Source of the DNA: Qipengyuania pelagi
Lineage (GTDB): Bacteria > Pseudomonadota > Alphaproteobacteria > Sphingomonadales > Sphingomonadaceae
Direction of reading: 5' to 3'
Assembly: GCF_009827295.1 (NCBI RefSeq)
Contig: NZ_WTYD01000001.1
Coordinates: 930,001-994,000, forward strand
Length of the DNA: 64,000 bases
The notes under the pieces are model-generated. The model was not told the DNA's origin and did no database searches. It saw only the letters and a list, made by a program, of their open reading frames with translations. Shown in pieces: positions 1-64,000 of the stretch (the first letter of the stretch is position 1; each line of letters begins with the position of its first letter). The position numbers and the translations under genes were made by a program.

Positions 1-445
1 CGATCTTGCCCTTCAGCATACGAACGCAGATGATACCGAGAGCGATAAGCACGCCGCCGACGATAAGAGTGGCGATCCAGGGGCCAACCAAAGGCGCAAG
101 TGCGATCACGATGCCTACGGTCACCGCGATCAGCGCCAGATGGAGAATACCGAAAGCCGCCGCCCCATAAGTGACCGCCATCTTTGCCCGATTGGCGACG
201 AAGGATGTCCGGCTCTTCTGGAAAGCGAGTTCGGCTTCGAAATAGGTTTTCCCATCATCGAGAAGAGCGAACAGATCATCGGTCAGCGAATGCCGAGGCT
301 CCGCCAACTCGTCCTGTTCAGCCTGCTCCTCGAAGACTTCGGCCGCCTCCCGCGCGCTATGCGAAGAAGAGGGAGCGAACGCCGTCCGCTCCCCTTCGAT
401 CTTGCCGAGCCCGTCAGGCTCTTGTGCCGTATGTGTGGTGCGCAC
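1..445 (-). CDS. Phage-holin-3_6/YqjE-like membrane protein, C-terminus cut by window edge
   Basis: The minus-strand frame opens with a GTG whose first base is at 445, 13 nt after the stop of the upstream gene, and runs off the window, so about 148 residues are visible. A charged, disordered N-terminal half of about 65 residues leads into a region with the core LFALLDDGKTYFEAELAFQK, then two predicted membrane segments (around GAAAFGILHLALIAVTVGIV and GPWIATLIVGGVLIALGIIC). This layout fits the putative Actinobacterial Holin-X / phage_holin_3_6 family that includes E. coli YqjE. The gene directly upstream is YqjD-like, as in the enterobacterial yqjC-yqjD-yqjE order. Function is unknown in the family; an inner-membrane stress role is likely. 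An alternative start cannot be excluded because the Shine-Dalgarno is weak. Confidence 0.6.
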   Translation of the reverse strand, partial: MRTTHTAQEPDGLGKIEGERTAFAPSSSHSAREAAEVFEEQAEQDELAEPRHSLTDDLFALLDDGKTYFEAELAFQKSRTSFVANRAKMAVTYGAAAFGILHLALIAVTVGIVIALAPLVGPWIATLIVGGVLIALGIICVRMLKGKI

Positions 446-458
446 CCCGGTTCGACGC

Positions 459-1115
459 TCAGCGACGGCTGAAAAGCCGCGAGAGCATGAAGCCCGCGAC
501 AGCCGCGATGCCGACGGCGGTCGCCGGGCTGCGGCGGACCATCGCCCGGCCATCATCGGCCAGCTCGTCGACAGTCTTCGCATCGAGCTTGGCGGCCGTA
601 TCGCTCAAGGAGCGCGAGGCACTGCGGGCATAATCGCCATATTTCGCGCCGACCTTCTCGTCGACGTAATGCGCGTTGTCGTTGACCATCTGGCCGAGCG
701 TGGCGATCCCTTCGGAAAGCTTGGCCTTGCCCTGCGTGGCGAGCTCGTGACCCTTCACCTTCGCCTCTTCGCCATAGGCTTTCGCATCGCTCTTCAGGTC
801 GGAACGCTTGCCATCGGCCTGCGCCTTGTAGGCACTGGCGCGTTCCCCTGCTTCGGCGCGCAGGGCAGCGGCCCCGGCCTTGGCTTCCTGGACCGCGGCG
901 CTGAAGCGTGACTTGGCTTCTTCCCGATGCGGATTGGTCGAGGCAGCGGTCGCGGTGGTGTCGGCGACGCTGGAAGTTGTGGCAGTGTTGGTCACGGGAA
1001 CGGTCTCCTTTGCAACGCCCTTCTTCGCCACCGTCTTGCGGGGCTTGGGAGCGGATTTCGGTTTGTCGGTCTTCGATTTCTTGGATTTGGTTTCGGGAGT
1101 GGTGGAATCGGCCAT
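459..1115 (-). CDS. YqjD/ElaB (DUF883)-like C-tail-anchored protein
   Basis: 218 aa. The first ~35 residues are Lys/Pro/Thr-rich, followed by a long Ala/Lys/Glu-rich amphipathic helical region (about residues 65-185) resembling YtjB/CsbD/LEA-like coiled segments. It ends in RRSPATAVGIAAVAGFMLSR and LFSRR, a single C-terminal membrane helix with a basic tail. This end is typical of the ElaB/YqjD/DUF883 family, which in E. coli tethers ribosomes to the inner membrane in stationary phase. It is followed after 13 nt by the YqjE-like gene, so the two are probably one operon. The N-terminal Lys-rich extension is longer than in YqjD. The family call rests on architecture more than on residue identity. 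Confidence 0.6.
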   Translation of the reverse strand: MADSTTPETKSKKSKTDKPKSAPKPRKTVAKKGVAKETVPVTNTATTSSVADTTATAASTNPHREEAKSRFSAAVQEAKAGAAALRAEAGERASAYKAQADGKRSDLKSDAKAYGEEAKVKGHELATQGKAKLSEGIATLGQMVNDNAHYVDEKVGAKYGDYARSASRSLSDTAAKLDAKTVDELADDGRAMVRRSPATAVGIAAVAGFMLSRLFSRR

Positions 1116-1257
1116 CGGTTTCGTCCTTGCCCTCTTGTCTGTGGTCTCTTTTTGAATCGAAACCGGGGCACGTTCATGCCCGGTCTATGATGTTGCAACG
1201 CAACTTGCGCGGCAATGTTCCGATGCATAGAGGGTCCGCGATCGATCTTTCCTCTGA

Positions 1258-2562
<1,305 letters not shown>

Positions 2563-2571
2563 TTTCGCGCT

Positions 2572-2994
2572 CTAGGCGGCGAAACGCTCCGACAAAGCGA
2601 GGAGGGCGAGCGCGGCCTTGGCCGCCTCGCCGCCCTTGTCCTTCTGTGCCGGGTCGGCGCGGACCAGAGCCTGGTCCTCGTTCTCGACCGTCAGGATGCC
2701 GTTGCCGATGGCGATCCCGTCCATCGTCAGCGCCATGATCCCGCGCGCGCTCTCGCCCGCCACGATCTCGAAATGATAGGTCTCGCCCCGGATCACGACT
2801 CCGATGGCGACGAAACCGTCGTAGCGCCCCATCTCCGCCGCCATCGCGATGGCACCGGGAATTTCGAGCGCGCCGGGCACGGTCAGCACCTCGACCTCAT
2901 GCCCGTCCGCTTCCAGCGCGGCGCGCGCGCCCGCGATCAGCTTGTCGTTGAGGTGGTCGTAGAAACGTGCTTCGACGATCAGGAACCGTGCCAT
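2572..2994 (-). CDS. ribH: 6,7-dimethyl-8-ribityllumazine synthase
   Basis: 140 aa, usual length. Condenses 3,4-dihydroxy-2-butanone 4-phosphate with 5-amino-6-ribitylaminouracil, the penultimate riboflavin step. Visible motifs are the N-terminal [26 protein letters not shown] (substrate loop), [14 protein letters not shown] (phosphate/His region) and [11 protein letters not shown]. The chosen ATG starts [12 protein letters not shown]; an in-frame ATG 45 nt further upstream lies inside the preceding gene. It starts 4 nt after the stop of the ribB-like gene, which supplies its C4 substrate, so the two are one transcription unit. Confidence 0.95.
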
Positions 2995-2998
2995 TCGC

Positions 2999-4243
2999 TT
3001 ACTCCGGGATCTTGTGGTGGCCGACGATATCGAGGCCATAGCCTTCGATCGCGACGAGGTTGGGGGTGGAATTGGTGAGCAGGATCATCTCGTTGACATT
3101 GAGATCGGCCAGGATCTGCGATCCGATCCCGACATTGCGATACTCCTCCTCCGCGCCGGAAGGGACGGGCGGGCCGGGCTGGGTGATGATCACGATGATC
3201 CCCGAGCCATGCTCGCCGACCGCTTCCATCGCGCGCTGCAAGGTGCGCTTGCGGGGGCCGGGCTGGCCCAGAAGATCGTCGAACAGCGAGATCGGATGGA
3301 CGCGGGCCAGCGTCGGCTCGCCATCGATCACATGGCCCTTCTGAAGCACATAGCTTTCTGTGCCGTCGACCGTATTGCGATAGGTGATGAGGCGCCACTG
3401 GCCGCCATAATCGGACGTGAAGCTGCGCTCGCCCGTCCGCTCGACAAGGTGGTCCTTGCGCATCCGATATTCGATGAGGTCGCGGATGGTGCCGATCTTC
3501 AAATCGTGCCGCCGCGCGAAGGATACGAGATCGTCGAGCCGGGCCATGGTCCCGTCCTCGTTCATGATCTCGCAAATCACGCCCGAGGGATTGAGCCCGG
3601 CGAGGCGCGAGATATCGACCGCCGCTTCGGTATGGCCGGCGCGCACCAGCACGCCGCCATCGCGCGCAGTGAGGGGGAAGACGTGGCCGGGCGTGACGAT
3701 ATCTTCAGGGCCCTTGCTCGCATCGATGGCGACCGAAACGGTGCGTGCACGATCGGCGGCGCTGATCCCGGTGGTGACCCCATCCTTCGCCTCGATCGAA
3801 GTGGTGAAGGCGGTCTGCATACTCTCGCGATTGTCGCGCGCCATGGGCTCGAGCCCCAATGCGTCGACCCGCTTGCGGTCGAGCGCGAGGCAGATCAGCC
3901 CGCGGCCGTGAGTCGCCATGAAATTGATCGCGACCGGCGTTGCCATCTGGGCGGGAATGATGAGATCGCCCTCATTCTCCCGATCCTCGTCATCGACAAG
4001 GATATACATGCGCCCGTTGCGCGCTTCCTCGATAATCTCCTCGGCACTGACGAGGACCGGCGTCTCGTCATTGTCGGACAGGAAGGCGGCAAGCTTTCGC
4101 AAGGTTTCGGAGGTCGGATTCCAGCCTTCCTCGGTGCAATCGCGAAGCGTGTTCGCATGAAGCCCCGCCGCCCGCGCGAGGCCGGCCTTGCTCATGCCGC
4201 CATCCTGCACGAGGCGGCGGACCTGGGAGATAATGTCGCTCAT
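2999..4243 (-). CDS. ribB: HTH-RibB-RibA-like fusion: DHBP synthase with N-terminal XRE-type HTH and degenerate GTP cyclohydrolase II half
   Basis: 414 aa in three parts. Residues 1-60 look like a Cro/CI-type HTH ([19 protein letters not shown] and [14 protein letters not shown]). Residues ~66-262 are 3,4-dihydroxy-2-butanone-4-phosphate synthase with [33 protein letters not shown] and [20 protein letters not shown], all intact. Residues ~270-414 follow the GTP cyclohydrolase II fold, but the zinc site is gone: where RibA has the three-Cys ECLTGDVFGSLRCDCG region, this protein has [16 protein letters not shown]. RibB activity is therefore expected and RibA activity is not; a separate ribA should exist elsewhere. 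The HTH fusion, with paired palindromes just upstream, suggests DNA binding and autoregulation, which is inference. Confidence 0.9.
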
Positions 4244-4254
4244 ACGAGCGTTAG

Positions 4255-4302
4255 ATCACATCACGATGTGATTGTAAACCGAATGGGGCACATAGTGATG
4301 TG
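4255..4302. promoter_or_regulatory. Twin palindromic operator upstream of the HTH-RibB gene
   Basis: Two copies of the inverted repeat CACAT-N4-ATGTG. The first is ATCACAT-CACG-ATGTGAT at 4255-4272 (7-bp arms); the second is CACAT-AGTG-ATGTG at 4289-4302. Their centres are 32 bp apart, about three helical turns, which would place two dimers on the same DNA face. They lie 12-59 nt upstream of the ribB-like start codon, where they would overlap a promoter. The obvious candidate ligand is the HTH domain encoded by the next gene; this is inference. Confidence 0.6.
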
Positions 4303-4371
4303 TCAAAGGCGTTCGAGCGCGACAAACCGTTGCGCACAGCTCGGTTGAACGATCAGAAAAATGGAGGAAGG

Positions 4372-4423
4372 TGGTGGACGCACTAGGGCTCGAACCTAGG
4401 ACCCGCTGATTAAGAGTCAGCTG
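4372..4423 (-). repeat. attL: displaced 3' half of tRNA-Lys (island left boundary)
   Basis: 52 bp identical to 32879-32930. It reads, on the minus strand, from the anticodon arm through the T arm to the encoded CCA of tRNA-Lys(CTT). The 5' half of the tRNA is absent: sequence beyond 4423 diverges at once. This is the footprint left when an element integrates in a tRNA 3' end and brings its own copy of that end. Confidence 0.92.
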
Positions 4424-4619
4424 TTCGCCATTGTTTTCGTTGGATAATTTTCCCAACTGGAGCAACTTCTCCGCTAATAAGATCAATAGCTTATCACAAA
4501 AAATCCAACCGTGTGCAGCGTTCCCCGGGCGCAGCCCAAAGCGAATTGATCTGTCATAACCTGCGGCACTTCTCCTGCAACAGAACTGATCCTGCAGCAT
4601 TCGGCGCTGGACCAAAATC
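4424..4619. other. Left terminal non-coding segment of the island
   Basis: 196 bp between attL and hsdM. The first ~90 bp are AT-rich compared with both flanks. No credible gene or tRNA remnant continues from attL. It probably holds the hsdM promoter and possibly integrase arm-type sites, but no clear repeat was seen. Confidence 0.4.
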
Positions 4620-6217
<1,598 letters not shown>

Positions 6218-6221
<4 letters not shown>

Positions 6222-7492
6222 TGGCTGGGTGGGTAATTATGACCCTGCGCGAAGCGGGTGTCACACTGATAGATTGTGTCCATGCTACCCCCGCTGCTGT
6301 CGAAAACGGCTATCCTTATATTGGCATTCCACAGATGAAGGATGGTCGATTAGACTTCGACGACGCTCGAAAAATATCTGACGCTGACTTCATAAAATGG
6401 ACGGTCAAAGCAAGGCCGCAGATGCACGATATCGTGCTTTCTCGCAGAACGAATCCCGGCGTTATTGCGCCTGTCCGTGATGACACGTCTTTCGCTCTCG
6501 GTCAGAATCTGGTGCTCCTGCGCGCAAGCGGTGAACGTGTCTCTCCCGGTTTTCTTCGCTGGCTGGCATCAAGTCCCCTCTGGTGGGATCAAATTTCCAA
6601 GTTCATCAATGTGGGCGCAGTATTCGATAGCTTGCGCTGTGCAGACGTTCCAAATTTTGAGTTGCCGGTGCCGCCAATTGCCGACCAAGAAGCAATCTCT
6701 GGGCTGCTCTCCGCCCTCGACGACAAGATCGAGCTGAATCGGCGGATGAACGAGACGCTGGAGGCGCAGGCGCGGGCGCTGTTCCGCGACTGGTTCGTCG
6801 ACTTTGGCCCGGTGAAGGCCAAGATGGCGGGCGGCACCCCCTATCTCGCGCCGGACCTCTGGTCCATCTTCCCCAACCGCTTTGACGAAGAGGGCGCGCC
6901 GAAGGGGTGGAAACGCAGCACTATCGGTTCCAGTTTCAACCTAACGATGGGTCAATCCCCACCAGGCGATACTTACAACGACGACGGTGAGGGCTTGCCG
7001 TTCTTTCAAGGTCGAACCGACTTCGGCTTCCGTTACCCTGAAAATCGGAAGTATTGCGATGCGCCGAAGCGCGTTGCTGAGGCAGAGGACACCTTGGTAA
7101 GCGTGCGTGCGCCAGTCGGCGATATCAATTTGGCATGGGAGAAAAGCTGCGTGGGGAGAGGGGTCGCCGCACTGCGGCATAAGTCGGGATCGCTAAGCTT
7201 CACGTATTATTCCGCCGCAGCCCTTCGTTCGAAATTGGAAATCTATCAGCATACAGGAACGGTATTCGGCGCGATTAATAAGAAGCAGTTTGAAGCACTA
7301 GAAACTGTCGAGCCTGACGCGGCCGTGCTCAAGGCCTTCGACGAGCTAGCAGGCCCAATCGATCAGAAAGTTCGAACCAATGAAACTGAGTGCCGAACTC
7401 TGACGCGAACCCGCGACCTGCTGCTGCCCAAGCTGATGTCCGGCGAAATCCGCGTTAGGGAAGCGGAGCGTCAAATTGAGGAGGCGCTCTAA
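6218..7492 (+). CDS. hsdS: Type I restriction-modification system, specificity subunit
   Basis: 424 aa with two target-recognition domains. TRD1 spans about residues 8-165 (with [20 protein letters not shown]), and the central conserved helix follows ([20 protein letters not shown], then [12 protein letters not shown]). TRD2 starts near [20 protein letters not shown], and the distal conserved helix is [17 protein letters not shown] with [13 protein letters not shown]. This is the usual half-subunit repeat geometry for a bipartite sequence. ATGA overlap with hsdM. TRD-coding DNA is visibly less GC-rich than the conserved helices, as expected for recombining TRDs. An alternative ATG at 6239 (MTLREAG) is possible. 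Confidence 0.93.
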
Positions 7493-7562
7493 GGCCGACC
7501 TTCCGATTATCGCAAATTCATTGACCGGCAACGATTGGCGATTATATGGCGGCAGATATCTC

Positions 7563-7611
7563 CCTTGGCGCTTCGGGGCCAAGGTGCGCGGCGATCCTTC
7601 GGGGTCGCCGC
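7563..7611. promoter_or_regulatory. Two tandem UUCG-tetraloop hairpins between hsdS and the NYN gene
   Basis: Hairpin 1 (7563-7584) has CCTTGGC/GCCAAGG arms and a cTTCGg apical loop with one internal mismatch. Hairpin 2 (7588-7611) has a 9-bp stem (outer arms GCGGCGA/TCGCCGC) closed by another cTTCGg. Only 3 nt separate them. No T-run follows directly, so a standard rho-independent terminator is unlikely; an mRNA stability, processing or attenuation element is more plausible. They sit about 90 nt downstream of the hsdS stop and about 90 nt upstream of the next gene. Confidence 0.6.
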
Positions 7612-7700
7612 TGCTTTATCAGGCCTCTAAAAAATTTCGCTTGTGTATCGCGCCAGATAATTCCTTTCTTGTTTAATCGCAGCACCCTACTACCATCTCC

Positions 7701-8327
7701 ATGCGGACAAGGGTCTATATCGACGGCTTCAATCTTTATTATGGATGCCTGAAGGGGCAGCCGAATAAATGGCTGAACGTCCACGCGCTGTGCTGCAATT
7801 TGCTGCCAAGAAACCAGATTGACCGGACGCGCTACTTCACCGCGCAAGTCAGCTCCAGGCCCAACGATCCTGATCAGGCAACACGGCAGCAGACCTATTT
7901 TCGGGCACTTGCGACCGTTCCTGAAATAAGTATCCATCTCGGCCATTTCCTCACGCATGAAGTGAAAATGCCGGATGCAGCCGCATGGCGGGCCGGCAAC
8001 TATCTCGCGCGGACGGTGATCAAGACGGAAGAGAAGGGCTCGGATGTCAATCTGGCTACCATGCTACTCGTGGATGCCTTCGACGATCTTTTCGACTGCG
8101 CAGTCATCATCAGCAACGATAGCGATCTCAAAGGACCGATTGAACAGGTCCGCAACAGATTTGGAAAGACCATTGGCCTCTTAAACCCGCAGAGGAATGT
8201 GAGCCAAGCGCTGAGACCGCTGGCGCATTTTATAAAGCCGATCCGCCCTGGCGCACTCGCAAATGCGCAATTTGCTGCCGGTCTGACCGATGCAGTTGGG
8301 CAATTTCAAAAACCAGCGAGCTGGTAA
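7701..8327 (+). CDS. NYN-domain (LabA/DUF88-like) putative ribonuclease
   Basis: 208 aa. The PIN-like NYN fold is shown by the N-terminal acidic motif RVYIDGFNLYYG and by the later motifs KGSDVNLATMLLVDAF and AVIISNDSDLKGPIEQV. The conserved Asp residues form the metal site of this nuclease superfamily. The LabA/DUF88 group is predicted to cut RNA. It lies between hsdS and the DUF262 gene of the type I operon on the same strand, which suggests an accessory defence effector. The 60-nt gap to the next gene and the hairpins upstream allow separate control. Substrate is unknown. Confidence 0.85.
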   Translation: MRTRVYIDGFNLYYGCLKGQPNKWLNVHALCCNLLPRNQIDRTRYFTAQVSSRPNDPDQATRQQTYFRALATVPEISIHLGHFLTHEVKMPDAAAWRAGNYLARTVIKTEEKGSDVNLATMLLVDAFDDLFDCAVIISNDSDLKGPIEQVRNRFGKTIGLLNPQRNVSQALRPLAHFIKPIRPGALANAQFAAGLTDAVGQFQKPASW

Positions 8328-8386
8328 GGCATTGCGAGGGATCGGGATTTGCGCAAGTTTGCAAACTACTGGTTACGTAGCAGGGG

Positions 8387-10156
8387 GTGCGCGTGAGTGA
8401 ATTGAAGACCTGTTTCAAGCGCGTCGATTATGACCTTTCCAGCCTGCTACATTTTATCGACGTTGGCGATATCGGTCTGCCGGATATCCAGCGTCCCTTC
8501 GTCTGGAAGAATGCCAAGGTCCGCGACCTGTTCGATTCCATGTATCGCGGCTTCCCGGTGGGATACCTGTTGTTTTGGGAGAATGCCGTCGAAAGCGGTG
8601 CGAAGCAGATCGGGCTTGATGAAAAGCAGCGGGATGTGCCCGCCCGTCTGATCGTGGACGGGCAGCAGCGGCTCACCTCGCTCTATGCTGTGTTTCGGGG
8701 CCAAAAGGTGCTCGACGAGAATTACGCTTACCGCCAGATCGAAATTGCCTTTCGCCCTAGCGATGGGAAATTCGAGGTGGCGGATGCTGCCATTCGGCGC
8801 GATCCGGAGTGGATCCCCAACATCTCGCAGTTGTGGTCATCGGGTGCTTCCAGCCGCAAGCTGGTGAATGGATTCATCGAAAAGCTGGGTCAGAAGGTGG
8901 AATTGAGCGAGGCCGAGGAAGAGCACATCGCGCACAATCTCGATCGCCTGTTCGACCTGCAGAAATACCCGTTCACGGCGCTGGAAATCGCGCAATCGGT
9001 CGAGGAAGAGCAGGTTGCCGACATCTTCGTCCGGATCAACAGCGAGGGGGTGAAGCTCAACCAGGCTGACTTCATCCTTACCCTGCTGTCGGTGTTTTGG
9101 GAAAAGGGCCGAACCGATCTCGAACAGTTCTGCCGGGCGGCACGGATCCCGGCGAAGGGTTCGGACACGTCCCCGTTCAACCATTTTCTCGAGCCGGACC
9201 CTGACCAGTTGCTGCGCGTGGCGGTCGCGTTGGCCTTCAACCGTGGCCGTCTGAAAAGCGTGTATCAGGTTCTGCGGGGCAAGGATCCGGACACCGGCGA
9301 ATACGATCCACAGCGGCGGCAGGATCAATTCGACATCTTGGCGGAGGCGCAGGAGCACGTCCTCAACCTCAACAACTGGCACCAATATTTCAAAGCGCTG
9401 GTGGGCGCGGGCTTCCGGAGTGGCGAACTCGTTTCGTCCACCAATGCGCTGCTGTTTGGCTATGCCTTCTACCTGATCGGTAAGGTTCGCTTCGGTCTGG
9501 CCGAACATCAATTGCAACGCGCAATCGGTCGCTGGTTCTTCTTCGCCTCTCTAACCGGTCGCTACACCAGTTCGCCCGAAACCGTGATGGATGGCGATCT
9601 CGCCCGCATACGCGAAATCGATACCGGCGAAGCCTTCCTTTCGTGGCTCGACGGAGAGATCACCAGCGAGCTGACCAACGATTTCTGGCAGATCACCCTC
9701 CCATCGCAGTTCGACAGTTCGTCTGCCCGCAATCCGCAGCTGTTCGCATTTTTTGCAGCGCAGAATCGGCTGGGCGCACCAGTGCTGTTCTCGCACAAGA
9801 CCGTTTCCGATATGCTGGACCCTACCATCAAGACGACAAAGAAGGCGCTGGAGCGGCACCATCTGTTCCCCAAAGCCTGGCTTGAAGCGCATGGCGTAAG
9901 CGACCAGCGGATGCGCAACCAAATGGCGAATTACGCTCTGGTGGAATGGCCGGACAATATCGATATCAGCGCCAAGGCGCCACAGGACTATGTGCCGCAG
10001 ATCAGGCTTCGCTTCTCCGATGAGGATTGGGCCGAGATGCATAGGTTCCACGGCCTGCCCATTGGATGGGAGGCGATGCCTTACGACCAGTTCCTTGGGC
10101 AACGACGTGATCTTATGGCGGGAGTGGTGCGTCGCGGCTTCGAGAAGCTCGCCTAG
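8387..10156 (+). CDS. DUF262 (GmrS-like) / C-terminal HNH (DUF1524/GmrD-like) protein, single-chain
   Basis: 589 aa. The N-terminal DUF262 domain starts with [20 protein letters not shown] and carries the hallmark [16 protein letters not shown] (around residues 86-101), then [20 protein letters not shown]. The C-terminal part has an HNH/DUF1524-type motif, [16 protein letters not shown] with [14 protein letters not shown]262 plus DUF1524 is the composition of GmrSD-type type IV restriction enzymes, which cleave DNA with modified cytosines using NTP. The start is GTG at 8387 (or GTG at 8393) after a G-rich ribosome site. Its TAG shares one base with the GTG of hsdR, so it is translationally coupled to the type I nuclease. 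Confidence 0.85.
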
Positions 10157-13100
10157 TGGGCAAGTTCGTCGAAGACCACGTCGAGGAAGCGGCGCTCGAA
10201 TGGCTCGGCGAGCTGGGTTGGACGATCGCGCACGGGCCTGATGTGTGTCCGGACAGCCCACAGCCTCTGCGCGCTGCCTACCAAGATGTGGTCTTGCTCG
10301 ACCGTTTTCGCGATGCAGTCGCGCGGCTGAACCCATCAGTCCCTGCTGAATCGCGCGAAGAGGCCATGCGTCGCGTTCTAGCAAGCGAAACGCCATCGCT
10401 GGTAGAAGAGAACCGGCGGCTTCATCAATACTTGGTCGAGGGCGTGCCCGTCGAATTCTACGACGACGGCAATATGCGCGGAGACCGGGTTCGCCTGATC
10501 GATTTCGGCGGTAGCGACGGGTTCGATCACAATGACTGGCTGGCAGTGAATCAAGTCACGGTCATTGAGCAGGGACACAATCGCCGCCCGGACGTGGTGC
10601 TGTTCGTCAATGGCCTGCCTCTGGGTGTTCTCGAACTGAAAAACCCAGGCGATGAGAACGCAACCTTGTCCGGCGCCTTCAACCAACTCCAAACCTACAA
10701 GGCGCAAATCCCTTCGCTGTTTCGAACCAATGCTGTCCTGGTCACGTCTGACGGCATCAAGGCGCGAGCCGGTTCTCTGACTGCAGATGAAGAGCGCTTC
10801 ATGCCCTGGCGTTCGGTCGATGGCGAAACCATCCCGCCTACAAGCGATCCCCAGCTCGAAACCCTCATTAAAGGGGTGTTTGAGCGGGGCAACCTGCTTC
10901 GCCTGCTGCGCGATTTCACAGTGTTTGGCGATACCGGCAAGGGGATTGTCAAAATTGTCGCGGCGTATCACCAGTTCTTCGCTGCTCAGAACGCCTTGTC
11001 AGCAACGCTTCGTGCCTTGCCCTATGCGACTGCTAGAGCCGATGGCTCGTTACGCGAAAATCCGCTCAACTTTGGTCTGGCAAGTCAGACGGAGCAGGCG
11101 CCGGGCGACAAGAAGATCGGGGTCATCTGGCATACGCAGGGTTCGGGCAAGAGCCTGCTGATGGCGTTCTACGCAGGTCTGCTCGTTCGCGATCCTGCAT
11201 TGGAAAATCCCACCATTGTAGTCATCACGGACCGCAATGACCTCGACGACCAGCTGTTCGGCACCTTCTCCATGTGCAGCGATCTCATCCGTCAGAAGCC
11301 GGTTCAGGCCGACAGCCGCGATGATCTGCGCGTGCAGCTTGACCGAGCAGCGGGCGGGGTGATCTTTACCACGATCCAGAAATTCGCGGCGACCGAGGGC
11401 GCGGACGATTTCGCGCCTGTAAGCGAACGCCAGAACATCATCGTGATGGCGGATGAGGCGCACCGTTCGCAATACGGCTTTCGCGCGCGTATCGATCCGC
11501 GAACCGGCAAGCGGGCTTACGGCCATGCGAAATATCTGCGTGACGCGCTGCCCAACGCTTCCTTCATCGGCTTTACCGGAACCCCGATCGAAAAGGACGA
11601 TGTGAACACCCCAGCGGTATTCGGCGACTATGTCGATATCTACGATATCAGCCGCGCGGTCGAAGACGGGGCCACCGTGCCGATCTACTACGAAAGTCGA
11701 TTGGCGCGCATCGAATTGCCGGAAGATCAGGTGCCACTTATCGATGCTGAAGTGGAGGAACTCACCGAGGACGAGGCTGCCACGGATCAGGAAAAGCTGA
11801 AGGCTCGATGGGCCGAAGTCGAGCGTTTAGTGGGCTCAAAGGCCCGGTTGAAGCTCGTCGCAAACGATCTGATTGAGCATCTCGAACGAAGGCTGGAGGC
11901 GTTGGACGGCAAAGCAATGGCCGTTTGCATGAGCCGCCGTATCTGCGTGGCGCTCTACGACGAGATTGTTGCTCTTCGTCCGGAGTGGCATTCCGACGAT
12001 GTGTCGCAGGGCGCGGTGAAAGTTGTGATGACCGGCAGCGCATCGGACCCGCAGGAATGGCAACCGCACATCGGCGGGAAGGCGCGCCGAGATGAGCTGG
12101 CTAAACGTGCCAAAGATCCGACTGACCCTCTCAAGCTCGTCTTGGTGCGCGATATGTGGCTAACCGGCTTTGATGCTCCGTCGATGCACACGATGTATAT
12201 CGATAAGCCGATGCGCGGCCATGGTCTGATGCAGGCAATCGCACGCGTAAACCGCGTTTTCCGCGATAAGGAAGCAGGGCTTGTCGTCGACTACATCGGT
12301 ATTGCCCAAAACCTAAAAGCAGCGCTCGGCATCTACTCCCCATCTGACCGTGAAAAGACTGGTATCGACGAGAAGCTGGCGATCCGGGTCATGCTCGAGC
12401 GGTTCGAAATCGTCAGCGCCATGTTCCATGGTTTCGATTGCGGGCCTGGAATGCATGGAACACCGAGCCAGCGATTGAAGTGTCTCGCCGAAGCGCTCGA
12501 GTGGATTTTGGCTCGTCAGCAAGATGCAGCGCAGAAGGAAGCAACCGACGAAGCAAGGAAGGCCGCACATCGACGCTTCCAAGACGCGGTTTTAGCCTTA
12601 AGCAAGGCTTTTGCCTTGGCGTCTGCGAGCGATGAGGCGAAGGCCATCCGCGACGTGGTCGCTTTCTATCAGACTGTGCGGGCCGCTCTGGTCAAAAGTA
12701 GCGGCGCGACCAAATCTCGGAAGGATCGCGAACTCGCGGTTCAACAGCTTATCGACAGATCGGTCGTCTCGACGGAAATTGTCGATATACTGCAGGCGGC
12801 GGGTATGGCCTCGCCAGACATCTCGATCCTGTCCGACGAGTTCCTTGCCGAAATGCGCGATAGCGAGCGGCCCAATCTGGCGCTTGAAGCCCTTAAGAAA
12901 TTGCTCGCCGATAAGATCCGGTCCAGGTTACAAACGCACGCTGTCGAAAGCCGGAAATACTCCGAAAGGTTGACGGCCGCGATCGCGCGCTATCACACGA
13001 ATGCGATCAGTACCGTCGAGGTGCTTCAGACGCTGATCGAACTCGCCAAAGAAATACGCGAGAAGCTGGCGCGCGGCGAAGAGGGAGGGCTATCCGACGA

Positions 13101-13368
13101 AGAGATCGCCTTTTACGAAGCGCTGGCGGATAATGAGAGCGCTGTCGACATCATGGGCAACGACAGTCTCAAGATCATCGCTGCTGAACTGGTCGAGAAT
13201 CTCAAGGCAAACGCCAGCGTCGATTGGGCGCATCGCGAATCTGCTCGTGCGAGGATGCGCGTGCTGGTGAAACGCATCCTGCGCAAATATGGTTATCCGC
13301 CGGACCTGCAGGACGCAGCCGTGCAGACCGTGATTCAACAAGCAGAATTGCTCGCAGCTGCTTGGTAG
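10156..13368 (+). CDS. hsdR: Type I restriction enzyme, endonuclease/translocase subunit
   Basis: 1070 aa, normal length. The N-terminal PD-(D/E)xK nuclease domain shows [20 protein letters not shown] followed by KN (metal Asp and E-x-K). The SF2 translocase follows: Walker [14 protein letters not shown] (about residue 330), [12 protein letters not shown], the DEAH box [21 protein letters not shown], and the helicase C half with [20 protein letters not shown] and [15 protein letters not shown]. The C-terminal helical region contacts HsdM. It starts with GTG overlapping the DUF262 stop. With hsdM/hsdS it makes a complete type I system interrupted by two accessory genes. Confidence 0.95.
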
Positions 13369-14046
13369 CAATCGCGGGGAACCCGCACTGGTATGTCCCC
13401 GCGGAGCTAGCTCACGACCATTCCAGTTTGAAAAGTGTGACAACTGGGGAGACGTCCCCGGGGGGGGGTAGGAATCACCGCCCCCTGACGAAACAGCGAG
13501 TAGGAGGAGGAAGGAAGGGGGGGTGGTGCGCAACAAAGGGTTTTTCTGTCGAGAAACCCAAACGCGCCCACCCCCCCCCAAAAAAAACAGAAAGACGAGG
13601 CTCGTTGTGCAGCTGTCGATGCGTCAAATCAGGAGTGGGTCGCCCGAGTTGCGGGCCGCAGCTGCGGCAGCTCGCAGCGCGCAGAACTTGAAGACGCGCA
13701 AGGCAAACGAGCGCGAAGAGAGTATCGCTGAAAACGCCCGTCGGCGTCGTAAGCGGATTGCCCTGGAAAATCCAGCGCTGAACCTCGGCGTGCGTAGAGC
13801 TCGAACTCCTGAACAGGGGCGGCAGAGATGCGGTGCAGGCTCTGAAAAAAAGCATGTGACGACGTTCGTTCGCAGGCCGTCGCACCAGACACCAGTTATT
13901 CTGAAACCCGATGGTGCAGCGGAGGGCACAACTGATCAGATATCCCGCGGGAAGTCCGTCCTGCGGGATATCGTCTGGAAGACACAAAATTTTTTGGAGG
14001 TGGAAATGTCCCCGGATCGGGGGATGAAAATTCAAGGAAGATTACG
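13369..14046. other. Structured, homopolymer-rich non-coding region
   Basis: 678 bp without a convincing gene. Five nt after hsdR a hairpin with 8-bp arms (CGCGGGGA 13373-13380 / TCCCCGCG 13396-13403) may end the operon. Then come G9 (13460-13468), G7 (13517-13523), C9 (13571-13579) and A8 (13580-13587). The G7 and C9 tracts are the arms of an interrupted hairpin, GGGGGGGTGGTGCGC against GCGCCCACCCCCCC, with an inner GGGTTT/AAACCC stem. Further on is a 10-bp inverted repeat GATATCCCGC/GCGGGATATC (13939-13948 / 13963-13972) and a CCCCG-GAT-CGGGG hairpin (14010-14022). A basic frame from 13619 to 14050 (MRQIRSGSPELRAA...) cannot be excluded as a small gene. Confidence 0.6.
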
Positions 14047-14517
14047 ATGAACGTCGAAGCCGAAAACCAGATCATGGCCCGCTATCTCGGTGCCATTCAT
14101 CAGATGCTGCTGCGAGGCAAAGCGCTGAAGCCAGGACTTTCGCTGATCGCGGGAGATAGACGCACTCCGGACAATCCACTGCAGGTGGCAATGGCTGCAA
14201 AAGACAGCGACGAAGATATCGTTCACCTTGGGTTCGAAAGGATCAATGGCGAATATCGGTTCGTCGAACTGACACTTTATGCGCCTCGCGACGGCGCGAC
14301 TCACATCATCTCAGGCTGCCGCCTTTATATTGGTGCGGGGAATGGTCGCGCTTTGGTCCTTCCGCCGATTGGCCAAAAAGGGAGCTTCCGGGCAAAAGCT
14401 AATGAAATTGTGCATTTACGGCGAGTGCCTTCGGACAGAGATCAAGGGATCCAGCGTGCGGATGAGCGGTTGCAGGCGTTGCTACGTAGTGCCGGGCAAA
14501 CCTCGAACGTCAGCTAG
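14047..14517 (+). CDS. Hypothetical protein
   Basis: 156 aa, not recognised. The ATG follows AAGGAAG at a good distance (14035-14041), so it is probably translated. Composition is that of a soluble protein with alternating beta-like stretches (IVHLGFERINGEYRFVELTL, HIISGCRLYIG, ALVLPPIG) and no membrane segment or signal peptide. It lies between the RM operon and the modification-like cassette, 285 bp from the latter, with structured DNA upstream. No cysteine cluster, Walker motif or HTH was seen. Confidence 0.55.
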   Translation: MNVEAENQIMARYLGAIHQMLLRGKALKPGLSLIAGDRRTPDNPLQVAMAAKDSDEDIVHLGFERINGEYRFVELTLYAPRDGATHIISGCRLYIGAGNGRALVLPPIGQKGSFRAKANEIVHLRRVPSDRDQGIQRADERLQALLRSAGQTSNVS

Positions 14518-14802
14518 GCGATCGCGAGACAAAAGGGGAGAGGCCGCGACGGTCTAGCGGTGGCGGCCTCTAAACTCTTTCATGGCATTATGGCTGCTAT
14601 GCGCCCTAAATTCGGTCATCCGCGGGTTCGACAGCCTATCCACAAAGCCGCCTTTCGCTCAGAGGCGCCACTCAAACGAATGATGATTGTCGCCGACCGC
14701 CAGTCTGCAACGGACCGACATTGCTCTTTGACATCGCCGGGGCCGGTCGTATCAATGCATTGAGAGACCAGTCCTCGGTTTCTCACCGGGGGATCGGCAG
14801 GA

Positions 14803-15174
14803 ATGTCGTCGGAGTTGAGTTCCTATCAGCGGCGGGTGGAGCAGTGGCTCGACGCTTGCTTCCCGCCGGCAGTCCGTTCCAATCGGGCGGAGAGAACCCA
14901 TCGCTTCCTGGAAGAGGCGCTCGAGCTCGCGCAGGCTAATGGGTGCTCGCGTGATGACGCGCTGGCGCTGGTTGAATACGTGTTCGGCAGGCCGGTCGGG
15001 CGGCCTGATGAGGAAGTCGGAGGCGTGATGGTGACCTTGGCGGGGTTGTGCAGCGCATCGGGCATCAACATGGACGACGCCGGCCACCGGGAGCTTGAGC
15101 GAAATTGGGATCGCATCGAGACGATCCGCGCGAAGCAGCAAGCCAAGCCCCACGGGTCGCCGTTGCCGCAATGA
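14803..15174 (+). CDS. MazG-like all-alpha NTP pyrophosphohydrolase
   Basis: 123 aa. The core RAERTHRFLEEALELAQANG provides the first acidic ExxE helix. EYVFGRPVGRPDEEVGGVMV with TLAGLC provides the second; here the usual ExxD aspartate appears as Gly. This variant, including the closing RAKQxAKPxxSPLPQ tail, resembles a MazG-like family I associate with alphaproteobacterial prophages. All-alpha NTP-PPases hydrolyse (d)NTPs to NMP plus PPi; the T4-type dCTPase/dUTPase relatives feed dNMPs to base-modification enzymes. Same strand as, and 50 nt from, the next gene; first gene of the cassette. Substrate is not predictable from sequence, and the D-to-G change may lower activity. Confidence 0.72.
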   Translation: MSSELSSYQRRVEQWLDACFPPAVRSNRAERTHRFLEEALELAQANGCSRDDALALVEYVFGRPVGRPDEEVGGVMVTLAGLCSASGINMDDAGHRELERNWDRIETIRAKQQAKPHGSPLPQ

Positions 15175-15223
15175 GGGGCGGCGGCATAGCGATGCCCGTC
15201 TGCGGCGCGAAGACGAACGGAGC

Positions 15224-15562
15224 GTGCGCTTCTTGATCACAGTTTCGTTCCACGACCAGCTGCTCCACGACATCTGCACTGACCTTGATCGTGCGGAGCG
15301 GCAATATGGTCGAGTGGAGGCGCAGGCGCTCGTCACTTTCATTTCCGATGCGCACGCGCTCGATCACGCTGAGCAGTTGATCGACCTGCATGCCGGCGAG
15401 ATCATTGTGCTGGACGACGATTCCCTTCGTGTCGACCTTAGTGCAGACTATCGCGCAGCCCTTGTAGTGGTCGGAACACGCTTTAGGAGAGCTGACGATG
15501 GCCGGATTCGGTGGGACAGTGTGATGAGGTTGAAGCTGGTGGAAGTGTCGAGGGTGCCTTGA
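15224..15562 (+). CDS. Hypothetical protein of the modification-like cassette
   Basis: 112 aa from a GTG at 15224 (VRFLITVSFHDQLLHD); the frame is open further upstream but overlaps the MazG-like gene there. Not recognised. It has a long amphipathic helix (QLLHDICTDLDRAERQYGRV) followed by beta-rich segments (GEIIVLDDDSLRVDLS, AALVVVGTRF). No signal peptide. Its stop TGA overlaps a possible TTG start of the ImmA/IrrE gene (TTGA), which supports a coupled operon. Confidence 0.55.
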   Translation: MRFLITVSFHDQLLHDICTDLDRAERQYGRVEAQALVTFISDAHALDHAEQLIDLHAGEIIVLDDDSLRVDLSADYRAALVVVGTRFRRADDGRIRWDSVMRLKLVEVSRVP

Positions 15563-16671
15563 GGGAAGCGCACGAGTTCATACCCGACTGGTTTTCGAAG
15601 CCCGGCGATTCGATACGGGCCCTCATGCAGCGGCGCGGTGTCGGTCCTGAAGACGTCGCCGTTCGTCTCTCAGGTGGAATGGCCTCGCTCCGCGGGTTGC
15701 TCGACGGGTCGCAACCGATCCAAGCTGATGACGCTAGCGCTCTAGCCGCATCGCTGGGCGGCACTGCGACGTTTTGGCTCAAGCGGCAGGAGAACTACGA
15801 CGGCGCGCTGGAACGGGCGGTCGATCGCGCGTTCGCGACAGACGCCGACGACTGGCTCCTGATTCCTGTGCCGGGAGCGAAGCCGCGGGGGCGGATGTCG
15901 GAAGACACCCGCAGGTCCGAGGTGCGCCGCCGCCTGGCGTTCTTCAACGTCGGCACGATCGCGGCGTGGGAGACGCGCTACGGCCGGATCCGATCGGAAA
16001 CCCTGTTTCGCACGTCTCAGGCATTCAGCTCGGATGACCACGCCGTTCTGATGTGGCTTCGTGAGGGAGAATTGAGCGCAGACATGGTTTCGACGCGTCC
16101 GCTGCATGTCGATAATCTGCTGGATAGGATGGAGGCGATCAGGAAATTGTCGCTCATCCGCCGGCCCGAACTCTTCCTGCCAAAGCTCAAGTCGCTATGC
16201 GCCGAGGTGGGCGTCGCCGTCGTGCTGCAGCGCGCGCCGCAGGGCTGCCGCGCGTCGGGCGCGAGCCGAATGGTCGCCTCGGACAAGGCGATGATCCTGC
16301 TGAGCTTTCGCGGCCTGTCTGACGATCGCTTCTGGTTCACCGTGTTCCATGAGCTCGGCCACGTCGTCCTTCATCGCGCGCAGACGTTCGTGGATAGCGA
16401 CATCGACGCCGAGGCGCAGGATGACACCGAACGCGAAGCCAACGACTTCGCGTCGCGCTGTATCATACCCGAACGTCGTGAGGACGAGTTCGAGAGGTTA
16501 TACGCGGCGAAGGATGCGGTCGTTCGGTTCAGCGTGTCGACCGGCGTCGCGCCAGGTCTGACCGTCGGGCAGATGCAGCACCGGCGGATGATCCGTCCCG
16601 ATCAGATGAACTTCCTCAAGCGCCACTGGCGCTGGGACGACCTCGCGGCGCTATTCGATCAGCCGAGATAA
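15511..16671 (+). CDS. XRE/HigA-type HTH - ImmA/IrrE zinc peptidase fusion
   Basis: 386 aa from the ATG at 15511, or 370 aa from TTG at 15559, which overlaps the upstream stop; the shorter form is attractive. Residues ~30-100 form a HigA-like HTH (KPGDSIRALMQRRGVGPEDV, GGTATFWLKRQENYDGALE). The C-terminal half carries HELGH at 280-284 and a downstream EREAND Glu (309) as zinc ligands, the signature of ImmA/IrrE metallopeptidases. ImmA of ICEBs1 and IrrE of Deinococcus cleave HTH repressors, so this may be the switch or the repressor of the cassette. It converges on the pyrophosphorylase-like gene with a 13-nt overlap of the ends. Confidence 0.85.
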   Translation: MGQCDEVEAGGSVEGALREAHEFIPDWFSKPGDSIRALMQRRGVGPEDVAVRLSGGMASLRGLLDGSQPIQADDASALAASLGGTATFWLKRQENYDGALERAVDRAFATDADDWLLIPVPGAKPRGRMSEDTRRSEVRRRLAFFNVGTIAAWETRYGRIRSETLFRTSQAFSSDDHAVLMWLREGELSADMVSTRPLHVDNLLDRMEAIRKLSLIRRPELFLPKLKSLCAEVGVAVVLQRAPQGCRASGASRMVASDKAMILLSFRGLSDDRFWFTVFHELGHVVLHRAQTFVDSDIDAEAQDDTEREANDFASRCIIPERREDEFERLYAAKDAVVRFSVSTGVAPGLTVGQMQHRRMIRPDQMNFLKRHWRWDDLAALFDQPR

Positions 16672-17573
16672 TGGACGAACTTGGCGGGGCTCTTCTGCCA
16701 GTTGCAAAGTGCGTCCTCCATAATCGCCATGCCGACCTTAAGCCGAAGGTCAAGGGCATCGAGCTTGCCCTGTATCGAGCCGAGGGGCGTCGCGGACTTG
16801 CGGGCTCCATTCACTAGTAGCCGCGCGCCGGCCTCCGGTCCCGTAGCGCCCTTTAAATAGGCCGACCCAGCTTCGATCGGGGCCAAACCGTAGCGTCCCA
16901 CGAGCGACAGATAGTCGAACTTGCCGAGCCGCGCGAAGGTGCCGATCTTCATCTCTTTGTATAGATGGTCGAATATGACGTGCGGGTCATTGCCAGCGGC
17001 GTGGACGGCGTTCGCGAAGAACCCCGCATGTCCGGCTGGACCAATCCAAGCAAGATAGTCGGCAACCGTCTTGCGCATGGGGATCTGAGCATTCGGTCGT
17101 AGGCTCGTGTATTTCCGGTGGTTGCCGAACTTACCCCGTATCTGCTGCCAGTTGGCGTCGAGCCAGTCATAGAACGCGGCGGGGTTGGCCGTGACATTGG
17201 CCCAGTTCCATGTGCCGGTCCCCAGCTTGCCATAGACGTCTTGGAGACGCAGCCACTTGGATCCGACCGGGCGCGCGAAGTGGGTCATCAGAAAGATCAG
17301 CCAGCCAGCCTCGTCGATGTTGCCTTGCTGCATATGGTGGGCGACGGCGCGTTCCGCGTCAAAAGCCGAGCTGTTGGGATCAGCTCGCGCGGCCGAGACA
17401 GGCTTCGCCTGAACTTGCTCGTAGTAGTCTTCCCGACGCTGGCTGGCGACGAACTGCAGTGCGAGGGTTTCGATCGTCGCCTGATTCACGAGGCCTGCCA
17501 GCCCAAGGGCGGTCTTCGCGATCGTCAGCTCCGTTTCTAGACGCTTGCGCTCCACATCTCTACTTGGCCACAT
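16659..17573 (-). CDS. Alpha-glutamyl/putrescinyl thymine pyrophosphorylase clade 3-like protein
   Basis: 304 aa from the ATG at 17573 (MWPSRDVERK), which overlaps the stop of the TS-like gene by 14 nt; a GTG at 17555 just after that stop is an alternative. Recognised by family motifs in order: ADPNSSAFDAERA (64-76), WLIFLMTHFA (91-100), QDVYGKLGTGTWNWANV (111-127), GKFGNHRKYTSL (147-158), FDYLSLVGRYGLAPIEAGSA and GATGPEAGARLL. In phages, relatives replace the diphosphate of pyrophosphorylated 5-hydroxymethyluracil in DNA with putrescine or glutamate; clade 3 is bacterial and its chemistry is not established. Coupling to a TS-like enzyme suggests a base-modification pathway. Confidence rests on recalled family sequences, not an alignment. 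Confidence 0.68.
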   Translation of the reverse strand: MWPSRDVERKRLETELTIAKTALGLAGLVNQATIETLALQFVASQRREDYYEQVQAKPVSAARADPNSSAFDAERAVAHHMQQGNIDEAGWLIFLMTHFARPVGSKWLRLQDVYGKLGTGTWNWANVTANPAAFYDWLDANWQQIRGKFGNHRKYTSLRPNAQIPMRKTVADYLAWIGPAGHAGFFANAVHAAGNDPHVIFDHLYKEMKIGTFARLGKFDYLSLVGRYGLAPIEAGSAYLKGATGPEAGARLLVNGARKSATPLGSIQGKLDALDLRLKVGMAIMEDALCNWQKSPAKFVHYLG

Positions 17574-18678
17574 CGCCCGCGGTTCCTGATTCTGAATCGC
17601 CGACGGCCTTTTTGGCGGCGGCGCGGATCGGTAGATCCTTTCTCCCATCGACATACGGCTTATAGGATGCCGACGCCAGTTCACCGCGGATCTCTTCGAG
17701 CCGGCGAACATGCTCCTCCTTGCTGCCGGATTGGCGTCGCGACCAGAATACTTGCAGCAGGCGGACGATGTCACCCCAGTAAGGGTCGGACATTTCGCTG
17801 GCAGGTTTGACCCGTTGCCCCTCGCGCAGTCGGCCCTCGATCTCCAGCAGTTGCGGAATCAGATCGAAGGGGTTGCCGGTGGGCATCGGGGGCATGGCAT
17901 GGACTTGCTGGACCCCCTCTTCGAGATAGGCGCGCATGTCCGGCAGATATTTCTCATAGACATGCATACTGCCGACATATTGATAGTATTCGCCGAGTTC
18001 AGCCTCGAGCCGCCGCGCCATCATCTCCTGGATCATTGTAAAGCAGAACACATCATGGGGCAGGCCCCAATAGGCGTCGTTCGATCTCAGCGTGACGGAC
18101 AGGTGCAGCCGGTCGTCGCGTAGGTGGAACTGCAACGTGGTCGTGCAGGGAATCTCCTTGTGATCGGTCACGATATCCTCGGCGTTGAAGAGCTGGACGA
18201 CCGCGCGTCTGGATCCGGGTTTTCGCTGCAAAAGTTGTTCGATGCTGTCGAACTGGTTGATCTCGCCGCGCATCGCCATGAGCCGCGGACCGTAGGCCCC
18301 TTCCAGGACGCCATCGACAGCGTCGTTTTCGTATTCGGAGACGTAGGGCTTGATGAAAGCCAGTTTGTCGGAGCCAGAGAGATACCACAGCAGCTCCCCC
18401 AACGCGCTGAACGGCTTCCCCCGGTTTTCAGATCGACTGATCCTCGCTCGTGGATTGGTGATCCGCAGCGCGACGCCTAGCAATTCGACAGTGCCACCGA
18501 GCTTGTCCCCACGGGTTCCGCCACCGTGCTGCCGCCCGTGCTTGTCGATGTCCTGATAGAGCTGATGCAGGACCGCATCCAGGCTTTCGCGCTCGATCTC
18601 CAATAGCCAGCACCGCTCACGCGGCCTCCCCTTCAACCGACTATGGAAAGGGATCGACGGAATTGTTAGCTGCGTCAA
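17560..18678 (-). CDS. Thymidylate-synthase-like enzyme with dCMP-type (Asp) specificity residue
   Basis: 372 aa starting at a TTG (18678) without a strong ribosome site; the true start may differ. The TS fold is clear: LGELLWYLSG (94-102), SRR (156-158), IPCTTTLQFHL with nucleophile Cys178, TLRSNDAYWGLPHDVFCF (196-213), and GSMHVYEKY (His239, Tyr241). Against E. coli ThyA, Cys146, Arg166, Ser167, Asp169, His207 and Tyr209 are kept. Asn177 is Asp209 here, the residue of T4 dCMP hydroxymethylase and of the engineered TS that accepts dCMP. Trp80 is Tyr116. A ~120-residue C-terminal extension is not TS-like. It is therefore unlikely to be housekeeping ThyA; dCMP hydroxymethylation or methylation is predicted. 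Confidence 0.82.
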   Translation of the reverse strand: MTQLTIPSIPFHSRLKGRPRERCWLLEIERESLDAVLHQLYQDIDKHGRQHGGGTRGDKLGGTVELLGVALRITNPRARISRSENRGKPFSALGELLWYLSGSDKLAFIKPYVSEYENDAVDGVLEGAYGPRLMAMRGEINQFDSIEQLLQRKPGSRRAVVQLFNAEDIVTDHKEIPCTTTLQFHLRDDRLHLSVTLRSNDAYWGLPHDVFCFTMIQEMMARRLEAELGEYYQYVGSMHVYEKYLPDMRAYLEEGVQQVHAMPPMPTGNPFDLIPQLLEIEGRLREGQRVKPASEMSDPYWGDIVRLLQVFWSRRQSGSKEEHVRRLEEIRGELASASYKPYVDGRKDLPIRAAAKKAVGDSESGTAGDVAK

Positions 18679-19087
18679 TGAGCCTGTTGGGACCGAATTG
18701 ATTTGAGCCGAAATCGAGGGTGTTCTTGATCATCGAAGCGACAGCGTGGCTTTTGTCTTCGGCCGCAATGAACGGACGACTGTTTTCCGGGACTCGATGG
18801 GTCTGTCACACCATGCAAAATTGGATCTTTGTGGCACAGCAGCCAGCTGGACGAATATCCGCTTTCCCCGCGCAATGCTCAATACCCGCCAGTCCGCAGT
18901 CGGCCCGTATTCTGCCGATCCTCAGGTCTTCTTGTAACGGCCGAATTTAGGTCGCCAGATCTTGTTGCCGATGGCGACTACTGGGTGCGAAGCGGAATGT
19001 GGGTGCGAAGCGGAATGACGGGTTTCGGGCATGCTCGACGAATAATGGGACGTTGCGAAGAAGGCGTTCTTCGCTACAAATCGCCTT
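18679..19087. other. Divergent intergenic region before dmeF, with tandem repeat and hairpin
   Basis: 409 bp with no supported gene. It contains an 18-bp perfect tandem duplication (TGGGTGCGAAGCGGAATG at 18982-18999 and 19000-19017). Fourteen nt before the dmeF ATG is a perfect 8-bp hairpin, GCGAAGAA-GGCG-TTCTTCGC (19055-19074). The hairpin could be an operator or a 5'-UTR element controlling metal efflux. Promoters for the TS-like operon (leftward) and dmeF (rightward) should both lie here. Confidence 0.5.
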
Positions 19088-20065
19088 ATGCATCACGACC
19101 ATAAGCACGCTTCAGCCCATTCCCACAATTTTCTCGGCTCTTCGCATGATAAGCACGCGCGGCGGACGCATTGGGTGGTCGCCCTGACGGCAGCCATGAT
19201 GGTCATTGAGATCGCTGCCGGACTCTGGACAGGATCGATGGCGCTTTTGGCGGACGGAATTCATATGGCGACGCATGCGGGCGCGCTTGGTGTCGCCGCA
19301 TTCGCCTATTGGTATGCCAAACGCCATGTCGGAAATCCGCGTTTTACCTTCGGCACCGGGAAGGTCGGCGATCTGGCCGGGTTCGCAAGCGCGCTGGTTC
19401 TGGCGATGTTCGCTATCGGCATCGCGGTGGAATCGTTCCAGCGTCTCATTGCTCCGGTCGGTGTGGCCTATGCGGAAGCGATCTGGATCGCCGTGCTGGG
19501 ATTGGCGGTGAACCTGGCTAGTGCTTGGCTTCTTGGTGCGGACCATCATCACGATCATGAACATGCGCACGGCCACGGCCACGGCCACGGCCATACGCAC
19601 GGGCATGAGCATGCGCATTCGGACAACAATCTGCGGTCGGCTTATCTGCATGTTCTTGCCGATGCCTTGACCTCAGTGCTCGCCATCATCGCGCTGCTCG
19701 CGGGCCAGTATCTTGGATGGCGCTGGATGGACGCCGCTATGGGGCTCGTTGGTGCGATCGTGATCGCGCGTTGGTCGTGGTCGCTTATGCGGGACACATC
19801 TGCGGTCCTCGTGGATGCCACCGCTTCACCCGAGCAATACGACGAAATTCGCGAAGCCCTCGAAGATGGAGACGCGTCCGTCACCGACCTGCACGTCTGG
19901 CGCGTGGGCCCCGGGCAGTTCGGTGTCATCGCTGCTCTTGTAGCAGCGGAGCCTTTGTCGTCCGAAGCCTATGCGGATCGCCTGTCCATTCATGAAGAAT
20001 ATGCTCACATCACCATCGAGGTTCACCGTTGCCAAGGACGGCATCCCATTTTGAGGGCCGCATGA
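19088..20065 (+). CDS. dmeF: Cation diffusion facilitator, DmeF-type Co/Ni efflux
   Basis: 325 aa. Proton antiporter that exports divalent metals from the cytoplasm. The His-rich N-terminus (HHDHKHASAHSHN), six membrane segments, the DmeF hallmark LLADGIHMATHAGALG in TM2, and HVLADALTSVLAII in TM5 are visible. A His-rich cytoplasmic loop lies around residues 155-180 (HHHDHEHAHGHG and onward). DmeF of Cupriavidus and Rhizobium exports mainly Co(II) and Ni(II). It opens the island's metal-resistance block. A hairpin upstream may regulate it; no DmeR/FrmR gene is adjacent, unlike in Rhizobium. Confidence 0.88.
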   Translation: MHHDHKHASAHSHNFLGSSHDKHARRTHWVVALTAAMMVIEIAAGLWTGSMALLADGIHMATHAGALGVAAFAYWYAKRHVGNPRFTFGTGKVGDLAGFASALVLAMFAIGIAVESFQRLIAPVGVAYAEAIWIAVLGLAVNLASAWLLGADHHHDHEHAHGHGHGHGHTHGHEHAHSDNNLRSAYLHVLADALTSVLAIIALLAGQYLGWRWMDAAMGLVGAIVIARWSWSLMRDTSAVLVDATASPEQYDEIREALEDGDASVTDLHVWRVGPGQFGVIAALVAAEPLSSEAYADRLSIHEEYAHITIEVHRCQGRHPILRAA

Positions 20066-20342
20066 CCCGATCGAAGTAAACGGGCGCCTCGAAGGGCTGC
20101 TTTCAGGCGGAAATCGAAAAAGGTTCGATGTCCGTAATTAGGCGCCAAAGCCGAACGTCCGCTTCGCTCATTTCCTTGTCAGATCCGGACTGTCAGCAAC
20201 CGGCCCACTTTCTGCCGGTCTGCAATGCGCCTCAATCCCGGTCATTCGCGGATTGCAGTTGAGACGCCAAAAGCGGACGATCAGCGCACCGAAGAAAATC
20301 ACCGGCATTGCGTTGCGGGCTCCTGCCGGTTATCGCAGCAGT

Positions 20343-20705
20343 GTGTTCCGACTTCTCACCCTCGTCCTGCTTGTAAGCGCGCTAGTCGTGCCGCGTGCGG
20401 CTTGGGGTGCGCATTTGAGCGGGCATGAGAATCTGAGCTCGGTTGGTGCCGTGCACTCGCACCACGACGATCACGATCATGAACATTCGGCGACTGGCGA
20501 AGCTGATGCCGAACAGGATGATGCGGCGGGCGATCTGACGCACGATCACAAGCCGGCCTTCGCCGTTGGTGGAGACATACCACTGCCGGAGATTTCGCCG
20601 GTCAGAGCCGTGATCGGTGAACGGTCGGCAATAGGCCCGACGGAACTTCGCCTGAGGGTGCTTTCACGCCTGGATTCCCTCTTGCGACCGCCCCGCGCGA
20701 TCTGA
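20343..20705 (+). CDS. His-rich exported protein, CzcI-like by position
   Basis: 120 aa from a GTG at 20343 (VFRLLTLVLLVSALVVPRAA); the frame is open upstream to 20253. An N-terminal signal peptide is followed by a His/Asp-rich segment (HSHHDDHDHEH) and a Pro/Arg tail. CzcI proteins head czcICBA operons and are small, exported, His-rich and thought to modulate czc expression. The match is in architecture and position (48 nt before czcC); residue similarity could not be judged. Periplasmic metal binding is likely. Confidence 0.6.
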   Translation: MFRLLTLVLLVSALVVPRAAWGAHLSGHENLSSVGAVHSHHDDHDHEHSATGEADAEQDDAAGDLTHDHKPAFAVGGDIPLPEISPVRAVIGERSAIGPTELRLRVLSRLDSLLRPPRAI

Positions 20706-20753
20706 CGTTCCTGCCGGGCGGCTGCCCGGCTGTCAGTTCACGCGGAGGAATCC

Positions 20754-21953
20754 ATGCCCAAATTGCGGATGCACGATGCATCCATTCCCATTGCTATTCT
20801 GTTGTGCGCCATGCCCGTTGCGGCGCAAACGCAGAACGTTGTTGACGAAGATGCGGCGATCGGGCGTGCCCTAGCGCGCGAAGGCATTTCCGCTCGTGAC
20901 GATGCCGAACGCGCGGCTTCGGCGGCTGAGATCGACGCCATCGGCCCGCGTGACAATCCGATTGTCGAGCTGTCGCGCGAGGGCGCAGGCGGTGAGAACG
21001 AATACCAGCTGGGCATCGTCCAGCCCATCGACCTGAATGGGCGGCGCGGATCGCTCCGCGATGCTGCACGCGCCGATGGTCTCGCGACGGAAGCCGAGAT
21101 TGCGCGACGTCGCCAAGTGTTTGTGGCCGAAGTGCGCCAAGCCTATGTGCAATGCGCCGCTGCGAGCGCCCAGCTCGACGTCTGGCAGCGCTATACCGAT
21201 GAATTGGCCGAGGCAGAGCGGGTCTCCACAGCGCGCGCCGAGGCAGGCGATACCGCCGTTTACGACGTGCGCCGGGTGCGGGTCGAACGTCGGGCCGCCG
21301 AGGCGCAGCTGGCTCGGGCGCGCGGCGATGTCGCTGCCGATTGCGCCGCGCTGGCATCGCTCACCGGAATCGCAGACCCGCAGGTCGAACGCGAGGCCAT
21401 CACGCGTGTTGCAAGCGCAGCGGAGCCCGGCGAGCGCGCCGATCTTATCGCCGACGAGCGCCGGATCGAGGCGGCGGAATACCGCGTTCGCGCTGCCGAC
21501 CAGGCGCGGCTACCGCAGCTTGTCGTGGGCGCTGGCGTGCTGCGCCGGGATGATGGGATCGACACCGCCTATGGGCCCGTCGTTTCCGTTGGCGTCACCG
21601 TTCCCTTATGGAACGCGGGCTCGGCTGCCGTGCGGCGTGAAGAGGCCCGTGCCGCCGCGCTGGAATCCGAGCTTCTCCTTGCCCGCCGCCGGGTTGAAGC
21701 GGAGCAGAATGCCGCGGCAGCGCGGCTTGCTGCCGCGCGCGACGCGGCCGTGACTGCCGCCGGTGCGCGCGAAGATGCCGGACGCCTCGGGACTATTGCC
21801 GAAACCGCCTACCAGGCGGGAGAGATCGGCGTCGTGGAACTCCTCGACGCCTATGAAGCCGCGCGCGAGGCCGACCTGTCGGTGATCGCGCTCGCAACCG
21901 ATGCGGCCCTTGCGGCCGTCGAATACGACCTAGCCATTGGAAGGACTTACTGA
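20754..21953 (+). CDS. czcC: Outer-membrane efflux protein of a heavy-metal RND system
   Basis: 399 aa TolC/CzcC family protein. A signal peptide (IAILLCAMPVAAQ) precedes two long coiled-coil OEP repeats rich in Ala/Glu/Arg (for example AARADGLATEAEIARRRQVF and RREEARAAALESELLLARRR), with beta-strand stretches such as YGPVVSVGVTVPLWNAGSAA. It is the outer-membrane channel for the CzcB/CzcA complex. The stop TGA shares its A with the ATG of the next gene (TGATG). Confidence 0.88.
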   Translation: MPKLRMHDASIPIAILLCAMPVAAQTQNVVDEDAAIGRALAREGISARDDAERAASAAEIDAIGPRDNPIVELSREGAGGENEYQLGIVQPIDLNGRRGSLRDAARADGLATEAEIARRRQVFVAEVRQAYVQCAAASAQLDVWQRYTDELAEAERVSTARAEAGDTAVYDVRRVRVERRAAEAQLARARGDVAADCAALASLTGIADPQVEREAITRVASAAEPGERADLIADERRIEAAEYRVRAADQARLPQLVVGAGVLRRDDGIDTAYGPVVSVGVTVPLWNAGSAAVRREEARAAALESELLLARRRVEAEQNAAAARLAAARDAAVTAAGAREDAGRLGTIAETAYQAGEIGVVELLDAYEAAREADLSVIALATDAALAAVEYDLAIGRTY

Positions 21954-22144
21954 TGAAAAAAACGATGATGCTTGCCGCCGTTCCGGCAATGTTTGCCCTG
22001 ACCGCGTGCGGCGAGACCGCGAGCGAGGACACCGCTGAAACCGAAACGGCGGTGCTGGACGACGACAACGATGCTCCTGAGCCGGTGGCCGAACCCGTCG
22101 CCGAGGAAGAGCCGCACGACGAATCCGTGCCGCACGAACATTGA
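21953..22144 (+). CDS. Small acidic lipoprotein inside the czc operon
   Basis: 63 aa. Lipoprotein signal MLAAVPAMFALTACG with lipobox LTAC, then an almost wholly acidic low-complexity tail (Glu/Asp/Ala/Pro) ending in HDESVPHEH. It starts within the czcC stop (TGATG) and precedes czcB by 27 nt, so it is cotranslated with efflux components. The acidic and His residues suggest a metal-buffering role in the periplasm; this is inference. No family was recognised. Confidence 0.7.
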   Translation: MKKTMMLAAVPAMFALTACGETASEDTAETETAVLDDDNDAPEPVAEPVAEEEPHDESVPHEH

Positions 22145-22171
22145 TAGCCTGACCTTTCGAGTATCCTGACC

Positions 22172-23701
22172 ATGACCCGATCCCGCCTGCTCGCAGCTTG
22201 CCTCGCTGCCCTCCTTCCCTTGTCGCTGGTCGCCTGCGGCAACGGTGCCGATGCGCCCGCCGAAGAGGCGCATGGGCACGGAGGCGGCGGGATCGTGGTC
22301 ACCGACTTTACCGAGACGACCGAATTGTTCGTCGAATACAGGCCTTTGGTCATGGGCAAGAACCGCCGGTTCGACGCGCACCTGACCTGGCTCGACAGCT
22401 ACGATCCGGTGACCGACGGCACCCTGACTGCCGAACTGACATGGCCCGACGGATCGACCGATACGGCGGAGGCCGGGCCTAGCGATGTCAAAGGAATCTT
22501 CCGCCCGCTGCTGACCGCTTCCAAGAGCGGCACGGCACGGCTGCGGCTCGTGCTCGACAACCCGCGCGGTGTGTCCTCACACGATCTTGGCGATGTCACC
22601 GTCTACGCCACCAGCGAGGAAGGGGCAGAGGCGGCCCCACCCGAAACCGAGATCGAGGGCGCTATCGCCTTCACCAAGGAAGTGCAGTGGCGCATTCCCT
22701 TCATGACCGCACCCGCGACGATGGAGGAGCTTGCCGAAACCGTGCCGGTGACGGTGGACGTGCAGATGCAGCCCCAGGCCGAAGCCATCGTTTCCGCGCC
22801 TGTCGATGGCATCGTGCGCGCGCCGCGGGTCTATTCTTCGGGCAGCTTTGTCCGCCGCGGGCAGACGCTGGCGAGCATTTCCTCGACCCTTGGCGGGGGC
22901 GAAGATGTCGCGACGCTCGAGTTTGCGGTCAACGAGGCGTCCATCGCGCGCGACGCCGCGGCGCGCGAGGTTGCGCGAATGAACAGCCTGGTAGAGGCGG
23001 AAGCGGTTCCATCCCGACGTCTCGACGAAGCACGGACCGATCTGCGGCTCGCCGAAGCGCAGCTGCGTTCGGCGCGGCAGCGGCGCAATGCCGTTGCTGG
23101 GGGCGGATCCGGTGTGCCCGTCGTCGCGCCGATTTCCGGAGAGATCCTCGAAAGCTCGCTCGTCCAGGGCAAGGGTGTGCAAGGCGGCGAACAGCTTATG
23201 CGCATCGGCAATCCCGCTGCATTGTGGCTGGTGGCGCGTGTTCCCGAAAGCCTTGCCGCGCAGGTTGGCAGTCCGCAGGGCATCGACCTCACCCTGCCGG
23301 GCGAGACCATCTCGCTCGGACGCAGCGATGTATCGCTGGTCCAGCGCGGGGCGGCTATCGATCCAGCCACCCGCACACTGCCCGTCATCTTCGCATGGAA
23401 CAGCCGCGCGGTTCGTCCCGGGCAGCGGTTGCAGGGCAGCCTGCGCACCGGAACCGCGACCAAGCGGTTGACCATCCCGGCAGGCGCAATCCTGAACGAA
23501 GGCGGGCAGGACGTCGTCTACGTGATGCTGGGTGGCGAGACCTTCCAGCGCCGCGCGGTGACTGTCCTCTCGCGCAGCGGTGACCGCGTCGCCGTGGAAG
23601 GCCAGATCGAGGCCGGCGAACGCGTGGTATCGCAAGGTGCCTCGGCCGTGCGTGCGGCGGCGGCAACGCCCGGCGCATTCGGCCACGGCCATGCACACTG
23701 A
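22172..23701 (+). CDS. czcB: RND efflux periplasmic adaptor subunit
   Basis: 509 aa membrane-fusion protein. Lipobox at LSLVACGNG, then an N-terminal ~180-residue extra domain with a His-rich start (EEAHGHGGGG) and beta-rich segments. The adaptor core follows: barrel-sandwich hybrid half (SAPVDGIVRAPRVYSSGSFV), a hairpin of helices (VNEASIARDAAAREVARMN), second lipoyl half (VPVVAPISGEILESSLVQGK) and C-terminal beta-barrel and MP domains. It ends HGHAH. It links CzcA to CzcC. 11 nt separates it from czcA. Confidence 0.88.
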   Translation: MTRSRLLAACLAALLPLSLVACGNGADAPAEEAHGHGGGGIVVTDFTETTELFVEYRPLVMGKNRRFDAHLTWLDSYDPVTDGTLTAELTWPDGSTDTAEAGPSDVKGIFRPLLTASKSGTARLRLVLDNPRGVSSHDLGDVTVYATSEEGAEAAPPETEIEGAIAFTKEVQWRIPFMTAPATMEELAETVPVTVDVQMQPQAEAIVSAPVDGIVRAPRVYSSGSFVRRGQTLASISSTLGGGEDVATLEFAVNEASIARDAAAREVARMNSLVEAEAVPSRRLDEARTDLRLAEAQLRSARQRRNAVAGGGSGVPVVAPISGEILESSLVQGKGVQGGEQLMRIGNPAALWLVARVPESLAAQVGSPQGIDLTLPGETISLGRSDVSLVQRGAAIDPATRTLPVIFAWNSRAVRPGQRLQGSLRTGTATKRLTIPAGAILNEGGQDVVYVMLGGETFQRRAVTVLSRSGDRVAVEGQIEAGERVVSQGASAVRAAAATPGAFGHGHAH

Positions 23702-23712
23702 GGGGCCGGACA

Positions 23713-26700
23713 ATGCTTGAACGTCTCGTCCGCTGGAGCCTCGAAAACCGCGTCGCGGTCTACGCCATCGCGCTGCTATTGACGGCGTTCGGCGCGTGGA
23801 CCGCCATGCGCACGCCGGTCGACGTGCTGCCCGACCTTACCGCGCCGACCGTCACCGTGGTGGTCGATGCGGGCGGCTATACGCCGACCGAGGTCGAGCA
23901 GCGCATCACCATCCCTCTGGAAACCGCGCTTAACGGCGCACCCGGCTTGCGGCGTATCCGTTCAAACAGCGCGACCGGCCTTGCGGTCGTGACGATGGAA
24001 TACGACTGGTCCACCGAGCCGGAGCAGGCGCGCCGTGTGACCGCCGAACGGCTCCAGACTGCGACCGATGAACTGCCCGACGATGTTCCGCCGCCGCACA
24101 TGACCCCGGCGAGTTCCGTGATGGGCGAGATCATGTTCGTGGCCATGCGGTCCGACACGGCAAGCCCGATGGAACTCAAATCCACCGCCGACTGGATCGT
24201 GCGCCGCCGCGTGATGTCGGTTCCCGGCATTGCCGAGGTGATGACCATCGGCGGAGACGAGCGGCAGGTGCAGTTGCTGGTCGATCCGGCGCGGCTGTCG
24301 GCGCGGGGCATCGGCCTCAATCAGGTGGTGGAGGCGATGAGCAGTGCCAGCGCCAACCAGAGCGCGGGCGTCGTCGTCGAGAACGGCCAGGAATTGCTGA
24401 TCGAAGGCGTAGGTCGTGCTGCCACCGCGGAAGAATTCGGCAATGTCGTGGTCGGTGAGACAGGTGGCCTTCCCGTGCTGGCGCGCGAAGTGGGCGAAAT
24501 CCGCATCGGCGAAGGGCTAAAGCGCGGCACCGGGGCATTCAACGGCGAACCTGCCGTGATCCTTGCCATCCAGAAGCAGCCCGGTGCCAATACGCTCGAG
24601 CTGACCGACCGGCTCGATACCGTATTTGCCGAGATCCAGCGCACCCTTCCTGAAGGCATGGTGCTGGAGACGCAGGTCTTCCGCCAGTCGGACTTCATCC
24701 AGCGCTCGGTAGACAACGTGACGACCGCGCTGATCGAGGGACTGGTCCTCGTGGCGATCATCGTCTTCATCTTCCTTGTCAGCTGGCGCGCGACTGCGGT
24801 GGCGCTCGCGGCGATCCCGGTTTCGGTGGTGAGCGCGATCATCGTCATCAATTCAGGCGGCGGCACGATCAACACGATGACGCTGGGCGGGCTTGCCATT
24901 GCGCTCGGCATGCTGGTCGACGATGCCATCATCGTGGTCGAGAACGTGGTCCGGCGATTGCGACTGGAGCGCGAGAAGCCGGAGGGAGAGCGGGAGAGCG
25001 ACATTAAGGTAGTCGCTGCCGCCACCAGCGAGGTGCAGGGCGCGATCATCTTCGCGACGCTGATCATTCTTCTCGTCTTCCTGCCGATCTTCGGCCTGAC
25101 GGGCATCGAAGGCAGGCTGCTGCAACCTCTTGCGCTGGCCTATGGCGTATCGCTGCTGGCCAGTCTCGCCGTGGCGCTCACGCTGACCCCGGCGCTCAGC
25201 TACGACCTGCTCAGCCGCAAGCCGGAAGATATCGGCAACGAGCCGAAATGGGTCATCCGCATGAAGAGCTGGTATGATGGCGTGCTGTCGCGCTGGCTGG
25301 ACCGCTGGAAAGTGCTTGCCATCGCCTCGCTGGTGATGGTCGGTGCCGCCGGAATCGGCATCGCTTTGGCGGGCCGGTCCTTCCTGCCCGAGTTCAACGA
25401 GGGCTCACTGACGGTCAACGTCACCACGCTGCCCGGCACCAGTCTGGAAGACAGCGACCGGGCTGCAAGTGAGGTCGAGGCTGCGCTGTTGTCGCAGCCC
25501 GAAGTGCTGACCACGGCGCGCCGGACCGGCCGAGCGCCGGGCGATCCGCACGCGCAGGAAGTCTTCGCGTCTGAGATCGAGGCGACGCTTGCCGAGGACG
25601 GCCGCGATCGCGAAGAGCTTGTTTCCGCCCTACGGGGGGCCGTGGGTGCGGTGCCCGGTGTTCAGGCGATATTCGGCCAGCCCATCGGTCACCGGATCGA
25701 TCACATCCTCTCCGGCGCGCGTGCCAACATCGCGATCAAGGTCTTCGCGCCCGATACCGACACGCTGCAGACGATCACGACGCAGGTGGAAAGCGCAGTT
25801 TCCTCCATTCCCGGCGCCGTCGACGTGCAGAAGGACACCCAAAGCCGCGTGCCTTACCTCCGCGTGCGCCTGCGTCGCGCTGATCTGGCCAATTACGGGC
25901 TTGCCGTGGAAGACGTGACGGGCGCGATACAGGCCGCCATTGCCGGGGCCGAAGTCGGCCAGCTTGTCGAGCGCCCGGTCATCACCGATGTCGTGGTGCG
26001 CTACGATCCGGCGCAATACAACGATGCCGGACAGATGGAGAACATGCTGCTCGCCGCGCCCGACGGACAATTGCTGCCACTTGCCGCGGTGGCAGATGTC
26101 GTGCGCGATCAGGGGCCCAACGCCATCACGCGCGAGAGCGTCGAGCGGATGCAGCTGGTGATGGCCAACGTCTCCGGCCGCGATCTGGGAGCCGTGGTCG
26201 AAGACGTTGAAAGCGCGCTCGAAGGTATCGATCTCCCGCAAGGTTCGCACATCGAACTCGGTGGGCAGTTCGAGAGCGCTGCGAGTGCCACGCGAACATT
26301 GCTGGCGCTTGGCCTGATCGTGCTCGTCGGCATGTTCCTGCTGCTGCGCCAGGCGTTCCGATCCTCCAACGATGCGGCGCTGGTGATGATCAACCTCCCC
26401 TTAGCGCTGGTAGGCGGCGTTGTCGGATTGTGGCTGACCGGCGGGGTTCTGTCCGTGGCGACAATCGTCGGCTTCATCACGCTGTTCGGTATCGCCACGC
26501 GCAATGGCGTGATGATGGTGACGCATATCAAGCACCTTCAGGAGGTCGAAGGCGTCAGCGATCTGGCGGAGGCCGTTCGGCGGGGCGCGGAGGAAAGGCT
26601 CGTGCCGATACTGATGACGGCTATCTCCGCCGGGCTGGCGCTCGTCCCGCTTGCCATCGCCATGGGCGAACCGGGGAGCGAGATTCAGGCGCCTATGGCC

Positions 26701-26865
26701 ATCGTGATCCTGTGCGGCCTGACGAGTTCGACTGTCCTCAACATGCTGGTGCTTCCCGCCATCTACCTCAAGGTGACGCGGGATGGATGGGGTGTAGGCC
26801 GATTGCGCGACAGGATACAGCGTGGCGATGATAGCACCGTTACCAAGCCAGAACCGGCCAGCTGA
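23713..26865 (+). CDS. czcA: Heavy-metal RND transporter, inner-membrane pump
   Basis: 1050 aa. It opens RLVRWSLENRVAVYAIALLL and contains TPVDVLPDLTAPTVTV, ARRTGRAPGDPHAQEVFASE and GATRNG-type TM11 motifs (FGIATRNGVMMVTHIKHL), with 12 membrane segments and two periplasmic loops as in CzcA/CusA-class HME-RND pumps. In TM4 the usual HME motif DFGxIVDG is here ALGMLVDDAIIVVEN: the first Asp (CzcA Asp402) is Ala, and the next position has the Asp-Asp pair seen in AcrB-type drug pumps. The proton relay, and perhaps the substrate range, may differ from Co/Zn/Cd CzcA. Operon with czcC-czcB. Confidence 0.88.
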   Translation: MLERLVRWSLENRVAVYAIALLLTAFGAWTAMRTPVDVLPDLTAPTVTVVVDAGGYTPTEVEQRITIPLETALNGAPGLRRIRSNSATGLAVVTMEYDWSTEPEQARRVTAERLQTATDELPDDVPPPHMTPASSVMGEIMFVAMRSDTASPMELKSTADWIVRRRVMSVPGIAEVMTIGGDERQVQLLVDPARLSARGIGLNQVVEAMSSASANQSAGVVVENGQELLIEGVGRAATAEEFGNVVVGETGGLPVLAREVGEIRIGEGLKRGTGAFNGEPAVILAIQKQPGANTLELTDRLDTVFAEIQRTLPEGMVLETQVFRQSDFIQRSVDNVTTALIEGLVLVAIIVFIFLVSWRATAVALAAIPVSVVSAIIVINSGGGTINTMTLGGLAIALGMLVDDAIIVVENVVRRLRLEREKPEGERESDIKVVAAATSEVQGAIIFATLIILLVFLPIFGLTGIEGRLLQPLALAYGVSLLASLAVALTLTPALSYDLLSRKPEDIGNEPKWVIRMKSWYDGVLSRWLDRWKVLAIASLVMVGAAGIGIALAGRSFLPEFNEGSLTVNVTTLPGTSLEDSDRAASEVEAALLSQPEVLTTARRTGRAPGDPHAQEVFASEIEATLAEDGRDREELVSALRGAVGAVPGVQAIFGQPIGHRIDHILSGARANIAIKVFAPDTDTLQTITTQVESAVSSIPGAVDVQKDTQSRVPYLRVRLRRADLANYGLAVEDVTGAIQAAIAGAEVGQLVERPVITDVVVRYDPAQYNDAGQMENMLLAAPDGQLLPLAAVADVVRDQGPNAITRESVERMQLVMANVSGRDLGAVVEDVESALEGIDLPQGSHIELGGQFESAASATRTLLALGLIVLVGMFLLLRQAFRSSNDAALVMINLPLALVGGVVGLWLTGGVLSVATIVGFITLFGIATRNGVMMVTHIKHLQEVEGVSDLAEAVRRGAEERLVPILMTAISAGLALVPLAIAMGEPGSEIQAPMAIVILCGLTSSTVLNMLVLPAIYLKVTRDGWGVGRLRDRIQRGDDSTVTKPEPAS

Positions 26866-26877
26866 GGAGAAGGCGCG

Positions 26878-27228
26878 ATGGGATACTTCCTGCTCAAGGC
26901 TGCCCTGTCGGGCATTATCATCGCGATCGTCAGCGAGGTCGCCCGCCGTGCTCCGGGCCTGGGAGCCCTGATCGCTTCGCTGCCGCTGATCTCCGTGCTG
27001 GGAATGATATGGTTGTGGCGCGATACCGAAGATACCGCGCGCATGGCCGAGCACGCCTACGCCACCTTCTGGTTCGTCCTGCCCAGCTTGCCGATGTTCC
27101 TCGCCATTCCGGTCATGCTGAACCGCGGCGTCGCTTTCTGGCCCGCTCTCGCCATCGGATGCACCATGACGGTGCTGCTCTACCTCGCAATGGTCTGGGC
27201 ACTCGGACATTTCGGCGTGCGGCTCTGA
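26878..27228 (+). CDS. DUF3147 family membrane protein
   Basis: 116 aa with four predicted membrane segments (LLKAALSGIIIAIVSEVARR, LIASLPLISVLGMIWLW, FWFVLPSLPMFLAIPVML, LAIGCTMTVLLYLAMVWALG). Matches DUF3147, small integral membrane proteins often placed at the end of czc-type operons in sphingomonads. Starts 12 nt after czcA with a GGAGAAGG ribosome site, so it belongs to the efflux operon. Function unknown. Confidence 0.75.
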   Translation: MGYFLLKAALSGIIIAIVSEVARRAPGLGALIASLPLISVLGMIWLWRDTEDTARMAEHAYATFWFVLPSLPMFLAIPVMLNRGVAFWPALAIGCTMTVLLYLAMVWALGHFGVRL

Positions 27229-27235
27229 AACCGGC

Positions 27236-28546
27236 TCATAAGGCGGACAGGATCAATCCGCCCACCGCGTTGATCGCCAGCACGCGCACGACCGACCACT
27301 TCGCGACAAAGACCAGAGCGCAGGCAAGCGCGGTCAGCAGCGCTGCCCGCCAGTCTAGCGTTGCCCAATCCGGCACGTAGAGCCGCACGGGTCCAAACCT
27401 CGCTTCTCCCACCGCGGCAAATATCACGTGGATGGCGAACCAGACAGCAAGGTTTGCGATAACGCCCACGACCGCCGCGGTAATAACCGCCAGGCCGCCC
27501 TTGATACGCACGGCGTTACCCAGCCGGTCGATCCACGGAGCGAAGGCGAAGATCCACAGGAAGCACGGTGCAAAAGTTACCCAGGTCGTGAGTCCCGCTC
27601 CCAACAGTCCAGCGACAAGAGGCGTGAACGGCTCCGGCGCTCGATAGGCGGCGAGATAGCCGACGAACTGCGTCACCATGATCAGCGGCCCCGGCGTCGT
27701 CTCGGCAAGGCCCAGTCCATCCGCCATCTCGCCCGGTTTTAGCCAACCGAATCCCTGCACAGCCTCCTGCGCCATATAGGCCAGAACCGCATAGGCGCCG
27801 CCGAAGGTCACAACGGCCAGCTGCGAGAAGAAGGTCCCGATGTCCCACAATACGTGCTCCGGGCCCAAGGTAGCGAGCACAAGGCCCATCGGCGCTGCCC
27901 AGATGAGTGCCCAGATGACGATGGATTGCAGCGTTGCCCGCCACGGGCGCGGTCCGGTAGCAATCCTGGAAGGCGTGGCTGATACCGCCAGCCAGTGCGG
28001 CCTGACCCGGGCGATCGCCAAGCCAAGGATTCCTGCACCCAGTATGACAACGGGAAACGGCAGGTCGAACAGAAACAACGCGGCGAAGGCTGCTATTGCC
28101 AACACCTGCTTGAACCGCGTGTTCAGCGCGCGACCCGCAATCCGGACCAGGGCTTGCAGCACGATTGCCAGCACCGCGGCCTTTACGCCGAGGAAAAGCG
28201 CCTCGAACCAGTCGAGGTTGGCAGCGACCGCATAAAGCATGCTGAGGGCAAGGATGATGACGGCACCGGGTATGACAAACAGCAGCCCCGCCGCGAGGCC
28301 GCCCCGCCATCCGTGGAGGCGCCAGCCTATCCACGTGGCGAGTTGCTGCGCCTCCGGCCCCGGAAGGAAGTGGCAGAAATTTAGGGCGTGCAGGTAATCA
28401 TCCTCGCTGACCCAACCACGATCCTCGACCAGTTCGCGGTGCATCAGTGCGATCTGCCCGGCTGGTCCGCCGAAGCTGAGCAATCCGATACGCCAGAACG
28501 CGCGTGCCAGCTGCAAGAAGGAAGGAGACGGCTGTGGTCGCGACAT
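27236..28546 (-). CDS. chrA: Chromate efflux transporter, long-chain CHR family
   Basis: 436 aa, bidomain ChrA. The chosen ATG at 28546 (MSRPQPSPSFLQ) has a clear GAGG site 6 nt upstream; a longer frame from 28588 lacks one. The two homologous CHR halves show the N-terminal signature FGGPAGQIALMH with NFCHFLPGPEAQQLATWIGW, and the second half VTFGGAYAVLAYMAQEAV with GLGLAETTPGPLIMVTQFVG. It exports chromate from the cytoplasm. It converges on the DUF3147 gene with a 7-nt gap and closes the metal block. Confidence 0.93.
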   Translation of the reverse strand: MSRPQPSPSFLQLARAFWRIGLLSFGGPAGQIALMHRELVEDRGWVSEDDYLHALNFCHFLPGPEAQQLATWIGWRLHGWRGGLAAGLLFVIPGAVIILALSMLYAVAANLDWFEALFLGVKAAVLAIVLQALVRIAGRALNTRFKQVLAIAAFAALFLFDLPFPVVILGAGILGLAIARVRPHWLAVSATPSRIATGPRPWRATLQSIVIWALIWAAPMGLVLATLGPEHVLWDIGTFFSQLAVVTFGGAYAVLAYMAQEAVQGFGWLKPGEMADGLGLAETTPGPLIMVTQFVGYLAAYRAPEPFTPLVAGLLGAGLTTWVTFAPCFLWIFAFAPWIDRLGNAVRIKGGLAVITAAVVGVIANLAVWFAIHVIFAAVGEARFGPVRLYVPDWATLDWRAALLTALACALVFVAKWSVVRVLAINAVGGLILSAL

Positions 28547-28746
28547 GTTTACCTCACAACTATTGGTCCGCAACAGCCGCGGAGCCATGAGGCAACACTT
28601 GAACCGGCAAGGTCTGAGCGGGAGGTTGCTTGGTCCCGCACATTCTTTCTTACATGAGAGGCGGACTTTCGGGAAGCAATGCTGTGGCCGAGATGTTCCT
28701 TACGCCATCCCCGCATAAGCGGCGGAATAGCCGAGGTCGCCCCCCT

Positions 28747-28768
28747 AAAGCGGACTGTCCGCAAGCGG
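28747..28768. repeat. Dispersed repeat, core AAAGCGGACtGTCcGCAAgCG
   Basis: 22 bp closely matching 40951-40971 (AAAGCGGACGGTCGGCAAACG) outside the island. Both contain an imperfect palindrome around GCGGAC/GTCCGC. Looser relatives occur near 20.13-20.22 kb. Probably a degraded dispersed element shared by the host genome; function unknown. Confidence 0.4.
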
Positions 28769-28835
28769 CTCAATGTCCGCCACCGACATGAAAAATAGAA
28801 TTCTTATCCCGGCAAACCTCGAAAGGTGAGAACCC

Positions 28836-28850
28836 AAGGGGGTAGGTGAC
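28836..28850 (+). repeat. Left copy of 15-bp direct repeat AAGGGGGTAGGTGAC
   Basis: Identical to 31416-31430. Both copies are preceded by ACCTCGAAAG (28816-28825 and 31381-31390) at different spacings. The two copies bracket the three-gene unknown module and each lies just upstream of a plus-strand gene, so they may be shared promoter/leader elements or recombination scars. Confidence 0.55.
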
Positions 28851-28855
28851 AGCCA

Positions 28856-29509
28856 TTGCGGCTCTGCGTGTGCAATGCGGGTAGGATGGATTATGCCCTA
28901 TTTCCTGATCTTCTTGATAAACTGGCCAAAATTGAGGCGCTAGGAAGATCTGCGCTGACCCCCGCCAGTGAGAACGTGGCTGAACTGAAGCGGCAGGCAG
29001 CGGCGGCCGGAAAGCGCCGCGCGCGTGACGAAAAGCGCTACGAGTTGGGCGGTCTACTTCTGACGATCGGTTTCGAGAACATCGATTACTACGCGCTTTA
29101 TGGTCTTATGGCCCATCCCGATCACCTGCTGAAATGGTCCATCGAAGCCCGACAGAGTAGCGCAACGCAGGACTTGGCGCGACTTATCGAGCATATTTTC
29201 GATGACGATAGACGCGCTGAAAGATGCGCGGAGTGGGGCCGGTATCTATCATGGACACGCATGCGCACCCTGTATGAGGCCGAGGTCACATCCTTCATCG
29301 CATCTGGAAAGGCGGGCGCAAAACAGCGTTGGAGGTGCGATCCGGTTTCGTCCAAACAGCTTTATCTGATCGCTCAGATCTGCAAGCTGGAGGGCATTGC
29401 AAACCCGAATATCGCGAAGAAGGGATGCGCTTTTGACTGGCTGTATGAGAGAGACGGCAATCCGCGATATTTTAAGCGTCCGGCTCCATTACCGCTGGAG
29501 CTATCATGA
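28856..29509 (+). CDS. Hypothetical protein of island right-end module
   Basis: 217 aa, or 207 aa if the ATG at 28886 (MDYALFPDLL) is used. Not recognised. The N-terminal ~60 residues are helical with a basic stretch, AAAAGKRRARDEKRYELGGL, that recalls the short TraD/TraC-like conjugation proteins of alphaproteobacteria, but the rest does not follow them. The middle is Arg/Glu-rich and helical; the C-terminus has KQLYLIAQICKLEGIANPN and GCAFDWLYERDGNPRYF. No membrane segment. ATGA overlap with the next gene shows coupling. Confidence 0.6.
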   Translation: MRLCVCNAGRMDYALFPDLLDKLAKIEALGRSALTPASENVAELKRQAAAAGKRRARDEKRYELGGLLLTIGFENIDYYALYGLMAHPDHLLKWSIEARQSSATQDLARLIEHIFDDDRRAERCAEWGRYLSWTRMRTLYEAEVTSFIASGKAGAKQRWRCDPVSSKQLYLIAQICKLEGIANPNIAKKGCAFDWLYERDGNPRYFKRPAPLPLELS

Positions 29510-29721
29510 TCGCCATACCTGTCGACGTCGAAGAAGCGATGGCGATGCTCCATCTTAAAGAAAGCGAGTTCGAACGAGCAGTCAAAGCGGTGGAAAATGC
29601 ATTGGCTGATGGGAGAACCGGCGAGCACGAGTTAAACACCATGAACGAGCTTGCCATGGAACTCGGCGAACTCGCGGAACAAATCTCAGACCAAATCCAG
29701 AAAAAATTACAATCTTTGTAG
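29506..29721 (+). CDS. Small helical protein coupled to the preceding gene
   Basis: 71 aa, mostly acidic helix (ESEFERAVKAVENALADG, NELAMELGELAEQISDQIQK), probably a coiled coil. Its ATG overlaps the upstream TGA by 4 nt, a layout typical of interacting partners such as toxin-antitoxin or effector-chaperone pairs, though no such family is recognised. Confidence 0.6.
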   Translation: MIAIPVDVEEAMAMLHLKESEFERAVKAVENALADGRTGEHELNTMNELAMELGELAEQISDQIQKKLQSL

Positions 29722-29807
29722 GCCGCGGACGCGATTATTAAAATCTATGTTCACCCTGCGATGGCAAGATCCGAAGTCAAGCTGGAACATCAGAGGACAA
29801 AAACCCG

Positions 29808-31370
29808 ATGGCCAAGAAAGAAATTCGCAGGACTAAGGCCGATCTGGCGCGGGAAGGGCACTACCACAACCGGGCGGCGGCAGCGGACAAAAGGAATCCT
29901 GTCAAACCGCGATCGGAGAAAGAGAAGGCCACAAAAAAAGCGAGCTCAAAAAAATCGCGAAAGAACGTTGTGTTTTTGATGATGGATCATAGTCTTCTTA
30001 GCTCAGGTCTGCAGTTACCGAAGGACGTTTCACAAACGATCGCTGAACTCGTCGATAAATTCACCCGCGGATCGCAGAATACGTCGACTCACTGTTTTTC
30101 GCTCTTTAATCAATCGATATCATCGCTACGCAAGATCCCTATCGGCCTCCTTGGGGATAAGGAATGCCTTCTTCCGGATGAACTTCTTCCGACGGGAGAA
30201 ACAGAGATTTTGGCTCACTGCCGTTGGATGATCTCCACCCAAGGATCAGATGACTACATCAATTTCGTTGTTTCTGGCTGGCCGTCGACAATTGTCAAAA
30301 GACACGAAGTTCGAAAACGCTTCGGAGCGGATCCGAACGTAGGTTCTTCCCATATTCACAAGCATGCATCTAATTTGGCGCGATTGGAAGAAACGGATTT
30401 CGACCTTTATAGAGCGATCATTTCCGGTCGGCATCGGAGTGCGATGCAAATACTACAAAGAGCCGAAGTGGGGTCGAAAGTGGCAGCGGCGGATACGCGC
30501 CTCCTGATCGCTGAGCACGGTCTTCTTTGGTGCGCGCGCGATGTTCAGTTGATTACAGCGCGGTCCGGCAAAGCAGAGGAAAATCCTCTAGAAGCGCTAG
30601 CCAGCACGAGCATGACCCAATTGAAGCCGGAGAACATCGCTAACCAGGCCCGTCGGCTATTTATCATCCTCAAAAAGATCGTCGCCGACTACACAACTTC
30701 GCTGGAGCATACCGGCGGTAAGCCTCTGGCAACGATCGACAATGTGCCAGAAACCATGCTTCCGCTGTATCGGCAGATTGAAGCTGTAGCGAAATTCCAC
30801 GGGATCAATCTGACAAATTCCATCGGTCAACTCGACCAGCTGATTGAATACATCCGCATAACCCCAATCCCGGGAAACGTAGCTTGGCGTCAAATGCTCG
30901 ACAGCTCGGTTAGCGAGAATGGCCTCCCAAGCAGTTTCAATGCCTTATGGTTCTCCGGCCTCTCGATCACCCAAGCGGTTTCCGTTTCAATTCTTCGATA
31001 TCTGCAAAGCGAACGGGAAATTTTGAATCTTATTGACGAGCGCGATGGAGAGCATCCCCGAAGATTTAGAGACCATACCGCAATGCCTCCTTTCGACGCA
31101 GAAAAATTGGGCGCGGACTGGTTTACTGCGGCGAAGGATATGCTGTTCATGCTGCGGCGCGACATTTTGCAAGACAAAGATTTCAAGGACGAGGGGTATG
31201 ATTACCCGGACCGTGAGCCAGCTGCAGGCCGGAATCCAATCCAGATTGCGAAAGCTTTCGTAACCGAGAGAGGCCAACGCGCCATGACCGACTACGAGAG
31301 CGAGTTCGGAGATGTTAGGCGCACGTTTTATCTGTTGGACGTCATCCCGGAACACCGGCTGGCTCTTTAG
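29808..31370 (+). CDS. Large hypothetical protein, possible island cargo effector
   Basis: 520 aa, not recognised. The first ~55 residues are very basic and disordered (KPRSEKEKATKKASSKKSRK), which fits nucleic-acid binding. The rest is a soluble, mainly helical protein with no Walker, HEXXH, HNH or helicase motif that I can see. Local features are HCFSLFNQSISSLRKIPIG, FGADPNVGSSHIHKHASNLA and HRSAMQILQRAEVGSKVAAA. The DNA is clearly less GC-rich (about 50%) than the rest of the window, indicating a different origin. It lies 86 nt after the coiled-coil gene and ends 206 nt before the small integrase-leader gene. Confidence 0.6.
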   Translation: MAKKEIRRTKADLAREGHYHNRAAAADKRNPVKPRSEKEKATKKASSKKSRKNVVFLMMDHSLLSSGLQLPKDVSQTIAELVDKFTRGSQNTSTHCFSLFNQSISSLRKIPIGLLGDKECLLPDELLPTGETEILAHCRWMISTQGSDDYINFVVSGWPSTIVKRHEVRKRFGADPNVGSSHIHKHASNLARLEETDFDLYRAIISGRHRSAMQILQRAEVGSKVAAADTRLLIAEHGLLWCARDVQLITARSGKAEENPLEALASTSMTQLKPENIANQARRLFIILKKIVADYTTSLEHTGGKPLATIDNVPETMLPLYRQIEAVAKFHGINLTNSIGQLDQLIEYIRITPIPGNVAWRQMLDSSVSENGLPSSFNALWFSGLSITQAVSVSILRYLQSEREILNLIDERDGEHPRRFRDHTAMPPFDAEKLGADWFTAAKDMLFMLRRDILQDKDFKDEGYDYPDREPAAGRNPIQIAKAFVTERGQRAMTDYESEFGDVRRTFYLLDVIPEHRLAL

Positions 31371-31415
31371 TTAGCTCCCTACCTCGAAAGAAACTCCTGG
31401 AAGAGCGAATGCCGT

Positions 31416-31430
31416 AAGGGGGTAGGTGAC
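31416..31430 (+). repeat. Right copy of 15-bp direct repeat AAGGGGGTAGGTGAC
   Basis: Identical to 28836-28850. Lies 46 nt after the end of the 520-aa gene and upstream of the small gene that leads into the integrase. Confidence 0.55.
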
Positions 31431-31575
31431 GCCTGCATTCCTTGGACACCGTCTAGCGCCCTCGGAATGAGACAGCGTCCTTTTGACAAGCAAAGAGCAG
31501 TTCGACCTTCATGCGGCGAAGCGATCGACGCTGATCCTGCTTTTTCTTGGTCTCCTGAATTCAGCCGAAGCTGAA

Positions 31576-31773
31576 ATGACAAAAACGAGCTCGACAATTC
31601 GTCAAGCCAACCTGGCACGCGCTATTCGCGCAGTTCAAGCTTGCGGGCTTGAGATACAACGAGTCGAGCTTAGCTCAGATGGCTCAGTCAGCCTCATAAC
31701 CAATCAAAATACTGTGGCGGAAATCTCTCCATTTGATCAATGGAAGGAGAAGAAAAATGCGCGTCCGTCTTAA
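31576..31773 (+). CDS. Small protein overlapping the integrase start
   Basis: 65 aa from the ATG at 31576 (MTKTSSTIRQANLARAIRAV); the frame is open back to a TTG at 31483. Pattern: one helix, then a two-strand stretch (EIQRVELSSDGSVSLIT). It overlaps the integrase start by 17 nt. Short proteins in this position are common in alphaproteobacterial integrative elements and may act as excisionase-like or regulatory partners; that role is inference. Confidence 0.6.
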   Translation: MTKTSSTIRQANLARAIRAVQACGLEIQRVELSSDGSVSLITNQNTVAEISPFDQWKEKKNARPS

Positions 31774-32821
31774 AGGGATAAACCGCGTCAAAAAGCGATT
31801 AGCCGATGGATCGCAGGTCGTATACTACTACGCATGGAAGGGGGGTCCTAGACTAAAAGGGAATCCGGGATCGCCCGAATTCATCGACAGTTATAATTCG
31901 GCTTTGGAAAATCGCCGCGTCAAACCGGATGGACTGCTTCAGAGCGTATTAAGAAAATATCTCGCGTCTCCGGATTTTCTCGGACTAGCTGATAAAACAC
32001 GGAGGGATTATAGTCGTCACATACGCGCCATTGAAGATGATTTTGGTGACTTTCCGCTTGTTGCGCTGAGCGATAAAAAGGCCCGAGGCGAGTTTCTTGA
32101 GTGGCGCGACAAGATCGGTCTAACAAATCCTCGTCAGGCAGACTATCGTTTCAGCGTCCTGGCGCGTGTTCTCTCTTGGGCCGTCGATCGCGGGGATGCC
32201 CCGGCAAACCCATGCAAGAATCCGGGCCGTTTATATCACTCAGAGCGCGTGGATAGCGTCTGGACACCCCATGACGAAACCGCTTTTTACGAGCGAGCTC
32301 CTGAGCACCTTCATCTGGCCCTTATGCTGGCTCTTTGGACCGGGCAGCGCCAAGGGGATTTACTCGCCCTCACATGGGCAGGTTATGACGGAAGGCGCAT
32401 TCGCCTCAAGCAGAAGAAAACAAACAGGCGCATAGTCATCCCGGTGGGCACCCCACTTCGACGTGCACTGGATGCTCTCAAATCGAAGGTAAGCAGCCAC
32501 AGTGACGCTTTGGATTTGAGCTCGTCGACAATTCTAACAACGCAAAAGGGGAAGGCTTGGACTGAGGACGGTTTCAGAACGTCGTGGAGCAAAGCATGCG
32601 CTAAAGCTGGCGTCGCTGATGTAACCTTCCATGACCTTAGAGGCACTGCGGTCACCAGGCTCGCATTGGCAGGATGCACGTCTCCAGAGATCGCCACAGT
32701 CACTGGCCATTCGCTCAAGGACGTGAACGCCATCTTGGATGCACACTATCTGAGCCGCGATTCGCAGCTCGCTGAAAGTGCCATCAGGAAGCTGGAGAAG
32801 AGGGTGGAATCTCCCAACTGA
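31757..32821 (+). CDS. int: Tyrosine-type site-specific integrase of the island
   Basis: 354 aa from the ATG at 31757, which has the ideal site AAGGAG 9 nt upstream; an upstream in-frame ATG at 31733 is less likely. N-terminal SAM-like core-binding domain about residues 55-150. The catalytic domain has ALWTGQRQGDLLALTW (first Arg), the KKTNRRIVIPV beta-hairpin Lys, HDLRGTAVTRLA (HxxR) and GHSLKDVNAILDAHYLSRD (His and nucleophile Tyr). It lies 57 nt from the tRNA-Lys attachment site and reads toward it, as expected for the enzyme that inserted the element. Confidence 0.93.
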   Translation: MRVRLKGINRVKKRLADGSQVVYYYAWKGGPRLKGNPGSPEFIDSYNSALENRRVKPDGLLQSVLRKYLASPDFLGLADKTRRDYSRHIRAIEDDFGDFPLVALSDKKARGEFLEWRDKIGLTNPRQADYRFSVLARVLSWAVDRGDAPANPCKNPGRLYHSERVDSVWTPHDETAFYERAPEHLHLALMLALWTGQRQGDLLALTWAGYDGRRIRLKQKKTNRRIVIPVGTPLRRALDALKSKVSSHSDALDLSSSTILTTQKGKAWTEDGFRTSWSKACAKAGVADVTFHDLRGTAVTRLALAGCTSPEIATVTGHSLKDVNAILDAHYLSRDSQLAESAIRKLEKRVESPN

Positions 32822-32861
32822 GCTCCCAACCGGCGAATTTGCTCCGGCCGGAATTCGGATA

Positions 32862-32873
32862 TTTCCTAGGAAA
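32862..32873. repeat. 12-bp palindrome between int and attR
   Basis: TTTCCTAGGAAA, perfectly symmetric, 6 nt from the attR repeat. May be a recombination-associated protein site or part of a terminator; too short to decide. Confidence 0.4.
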
Positions 32874-32878
32874 AACAA

Positions 32879-32954
<76 letters not shown>

Positions 32955-33082
32955 ACTCGCAGACCATATGGCCGCGCCCCGAATCGGGAAGGCGCTCATA
33001 TAGCCGGGTTTCGTCCGATGAAAAGGGGGTGCGCGCGCATCTTCTGAAAAAGTGTTGCCGACCCGACCGTTCAGCCCCGCCT

Positions 33083-34198
33083 TCAGCCAAGCGTTCCCTT
33101 GCGGCCCTGCAGGCGGTTCCAGCGATAAACCATCATCAAAGTGCCGATGCAGATCATGTTGGTCATCATCGAGGAGCCCCCATGGCTCATGAAGGGCAGG
33201 GGGATGCCGACCACTGGTGCCAGGCCCATGACCATCATCAGATTGATCGCGACGTAGAAGAAGATCGTCGCCGCCATGCCCGCCGCCAGCAGCTTGCCGA
33301 ACCGGTCGTTCGAATTGCGTGCCACGGACAGGGCCCAATAGAGGATCAGCGCAAAGCAGCCGATCACCACGACGCCGCCGACGAAACCCCATTCTTCCGC
33401 CATAGTGGCGAAGATGAAATCGGTGTGCGGTTCGGGCAAATAATGGAGATGGCTCTGCGTGCCTTCGTTGAAGCCCTTGCCGCTGAAGCCGCCCGATCCG
33501 ATGGCGATCTTGGACTGGGTGATGTGATAGCCATCGCCCAGCGGATCGTTTTCGGGGTCGAGAAAGGTGAAGACCCGCCGCTGCTGATAGGGCTGGAGCC
33601 CGAAGAAGAAGGCGAGGGGCGCGATCACCGCTGCCGCCGCGCCGCCCATCAGGAACCAGCGCATCGGCAGTCCGGCGAGGAACATCACCACGCCGCCGCC
33701 GAAAGCTATGGCGAGCGAGGTCCCCAGATCGGGCTGCGCAAGCACCAGCATGATGGGCAGGCCGATCAGAATGCCCGCCGGAACGAGCGCGCGCCAGCTT
33801 CCGATCATCCCCACCGGCAGATCGCTGTAGAACCGCGCCAGAACCAGCACGAGCGCGGGTTTCATCAGCTCAGACGGCTGCAATTGCATGAAGCCGAGAT
33901 TGAGCCAGCGCTGGCTCCCTCCGCCGACGAAGCCGATCGCCTCGACGATCACGAGGAGGATCAGAAGCACGATATAGATGGGGTAGGCCGCAAGCTTCGC
34001 CAGATCGGGTGGAAACAGCGCGAGGATGATCGCCATCACGAGGAATACGCCGAACCGGATCAGATGCGATCCGGCATAGGGTTCGAGCGACCCTCCGGCG
34101 GCGGAATAGAGCACCAGTCCGCCAAACCCGATCAGGATGAACAGCGGGAACAGCATCGCCCAGGGCTGGCGTGCGACGGGTGCGGGAATGACGCTCAT
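33083..34198 (-). CDS. rodA: Rod-shape SEDS peptidoglycan glycosyltransferase RodA
   Basis: 371 aa, about ten membrane segments. Polymerises lipid II glycan strands during elongation together with PBP2. SEDS motifs: GSQRWLNLGFMQLQPSELMK, LVLAQPDLGTSLAI (catalytic Asp), DPENDPLGDGYHITQSKIAI, LPEPHTDFIFATMAEEWGFV and GIPLPFMSHGGSSM. Its ATG overlaps the mrdA stop by 4 nt (ATGA); last gene of the mre operon. Confidence 0.95.
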   Translation of the reverse strand: MSVIPAPVARQPWAMLFPLFILIGFGGLVLYSAAGGSLEPYAGSHLIRFGVFLVMAIILALFPPDLAKLAAYPIYIVLLILLVIVEAIGFVGGGSQRWLNLGFMQLQPSELMKPALVLVLARFYSDLPVGMIGSWRALVPAGILIGLPIMLVLAQPDLGTSLAIAFGGGVVMFLAGLPMRWFLMGGAAAAVIAPLAFFFGLQPYQQRRVFTFLDPENDPLGDGYHITQSKIAIGSGGFSGKGFNEGTQSHLHYLPEPHTDFIFATMAEEWGFVGGVVVIGCFALILYWALSVARNSNDRFGKLLAAGMAATIFFYVAINLMMVMGLAPVVGIPLPFMSHGGSSMMTNMICIGTLMMVYRWNRLQGRKGTLG

Positions 34199-36336
34199 TG
34201 CGGGCGGGGCGTTCCGGCAGTAGCGGGCGCGGGTGAGGGCGCCTCGGGCGCTGCCGCCTGCGGAGCCGCAGCCGTCTCCGGCGCGACCACGGAATCGGGC
34301 GGAGGCGCGTCGCTGCTGGGATTGGCCTCTTCACGCGGCGTGATGACGGTGTCGGCGATCGCTTCGCTCTGGCGCGCGGCCACGCGGGCTTCGGCTTCGA
34401 CGAGGTCGAAGATTTCCTCGTCCCGGCTCGGGGCGGGCGGAACGGCTTCGCCCGCCGCCGTGGCGTAGGCGATATATTTGCGCGTCAGCCGTTCCTGCGC
34501 CGTGCCGCCCCATTGTTCTTCGAGAGCGCGCAGAGCGTCCATTCCCTTCTGGGGATCGAACATGAAGGTCATCACATCGCGCGCGATGGGGTAGGCCGAG
34601 CCGGACCCGCCACCATGCTCGATCACCACGGCGCCCGCATATTTCGGTTTGTCGAAGGGAGCGAAGAACACGAACAGGCCGTGGTCGCGATATTTCCATG
34701 GGCCGGATTTACCGTCGGACTTGCTGAGCGAGACGACCTGCGCCGTGCCGGTCTTGCCCGCCATCAGGATATCGTCGAACGGCAGCCGTCCGCGTCCGGC
34801 GGTGCCGGGGCCGTTGACGACGTCGCTCATCGCCTGGCGCACATAGGCGACGTGATCTTCGGGAAAGTCGATCTGGTCCGCACCGGTGCTCTTGTTCGAG
34901 CGGGTGAGGCGCGGATAGAGGTGCCGCCCGGTGGCGAGCCGCGCGGTCATCACCGCGAGTTGCAAGGGGTTCGCGAGGTAATAGCCCTGGCCGATCGAGG
35001 CATTGGCCGTGTCGTAGGCCTGCCATTGGCGATCGTATTTTTCCTCCAGCCAAGCAGGCGAAGGCACCGTGCCGTAGAACTGGCTGATGACCGGCAGATC
35101 GAACTGCTTGCCCATGCCGATCGACTTGGCGAAATCGGCCACCTTGTCGAAACCGACCTCGAGCGCCATGCGATAGAAATAGCTGTCGCAGGACTGATAG
35201 ATCCCCTTGGCCATGTCGACCTGGCCGTGATTGCCCCAGCAATTGAAGAAGCGGTTGCCGATCCTGACCCCGCCGCCGCAGGTGATCGTCCGGTTGGGAT
35301 CGATCCCCGCCTCGAGGAAGGCCATGCAGTGCATCGGCTTCACGGTCGAGCCGGGAGGATACAGCCCCTTCAGCACCTTGTTGCGCAACGGAACGCGATC
35401 GTCCTCGCGCAGCATGGCGTATTCGACGCGGCCGATGCCTTGCGAGAAGCTGTTGGGATCGAAGCTCGGCATGGAGGACATGCACAGGATGTCGCCATTC
35501 TCGCAATCCATCACCACACAGGAGCCGCTTTCCAGCCCGATCCGGCGCGCGGCATAATCCTGCAACGGCCCATCGATGGTGAGGCGGACAGGATCGCCCT
35601 GAATGTCCTCGCGCGTTTCGAGTTCCTGCACGATCCGGCCCGAGGCGGTCACTTCGACCCGGCGAGCGCCGGGAACGCCGCGCAGATCCTTCTCGAACTG
35701 GCGCTCCAGCGCGTCCTTGCCGATCTTGAAGCCAGGGGTGATGAGGAGGGGATTGCCCTCTTCCTCATATTCCTCGGCATTGGCGGGCCCGACATAGCCG
35801 ATGAGGTGGCCCACCGCAGGCCCGGTCGGATAATGGCGCGAAAAGCCGCGCTGAGGGACGACGCCGGGAAGATCGGGCAGGCGGACGCTGACGGCGGCGA
35901 AATCCTCGTAATCGAGGCCGCTCGCGACCTCGACGGGCTGGAACCCGGCGGCTTCCTCCACCCGCTTGGTGACATCCGCCATCGCCGCCTCGTCGAGGCG
36001 CAGGATTCGGCCCAGCGCGCCCAACGTGCCGGAGACATCGGCCAGCTGGTCAGGAATGACGTCGACACGGAAATCCGCGCGGTTTGAGGCGAGGGGGGCG
36101 CCGTTGCGGTCGAGGATCCAGCCCCGGCGCGGCGGGATCAGCGACAGGTTGACGCGGTTGCTTTCGCTCTCGAGCTCGTACCGCTCGTTCTCCGCGATGG
36201 CGATATAGCCCATGCGCGCGGCCAGAAGGGTCGCGATCCCGCCCATGCCGGCAGCCACGAGAAAACTGCGTCGCTTGAACGCATTGTCGAGCGTCGACGC
36301 AGTGACGATAGTGTTCTTGCGCGATCCGAGCTTCAC
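34195..36336 (-). CDS. mrdA: Penicillin-binding protein 2 (elongation transpeptidase)
   Basis: 713 aa. One N-terminal membrane anchor (SFLVAAGMGGIATLLAARMG), the class B PBP dimerisation region (LIPPRRGWILDRNGAPLASN), and the transpeptidase domain with SxxK in YPPGSTVKPMH, SxN-type YDTANASIGQGYYL and KTG in MAGKTGTAQV. It also has a ~100-residue Ala/Pro-rich C-terminal tail ending APATAGTPRPQ, longer than in E. coli PBP2. Crosslinks lateral wall peptidoglycan with RodA. Ten nt after mreD. Confidence 0.95.
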   Translation of the reverse strand: MKLGSRKNTIVTASTLDNAFKRRSFLVAAGMGGIATLLAARMGYIAIAENERYELESESNRVNLSLIPPRRGWILDRNGAPLASNRADFRVDVIPDQLADVSGTLGALGRILRLDEAAMADVTKRVEEAAGFQPVEVASGLDYEDFAAVSVRLPDLPGVVPQRGFSRHYPTGPAVGHLIGYVGPANAEEYEEEGNPLLITPGFKIGKDALERQFEKDLRGVPGARRVEVTASGRIVQELETREDIQGDPVRLTIDGPLQDYAARRIGLESGSCVVMDCENGDILCMSSMPSFDPNSFSQGIGRVEYAMLREDDRVPLRNKVLKGLYPPGSTVKPMHCMAFLEAGIDPNRTITCGGGVRIGNRFFNCWGNHGQVDMAKGIYQSCDSYFYRMALEVGFDKVADFAKSIGMGKQFDLPVISQFYGTVPSPAWLEEKYDRQWQAYDTANASIGQGYYLANPLQLAVMTARLATGRHLYPRLTRSNKSTGADQIDFPEDHVAYVRQAMSDVVNGPGTAGRGRLPFDDILMAGKTGTAQVVSLSKSDGKSGPWKYRDHGLFVFFAPFDKPKYAGAVVIEHGGGSGSAYPIARDVMTFMFDPQKGMDALRALEEQWGGTAQERLTRKYIAYATAAGEAVPPAPSRDEEIFDLVEAEARVAARQSEAIADTVITPREEANPSSDAPPPDSVVAPETAAAPQAAAPEAPSPAPATAGTPRPQ

Positions 36337-36346
36337 GTCGCCACCC

Positions 36347-36901
36347 TCAGCCCAGCTTGCGCCAGCGCGTCAGGCGCTTGCGATCGAGAAAGGCCACGAA
36401 CAGCGCGACGAGCGGGAAGAGAAGGATCGAGAGGACGATCTGGGGCACGAGCGCGATCAGCATGGGAAGAGAGGGTTCGCCACCGGAAAAGAGCATTGCC
36501 GCCAGCAGATACACGGGCAGGATTAAACCGGCGGTGAACCAGTCCTGCGCGAAGCTGCGCCAGGGAAAGCGCGTCTCTACCAGCTCGATCGCGATCATGG
36601 CGAGTGACCATAGCAGGGCGGCGCTGCCTAGCGGTTGGCCGCTGAACAGATCGTCGAACAGGCCGAGCGGGAACCCGGCCCAGACGGGCAAGAGGCCCGG
36701 ACGCACGAGTCGCCATCCGATCAGCATGAGAAATCCCAGCGGCGGTACGATCGGCAGTGCGCTGGCGATCACGATCAGCGGGAGGACCGATGCGATCAGG
36801 ATCGAGATATAGGGGATGACCGTCGCCAGCACGGTCGAATGGGAGCGGTTGATGCGGCTGCCATAGGCATCGCTGCGGGAGCGGGGGTTCATCCGCTCCA
36901 T
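36347..36901 (-). CDS. mreD: Rod shape-determining protein MreD
   Basis: 184 aa integral membrane protein with five to six segments (YISILIASVLPLIVIASALP, PPLGFLMLIGWRLVRPGLLP, WAGFPLGLFDDLFSGQPLGS, SMLIALVPQI-like end). The FPLGLFDDLFSGQPLG region is the MreD signature. Part of the elongasome. Its ATG shares one base with the mreC stop. Confidence 0.92.
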   Translation of the reverse strand: MERMNPRSRSDAYGSRINRSHSTVLATVIPYISILIASVLPLIVIASALPIVPPLGFLMLIGWRLVRPGLLPVWAGFPLGLFDDLFSGQPLGSAALLWSLAMIAIELVETRFPWRSFAQDWFTAGLILPVYLLAAMLFSGGEPSLPMLIALVPQIVLSILLFPLVALFVAFLDRKRLTRWRKLG

Positions 36902-37791
36902 TATTCGCCCAGTTCGCGTTCGATCGGCGTTCTCGATCCGCGCAGGGCGGCGGGTTCGAATATCGGCAGCACCGAGACGAAATCGGCGGCGGCGGGATCG
37001 GTCACGATCCGGGCGAGGGCCCCATCATCGGTGATTTCGGTGGCGATGGCGACCGCGATGCCGGGTTGGTAATAACCGCCCGCGCCGCTCGTGACGAACA
37101 GGTCGCCCTTCTTGATCGGATTGATGCCAAGATTGATCAGGCGGATGCGGATCAGGCCGTCGCCGCGCCCTTCCGCGAAGGCGACGACCTCGTCCTGAGC
37201 GCGCCGCACGGGGAGCACGCTTTCGCTGTCGGTCAAGAGGAGGACACGCGAGCTCCGGTCGCCGACTTCGAGGATGCGCCCGACCACGCCGCGGGGCGAG
37301 CGCACCGGCATTCCGACCCTGACTCCATCCGCCGCGCCAGCGCCCAGATAGGCGAAGCGCCGCGTGCTCGCCGAGGTGGCACCGATCAGCCGTGCCGTCG
37401 CGACCGGGGCGGTATCGGTATCCTCCAGCGACAGGAGCGACTTCAGCCGCCGATTCTCCTGCTCGACCGCGGCAGCTTCCTTCAGGCGAATGCGCGCGAT
37501 CTCCATCTCGCGCTTCAGGGCCGCGTTCTGCGATCCGGCGCGCAGATAGCCGCGCACGCTTTCGTAGAGGCTCTTGCTCTCGGTCCGCCCGGTGGCGACC
37601 GTGCGGGTGGCGGGCGCGACGGCGTCGTTCGCCTCCCCGCGCAAGCCCGACAGGAATTGCGGCTGCCACAGCGACAGGCCGAGCAGTATGGCGCCGACCA
37701 GCGCACCCGCGCCCGCGGCGATATAGCCCGTAAAGAGGCTGTATTGCGCCCTTCGCGAATAGCTCGAACGCCGTTGCCCGGTCGGCGCCAT
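36901..37791 (-). CDS. mreC: Rod shape-determining protein MreC
   Basis: 296 aa. A single N-terminal membrane helix (LFTGYIAAGAGALVGAILLG) is followed by a coiled coil (about residues 75-110) and the periplasmic double beta-barrel with TARLIGATSASTRRFAYLGA, VRVGMPVRSPRGVVGRILEV and GDLFVTSGAGGYYQPGI. It links cytoplasmic MreB to PBP2. 32 nt downstream of mreB. Confidence 0.94.
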   Translation of the reverse strand: MAPTGQRRSSYSRRAQYSLFTGYIAAGAGALVGAILLGLSLWQPQFLSGLRGEANDAVAPATRTVATGRTESKSLYESVRGYLRAGSQNAALKREMEIARIRLKEAAAVEQENRRLKSLLSLEDTDTAPVATARLIGATSASTRRFAYLGAGAADGVRVGMPVRSPRGVVGRILEVGDRSSRVLLLTDSESVLPVRRAQDEVVAFAEGRGDGLIRIRLINLGINPIKKGDLFVTSGAGGYYQPGIAVAIATEITDDGALARIVTDPAAADFVSVLPIFEPAALRGSRTPIERELGE

Positions 37792-37823
37792 GGCGGCCGT
37801 GCTCCCCAGTTAGATCGTGCGGC

Positions 37824-39008
<1,185 letters not shown>

Positions 39009-39062
39009 TCAGCGTCTGGTCTCGAAATCATGGCGTTTCGTCGCTAGCTTTCCGGCCCCGCC

Positions 39063-40901
39063 ATGCCCACCATTCGCCGCCTTCCCGAAACGCTCGTCAA
39101 TCGCATCGCCGCCGGCGAGGTGGTCGAGCGCCCCGCCGCAGCGCTCAAGGAACTGGTTGAGAACGCGATCGACGCAGGTGCGACGCGGATAGCGGTCAGA
39201 TTGGTCGAAGGCGGGCTGGGCTCGCTCGAAGTGAGCGATGACGGATGCGGGATGAGGCCGGACGAGATGGCACTCGCGCTCGAACGCCATGCGACCTCGA
39301 AATTGCCCGAAAGCCTCGTCGGGGATGGGGCGATCGAGCAGGTCGCCACGCTGGGCTTTCGCGGCGAGGCGCTGCCCTCGATCGCCAGCGTGTCGCGCTT
39401 CACGCTGGAAAGCCGTCCGCGCAATGCCGAACAGGCGTGGCGCAAAGTAGTCGATCACGGCGCGATGGTGGCGGACGAGCCTGCCGCTCTCCCGCCCGGA
39501 ACGCGCGTTCGAGTCGAACAGGTCTTCGCCAACGTGCCCGCGCGCCGCAAGTTCCTGCGCACGCCGCGCAGCGAATACGCCGCCTGCCTCGATGTCGTGC
39601 GAAGGCTCGCCATGGCACGCCCCGATATCGGCTTCACGCTGGAGCATGGAGAGCGCCGCATCTTGGCACTTCAGCCCGATGAGGCGATCGCGGAGCGCGT
39701 GGCGCAGGTCGTCGCGCGCGAACTCAAGACCAACGGCGTTGCGATCGATCTCGAGCGGCCGGGCGAGGCCGGGCCGATCCGCCTGTCCGGGATAGCGGGC
39801 CTGCCGACCTATAATCGCGGGATCGCCGACCATCAGTATCTGTTCGTCAACGGGCGTCCGGTGAAGGATCGCCTGCTGACCGGGGCGGTGCGGGGCGCCT
39901 ACGCCGATATGCTGGCGCGCGATCGTCATGCGGTGCTGGCACTGTTTCTCGATCTTCCCCCGGAAGAGGTCGACGTGAACGTCCACCCGGCCAAGACCGA
40001 GGTGCGCTTCCGCGATGCGAATGCGGTGCGCGGCTTCATCGTCTCGGGCTTGCGCCAGGCCCTGGCGAGCGGGGACCGACGCAGCGCGCAGACGCCCGAT
40101 CGCGGCGCGATGGCGCGCTGGACGAGCGAGCCGGGGCAGGGGGATGCGCGCGACGAGCCTTCACCCGCGCTCGCGTCCATCTTCAGCGGCCGCGACTGGT
40201 CGGCCCCGTCGCGTTCTGTGGCGGAGGCGGGCGCTGCGTGGCGCGGAGCCACCGCGGACGTGCTGGGCGAACCGCGAGGCCGCGCCGAGGAAGCCGCGCC
40301 GGTCGCGGAGGAGGAGGACTATCCGCTCGGCATCGCGCGCGGACAGGTCGCCAACACATATATCGTCGCCGAGGCGAAGGATGGCTTGGTCCTCGTCGAT
40401 CAGCACGCAGCGCATGAACGCCTCGTCCTCGAACGCCTGAGGGCTGCAGGCACGGAGGACGCGGTTTCGCGCAGCCAGGCGTTGCTGATGCCGGATGTCG
40501 TCGAACTGGACGAGACCGCCTGCGACCGGCTCGAAGATGCCGCCGATGGCCTCGCGCGCTACGGGTTAGTCATCGAGCGCTTCGGCCCCTCCGCCATGCT
40601 GGTTCGCGCCGTGCCGCATTCGCTCAAACAGGGCGATCCCGAAAAGCTGCTGCGCGATATCGACGACGATCTGGTCAAGCACGGCGAGGCGCTGCTGCTC
40701 GGAGAGAAGATCGACCTCGTCCTCGCCACCATGGCCTGCCACGGTTCGGTCCGAGCAGGCCGCGTCCTACGCGTCGACGAAATGAACGCTCTCCTACGCG
40801 AAATGGAACGCACGCCGCGCTCAGGCCAGTGCAACCATGGGCGACCGACGTGGGTGAAGCTCAGCATGGAGGATGTGGAGAGGCTTTTCGGGAGGAAGTG
40901 A
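39063..40901 (+). CDS. mutL: DNA mismatch repair protein MutL
   Basis: 612 aa. GHKL ATPase N-terminus: ETLVNRIAAGEVVERPAAAL, ENAIDAGATRI, VSDDGCGM, RHATSKL, TLGFRGEALPSIASV; then VNGRPVKDRLLTGAVRGAYA and VDVNVHPAKTEVRF. A Pro/Ala-rich linker (about 340-410) leads to the C-terminal dimerisation domain (DYPLGIARGQVANTYIVAEA, VDQHAAHERLVLERL). The end has ACHGSVRAG and QCNHGRPTW. No clear DQHA(X)2E(X)4E endonuclease signature was confirmed: VDQHAAHERLVLE resembles it, so endonuclease activity is plausible. Confidence 0.96.
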   Translation: MPTIRRLPETLVNRIAAGEVVERPAAALKELVENAIDAGATRIAVRLVEGGLGSLEVSDDGCGMRPDEMALALERHATSKLPESLVGDGAIEQVATLGFRGEALPSIASVSRFTLESRPRNAEQAWRKVVDHGAMVADEPAALPPGTRVRVEQVFANVPARRKFLRTPRSEYAACLDVVRRLAMARPDIGFTLEHGERRILALQPDEAIAERVAQVVARELKTNGVAIDLERPGEAGPIRLSGIAGLPTYNRGIADHQYLFVNGRPVKDRLLTGAVRGAYADMLARDRHAVLALFLDLPPEEVDVNVHPAKTEVRFRDANAVRGFIVSGLRQALASGDRRSAQTPDRGAMARWTSEPGQGDARDEPSPALASIFSGRDWSAPSRSVAEAGAAWRGATADVLGEPRGRAEEAAPVAEEEDYPLGIARGQVANTYIVAEAKDGLVLVDQHAAHERLVLERLRAAGTEDAVSRSQALLMPDVVELDETACDRLEDAADGLARYGLVIERFGPSAMLVRAVPHSLKQGDPEKLLRDIDDDLVKHGEALLLGEKIDLVLATMACHGSVRAGRVLRVDEMNALLREMERTPRSGQCNHGRPTWVKLSMEDVERLFGRK

Positions 40902-40931
40902 GGTGCTGCAAATGCTTCGGGGAATGTCGGC

Positions 40932-41345
40932 TTGCCAAAGTTTCTAGCCGAAAGCGGACGGTCGGCAAACGACCCTATTGCGGATGCTCTAAAAGGCGCT
41001 ACCCTTGCAAGAATGCCCAAGGGAATGCTCGAACGTCGGGTGGAAGAACTAGCTGATGATGCTGCACAGCTTAGTAACGCTATCGCGTTACTTGCGGCTC
41101 TTCAAGGCTCTGCCCTCGGAGAAATCGAAAGCGAAGACATCTCGCTTAATCCTTATACGAGCGCGATTTGCTTTGATTGGCTGGTGAGCGGCGAATGGGA
41201 TAGCCTCCAAGTCGAAATCTATTCCGACCACTTCGAGACATACCTCTCACGTAATAAAGAGCTGCGCATCAATCATTGGCCAAGCGAGCCGAAGGCGCCA
41301 GCGTTGGATAAGGTGATGGAAGAGCTTTTGGCTGGTGCGGCCTAG
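40932..41345 (+). CDS. Hypothetical protein
   Basis: 137 aa, unrecognised. Helical N-terminal half (KGMLERRVEELADDAAQLSN) and a mixed C-terminal half (ICFDWLVSGEWDSLQVEIYS, YLSRNKELRINHW). No signal peptide or membrane segment. Lower GC than the flanking mutL. The first residues lie on the dispersed repeat at 40951-40971, so the true start may be further in, at the ATG for MPKGMLERRV. Confidence 0.5.
   Translation: MPKFLAESGRSANDPIADALKGATLARMPKGMLERRVEELADDAAQLSNAIALLAALQGSALGEIESEDISLNPYTSAICFDWLVSGEWDSLQVEIYSDHFETYLSRNKELRINHWPSEPKAPALDKVMEELLAGAA
40951..40971. repeat. Dispersed repeat copy, AAAGCGGACgGTCgGCAAaCG
   Basis: Near-identical to 28747-28768 in the island. Lies just downstream of mutL, at the proposed start of the following hypothetical gene. 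Confidence 0.4.
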
Positions 41346-41543
41346 TGTCCGCTTCCCACCCCAAAATCGTACGTACGGCGGTCGGGTCGGCTAACCGGTA
41401 AGCTGACACTCAACCCGGCTTGCCGTTCCCTCCTCGCGAGATTTGGCCCTTGCTCCGATTGATCCAAAATGGTCTCTGCATTCGGGCCACCAATCGCTGC
41501 TAACCTCGATCGCAGGTCCAGCTTAACCGCCCGGGAGAAACAA

Positions 41544-42038
41544 ATGCGCGCACCGATCCTTCTGCTGGCCTTGACCGTCGCGGCCTGCGGGTCGGAGCCG
41601 AGCCCGGAAGAGAAGGCGGCCAGCGATGCGGCGGCTTCGGCGGAGATCCGCGCGGCGAACGTGCCGCCGCCTATTCCCGTCACGCTGGAGCCGATCGCCT
41701 ATTCCGATATCGAGGCGAACGAGCTGATCGGGATCGGGTGCAGCTTTGCCCTGGCGCGCAATGCCGATGCGGCGATGGCGGTGACGATGGTCGAGGCGGC
41801 TTACGTGAAGCAGGACAACGAAATCCAGCGGCTCGCGCCCGATATGGGAAGCGCCGAAATGCCGTTCGGCACCCGCTCCAATTATGACGGAACCCGGTTC
41901 GGCCTGGAAATGACCATGCGCGGGGATGGCGAGGCGATCGGGGGCGAGACCACGCTTTACGATGCCACCCTGACGCTGCGCGACGGGAGGGACCGGATCG
42001 TCTACCAGCAGGACGGCGTGGCGCGCTGCGGCAGCTGA
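41544..42038 (+). CDS. Putative lipoprotein
   Basis: 164 aa. The ATG at 41544 follows GGGAGAAACAA, a good ribosome site; an earlier in-frame ATG at 41469 lacks one. Lipoprotein signal MRAPILLLALTVAACGSEPS with lipobox VAAC. The mature part ends in ETTLYDATLTLRDGRDRIVY, a compact beta-rich domain. Family not recognised. The ~200 bp upstream holds no gene. Confidence 0.7.
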   Translation: MRAPILLLALTVAACGSEPSPEEKAASDAAASAEIRAANVPPPIPVTLEPIAYSDIEANELIGIGCSFALARNADAAMAVTMVEAAYVKQDNEIQRLAPDMGSAEMPFGTRSNYDGTRFGLEMTMRGDGEAIGGETTLYDATLTLRDGRDRIVYQQDGVARCGS

Positions 42039-42042
42039 TCGG

Positions 42043-42504
42043 TCAATCCACCGGCGCGCTGGGATCACGCACGCGGATGAGCCCGTTGCTGACCATTTCC
42101 AGCACCAGCACATCGTCCTGGTTGAAAGTGCTCACCCGGCTCTTGAACAAGCCCATATCGGGCCGGGACTTGCTGCGGCGCTTCTCGATCACCTCGGTCT
42201 CGCAGCGGAGCACATCGCCCGGATAAACCGGCTTCACCCAGCGCAGCTGATCGATGCCGGGCGAGCCGAGGCCCGCCTGTTCCACCACCGACATGTTTTC
42301 GACCAGCATCCGCATGGTCATGGCGCAGGTGTGCCACCCACTGGCGGAGATGCGCCCAAAATGCGTCTTCGCCGCCGCCTCGTCGCTCAGATGGAAGGGC
42401 TGGGGGTCGAACTTCTCGGCGAAATCGCGCACCGCGTCGGCAGTCACCTCGTAGCGGCCGAAGCTCTGCCGGGTGCCCACTTCGATATCTTCGTAATACA
42501 GCAT
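42043..42504 (-). CDS. MaoC-like hot-dog dehydratase
   Basis: 153 aa from MLYYEDIEVGTRQSFG (ATG at 42504). The MaoC/R-hydratase fold is shown by FAEKFDPQPFHLSDEAAAKT (hydratase-motif Asp and His) and GRISASGWHTCAMTMRML, then QLRWVKPVYPGDVLRCETEV. Probably hydrates enoyl-CoA or a related thioester. Converges with the upstream lipoprotein gene with a 4-nt gap. Confidence 0.88.
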   Translation of the reverse strand: MLYYEDIEVGTRQSFGRYEVTADAVRDFAEKFDPQPFHLSDEAAAKTHFGRISASGWHTCAMTMRMLVENMSVVEQAGLGSPGIDQLRWVKPVYPGDVLRCETEVIEKRRSKSRPDMGLFKSRVSTFNQDDVLVLEMVSNGLIRVRDPSAPVD

Positions 42505-42679
42505 GGCCCAGGAAATGCCCCGGAATGCGGACCGGGGCAAGACGCAAACTGGCCTGCCTGTCACGCCGTGAGACGACCAAGGCTCTGCTGATTAAGGCGC
42601 ATAATTCGATCGCCATCGCGCGTGCAGCTGTTGATTTATCGCTTGCATGTCAGCGCGATCGGGCAAAAGCAGGATAGCT

Positions 42680-42913
42680 ATGTTTCGGTCCGCGCTTTCT
42701 CTGACGACCCTGTTCGGCGTGGTGCTGGCGCTTTCGTCGTGCGAAACCACGAACGAAGACGAATGGACGGGCGGCGGACGCAAGCCATTCCATCAGGCGG
42801 AGCAGACCTGCGAGGCGCAGGCTGGACGGCTTACGGAGGAAAAAGCACGGCCCGCTTTCTTCACCGATTGTATGCGCACGTTCGGGTGGACGCGGCGGAG
42901 CGGCGCCGCCTAG
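42680..42913 (+). CDS. Small putative lipoprotein
   Basis: 77 aa from MFRSALSLTTLFGVVL (ATG at 42680; an upstream ATG at 42647 is less likely). Lipobox ALSSC with the following ETTNEDEW. The mature ~45 residues carry two Cys (QTCEAQAG and TDCMRTFGW) that could pair. Ends overlap the pth stop by 4 nt, convergently. Family unknown. Confidence 0.55.
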   Translation: MFRSALSLTTLFGVVLALSSCETTNEDEWTGGGRKPFHQAEQTCEAQAGRLTEEKARPAFFTDCMRTFGWTRRSGAA

Positions 42914-43479
42914 CCCTGCATCCGCATCGCGACATCGCTCATGAAGCGCACGTCGTCGCCCGCCGCCAGCCGATCCGCCTCGCAGCCGATCGCGGCGAGC
43001 ATCTGGACGAGATCGTCCTGCTCCGCCTTGGCGTAATTGCCGAGGACGTGGCCCGTCACCCGATCCTTGTGACCCGGATGCCCGATCCCGATCCGCACGC
43101 GCCGGAAATCGGGGCCGAGATGCTTGTCGATGCTGCGCAGACCGTTGTGACCGGCCAGCCCGCCGCCGGTGCGGACCTTGACCTTGAACGGAGCAAGGTC
43201 GAGCTCGTCGTGGAAGACGGTCAGCGCCTCGGTGCCGAGCTTGTAGAAGCGCAGGGCCTCTCCCACCGCGCGGCCGCTTTCGTTCATGAAGGTGGCGGGT
43301 TTTAGGAGCAGCACTTTTTCCGTGCCGATCCTGCCCTCCTGAACCCAGCCGGAGAACTTTTTCTGCGCTGGGCCGAAGGCGTGCATTTCCGCGATCACGT
43401 CGCAGACCATGAAGCCGATATTGTGCCGGTGCATCGCATATTGCGGGCCGGGATTGCCGAGGCCAGTCCAGATTTGCAT
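42910..43479 (-). CDS. pth: Peptidyl-tRNA hydrolase
   Basis: 189 aa. Releases tRNA from dropped-off peptidyl-tRNA. Motifs: GLGNPGPQYAMHRHNIGFMV (catalytic His), LLKPATFMNESGRAVGE, VFHDELDLAPF and GGGLAGHNGLRSIDKHLG. Follows rplY on the same strand, the usual alphaproteobacterial pairing, with a terminator between them. Confidence 0.96.
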   Translation of the reverse strand: MQIWTGLGNPGPQYAMHRHNIGFMVCDVIAEMHAFGPAQKKFSGWVQEGRIGTEKVLLLKPATFMNESGRAVGEALRFYKLGTEALTVFHDELDLAPFKVKVRTGGGLAGHNGLRSIDKHLGPDFRRVRIGIGHPGHKDRVTGHVLGNYAKAEQDDLVQMLAAIGCEADRLAAGDDVRFMSDVAMRMQG

Positions 43480-43531
43480 GGGCGCGCCCTAACAACCACA
43501 GAGCCATTCGGGAAGGCAGCCCAAACGAAAA

Positions 43532-43555
43532 CACCGGCCTGTCGCCAGGCCGGTG
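43532..43555 (-). terminator. Rho-independent terminator after rplY
   Basis: CACCGGCCTG-TCGC-CAGGCCGGTG, a perfect 10-bp stem, followed on the minus strand by TTTTCGTTT. It lies 27 nt after the rplY stop and 52 nt before pth, so it should reduce read-through into pth. Confidence 0.85.
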
Positions 43556-43582
43556 CTTCGTATTTCAGCAGGGGAGAACCGC

Positions 43583-44281
43583 TTAGTCGGCGCTCTTTTC
43601 CTGCTGTTCCAGAGCGGCGTCGTCGTCCGGTCCCTGTTCGGTCGCGGCGGTTTCGCCCGGCTCCATATCGGCGCCGGTCTGATCGTCGCCTTCTTCGCCT
43701 TCGCTCTTCTTGAGCGCCGACGGGGCAACCAGAGTGGCGATGGTGAAGTCGCGGTCGGTGATCGCGCTTTCGCTACCCGAAGGCAGCTTCACTTCGCTGA
43801 TGTGGATCGAGTCGCCGACTTCCTTGCCGGTGACGTCGATCTCGATCTCGCTCGGGATCTTGTCCGCTTCGCAGACCAGTTCCAGCTCGTGACGGACCAC
43901 GTTCAGAACGCCGCCCTTCTTGAGGCCGGGGCTGGCGTCTTCGTTGGTGAAGATGACGGGGACGTTCACGTCGACCTTGGCACCCTTGGCAAGACGCAGG
44001 AAGTCGACATGCTCGGGACGGTCGCTGACCGGGTGCAGCGCCACATCCTTGGGCAGCGTACGCACGCTCTTGCCGTCGATTTCGATGGTGACGATCGAGT
44101 TCATGAAGTGACCGGTGCCAAGCTGGCGGACCAGTTCCTTCTCCTCGACGTGGATCATCGTGGGTTCTTCCTTGCCGCCGTAGATCACGGCGGGGACACG
44201 GCCTTCGCGGCGCAATTGACGGGAGGCTCCCTTGCCAGCCCGTTCGCGCGCTTCGGCCGGCAGGGTCAGAGCGTCGCTCAT
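43583..44281 (-). CDS. rplY: 50S ribosomal protein L25/general stress protein Ctc
   Basis: 232 aa, the long CTC form. N-terminal L25 domain ([33 protein letters not shown]) binds 5S rRNA; C-terminal TL5/Ctc domain ([40 protein letters not shown]) and a ~45-residue acidic Glu/Asp/Gln-rich tail. Start [10 protein letters not shown] at 44281; the long upstream open frame is non-coding. Confidence 0.95.
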
Positions 44282-44429
44282 GGGTCTTGCCTTTCGAGTA
44301 TGCGTTGAGTTGCTTGGTTCATCGGACGCCACGCCTCCAGGGATGACCATGGCGGGTCCGAAGGGCGCGCCTATAACGCGGCGGCGCGTAAAAGCAAGCT
44401 TCGAGCGGGTATGGGAGATAGGGTAGGCG

Positions 44430-45338
44430 CTACTGTACCCGGCGCACCGTATAACCGCTCGCCTCCAGCATGGCGGGGAGCCCGTCCGGCCCGAACATAT
44501 GGCCCGCACCGACCGCGACCAGGGGGCGGCTGTCGGTCGAGAAGAGATTTTCGAGTTGCGCGGTCCAGGCGCGATTGCGCCCGGCGAGCAGCGCTTCGTA
44601 TAATTCGGGGTCGGCCAGAATGCCTTCGCGGGTCAATTTGGCGAGCTCCTTGGCGTTTCCCTCGCTCCAGATGCGGGCGAGGCGGCCCATGTCGTCGTCA
44701 TAATCGCGGGTCTCGGCGATGACCGCATCGAGCAGGTCGCGCTGGTCCTGCTCCGGCAGCGCATCGAAGATGCGGAGCTGCTTTTCCCCACCTTCTATCT
44801 CTATGATATCCCGCCCCTTGAAGTCGCGGATCAGGGCGCGGTCGACCCCGTTTTCGGTCTTGGCCACCTGGACGACCTGCGCCAGCGTCAGCGCCGCCGC
44901 CCAGCTTTCCATCGCGTCGAAATGATCGCTGCGCACCTTGGCCTTGGTCAGCAGCACCTCGTATTGCGGTCGCAGAGCGGGATCGATCCGGTCGGCCAGC
45001 GGCCCGGTCGGTTCGTCGAAGGCCAGCCGGACGAAGATGTCCGTCAGCTCGCTGCCTTCGTCGAGATTGGCGACCTCGACGACCAGCAGGTCGGCATCCT
45101 TGATAGCCTTCTTCAGCGCGGGCGTGCGCCACGATACCCCGTCCGGGAGGGCGTGGATCGTTCCGAACAGCCACCCCTCGACCGCGCCATTATCGCTCGC
45201 GACCTCCAGCAGAATGGGCTTGGCCGTGACCTCGCTGGCAGGGCCGGGCTCCGATCCGCAGGCGGCGAGCGCCAGCAGGCCGGGCAGCGCGAGAATGCGG
45301 TTCAGCGTCGCTTTCAAACTGGATTTGCGAAGCGGCAT
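44430..45338 (-). CDS. TraB/GumN family lipoprotein (paralogue 2)
   Basis: 302 aa. Lipoprotein signal ending [17 protein letters not shown]. The TraB/GumN (Tiki-related) domain has [20 protein letters not shown] at the start and [20 protein letters not shown] with [18 protein letters not shown] at the end; the GTIH and GAGH motifs correspond to the metalloprotease-like active-site repeats. Its ATG overlaps the stop of its neighbour (TGATG), and both encode the same domain, so it is a tandem duplicate. Confidence 0.88.
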
Positions 45339-46312
45339 CAATCCAGCCGCTCGGCAGCCAGACCGCGCTCGGCCAGCATGACCTGAACCGATTTCGGGCC
45401 GGAGAAATGCCCGGCGCCGACCGCCACCAGAACCGTCCCCGGCCGGTCGAGCCGCCCGTCGAGCCATTCGGCCCATGCCCGGTTGCGATCTTCCAGCAGC
45501 ACCTTCTCGAACAGGACGCCGAACTCGCCATCGCCGAAATCGAGATCGTCGATCGGCTCTCCCTGCGCCCAACGATGTTCGAGCGCGAGGTCGAGCCCGT
45601 CCGCTTCGGTGCCCTCACCCAGGAAGAAACCCTCCGGGTCCTCTCCGTCCCAGGCAATCAGATCTTCCTCCAGTTCCGCGAGCAGCAGATCCTCGTCGAT
45701 GGCGAGGACGTTGGCGAAGACATCGGCGGAATTCTCGATCGAACCGATCGGCTTGCCAGCTGCGGCGAATTCATTCTGCAGCGCCGTTTCGACACCGTTT
45801 TCGCGCACCGAGCCCATGGCGTCGAGCTGCCCCAGACCGACCGCCATGATCGCCAGGATCGGCGGCATCCGGTCGAAAACGGCGGGGGGCGTTCCGGTCA
45901 GTTTCGCCAGCGCAAGCCATTTCTCGCCCGCTTCCGGGCTCAGGCGCTGCGATGTCGGCACGCGCTTCTCGATGCCGGAAAGCATACGCACCATCAGATC
46001 CTGCGACTCCGCCTCGCCATCCGCATCGCTGGTTTCCAGCACCAGCTCGTCGGCTTCCCCGACGACGCGATCGAGTTCGGCGCTTCGCCAGCGAAACCCA
46101 TCTGGAAGGACATGGAAGGTCCCGAACAGATAGATCGTGGTGTCCTCGTCCGCGAGCTTCCAGATGGCCGGGCTCGGCTCGTAATCCTGCGTGACGGCCG
46201 GGGCAGGCTGCTTGTGCCGCGATAGGACATCGGCGTCGAGGTCCTGTGCCCATGCGGCAGGTGCCAGCAGGGCGGCTGCAAGACCGGCGAGAACCGAAAA
46301 GGCTAGTTGCAT
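45338..46312 (-). CDS. TraB/GumN family exported protein (paralogue 1)
   Basis: 324 aa from MQLAFSVLAGLAAALLAPAA (ATG at 46312; an earlier in-frame ATG at 46339 is possible). A cleavable signal peptide ending AAWAQ precedes the TraB/GumN domain: TIYLFGTFHVLPDGFRWRSA, then RNRAWAEWLDGRLDRPGTVL and VAVGAGHFSGPKSVQVML. Periplasmic, whereas its downstream paralogue is a lipoprotein. Function of bacterial GumN-like proteins is unclear. Confidence 0.88.
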   Translation of the reverse strand: MQLAFSVLAGLAAALLAPAAWAQDLDADVLSRHKQPAPAVTQDYEPSPAIWKLADEDTTIYLFGTFHVLPDGFRWRSAELDRVVGEADELVLETSDADGEAESQDLMVRMLSGIEKRVPTSQRLSPEAGEKWLALAKLTGTPPAVFDRMPPILAIMAVGLGQLDAMGSVRENGVETALQNEFAAAGKPIGSIENSADVFANVLAIDEDLLLAELEEDLIAWDGEDPEGFFLGEGTEADGLDLALEHRWAQGEPIDDLDFGDGEFGVLFEKVLLEDRNRAWAEWLDGRLDRPGTVLVAVGAGHFSGPKSVQVMLAERGLAAERLD

Positions 46313-46369
46313 CGGGTGGGCACTCTCATGCGATCCCATGGAAGGATCGGGATTTCCAGGCGGCTACCA

Positions 46370-46564
46370 TTACAGCCCGTCGTCGAATATTTCGTGAATG
46401 GCCATGCCGAAAAGTCGCGCGATCCGGAAGGCGAGGGCGAGCGAGGGGTCGTGCTTGCCGGTCTCGATGGCATTGATCGCCTGGCGCGAGACCTCGAGAT
46501 GCATCGCCAGTTCGGCCTGGCTCCACTCCCGCTCGGCGCGAAGGACGCGAAGACGATTCTTCAT
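46370..46564 (-). CDS. Small XRE-family transcriptional regulator
   Basis: 64 aa Cro/CI-type HTH almost alone: MKNRLRVLRAEREWSQAELA, MHLEVSRQAINAIETGKHDP, SLALAFRIARLFGMAIHEIF. This compact type (YgzD/YozG-like) is often paired with a small membrane protein; here its ATG overlaps the stop of such a gene (ATGA). It likely controls that operon through the repeats upstream of 47019. Confidence 0.88.
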   Translation of the reverse strand: MKNRLRVLRAEREWSQAELAMHLEVSRQAINAIETGKHDPSLALAFRIARLFGMAIHEIFDDGL

Positions 46565-47019
46565 TCGGCGCGGCCGAAGCGATCGCGCGCCCATGCATAA
46601 GCATAGCCAGCGTAAAAGACGATCGATACGCCGAGCAGGGTGATCCAGCCATCCGTCAGGATCGACTGGTCGGCGGTGGATTCCGAGAGGGCGACACCGC
46701 TCGCCAGCCGATAGCCCGCGCCGTAAGCGACATCGGTAATGTCCAGAAAGAACAACACGATCATGTAGGCGCCCACTGCCGCGACGGCCCAGCGGTGGCC
46801 GACCGAGCACAGGCTCTGAAAATAGCTATCGGTCCGTGCGGGCATGGCCGATATGAGGAGACCTGCCGAAGCCGCGCCCCTTGCCAGAGCGGTAATGAGC
46901 GGATCGAGACCGGCGAAGAGATCGATTGCAAGCAGCAGGGCGCCCGCCGCCCCGAACCAGATCAGCCAGTAAGAGCGTGAACGGTCAGCTTCAGTGGGAG
47001 CGAAAGGGTCGTAAGGCAT
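46561..47019 (-). CDS. Membrane protein partner of the XRE regulator
   Basis: 152 aa with four predicted membrane segments (YWLIWFGAAGALLLAIDLFA, ITALARGAASAGLLISAMPA, WAVAAVGAYMIVLFFLDITD, GWITLLGVSIVFYAGYAYAW). Resembles DUF2178-like partners of small XRE regulators in topology; the family is not firmly identified. First gene of the two-gene operon. Confidence 0.65.
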   Translation of the reverse strand: MPYDPFAPTEADRSRSYWLIWFGAAGALLLAIDLFAGLDPLITALARGAASAGLLISAMPARTDSYFQSLCSVGHRWAVAAVGAYMIVLFFLDITDVAYGAGYRLASGVALSESTADQSILTDGWITLLGVSIVFYAGYAYAWARDRFGRAE

Positions 47020-47036
47020 GGATCATCCGCGATGAG

Positions 47037-47094
47037 TGTCAGGTATACATGACTAAATGTCGAACTTGCCCGACTATGTCAACAGAACCTGACA
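47037..47094. promoter_or_regulatory. Inverted repeat in the XRE operon promoter region
   Basis: TGTCAGGT at 47037-47044 and ACCTGACA at 47087-47094, centres 50 bp apart, with further TGAC/GTCA-like elements between. They lie 18-75 nt upstream of the membrane-protein start and in front of divergent glyQ. Candidate operator for the small XRE protein. Confidence 0.4.
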
Positions 47095-47178
47095 TCTCAT
47101 GGGAAGCGGGCCGCATTACACGGCTCGCAGCTTCCGCGACATTGACCCGGTTTCGCACCTGCGGCATGGCCGCTCGCC

Positions 47179-48081
47179 ATGGACCGGAACCCGCAAAACT
47201 CCTTTCAGGACATGATCCTCGCGCTGCACGATTTCTGGAGCAGCAAGGGGGGATGCCTGATCTTGCAGCCCTACGACATGCGCATGGGGGCGGGCACGTT
47301 CCACACTGCCACGACCCTGCGCGCGCTGGGGCCGGAGCCGTGGAACGCCGCCTTCGTCCAGCCCTGCCGCCGCCCCACCGACGGGCGCTATGGCGAGAAC
47401 CCCAATAGGTTGCAGCATTACTATCAGTATCAGGTGATCCTGAAGCCGAGCCCGCCTGACATTCAGGACCTCTATCTCGAAAGCCTGCGCGTGATCGGTA
47501 TCGATCCGCTCAAGCACGACATTCGTTTCGTCGAGGACGATTGGGAATCGCCCACGCTGGGCGCCTGGGGCCTCGGCTGGGAGGTCTGGTGCGACGGGAT
47601 GGAGGTGACGCAGTTCACCTATTTCCAGCAAATGGGCGGCTTCGACTGCAAGCCGGTCGCGGGGGAACTGACCTACGGGCTCGAGCGGTTGGCGATGTAT
47701 ATCCAGGGCGTCGACAATGTTTACGACCTCGATTTCAACGGGCGCGGGGTGACATACGGGCAGGTGTTTCTCGAAAACGAGAAGCAGATGTCGAAATGGA
47801 ATTTCGAGGTCGCCGATACCGACGCGCTGTTCGACCTGTTCAACAAGGCCGAGGCGGAATGCCGCAACGCGCTCGATGCGAATGTTCCGATCGCGGCGTA
47901 TGAACAGGCCATCGAGGCGAGCCACATCTTCAATCTCTTGCAGGCGCGCGGCGTGATCAGCGTGCAGGAACGTGCCAGCTATATGGGCCGGGTGCGCGAT
48001 CTGGCGCGAGGATCGTGCGAGGCCCACATGGCCAAGGAAGCGCCACGATGGGCGGAACAATACCCGGAGTGGTCGAAATGA
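47179..48081 (+). CDS. glyQ: Glycine-tRNA ligase alpha subunit
   Basis: 300 aa. Catalytic subunit of the alpha2beta2 GlyRS. Motifs: [54 protein letters not shown] [55 protein letters not shown] and [17 protein letters not shown]. Overlaps glyS by 4 nt (ATGA). Confidence 0.97.
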
Positions 48082-50396
48082 GCGGCGCCGATAATCGCAA
48101 GGATTTCCTCCTCGAACTGCGCAGCGAGGAAATCCCCGCCCGGATGCAGGCAGGCGCCCGCGCCGAATTGGAAAAGCTGTTCCGGCGCGAGATGACCGCC
48201 GCTGGTGTCGCGCCGGGCGAGATCACGGTCTGGTCCACCCCCCGCAGGCTTGCGCTGATCGCGCGCGACCTTCCCGCCGCGACCGAGGCGGTGAGCGAGG
48301 AGGCGAAGGGTCCGCCCGAAGGCGCGCCCGATGCGGCTGTGGAGGGATTTTGCCGCAAGGCGGGCGTAACGCGCGACCAATTGGAGGTGCGCGAGGTCAA
48401 GGGCCGTCCGACCTATTTCGCCGTCATCGAAACGCCGGGGCGCGCAATGCGCGATCTTCTGGGCGAGGCGATTGGCGCGATCGTGCGCGATTTCAGCTGG
48501 CCCAAATCGATGCGCTGGGGCGCGGCTTCGCTCAGCACGGAATCCTTGCGCTGGGTGCGCCCGCTGTCGGGCATCGTCGCGCTGTTCGGGGACGAGTTGG
48601 TCGAATGCGAGGTCCACGGCGTCACCAGCGGCGCGGTCACGCTCGGCCACCGGTTCCACCACAGCGGCGACATCACGATCGGTAGCGCCGACGATTACGC
48701 GATCAAGCTGCGCACGGCCCATGTCATCGTCGATCATGAGGAACGGCAGGACCTGATCCGCAGCGGCGCGGCGAAGGTCGCCGGCGCAGCGGGACTGACA
48801 CTGGTCGTGGATGAGGGGCTGGTGATCGAGAATGCCGGCCTCACCGAATGGCCGATCCCGCTGCTTGGGCGCTTCGATGAGGCGTATCTCGAGGTTCCGC
48901 CCGAAGTCATCCAGCTGACCGCGCGGGTGAACCAGAAATATTTCGTCTGCGAGGATCGGGCCGGGAAATTGGCCAACGCCTTCATCTGCACCGCGAATAT
49001 CGAGGCTGAGGATGGTGGCGCCGCGATCGTGGACGGCAACCGCAAGGTCCTGGCGGCGCGGCTTTCCGACGCGCGCTTCTTCTGGGACGTGGATCGCAAG
49101 AAGACTCTCGCGCAGCACGCCAAGGGGCTGGAGCGGATCACTTTCCACGAAAAGCTCGGCACGGTCGCCGACAAGGTGGACCGGGTGGCGAAGCTGGCCC
49201 GCTGGTTGGTCGAAGAGGGCATCGTGAAGGATGCCGATCCCGATATGGCCGAACAGGCCGCCCGCCTCGCCAAGGCCGATCTGGTCACCGAAATGGTCGG
49301 CGAGTTTCCTGAATTGCAGGGCCTTATGGGCGGCTACTATGCCCGCGCCGAAGGCCTGCCCGATGCCGTCGCGGATGCGATCCGCGACCATTATCAGCCG
49401 GTCGGGCAGGGCGACAAGGTGCCGACAGCTCCTGTGACGGTGGCGGTGAGTTTGGCGGACAAGCTGGATACGATTATCGGCTTTTATCTAGCTGGAGAGT
49501 TTCCAACCGGGTCTAAGGACCCCTTTGCATTACGAAGGGCGGCTTTCGGCGTGCTAGCCTATACGGCCGACAGGCTTCGTGTTTCAATGACGACGCTCTT
49601 TCGGCAGGCTGCTGAACCACATCTCGCGTTCTTCTATTGTGAACCGAAGGATGTTGGTCGACCCTATTTTGAGGCGGCACTATCGGCTTTCAACTGGGAT
49701 ATCGATGCGGAAGATAAGCACGAGGCATCACCTTTAGATTATCGGGGTCCTTTTGGTGCAACCAACGCCAATGTCTTCGCTGGTATACGACGTCTGCCGC
49801 GATTTTTTGCTGACCGTCTCAAGGTCAAGCAGCGCGAGGCGGGTGTCCGTCATGACCTGATCGACGCCGTGTTTGCTTTGGGTGGTGAGGACGATCTCGT
49901 CCGTCTGTTGGCGCGGGTGAAGGCGTTGCAGGTCTATATCGAAACCGCCGAAGGGGCGGATCTCCTCGCCGGATACAAGCGCGCCGCCAATATCCTGAAG
50001 AAGGAAGACTGGTACGGCACGGAAGGCGAGATCGCGCGTACTGGCGAGGAAGACCCGCTGGCGCTCGTCGACGATCCCGACATGAAGGCGGTGATCGACG
50101 CCAAGATGGCCGCGCGCCACGCGGGCGAAGCGAATTACGCGCTCGAACCTGCGGAAAAGGCGCTGGCCGACGCGCTGTCTCAGGCCGAACCGCGCGCCGC
50201 GAAGGCACTGGCGGAGGAGGATTTTGCCGCCGCCATGGCCGCGCTCGCCAGCCTGCGCGCGCCGATCGATCGCTTCTTCGAGGAAGTCACGGTAAACGCG
50301 GAAGAAGAAAACAAGCGGGCACATCGCTTGGACCTGCTTGCACGCTTCCGTGCTGCAGTGCACAAAGTAGCTGATTTCTCTCGCATCGAGGGGTGA
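48078..50396 (+). CDS. glyS: Glycine-tRNA ligase beta subunit
   Basis: 772 aa from [20 protein letters not shown] (48078). HD-like and tRNA-binding subunit of Gly[115 protein letters not shown]. Length is somewhat above the ~690-700 aa norm because of an insertion after [10 protein letters not shown]. The DNA around 49440-49830 has lower GC and different codon choice from both flanks, suggesting recombination within the gene. The reading frame stays intact. Confidence 0.95.
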
Positions 50397-50538
50397 TCCG
50401 ATGAGTCGCCGCTCCGCGTTCGAAGGCGCGGATGGGTGAGGTCGATTAGCCCTTTGCCTGGGCATGGATCGAGTTAGGGGCGGGATTTTCCGAGCGGCCT
50501 TTTCGCTCGGCCCGCCCGTAGATTTTTGGGAGTATCGT

Positions 50539-53217
50539 ATGGCGCAGACGGTTTTCATCTTCGGTGGCGATGCGCCGCATACGAATGCGCGCCAGAAGGA
50601 CAAGACCATCACGGGCGGCAAGGGCGCCAATCTGGCCGAGATGGCCAGCATCGGCCTGCCCGTGCCTCCGGGCTTCACGATCGCGACCGAGGAGTGCCTC
50701 AAATATCTGCGCGAAGGCGCTGATTTTTCGAGCGATCTCCGCCATGCGGTGGCCGAGGCGCTGGCGCATGTCGAACGCACGGTGGGCAAGAGGTTCGGCG
50801 ATGCTTCGGACCCGCTGCTGGTCTCGGTCCGCTCCGGCGCGGCTGTGTCGATGCCCGGCATGATGGACACCGTCCTCAATCTCGGCCTCAACGACGAGAC
50901 CGTCGAGGGCCTTGCCGCGACATCGGGCGATCCGCGCTTCGCCTGGGACAGCTATCGCCGCTTCGTCCAGATGTATGGCGATGTCGTGCTCGGCGTCGAT
51001 CACGGGCTGTTCGAGGAAGCGCTGGAGATCGCCAAGGAAGACAACGGCTTCTATGCCGATACCGACCTTTCCGCCGATGACTGGCGCGCGCTGGTCGGCG
51101 AATACAAGCGCATCGTGGCCGAGGAGTTGGGGCGGCCTTTCCCGCAGGACCCCGTCGAACAATTATGGGGCGCGATCGCCGCCGTGTTCGACAGCTGGGA
51201 TACCGAGCGCGCCAAGATCTATCGCCGCCTCAACGACATTCCGCACGACATGGGCACCGCCGTCAACGTCCAGGCCATGGTGTTCGGCAATATGGGCGAC
51301 ACCAGCGCCACCGGCGTCGCCTTCACGCGCGATCCTTCGACCGGCGAGAAAGCCTATTACGGCGAATGGCTGGTCAATGCGCAGGGCGAGGATGTCGTCG
51401 CGGGCATCCGCACGCCGCAATATCTGACCAAGGCCCGGCGCGAGGCCGCAGGGGCCGATCGCCCGAGCATGGAAGAGGCCATGCCCGATGCCTTTGCCGA
51501 ACTCGCGCGCGTGTTCGACCTGCTGGAGCGGCATTACACCGACATGCAGGACATCGAATTCACCGTGCAGCAGGGCGTCCTGTGGCTGCTTCAGACCCGC
51601 AACGGCAAGCGCACCGCCAAGGCTGCGCTGAAAATGGCGGTCGACATGGTTGGGGAGGGCTTGATCGACCGCAAGGCGGCGATCCTGCGCGTCGATCCGA
51701 TGGCGCTCGACCAATTGCTTCACCCCACGCTCGATCCCGATGCGCCGCGCGATATCCTCACCACCGGCCTGCCTGCCTCCCCCGGCGCGGCGAGCGGCAG
51801 GATCGCGTTGGATGCGGATACCGCCGAATTGTGGGCCAATCGCGGCGACAAGGTGATCCTGGTCCGCATCGAGACCAGCCCCGAGGATATCCACGGGATG
51901 CACGCCGCCAAGGGGATCCTCACGGCGCGCGGCGGCATGACGAGCCACGCCGCGGTGGTGGCGCGCGGGATGGGCCGCCCATGCGTCTCCGGCGCCTCGC
52001 AAGTCGCGATCGCGCGCGAAGGCCGCACGCTGACCATCGGGAATCGCGAGCTGAAGGAAGGCGACGTCATCACCATCGACGGCGCGAAGGGCGAAGTCAT
52101 GGCGGGCGAGGTCGCGACGATCGAGCCCGAACTGGCGGGCGATTTCGGTACTTTGATGGAATGGGCGGACGAACACCGCCGGATGCGGGTCCGCACCAAT
52201 GCCGAGACCGAGCGCGATTGCGCGTTGGCGCGCCAGTTCGGGGCCGAGGGCATCGGTCTGTGCCGGACGGAACACATGTTCTTCGATGCCGACCGGATCA
52301 GCGCGGTGCGCCAGATGATCCTGGCCGAGGACGAGAAAGGCCGCCGCGCCGCGCTCGCCAAATTGCTGCCCGAACAGCGCGCGGATTTCGTCGCGATCTT
52401 CCGCACCATGGCGGGCCTGCCCTGCACGATCCGCCTGCTCGACCCGCCGCTGCACGAATTCCTGCCGCATGGCGATGCCGAATTCGCCGAACTGGCCGAA
52501 GCGAGCGGGGTGGGGGTCGACCATCTGCGCCGCCGGGCGAGCGAGCTGCATGAATTCAACCCGATGCTCGGGCATCGCGGGTGCCGTCTCGGGATCACCT
52601 ATCCCGAAATCTACGAGATGCAGGCTCGCGCGATCTTCGAAGCGGCGTGCGAGGTGGCAGGCGAGGCAGACGAGGCTCCCGTCCCCGAGATCATGATCCC
52701 GCTGGTTGCGACCCGGCGCGAGCTAGAAATACTGCGGGCGCTGGTCGATCGGGTGGCGGAAGAAGTGTTCGCTCAGGCGGGCCGCCGGATCGAATATCTG
52801 GTCGGCACCATGATCGAACTGCCCCGCGCCGCGCTGATGGCGGGCGAGATCGCGCAGGAGGCGGAATTCTTCAGCTTCGGCACCAACGACCTGACGCAAA
52901 CGACGCTGGGCGTCAGCCGCGACGATTCCGCGCGCTTCCTCGCGCCCTATGTCGACAAGGGTATCTTCGCCCGCGACCCCTTCGTCAGCCTCGACATCGA
53001 CGGCGTGGGCCAATTGGTCGAAATGGCCGCCGAACGCGGGAGGGGGCAGCGTGACGGCATCAAGCTCGGCATTTGCGGGGAACATGGTGGCGATCCGGCC
53101 AGTATCACCTTCTGCGAAAGCGTCGGCCTCGACTACGTCAGCGCCTCGCCCTATCGTGTGCCGATCGCGCGCCTCGCAGCGGCCCAAGCGGCGCTCAGGA
53201 TGGCTCCGAAGGGCTAG
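50539..53217 (+). CDS. ppdK: Pyruvate, phosphate dikinase
   Basis: 892 aa from MAQTVFIFGGDAPH (ATG at 50539, GGGAG upstream). Interconverts pyruvate + ATP + Pi with PEP + AMP + PPi. ATP-grasp N-terminus: TITGGKGANLAEMASIGLPV, PPGFTIATEEC, LVSVRSGAAVSMPGMMDTVL. Central phosphohistidine domain ARGGMTSHAAVVARGMGRPC. C-terminal TIM barrel: AEGIGLCRTEHMFF, NPMLGHRGCRLGITYPEIYE, FFSFGTNDLTQTTLGVSRDD and LGICGEHGGDP. Likely gluconeogenic/anaplerotic in this group. Confidence 0.97.
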   Translation: MAQTVFIFGGDAPHTNARQKDKTITGGKGANLAEMASIGLPVPPGFTIATEECLKYLREGADFSSDLRHAVAEALAHVERTVGKRFGDASDPLLVSVRSGAAVSMPGMMDTVLNLGLNDETVEGLAATSGDPRFAWDSYRRFVQMYGDVVLGVDHGLFEEALEIAKEDNGFYADTDLSADDWRALVGEYKRIVAEELGRPFPQDPVEQLWGAIAAVFDSWDTERAKIYRRLNDIPHDMGTAVNVQAMVFGNMGDTSATGVAFTRDPSTGEKAYYGEWLVNAQGEDVVAGIRTPQYLTKARREAAGADRPSMEEAMPDAFAELARVFDLLERHYTDMQDIEFTVQQGVLWLLQTRNGKRTAKAALKMAVDMVGEGLIDRKAAILRVDPMALDQLLHPTLDPDAPRDILTTGLPASPGAASGRIALDADTAELWANRGDKVILVRIETSPEDIHGMHAAKGILTARGGMTSHAAVVARGMGRPCVSGASQVAIAREGRTLTIGNRELKEGDVITIDGAKGEVMAGEVATIEPELAGDFGTLMEWADEHRRMRVRTNAETERDCALARQFGAEGIGLCRTEHMFFDADRISAVRQMILAEDEKGRRAALAKLLPEQRADFVAIFRTMAGLPCTIRLLDPPLHEFLPHGDAEFAELAEASGVGVDHLRRRASELHEFNPMLGHRGCRLGITYPEIYEMQARAIFEAACEVAGEADEAPVPEIMIPLVATRRELEILRALVDRVAEEVFAQAGRRIEYLVGTMIELPRAALMAGEIAQEAEFFSFGTNDLTQTTLGVSRDDSARFLAPYVDKGIFARDPFVSLDIDGVGQLVEMAAERGRGQRDGIKLGICGEHGGDPASITFCESVGLDYVSASPYRVPIARLAAAQAALRMAPKG

Positions 53218-53966
53218 GCCCAGCCTGTGAGGGTCAGGATTTCGAACCGCTCGACAACCCTGCCCTCTTCGTCCGCCGTCTTGAGGAAGGCTGCGCGCGC
53301 CCTTTCCAGAGCGGCTCGCGAGAGCGCCGGTCCGGGCTGCGCGAGCTGATTGCCGAGGGCCTGATCCCGCAGATCCTCGACCAGCCTGTCGAGCCCGCGA
53401 TAGCCGACCGAAATTGGCCAGCTATCCACGACGAACCGGCGAAAACCGGCGCGCTCGAGCAGGGCGGTGGCCGATCGCGTATCGATCGCGGGATGCATCC
53501 GCGGCGCGGCGCGATTCGGTTCGGCCGCGATCATTGCACCGCGCAGATGGGCCAGACTGCCTGCGCCGACCAGGCTCACCATCAGCAGACCGTCGGGCGC
53601 CAAGCCTGCGCGCAGATGGAGAAGGGCACCCGGAAGATCGTTGACGGTGGCCAGAGTGCCAAGATTGGCGATGAAGTCGAACGGGCCGCTATCGAGGGGC
53701 CGTTCCTCGTCGAAAGAGAATGGATCGACGCGCACGACATCTCCGGTGATGGAGAGATAGTCCGATAGCGCGCGGCCCAATTCGCCGATCACCAGCGAAC
53801 GCGGCGGCGCAAGACGCGTAAACTGCAGCCGCTCGATCATATCCTCGACCACGGCTTCCTCGACAAAGCGGGCTGCGTCCGGCGCGGCCTGCCGGGTCAG
53901 CGCACGCAACCGAGCGGAGCGGCGGCGAGTGGGGGCAAAAATGCGGGGAGGGGGGCGAACGGCCAT
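53214..53966 (-). CDS. SAM-dependent methyltransferase, BioC/NDUFAF5-like
   Basis: 250 aa from MAVRPPPRIFAPTRRRSARL. This N-terminus and the following VEDMIERLQFTRLAPPRSLV match the alphaproteobacterial methyltransferase family related to BioC and the mitochondrial complex I factor NDUFAF5. The methyltransferase core is modest: DFIANLGTLATVNDLPGALL, then LRAGLAPDGLLMVSLVGAGS. The usual glycine-rich motif I is weak (LVIGELGRAL). Divergent from comF with 55 bp between; convergent with ppdK, overlapping it by 4 nt. Substrate uncertain. Confidence 0.78.
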   Translation of the reverse strand: MAVRPPPRIFAPTRRRSARLRALTRQAAPDAARFVEEAVVEDMIERLQFTRLAPPRSLVIGELGRALSDYLSITGDVVRVDPFSFDEERPLDSGPFDFIANLGTLATVNDLPGALLHLRAGLAPDGLLMVSLVGAGSLAHLRGAMIAAEPNRAAPRMHPAIDTRSATALLERAGFRRFVVDSWPISVGYRGLDRLVEDLRDQALGNQLAQPGPALSRAALERARAAFLKTADEEGRVVERFEILTLTGWA

Positions 53967-54021
53967 ACCTGAGGCCCTGCCGTGCTTGCCAGCGTCGCGC
54001 AAGCGGTCCAGCACTCTTCCC

Positions 54022-54828
54022 ATGTCTCCCCGCGCGCTTCTTGCCGACACGCTCTCGCCGCTGGTGGACCTTGTCTATCCGCCACGCTGCCCCGCCTGCG
54101 GCGCTGGCCTCGCGCGCCAGGTCGGGTTGTGCGCCGAGTGTTGGGACCAACTCGTGATCCCCTCGGCGCCGTCTTGCGGGACGTGCCAGCGACCCTTCGG
54201 AGAAAGCGGACCGGATGACGGGGCGATCTGCGCGCCGTGCCTTGCGAAACCGCCGAAGCATGACGGCATCGCGGCAGCGACGCTCTACAACGACGTGTCG
54301 CGCAAGCTCGTGCTGGCGCTCAAGCACGGGGGGCGGATCGCGCTCGCGCCCATGCTGGCGCGGTTGATGGCGGCGAGATTGCGGCCATCGTCAACCGAAC
54401 GCCTGATAATTCCCGTTCCGCTCCATCGCTGGCGCCTGTGGCAGCGCGGCTTCAATCAGGCCGGATTGCTGGCGCGTGAGATCGCGCGGCTCGGCCATGG
54501 ACGGCTGATGGTCGACGGGCTGATCCGCACCCGGCGCACCCCGTCTCTGGGCGGGATGGGGGCGAAGGCGCGGCGTCGGGTTCTGACCGGAGCCGTGACG
54601 GTCAATCCGCGTTACGCAGCTGCCTTGCGCGGGCGCCACGTCATCCTGGTCGACGACGTGCTCACCAGCGGAGCGACATCGAGCGTGTGCGTGGCAGCGC
54701 TGAAAAAGGCGGGCGCGACGTCGGTGACCATTTGCTGCTTCGCCCGCGTGCTCGACGAAGCGATCGACCTGCGCGCTCCACCGGAACGCGAAACGCCCGG
54801 ATCCACGAAGGATCCGGGCGCCACGTGA
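54022..54828 (+). CDS. comF: ComF family phosphoribosyltransferase-like protein
   Basis: 268 aa from MSPRALLADTLSPLVDLVYP. N-terminal double zinc-finger-like region: PPRCPACGAG, LCAECWDQL, CGTCQRPFG, CAPCLAKPPKH. Then IIPVPLHRWRLWQRGFNQAG and the PRPP-binding loop HVILVDDVLTSGATSS. ComF proteins support DNA uptake or recombination-linked metabolism. The 3' coding end forms an 11-bp hairpin. Confidence 0.93.
   Translation: MSPRALLADTLSPLVDLVYPPRCPACGAGLARQVGLCAECWDQLVIPSAPSCGTCQRPFGESGPDDGAICAPCLAKPPKHDGIAAATLYNDVSRKLVLALKHGGRIALAPMLARLMAARLRPSSTERLIIPVPLHRWRLWQRGFNQAGLLAREIARLGHGRLMVDGLIRTRRTPSLGGMGAKARRRVLTGAVTVNPRYAAALRGRHVILVDDVLTSGATSSVCVAALKKAGATSVTICCFARVLDEAIDLRAPPERETPGSTKDPGAT
54794..54820. 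terminator. 11-bp hairpin overlapping the comF 3' end
   Basis: CGCCCGGATCC-ACGAA-GGATCCGGGCG, perfect stem, inside the last codons of comF just before its TGA (54826-54828). No T-run follows, so intrinsic termination is doubtful; it may act as a pause or as a mobile palindrome that extended the coding end. Confidence 0.5.
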
Positions 54829-55120
54829 CGAATCAATGCGAACCCTCTCTCGCGAGACCGGCGCAGCCCCCCAGCATGCGCCTTGGATTCAATCCCTCAT
54901 CGTTTCCGATCGCGCCATGCCATCCGGCTGGCTGCGATATCGGGACCCCCCTGAACCATGGCGCGTTCTGCGGCACCTTCGTTCGGGATAGCGGCCCTTG
55001 CGAGCTGCGAAGACATACATCTCACCGTTGGCGGGTTCATCAAACAGCAATACATGATAGAGCCGTATTTTGCGGAAGATTTGTTGCCGTCGCGCAACAC
55101 GGGTTGCCCAGGAACACCAG
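54829..55120. other. Intergenic region comF-hisI
   Basis: 292 bp. Short open frames occur on both strands but none has a ribosome site, family motif or coding bias that I can support. It presumably holds the hisI promoter. Confidence 0.4.
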
Positions 55121-55498
55121 ATGACGACCGATCCCATCGAACCGAAGTGCCGAGAGCAAGGTTCTGAATTTCTACCCAAATTCGACAGCAACGGCCTGTT
55201 GAGCGCTGTCGTCACCCATGCCGAGACGGCGGAGGTACTGATGGTCGCCTTCATGGATCGCGAGGCGCTCGATGCGACCATCGCGAGTGGGGAGGCGCAT
55301 TTCCATTCCCGCTCGCGCGGGCGGCTGTGGAAGAAGGGAGAGAGTTCCGGGCACGTCCTGAAGGTCGCGGAGATCGGAGTCGATTGCGATCAGGACGCGC
55401 TCGTCCTGCGCTGCCACCCGCAGGGGCCGACCTGCCATACCGGCGCGGCGTCCTGTTTCTATCGCCGGCTGGAGGACGGATCGCTTCATCGCGTTTGA
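55121..55498 (+). CDS. hisI: Phosphoribosyl-AMP cyclohydrolase
   Basis: 125 aa from MTTDPIEPKCREQGSEFLPK (an in-frame upstream ATG at 55070 is less likely). Third step of histidine synthesis. Motifs: FDSNGLLSAVVTHAETAEVL, VAFMDREALDATIASGEAHF, HSRSRGRLWKKGESSGHVLK, and the metal/catalytic DCDQDALVLRCHPQGPTCHT with GAASCF. Stand-alone HisI without a HisE domain. Not clustered with other his genes here. Confidence 0.95.
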   Translation: MTTDPIEPKCREQGSEFLPKFDSNGLLSAVVTHAETAEVLMVAFMDREALDATIASGEAHFHSRSRGRLWKKGESSGHVLKVAEIGVDCDQDALVLRCHPQGPTCHTGAASCFYRRLEDGSLHRV

Positions 55499-55508
55499 CC
55501 TGTCCCAT

Positions 55509-55535
55509 GCGTCAAAGCTTGACGCTTACGTAAGG
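55509..55535. promoter_or_regulatory. LiuR/MerR-type operator
   Basis: Overlapping palindromes GCGTCAA-AGC-TTGACGC (55509-55525) and CTTACGTAAG (55525-55534), together giving TTGACGCTTACGTAAG. This closely resembles the operator of LiuR-type MerR regulators of branched-chain/acyl-CoA catabolism (TTTACGTnnACGTAAA-like). It lies 20-46 nt upstream of the MerR gene start, consistent with autoregulation. Confidence 0.65.
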
Positions 55536-55554
55536 TGCTGCTAGACCAATCGGC

Positions 55555-56004
55555 ATGGCGGCAAACCCGAACACTGACGAATTCCAGCGCCGCGCCGGCA
55601 ATTCCGGTGCGCTGCTTGACAGACCCGACGCTCTGGCGCGCGAACGCTACTCGATCTCGGACTTGACGACCGAGTTCGACTGCACCGCACGCGCCTTGCG
55701 CTTCTACGAGGACGAGGGCCTGATCGCCCCGTCGCGTGTCGGGCTCACCCGTATCTATTCCAAGCGCGATCGCGCACGGCTCGCCTGGATCATGCGGGCC
55801 AAGAATGTCGGCTTCTCGCTTACCGAGATCCGCGAGATGATCGATCTCTACGATCTAGGCGATGGCCGCGTGGAACAGCGCCGCGTCACGATCGAGAAAT
55901 GCCGCGCGCATGTGGCGAAGCTGAAAAGCCAGCGCGCCGATATCGACAGCTCGATCACCGAACTGAGCGACTTCATCAACCACATCGAAGAGATCGACAA
56001 CTGA
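55555..56004 (+). CDS. MerR-family regulator, LiuR-like
   Basis: 149 aa. The [23 protein letters not shown] with [10 protein letters not shown] and the wing [20 protein letters not shown] are MerR hallmarks, followed by a coiled-coil dimerisation helix (about residues 100-140). No metal-binding Cys pair, as in LiuR. It precedes an acyl-CoA dehydrogenase by 46 nt; it probably controls acyl-CoA catabolism with an acyl-CoA signal. Confidence 0.88.
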
Positions 56005-56050
56005 TCGCTTCCTGACCCTTCAAATCACCGCTCTGCTCAAGGACCCCGCA

Positions 56051-57856
56051 ATGCCCACCTACACCGCCCCGACCCGCGATGCGCGTTTCATCGTCAACGA
56101 AGTGCTGGACCTCGCCAGCTACGGCAATCTGCCGGGCTTCGAAATGGCAAGCCCGGACGTGACCGACGCTGTCCTGTCCGAAGGCGGCAAGTTCTGCGCC
56201 GAGGTCCTCGCCCCGCTCAACCTGTCGGGTGACCAGGAAGGCTGCACGCGCCACGAAGACGGGTCGGTGACGACCCCCAAGGGCTTCAAGCAGGCTTTCG
56301 ACCAGTTCCGCGAGGCCGGGTGGAGCACGCTGTCGCAGCCTGAGGAATTCGGCGGACAGGGGATGCCGCACGTCCTCGGCTTCGCGTTCGAGGAGTTCGT
56401 GTCCAGCGCCAATCAGGCCTTCGGCATGTATCCGGGCCTGACCAACGGTGCGGTCTCCGCTCTTCTCGCCAAGGGTTCGCAGGAGCAGAAGGAGAAATAT
56501 CTCCCCAAGATGATCTCCAACGAATGGACCGGAACGATGAACCTGACGGAGCCGCATTGCGGCACCGATCTGGGCATGATCCGCACCAAGGCCGAACCGC
56601 AGGCCGATGGTAGTTATGCGATCACCGGGACCAAGATCTTCATCTCCGCCGGCGAACACGACATGGCGGACAACATCATCCATCTCGTTCTCGCCAAGAC
56701 GCCCGGTGCGCCGGACAGCACCAAGGGTATTTCCCTGTTCGTGGTGCCGAAATTCCTCGTGAACGAGGATGGATCGCTGGGCGAACGCAACGGCGTCGTT
56801 TGCGGATCGATCGAGCACAAGATGGGCATCCACGGCAATGCGACCTGCGTCCTCAATTACGACGGCGCCAAGGGCTGGCTGGTCGGCGAGGAGAACAAGG
56901 GCCTCGCTGCCATGTTCATCATGATGAACGCCGCGCGCCTCGGCGTCGGCATCCAGGGGCTGAGCCAGGCCGAGGTCGCCTATCAGAACGCGGTGACCTA
57001 TGCGCTCGACCGCCGTCAGGGCAGGGCGCTGACCGGCCCGGCCGAGCCCGAAGCGCAGGCCGATCCGATCTTCGTCCACGCCGACGTGCGCCGGATGCTG
57101 ATGGATGCCAAGGCCTTCACCGAAGGCTTCCGTATGCTGTGCCTGTGGGGCGCGTTGCAGGTCGACCTGACCCATAGCGCCCAGACCGAGGAAGAGCGTG
57201 AACAGGCCGACCAGCTGATCGGTCTGCTGACCCCTGTCATCAAGGGCTACGGCACCGACAAGGGTTACGAGATCGCGACCAATATGCAGCAGGTCTATGG
57301 CGGTCACGGCTATATCGAGGAATGGGGGATGAGCCAGTTCGTGCGCGACGCGCGCATCGCCCAGATCTACGAAGGCACCAATGGCGTGCAGGCGATGGAC
57401 CTGTGCGGTCGCAAGCTGGCCCAGAAGGGCGGCGCGGCAATCCAGGCCTTTTTCAAGGCGATGGGTGAAGATATCGCCGAAGCCAAGTCGGACGAGACCT
57501 TGGCTCCGCTTGCCGAGCAGCTTGAGAAGGCATTGGGCCAGCAGCAGGCGGCCACCATGTGGTTCATGCAGAACGCGATGCAAAACCCCAACCATCTGGG
57601 TGCCGGTGCGCATCACTACATGCACATTATGGGCATCGTTTCGATCGGCTGGATGTGGCTGCGCATGGCGAAGGTCGCGGCGCAGAAGCTCGAGGATGGC
57701 GGAGACGACAAGGCGTTCTACGAAGCCAAGCTGGCGACGGCACGCTATTACATGGACCGCTATCTCCCCGATGCGGGCGCCCTGCGGCGCAAGCTCGAAG
57801 CGGGGTCGGACAGTTTGATGGCGCTGGGCGAGGAGGCCTTCGCCACCGCCGCGTAA
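56051..57856 (+). CDS. Acyl-CoA dehydrogenase, long form with C-terminal domain (AcdB/DmdC-like)
   Basis: 601 aa FAD flavoprotein. Motifs: LGFAFEEFVSSANQAFGMYP, MNLTEPHCGTDLGMIRTKAE, NAARLGVGIQGLSQAEVAYQ, GYEIATNMQQVYGGHGYIEE and QIYEGTNGVQAMDLCGRKLA. The extra C-terminal helical domain (from about residue 480) marks the AcdB/DmdC subfamily, which includes 3-methylmercaptopropionyl-CoA dehydrogenase; the real substrate is not fixed by sequence. Followed by a terminator. Confidence 0.9.
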   Translation: MPTYTAPTRDARFIVNEVLDLASYGNLPGFEMASPDVTDAVLSEGGKFCAEVLAPLNLSGDQEGCTRHEDGSVTTPKGFKQAFDQFREAGWSTLSQPEEFGGQGMPHVLGFAFEEFVSSANQAFGMYPGLTNGAVSALLAKGSQEQKEKYLPKMISNEWTGTMNLTEPHCGTDLGMIRTKAEPQADGSYAITGTKIFISAGEHDMADNIIHLVLAKTPGAPDSTKGISLFVVPKFLVNEDGSLGERNGVVCGSIEHKMGIHGNATCVLNYDGAKGWLVGEENKGLAAMFIMMNAARLGVGIQGLSQAEVAYQNAVTYALDRRQGRALTGPAEPEAQADPIFVHADVRRMLMDAKAFTEGFRMLCLWGALQVDLTHSAQTEEEREQADQLIGLLTPVIKGYGTDKGYEIATNMQQVYGGHGYIEEWGMSQFVRDARIAQIYEGTNGVQAMDLCGRKLAQKGGAAIQAFFKAMGEDIAEAKSDETLAPLAEQLEKALGQQQAATMWFMQNAMQNPNHLGAGAHHYMHIMGIVSIGWMWLRMAKVAAQKLEDGGDDKAFYEAKLATARYYMDRYLPDAGALRRKLEAGSDSLMALGEEAFATAA

Positions 57857-57882
57857 ATCCGCGAAACGGATCGGACATTCTC

Positions 57883-57914
57883 AGCCGCCTCGGGTTTTCT
57901 CGGGGCGGCTTTTT
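57883..57914 (+). terminator. Rho-independent terminator after acyl-CoA dehydrogenase
   Basis: AGCCGCC (57883-57889) pairs with GGCGGCT (57904-57910), followed by TTTTT. Lies 27 nt after the stop codon. Confidence 0.8.
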
Positions 57915-58040
57915 CGCGCGTGTCGTGGGATAAGCTGCGCGGACAGACCGTCACCTTGTCAATCTAGATATGTAACCTTGGACGGAAGGTGTGTCGCTTT
58001 GTAAAAATCGAAGTGTGACCTTGCGTGAATGTCTGTAACT

Positions 58041-58415
58041 TTACTCCTCGCTCTGTGTCGCCTTGTTCTTCGTGCGCAGGTGATCGAGCGAGTCCAGTCC
58101 GGGGCCCTCCCACGGCGAAATCGGTCGCGTATCGACTCTCTTGCGATCCGCACGCGCCTTGGCCTTCACGGCGAGGCCGCGGCGCCGCGCGTCTTCGAAG
58201 GCGGCCTGGAATTTCTCGCCATCGAGCCGTGCGCGCAATCTGTACGCGGCCTGCCTGCTCATGCCCACGCTCCGCGCAGCTTCCGCCACGCTCCCACATT
58301 CGGACAGGGCGCGCAGGAAGGCGGAGACCTTCGGAACGGTCCAGCGATAATCGGCATTGCGCCGGGGCTGCCTGGCCTTGGGAGGCGAATCGGAGGGAAT
58401 GTCTGGTTCGTCCAT
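58041..58415 (-). CDS. HTH protein of unknown family
   Basis: 124 aa. A helix-turn-helix is clear in the middle: PKVSAFLRALSECGSVAEAA, RSVGMSRQAAYRLRARLDGE. Flanked by basic and Pro-rich tails. Looks like the small sphingomonad HTH proteins related to terminase-small-subunit or resolvase-type HTH domains. Its 3' flank holds three TGTAACCTT-like repeats. Confidence 0.7.
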   Translation of the reverse strand: MDEPDIPSDSPPKARQPRRNADYRWTVPKVSAFLRALSECGSVAEAARSVGMSRQAAYRLRARLDGEKFQAAFEDARRRGLAVKAKARADRKRVDTRPISPWEGPGLDSLDHLRTKNKATQSEE

Positions 58416-58537
58416 GGCGTGGATTAGGCCATAGAAACCCGCACTCGGGACAGCGCTTTTTTAGTCGAATCCCGCCGCCGCGCCTCGCTTCGCCGGTGAG
58501 AGGGGCGGAGGGCGATCGGACCCTCCGCCACCAGACC

Positions 58538-59458
58538 TTATTCGGTCGGAAGGAAATCCGGCACCGAAAGATAGCGTTCCCCGGTGTCGTAATTGAACCC
58601 CATGACGCGCGTGCCCGCATCGAGTTCGCCGAGCTTCTGCTTGATCGCGGCGAGAGTCGCGCCGCTGGAAATGCCCACCAGCAGGCCTTCCTTCGCCGCG
58701 CATTGCCGCGCCATGTCCTTCGCATCCTCGGGATCGACCTGGATCGCCCCGTCGATCGACTGGGTGTGGAGGTTGTCCGGGACGAAGCCTGCGCCGATGC
58801 CCTGGATCGGGTGCGGGCCGGGCTGGCCGCCGCTGATGACAGGCGAAGCCGCAGGCTCGACGGCATAGGCCTTGAAGCCGCTCCAACGCTCTTTCAGCAG
58901 TTCGGCGCAGCCGGTCAGATGGCCGCCCGTGCCGACGCCGGTAATCATCACGTCGATGGGGTTGTCCTTGAAATCCTCGTAAATTTCTTCCGCCGTTGTG
59001 CGGACGTGGACCTTCCAGTTCGATTCATTGTCGAACTGGCTCGGCATCCAGGCGCCATCGGTTTCCCTGACGAGTTCCTGTGCACGCGCGATCGCGCCCT
59101 TCATCCCGCCTTCCTTGGGCGTCAGGTCGAAACTGGCGCCATAGGCGAGCATCAGGCGTCGGCGCTCGACGCTCATGCTTTCGGGCATGACCAGCACGAG
59201 CCTATAGCCCTTGACCGCCGCCGCCATGGCGAGGCCGATGCCGGTATTGCCGCTGGTCGGCTCGATGATGGTGCCGCCGGGCTTGAGCTTGCCTGCCTTT
59301 TCCGCGTCTTCGACCATGGCGAGGCCGATGCGGTCCTTGATCGATCCGCCGGGATTGGCCCGCTCGCTCTTCACCCAGACCTCGTGGTCGGGGAACAGGC
59401 GCGAAAGGCGGATATGCGGCGTGTTGCCGATGGTTTCGAGGACGGATTGGGCTTTCAT
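58538..59458 (-). CDS. cysK: Cysteine synthase A
   Basis: 306 aa. PLP enzyme forming cysteine from O-acetylserine and sulfide. Motifs: [20 protein letters not shown] (PLP Lys), [20 protein letters not shown] (substrate loop), [17 protein letters not shown] (phosphate cup), [14 protein letters not shown] and [14 protein letters not shown]. Its ATG overlaps the stop of the MFS gene (TGATG). Confidence 0.95.
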
Positions 59459-60774
59459 CAGATACGCTCCTGGAGCTTTTCTTCGGGGGTTTCCTCCACC
59501 AACTCCTGGGGAGGGTCGAAGGTCCTCGTCATCCGCAGGACCGGAAAAATACGCGCCCATAGCGCGACCGTCACGATCGCGCCGATCCCGCCGGCGACCA
59601 CGGCGAGGGCGGGACCGAACACGCTGGCAAGGAAGCCCGAAAACGCGTCGCCCCCTTCGTTGGAGGCGCTGATCGTCAGCAGGCTGGCGGAAGAGACGCG
59701 CCCGCGCTTGTCGTCGGGCGTGTGCAGCTGGATCAGCGATTGGCGGATATAGACGCTGAACATGTCCGCCGCGCCCACGATCACCAGCATGGCGAGCGAT
59801 AGCGGCATGGAGCGCGACACGCCGAAGACGATCGTGGCGATACCGAAGACCGCGACCGCCCACAGCATCTTCGGCCCGACGTTTGTCTTGAGCGGGCGGA
59901 AACTGAACCACATCGCCGTGATCGCCGCACCCACTGCGGGCGCCGCCGCCAATTGGGCAAGGCCGGTCTCCCCTACCTGGAGAATGTCATAGGCGAAGGG
60001 CGGAAACAGCGCGGTCGCTCCAGCCAAGAACACCGCCATCAGATCGAGTGTAATCGCGCCCAGCACCATCTTGTTACGGATGACGTAGCGCCATCCGTCG
60101 ATCACCTGTCCGATCGGCCGCTGCGCCCCCGTGATCGGCGATCGCGGCACCTTTCCGATCGTGCTGATGGCGACGATCGCGACGAGGAACAGTACGCTCG
60201 CTATCCCATAGGGCAGGGCCGGGGCCTGGTCATAGGCGTATCCGCCCACTGCCGGGCCGACGATCATGCCGGTCTGCCAAGCGATCGAAGAAAGCGCGAT
60301 CGCATTGGGCAGGATTGGCTTGGGCACGAGATTGGGCGCGAGCGCGGACAGGGCCGGGCCGTTGAAGGCACGCACGACGCCAAGCAAGACCGCGACGGCG
60401 AAGAGCGAGGAAAGCTGCAGCTCTCCGGTAAAAGTCAGCCAGGCGAGGATCACCGATCCCACCAATTGGAGCAGGATCGTAAGTCGGGCCACCGTCTTGC
60501 GATTGAACCGATCGGCAGCCAGCCCGGAAAACGGCGATAGCACGAATAGCGGCAGGAATTGGAGAAGGCCGATCAGCGCGAGCTGGCCCGAGGCGGCAAA
60601 GGCATCCATCCCGCTCTCTCGCGCGATTGTGTAGGTCTGCCAGCCGATGATCAGGATCATCGCATATTGCCCAACCACCATCGCGAACCGCGCGACGAGA
60701 TAGGAGCGGAAATTATGGATGCGGAGCGGCGAAGCGTCCGGATCGATCGCAGTAGTGTGTTCGGTAGAGCTCAC
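59458..60774 (-). CDS. MFS transporter
   Basis: 438 aa from GTG at 60774 ([17 protein letters not shown]); the frame extends to an ATG at 60813. Twelve membrane segments; MFS motif A-like [20 protein letters not shown] after TM2. Similar to the EntS/YfmO-like (MFS_3) exporters. Substrate unknown. Coupled to cysK. Confidence 0.88.
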
Positions 60775-60860
60775 ATGCGCGCATTGGCAAAGCCGTCGTG
60801 CCTTGCAAAGCAAGTTCGCCTGTCCGGCTCACGCACCGGACTTGTCACGAAGCAGAAGCG

Positions 60861-61199
60861 TCAGCGCAGCTTGCGCAGGCGCGGATTGGGCTGAAGCGTA
60901 TCGATCATGGCCAGGAAATCGTCGATCCTGAGGATTCGCTCGAACTGATAGCCCGCGCGATTGTCGCGGCTCCAGATGCAATAGGCCTCGATCCGGCCGA
61001 TCACCGGGAGGCGTACGATCACGCGATCGCCGCGCTCCGTCTGGCGGGCATCGTCGATCATGAAGCCGTTGGCGGAGATATTCGCGATATGCATCCGCAC
61101 GTCGCCATCGCGATAATGTTCCGCAATCACAGGATGGTCGACCGGATGGCGCGCCATGCGTCGCTGGTCGGTCACGCTGAGCTGGGCTCCGGCAGACAT
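60861..61199 (-). CDS. PilZ domain protein
   Basis: 112 aa. PilZ beta-barrel with the c-di-GMP binding signatures RRMARHPVDHPVIAE (RxxxR region) and IANISANGFMIDD (NxSxxG), then RVIVRLPVIGRIEAYCIWSR. Likely a c-di-GMP-responsive protein. Confidence 0.88.
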   Translation of the reverse strand: MSAGAQLSVTDQRRMARHPVDHPVIAEHYRDGDVRMHIANISANGFMIDDARQTERGDRVIVRLPVIGRIEAYCIWSRDNRAGYQFERILRIDDFLAMIDTLQPNPRLRKLR

Positions 61200-61324
61200 G
61201 GATTGGGACCCTCCGATGAATGACCCGGACGATCCGGGGGAAGGCCGATATTTACCGGAGAAAGGCTGACGAATCGTAAAACAGAAAGGAAAGATAGGCC
61301 CTTGTTCGTTCGTCCCGTCGCCGC

Positions 61325-62554
61325 TCAGGCGCGGATGATCGCATGTTTCTTCTTGCCGAGGCTGAGTCGCGCCTGCTCGCCAGGGGCCAAAGTCACGAGA
61401 TGGCCCGGGTCGGTGATGGTCTCGCCGTCTATCTTGACCGCGCCTTCGGCCAGCTTGCGCTTCGCCTCGCCATTGGAGGCGGTGAAGCCCAGTTCGGTGA
61501 GGGCCGCGCCGATGCGCACGCCATCGGGACCGATATCGAGCGCGGGCAGATCCTCGCCCGAACCACCGCCCGCAAAGGTTTCGGACGCCGTCGCCTCGGC
61601 CGTGCGCGCCGCATCCTCTCCCCGCACCAGCGCGGTGACCGCATTGGCCAGCGCGACCTTCGCAGTGTTGATTTCAGCGCCTTCGAGCGCTTCGAGCCGC
61701 GCGATCTCGTCCAGCGGCATGTCGGTGAAAAGGCGCAGGAAACGGCCCACATCCCGATCGTCGGTGTTGCGCCAGAATTGCCAGAAATCGTAATTCGGCA
61801 GCTGCGCCTCGTTCAGCCAGACTGCGCCGGACACCGATTTGCCCATCTTGGTCCCATCCGCGCGGGTGATGAGCGGGGTGGTGAGGCCGAACACCTCCTC
61901 GCCATCCATCCGCCGCGACAGCTCGACCCCGTTGACGATATTGCCCCATTGATCGCTGCCGCCCATTTGCAGCCGCACCCCCATCTCGCGGTTGAGATGG
62001 CGGAAATCGTATCCTTGCAGGATCATGTAGTTGAATTCGAGGAAGGTCATCGGCTGTTCGCGTTCGAGCCGCAGCCGCACCGAATCGAAGGACAGCATCC
62101 GGTTGACGGTGAAATGCGTGCCGACCTTCTGCAGCATCTCGATATAGCCGATCTGCCCGAGCCAATCGTGATTGTTGACCATCACCGCATCGGTCGGCCC
62201 GTCGCCGAAGGTCAGCAGCTTTTCGAAGGCGGTGCGGATCGAAGCGATATTGTCCTCGATCGCGGCGTCGGTGAGCATCTTGCGCACCTCGTCCTTGCCG
62301 GTCGGATCGCCGATCCGCGTGGTCCCGCCCCCCATCACCACTACCGGCTTGTGCCCGGCCTGTTGCAGGCGGCGCAGCAGCATGATCGAAACCAGATTGC
62401 CGACATGAAGCGAGGGCGCGGTCGCATCGAAACCGACATAGCCGGGCACGATCTTTCCCGCGGCGGCGGCATCGAGCCCTTCCGCGTCGGTTACTTGATG
62501 GATATAGCCGCGCTCGTCGAGCACGCGCAGGAGATCGGATGTGTAGCTGCTCAT
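61325..62554 (-). CDS. tyrS: Tyrosine-tRNA ligase
   Basis: 409 aa. Class I synthetase: HIGH-like ATAPSLHVGNLVSIMLLRRL, tyrosine pocket NYMILQGYDFRHLNREMGVR with GGSDQWGNIVNGVELSRR, KMSKS-like TKMGKSVSGAVWL, and a C-terminal S4 RNA-binding domain (KRKLAEGAVKIDGETITDPG). Confidence 0.97.
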   Translation of the reverse strand: MSSYTSDLLRVLDERGYIHQVTDAEGLDAAAAGKIVPGYVGFDATAPSLHVGNLVSIMLLRRLQQAGHKPVVVMGGGTTRIGDPTGKDEVRKMLTDAAIEDNIASIRTAFEKLLTFGDGPTDAVMVNNHDWLGQIGYIEMLQKVGTHFTVNRMLSFDSVRLRLEREQPMTFLEFNYMILQGYDFRHLNREMGVRLQMGGSDQWGNIVNGVELSRRMDGEEVFGLTTPLITRADGTKMGKSVSGAVWLNEAQLPNYDFWQFWRNTDDRDVGRFLRLFTDMPLDEIARLEALEGAEINTAKVALANAVTALVRGEDAARTAEATASETFAGGGSGEDLPALDIGPDGVRIGAALTELGFTASNGEAKRKLAEGAVKIDGETITDPGHLVTLAPGEQARLSLGKKKHAIIRA

Positions 62555-62583
62555 GACGGGCGCCGCGCTAGCATGGGGGAGGG

Positions 62584-63135
62584 ATGGTGCAAACGCTGGA
62601 ATCGTCGGTTATGGAATTGATCCCGCATCCCGCGTTTCCGCCGCGTCATGTCACGCGGATCTTCGCTTCGGTCTCGCAGAAAGACCCGCGCTGGCTTCAG
62701 GCGCGCTGGCGGGTAGAAGGGGCGGGCGCGATCGTGGTGCCAGTCTTCGCCGGACGCAGGCGCGCGGACGGACTGTGGCGGACGACCTGTTTCGAACTGT
62801 TCTGCGGCGATGGGCCGTCCTACGCCGAATTCAATTTCGCGCCATCGGAAGCCTGGGCGGCTTACGATTTCGACGGATATCGCGAGGGGATGCGCGACAG
62901 GCCGGTGTCGCCCCAGCCAACGATCTCATGGCGCGGCGGGCGCTCCAGCCTAGCTATCCTCGATGTGGCGATTCCGCGCGCTGCCATCCTTTCGGGCGCG
63001 CTCGCGATCAGCGCGGTCATCGAGGAAGAGGGGGGCGCGAAGAGCTTCTGGGCGCTGGCCCATCCACCCGGCGATCCCGACTTCCACCATCGCACTTGCT
63101 TCGCCGCGACGCTTGCGCCACCCGTTTCACCATGA
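62584..63135 (+). CDS. DOMON-like (MurB-type) protein
   Basis: 183 aa (or from the ATG at 62611, MELIPHPAFPPRHV). Matches the DOMON_murB_like family in its pattern: VVPVFAGRRRADGLWRTTCF, ELFCGDGPSYAEFNFAPSEA, WAAYDFDGYREGMRD, and a C-terminal KSFWALAHPPGDPDFHHRTC. Presumed carbohydrate or ligand binding. ATGA overlap with the NamZ-like gene suggests a cell-wall-recycling context. Confidence 0.82.
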   Translation: MVQTLESSVMELIPHPAFPPRHVTRIFASVSQKDPRWLQARWRVEGAGAIVVPVFAGRRRADGLWRTTCFELFCGDGPSYAEFNFAPSEAWAAYDFDGYREGMRDRPVSPQPTISWRGGRSSLAILDVAIPRAAILSGALAISAVIEEEGGAKSFWALAHPPGDPDFHHRTCFAATLAPPVSP

Positions 63136-64000
63136 AATTCGGTATCGACCAGCTCCTCGCCGACCCAGACCTTCGCCGTCCGCTCGAACGCAAGCGAGTG
63201 GCGCTCGTTGCGCATCCCGCTTCCGTGACCGAGCGTTTGACGCACAGCCTCGATGCGCTGATCGCGGCGGGCATCAACGTCACCAGCGCCTTCGGCCCGC
63301 AGCATGGGCTTAAGGGCGACAAACAGGACAATATGGTCGAAACCGCGGACGAGACCGATCCGCAATACGGCATCCCCGTCTTCAGCCTCTATGGCGAGGT
63401 GCGACGCCCGACGGGCCAGATGATGTCGAGCGCGGACGTGTTCCTGTTCGACCTCCAGGATCTCGGCTGCCGTATCTACACCTTCGTCACGACGCTGCTC
63501 TATATGCTCGAAGAGGCGGCGAGGCATGGCAAGACTGTCTGGGTGCTCGATCGCCCCAATCCGGCGGGGCGACCGGTCGAAGGAACGCTGCTCGTGCCCG
63601 GTCAGGAAAGCTTCGTCGGCGCCGCGCCGATGCCGATGCGTCATGGACTGACGCTGGGCGAGATGGGTCATTGGTTCGTCAAGCATTTCGGGCTCGACGT
63701 GGATTATCGCGTGATCGAAATGGATGGCTGGCAGCCCGAAGGAGCCGGATTCGGCTGGCCGCAGGATCGCATCTGGATCAATCCCTCACCCAACGCTGCC
63801 AATGTGAACATGGCCCGCGCCTATGCCGGAACGGTCATGCTCGAGGGCACGAATCTGAGCGAGGGAAGGGGCACCACCCGCCCGCTCGAAGTGCTGTTCG
63901 GCGCGCCGGATGTGGACGCCAAGGCGGTTATGGCCGAGATGGAGCGGATGGCTCCCGACTGGCTGAACGGCTGCGCGATCCGCGAATGCTGGTTCGAACC
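63132..64000 (+). CDS. Exo-beta-N-acetylmuramidase NamZ-like (DUF1343), 3' end cut by window
   Basis: The first 289 residues of a ~380-400-aa DUF1343/NamZ protein. Motifs: RKRVALVAHPASVTE, SAFGPQHGLKGDKQDN, VFSLYGEVRRPTGQMMSSAD, VFLFDLQDLGCRIYTFVTTL, VLDRPNPAGRPVEGTLLVPG, PMPMRHGLTLGEMGHWF and LEGTNLSEGRGTTRPLEVLF. NamZ removes terminal MurNAc from peptidoglycan fragments. No obvious signal peptide, so possibly cytoplasmic here. Confidence 0.92.
   Translation, partial: MKFGIDQLLADPDLRRPLERKRVALVAHPASVTERLTHSLDALIAAGINVTSAFGPQHGLKGDKQDNMVETADETDPQYGIPVFSLYGEVRRPTGQMMSSADVFLFDLQDLGCRIYTFVTTLLYMLEEAARHGKTVWVLDRPNPAGRPVEGTLLVPGQESFVGAAPMPMRHGLTLGEMGHWFVKHFGLDVDYRVIEMDGWQPEGAGFGWPQDRIWINPSPNAANVNMARAYAGTVMLEGTNLSEGRGTTRPLEVLFGAPDVDAKAVMAEMERMAPDWLNGCAIRECWFE

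Follow-up and report, generated by a model that had tools for sequence, protein, structure and literature searches.

A mobile two-operon cassette joins a predicted dCMP 5-hydroxymethylase and an amino acid:DNA transferase-like enzyme to a HigB-fold/XRE-ImmA pair

The window analyzed here is a 64,000-nt stretch of Qipengyuania pelagi DNA (contig NZ_WTYD01000001.1, positions 930,001 to 994,000). It carries a 28.5 kb island delimited by exact 52-bp direct repeats (4372–4423 and 32879–32930), the second of which lies inside a tRNA-Lys gene. Five open reading frames of this island, three on the plus and two on the minus strand, constitute the cassette dealt with in this study:

4372–4423, no strand: left end of the island, exact 52-bp copy of the 3' part of tRNA-Lys (direct repeat with 32879–32930; empty site in relatives)
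4620–6221, plus: HsdM (Pfam), island neighbor outside the cassette
6218–7492, plus: HsdS (Pfam), island neighbor outside the cassette
7701–8327, plus: NYN protein (Pfam), island neighbor outside the cassette
8387–10156, plus: GmrSD_N protein (Pfam), island neighbor outside the cassette
10156–13368, plus: HsdR (Pfam), island neighbor outside the cassette
14803–15174, plus: MazG-like accessory protein, 123 aa; conserved EExxE, Gly in place of the Asp of the MazG ExxD
15233–15562, plus: SMALL, RelE/HigB-fold partner protein, 109 aa; conserved start TTG 15233
15511–16671, plus: XRE HTH + ImmA/IrrE (M78) metallopeptidase; Peptidase_M78 6e-13, PD-Lambda-2_B 3e-20, HExxH intact
16659–17573, minus: aGPT-Pplase3/amino acid:DNA transferase superfamily enzyme (aGPT3), 304 aa; aGPT-Pplase3 E 7e-123, ADDT 3e-69
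17560–18678, minus: TS-superfamily predicted dCMP 5-hydroxymethylase (MilA type); Thymidylat_synt 1e-24, MilA 5b6d E 2e-66
31733–32821, plus: tyrosine integrase of the island; Phage_integrase 7e-18
32879–32954, minus: tRNA-Lys(ctt), attachment site; ARAGORN, 52-bp repeat

A first-pass annotation of this DNA had described a tRNA-borne island next to restriction genes, which is borne out by the repeats, the tRNA-Lys gene, the integrase and the type I restriction-modification genes (HsdM, HsdS and HsdR, assigned by Pfam within 4620–13368). Judged by eye, metal efflux and chromate transport are encoded on the island as well. Among genus relatives, 38 of 41 genomes gave matches; of the 30 loci obtained, one was that of the window itself, leaving 29 for comparison. 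A 4-kb stretch combines the left flank with a tRNA-Lys match and rodA in 14 of these 29 loci, representing the empty site, and neither the cassette nor the integrase had a match in any of the 29. The cassette proteins are 88–95% identical to those of Aurantimonas (ImmA 95%, TS-like 91%, MazG-like 91%, aGPT3 88%), which belongs to a different order, whereas RodA reaches only 80% identity to its best named relatives, those from Qipengyuania. Judged from these identities, the cassette was transferred recently.

All five reading frames of the first-pass annotation are present where it had placed them. The genes for aGPT3 and the XRE-ImmA protein overlap tail to tail by exactly 13 nt (16659–16671), and the TS-like and aGPT3 genes are coupled by an overlap of 14 nt. 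The XRE-ImmA frame opens with GTG 15511, yet the conserved and likely start is TTG 15559, which overlaps the stop of the small gene by 4 nt (TTGA); for the TS-like protein, an identical 347-aa database protein (P0179) implies a start at TTG 18603. Pfam returned no match for the first two plus-strand frames (MazG-like and SMALL), and a weak HTH match beside Peptidase_M78 for the third.

To what extent these genes belong together can be read from their distribution. A scan of genomes with an aGPT3 protein yielded 38 loci, of which 35 have a TS-like gene by profile search (in two pieces in L017), 36 an XRE-ImmA gene, 34 a small gene and 19 a MazG-like gene; L004, L009 and L037 end at contig ends, while L038 and L039 are aGPT-like genes without the rest. 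Another 26 loci, 17 of them on viral contigs, 6 from the 8 plasmid hits and 3 in species genomes, gave corresponding counts of 25 for TS, 24 for ImmA and 20 for the small gene. Leaving out L001 (the window itself), L017 (interrupted), L037 (cut) and the duplicates L053 and L055, and counting the window, we arrived at a set of 61 aGPT3 loci. In 51 of them all four genes are present, with the TS-like and aGPT3 genes running tail to tail onto the HigB-fold/XRE-ImmA pair, in line with the co-occurrence in other genomes on which the first-pass annotation had staked its proposal. The remaining ten are either cut by contig ends (L004, L009, L048, L050, L051), lack a TS gene (L038, L039, L065) or gave no match for the small gene (L061, L062). 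The distance between the stop codons of aGPT3 and ImmA is −22 to +46 bp in 50 of the 51 complete loci, the exception being L005 with 1015 bp. For each of the six gene pairs the pairwise distances are correlated, with r of 0.86–0.93, compared with permutation maxima of 0.19–0.27 (500 permutations each). The complete loci span three phyla, including Alpha-, Beta- and Gammaproteobacteria, a Flavobacterium MAG and Arthrobacter; the same gene order is also seen in the annotation of a Leptospira plasmid. The four genes are a co-inherited, mobile unit, and that this cassette is a functional unit we regard as almost certain. Outside the five cassette genes, every gene cluster is confined to five loci or fewer.

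Carriers are nonetheless scarce: aGPT3 was found in 2 of 41 genomes among the relatives of the window and in 4 of 398 genomes sampled from the phylum (the window's genome included in both cases), in 8 of 72,556 plasmids and in none of 50,697 phage records. With the TS-like protein as query against viral contigs, aGPT3 accompanied all 17 loci at a minimum of 40% identity (a few of the 17 being near-duplicates) and none of the 7 loci at 38% or below. With ImmA as query, 22 of the best 80 of 90 viral-contig loci consist of the small gene and ImmA without aGPT3; hence the HigB-fold/ImmA pair is able to stand without the TS-aGPT3 enzymes. In the four of those 22 loci examined, the Pfam-named neighbors are phage-type or mobile-element-type proteins (terminase, YQBQ, DUF6712, DnaG-like, DUF4138). 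The reverse case, a TS-aGPT3 pair without the HigB-fold/ImmA pair, was not seen in these scans except at contig ends.

The first-pass annotation had called the gene at 17560–18678 TS-like, in the setting of phage base hypermodification. Its membership of the TS superfamily holds, but the protein looks like a MilA-type cytosine hydroxymethylase rather than a thymine-pathway enzyme. Searched against all solved structures, the family profile matched MilA best (5b6d, E 2e-66, positions 15–288), with the best true thymidylate synthase structure at E 4e-28. The accessible part of the paper on MilA, a CMP 5-hydroxymethylase of mildiomycin synthesis with a preference for ribose, attributes cytosine reading to Asp186 and discrimination between ribose and deoxyribose to Ala176/Ser and Lys133/Arg. 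In our family the catalytic Cys and the Ser of RSND are present in 58 of 58 members, and Asp occupies the site of E. coli TS N177 in 57 (L060 was unmatched by the pattern), combining the catalytic Cys and cytosine-reading Asp of the MilA/T4-type cytosine nucleotide hydroxymethylases; with Asp in place of Asn, an assignment as thymidylate synthase proper was rejected. The control proteins (PaMx11 gp51, an E. coli plasmid protein and a Sinorhizobium protein) have Asn at this base-reading site, and the Priestia and Streptomyces relatives of MilA carry Ala and Asp at the two sites. The conserved Ser in place of MilA Ala176 points to deoxyribose, and the third site (MilA Lys133) is Arg in the window protein and Arg or Lys in other family members. 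Based on these residues and the profile match, the TS-like protein is very probably a dCMP 5-hydroxymethylase. A database search with it gave 3723 matches at E ≤0.001 among 7994 candidates scored, possibly not all of the same family; among the best 120, every name given is thymidylate synthase.

For the second minus-strand enzyme, the aGPT-PPlase3 match on which the first-pass annotation depended was obtained at 409.9 bits (PF18746; curated cut-off 25). This match is nearly circular, because the model describes this very clade; the name "aGPT-Pplase" itself is a clade label with a predicted function. PF18724 (ADDT) is common to aGPT3 and PaMx11 gp46. At the level of folds, aGPT3 matched the PUGT of PaMx11 (gp46), and both PUGT and phage ADDT ranked above the second-best fold, the queuine-salvage enzyme DUF2419. 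A sequence search of the solved structures with the aGPT3 profile retrieved no PUGT and no DUF2419 (best E 0.27, an unrelated protein), direct profile comparison with PUGT gave a match of 16 columns only, and Foldseek against the PDB returned nothing at E 0.001. By Pfam profile and fold we infer that aGPT3 belongs to the amino acid:DNA transferase superfamily, whose predicted activity would be to attach an amine or amino acid to an activated 5-methylene base in DNA.

The metal-binding motif of MazG NTP pyrophosphohydrolases is EExxE...ExxD. Of the MazG-like NTP pyrophosphatase originally proposed for 14803–15174, what stands is the conserved EExxE and a weak similarity (MazG PHROG, E 0.09 only). 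An EVGG-type motif was found by pattern in 26 of 27 copies and ExxD in none; the 27th copy (L018) was mis-trimmed for the pattern but shows EVGG as well. With the Asp of ExxD replaced by Gly, a MazG NTP pyrophosphohydrolase proper was dismissed. The gene is present in 27 of the 51 complete loci, and all 19 copies of the genome scan lie in alphaproteobacterial records. It is an accessory of the cassette.

The small gene, previously left as an unknown, encodes a protein with a RelE/HigB fold. Its downstream partner matches PADLOC PD-Lambda-2_B (3e-20), and HExxH is conserved in 57 of 57 members of the XRE-ImmA family. The overlapping order of a HigB-fold protein followed by an XRE-peptidase is that of PD-lambda-2 A and B. 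Thus, of the earlier idea of an ImmA/IrrE peptidase relieving repression, the XRE-ImmA assignment is retained, while SMALL as its HigB-fold partner makes the pair look toxin-antitoxin-like, of the PD-lambda-2 kind, rather than a lone repressor-relief peptidase. The PADLOC models did not pick up SMALL as the HigB-like partner, nor component C among the cassette proteins, the sole conserved extra gene being the MazG-like one. An operator common to the regions upstream of both operons was not found.

A defence role for the cassette appears probable to us. Our preferred reading, held tentatively and with somewhat less than even confidence, is a two-operon module that spreads horizontally and makes a 5-substituted deoxycytidine, most likely against phages. 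The TS-like enzyme would convert dCMP to 5-hydroxymethyl-dCMP with methylene-tetrahydrofolate, as its family and residues suggest, with dCMP possibly provided from dCTP by the MazG-like protein in those loci that have it. Going by its family and fold, aGPT3 might then act on the hydroxymethylcytosine, in the simplest case attaching an amine or an amino acid at its 5-methylene carbon in DNA; an aminated or otherwise hypermodified cytosine in DNA seems possible to us, falling slightly short of probable. The convergent HigB-fold/XRE-ImmA pair, its linkage to the enzymes being observed, could restrain the module and be freed or activated on infection, so that infected cells would either produce the modified cytosine or come under the action of the toxin. 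The kinase expected for hydroxymethyl bases, which the first-pass annotation had not found either, did not turn up: HMUDK_hel, the helical subunit of the phage hydroxymethyl kinase, was found in 0 of 5 aGPT3-bearing bacterial genomes and in both phage controls, whereas HMUDK_HMUD1 was found in 0 of 4 genomes with no control matched either. Since no sixth gene recurs in more than five loci, no kinase making hm-dCTP travels with the cassette. In its most specific form the proposal is doubtful: a mobile immune module of several phyla, switched by the HigB-fold/ImmA pair, would respond to infection by placing a hypermodified cytosine in DNA or in the nucleotide pool, a 5-aminomethyl-type derivative obtained from hydroxymethyl-dCMP with no need of the phage kinase. 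Counting against the preferred reading are the nucleoside 2-deoxyribosyltransferase genes that MilA-type enzymes adjoin elsewhere, the queuine-salvage enzyme as second fold of aGPT3 and its missing sequence match to PUGT, the MazG-like protein lacking the Asp and not found in 24 of 51 loci, and the absence of a shared operator. The GmrSD_N family includes modified-cytosine restriction, and the island's own GmrSD_N protein could conflict with a modified host genome.

The chief and serious rival, although in our estimate unlikely, is a nucleotide drain: hm-dCMP made by the TS-like enzyme would be split by aGPT3, in the manner of the DUF2419 glycosidase or MilB, to release the base and starve the phage of dCTP, the MazG-like protein feeding in dCTP where present. 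Such a drain needs no kinase and fits the pairing of MilA with MilB. However, by Pfam profile aGPT3 resembles amino acid:DNA transferases, as folds PUGT and phage ADDT come out ahead of DUF2419, hydroxymethylation ahead of hydrolysis seems a detour, and about half of the complete loci have no detected MazG-like gene.

T4 DNA escapes restriction through base marking, and the cassette might likewise mark the DNA of a mobile element (island, plasmid, prophage) against restriction in new hosts, with the HigB-fold/ImmA pair as an addiction or exclusion module. Its location on an island, plasmids and viral-type contigs, its recent transfer and the aGPT3-less ImmA loci with phage or mobile-element neighbors agree with such anti-restriction; we nevertheless find it improbable, as phage records gave no match, the whole host genome would be altered, and the joining of TS-aGPT3 to the ImmA pair in uncut loci holding both would be left unexplained. 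Very unlikely is the conversion of hm-dCMP into a diffusible or intracellular nucleoside analog that poisons phage or competitor polymerases (cf. mildiomycin, bacimethrin, viperins). Kinship to MilA and the antibiotic-type neighbors of related enzymes speak for it, but a conserved transporter or tailoring gene is lacking, as no sixth gene recurs, and the residues appear to favor deoxyribose whereas MilA, by the accessible part of its description, prefers ribose. The chance that two independent neighbors merely met in a defence-rich island is practically nil despite the island context: the same convergent order with correlated histories recurs in 51 of 61 aGPT3 loci, with closely spaced stops in 50 of the 51, and thus is not accidental.

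If the preferred reading is true, a bacterial family labeled thymidylate synthase would consist of dCMP hydroxymethylases within a mobile module that is probably directed against phages. Base hypermodification, familiar as a means by which phages protect themselves, would then serve bacteria too, as a weapon or a mark. The 5-aminomethyl-type version would add to DNA hypermodification a cytosine branch that has gone unrecognized and that cells use against phages, and even a nucleotide drain would be fresh chemistry for a known defence principle. Enzymes of the kinds found in the cassette have until now been met chiefly in viruses and in antibiotic producers. The proposal would be directly testable by nucleoside LC-MS or existing single-molecule reads of carrier strains.

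Phage thymidine hypermodification (M6, PaMx11) employs a TS homolog, a 5-hmdU DNA kinase and an amino acid:DNA transferase, and requires the hydroxymethyl kinase. The cassette shares with it the TS-superfamily and ADDT-superfamily enzymes, the PUGT fold match and PF18724, but has a cytosine-type instead of a uracil-type residue, no kinase helical subunit, a home on bacterial islands and plasmids with no match in phage records, and an attached ImmA pair; identity with the phage pathway was rejected on base (the Asp site) and kinase (HMUDK_hel). With MilA and T4 dCMP hydroxymethylase, the TS-like protein has in common the catalytic Cys and the cytosine-reading Asp, and with MilA a long alignment; it differs from MilA in the Ser pointing to deoxyribose and in its partner, aGPT3 rather than MilB. 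DUF2419, also called Qng1, is the weaker fold match to aGPT3 and has no sequence match, PUGT having been missed likewise. In the accessible part of the DefensePredictor study (Science 2026, PMC13092281), aGPT-Pplase and MazG are listed as defence domains that are predicted but not validated, and the validated ones include thymidylate synthase and 5-hydroxymethyluracil kinase; by domain names only, the cassette differs from the kinase systems in lacking the 5-hydroxymethyluracil kinase. Closest to the regulatory half is PD-lambda-2 (HigB-like, XRE-peptidase, third gene), with the same succession of overlapping HigB-fold and XRE-ImmA genes. PD-lambda-2 is known to block a phage; in the cassette its third gene was not found, and a convergent enzyme pair is present instead.

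Among the loci compared with the window (L numbers), the pairing of the TS-like gene with aGPT3, the gene for the aGPT-Pplase3 superfamily protein, occurs in variant forms and with additional neighbours:

L088:6795-7728, cassette in plasmid p1 of the spirochaete Leptospira interrogans, with aGPT3 annotated in two pieces
L017:8353-9420, TS gene of a Mesorhizobium cassette, split by an insertion
L030:8806-9111, DUF4031 protein adjoining the cassette (Pfam)
L032:2781-3092, DUF4031 protein adjoining the cassette (Pfam)
L049:2805-3101, DUF4031 protein adjoining the cassette (profile search)

The DUF4031 proteins are possibly another accessory of the cassette. In distant cassettes (L030, L031, L032, L035, L036), a family of 261-329 aa proteins lies between TS and aGPT3, as it does in L048, L051, L054, L055 and the Leptospira plasmid. 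Pfam gave no convincing match for this family; 2602 of the 7998 candidates scored were protein-database matches to it, and the named proteins among the best 120 of these are called 'hypothetical'.

The window's own cassette-bearing island holds one further gene of interest within its type I RM operon:

window 8387-10156, GmrSD_N protein

Some enzymes of the GmrSD family cleave DNA containing modified cytosine, and the protein would thus be relevant if the host genome is modified. Two ORFs (217 and 520 aa) near the island integrase, at window 28856-31370, had no Pfam match.

Related TS enzymes were also seen in other gene settings. L083 (Geobacillus plasmid pGeo12a) and L084 (Streptococcus salivarius pSaLI10) encode two TS-like proteins, a related cytosine-type enzyme and a divergent one, accompanied by PqqD-like proteins, an AAA ATPase and QueA-like enzymes; these gene sets perhaps represent an undescribed nucleoside or peptide pathway. 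Uracil-type enzymes (Asn at the base-reading site) lie with metallophosphoesterase and MazG-family genes in L085 (E. coli pEC2_1-4) and L086 (Sinorhizobium fredii pSfreGR64b), in the latter also beside a uracil-DNA glycosylase; we read these two loci as putative parallel nucleotide-modification systems.
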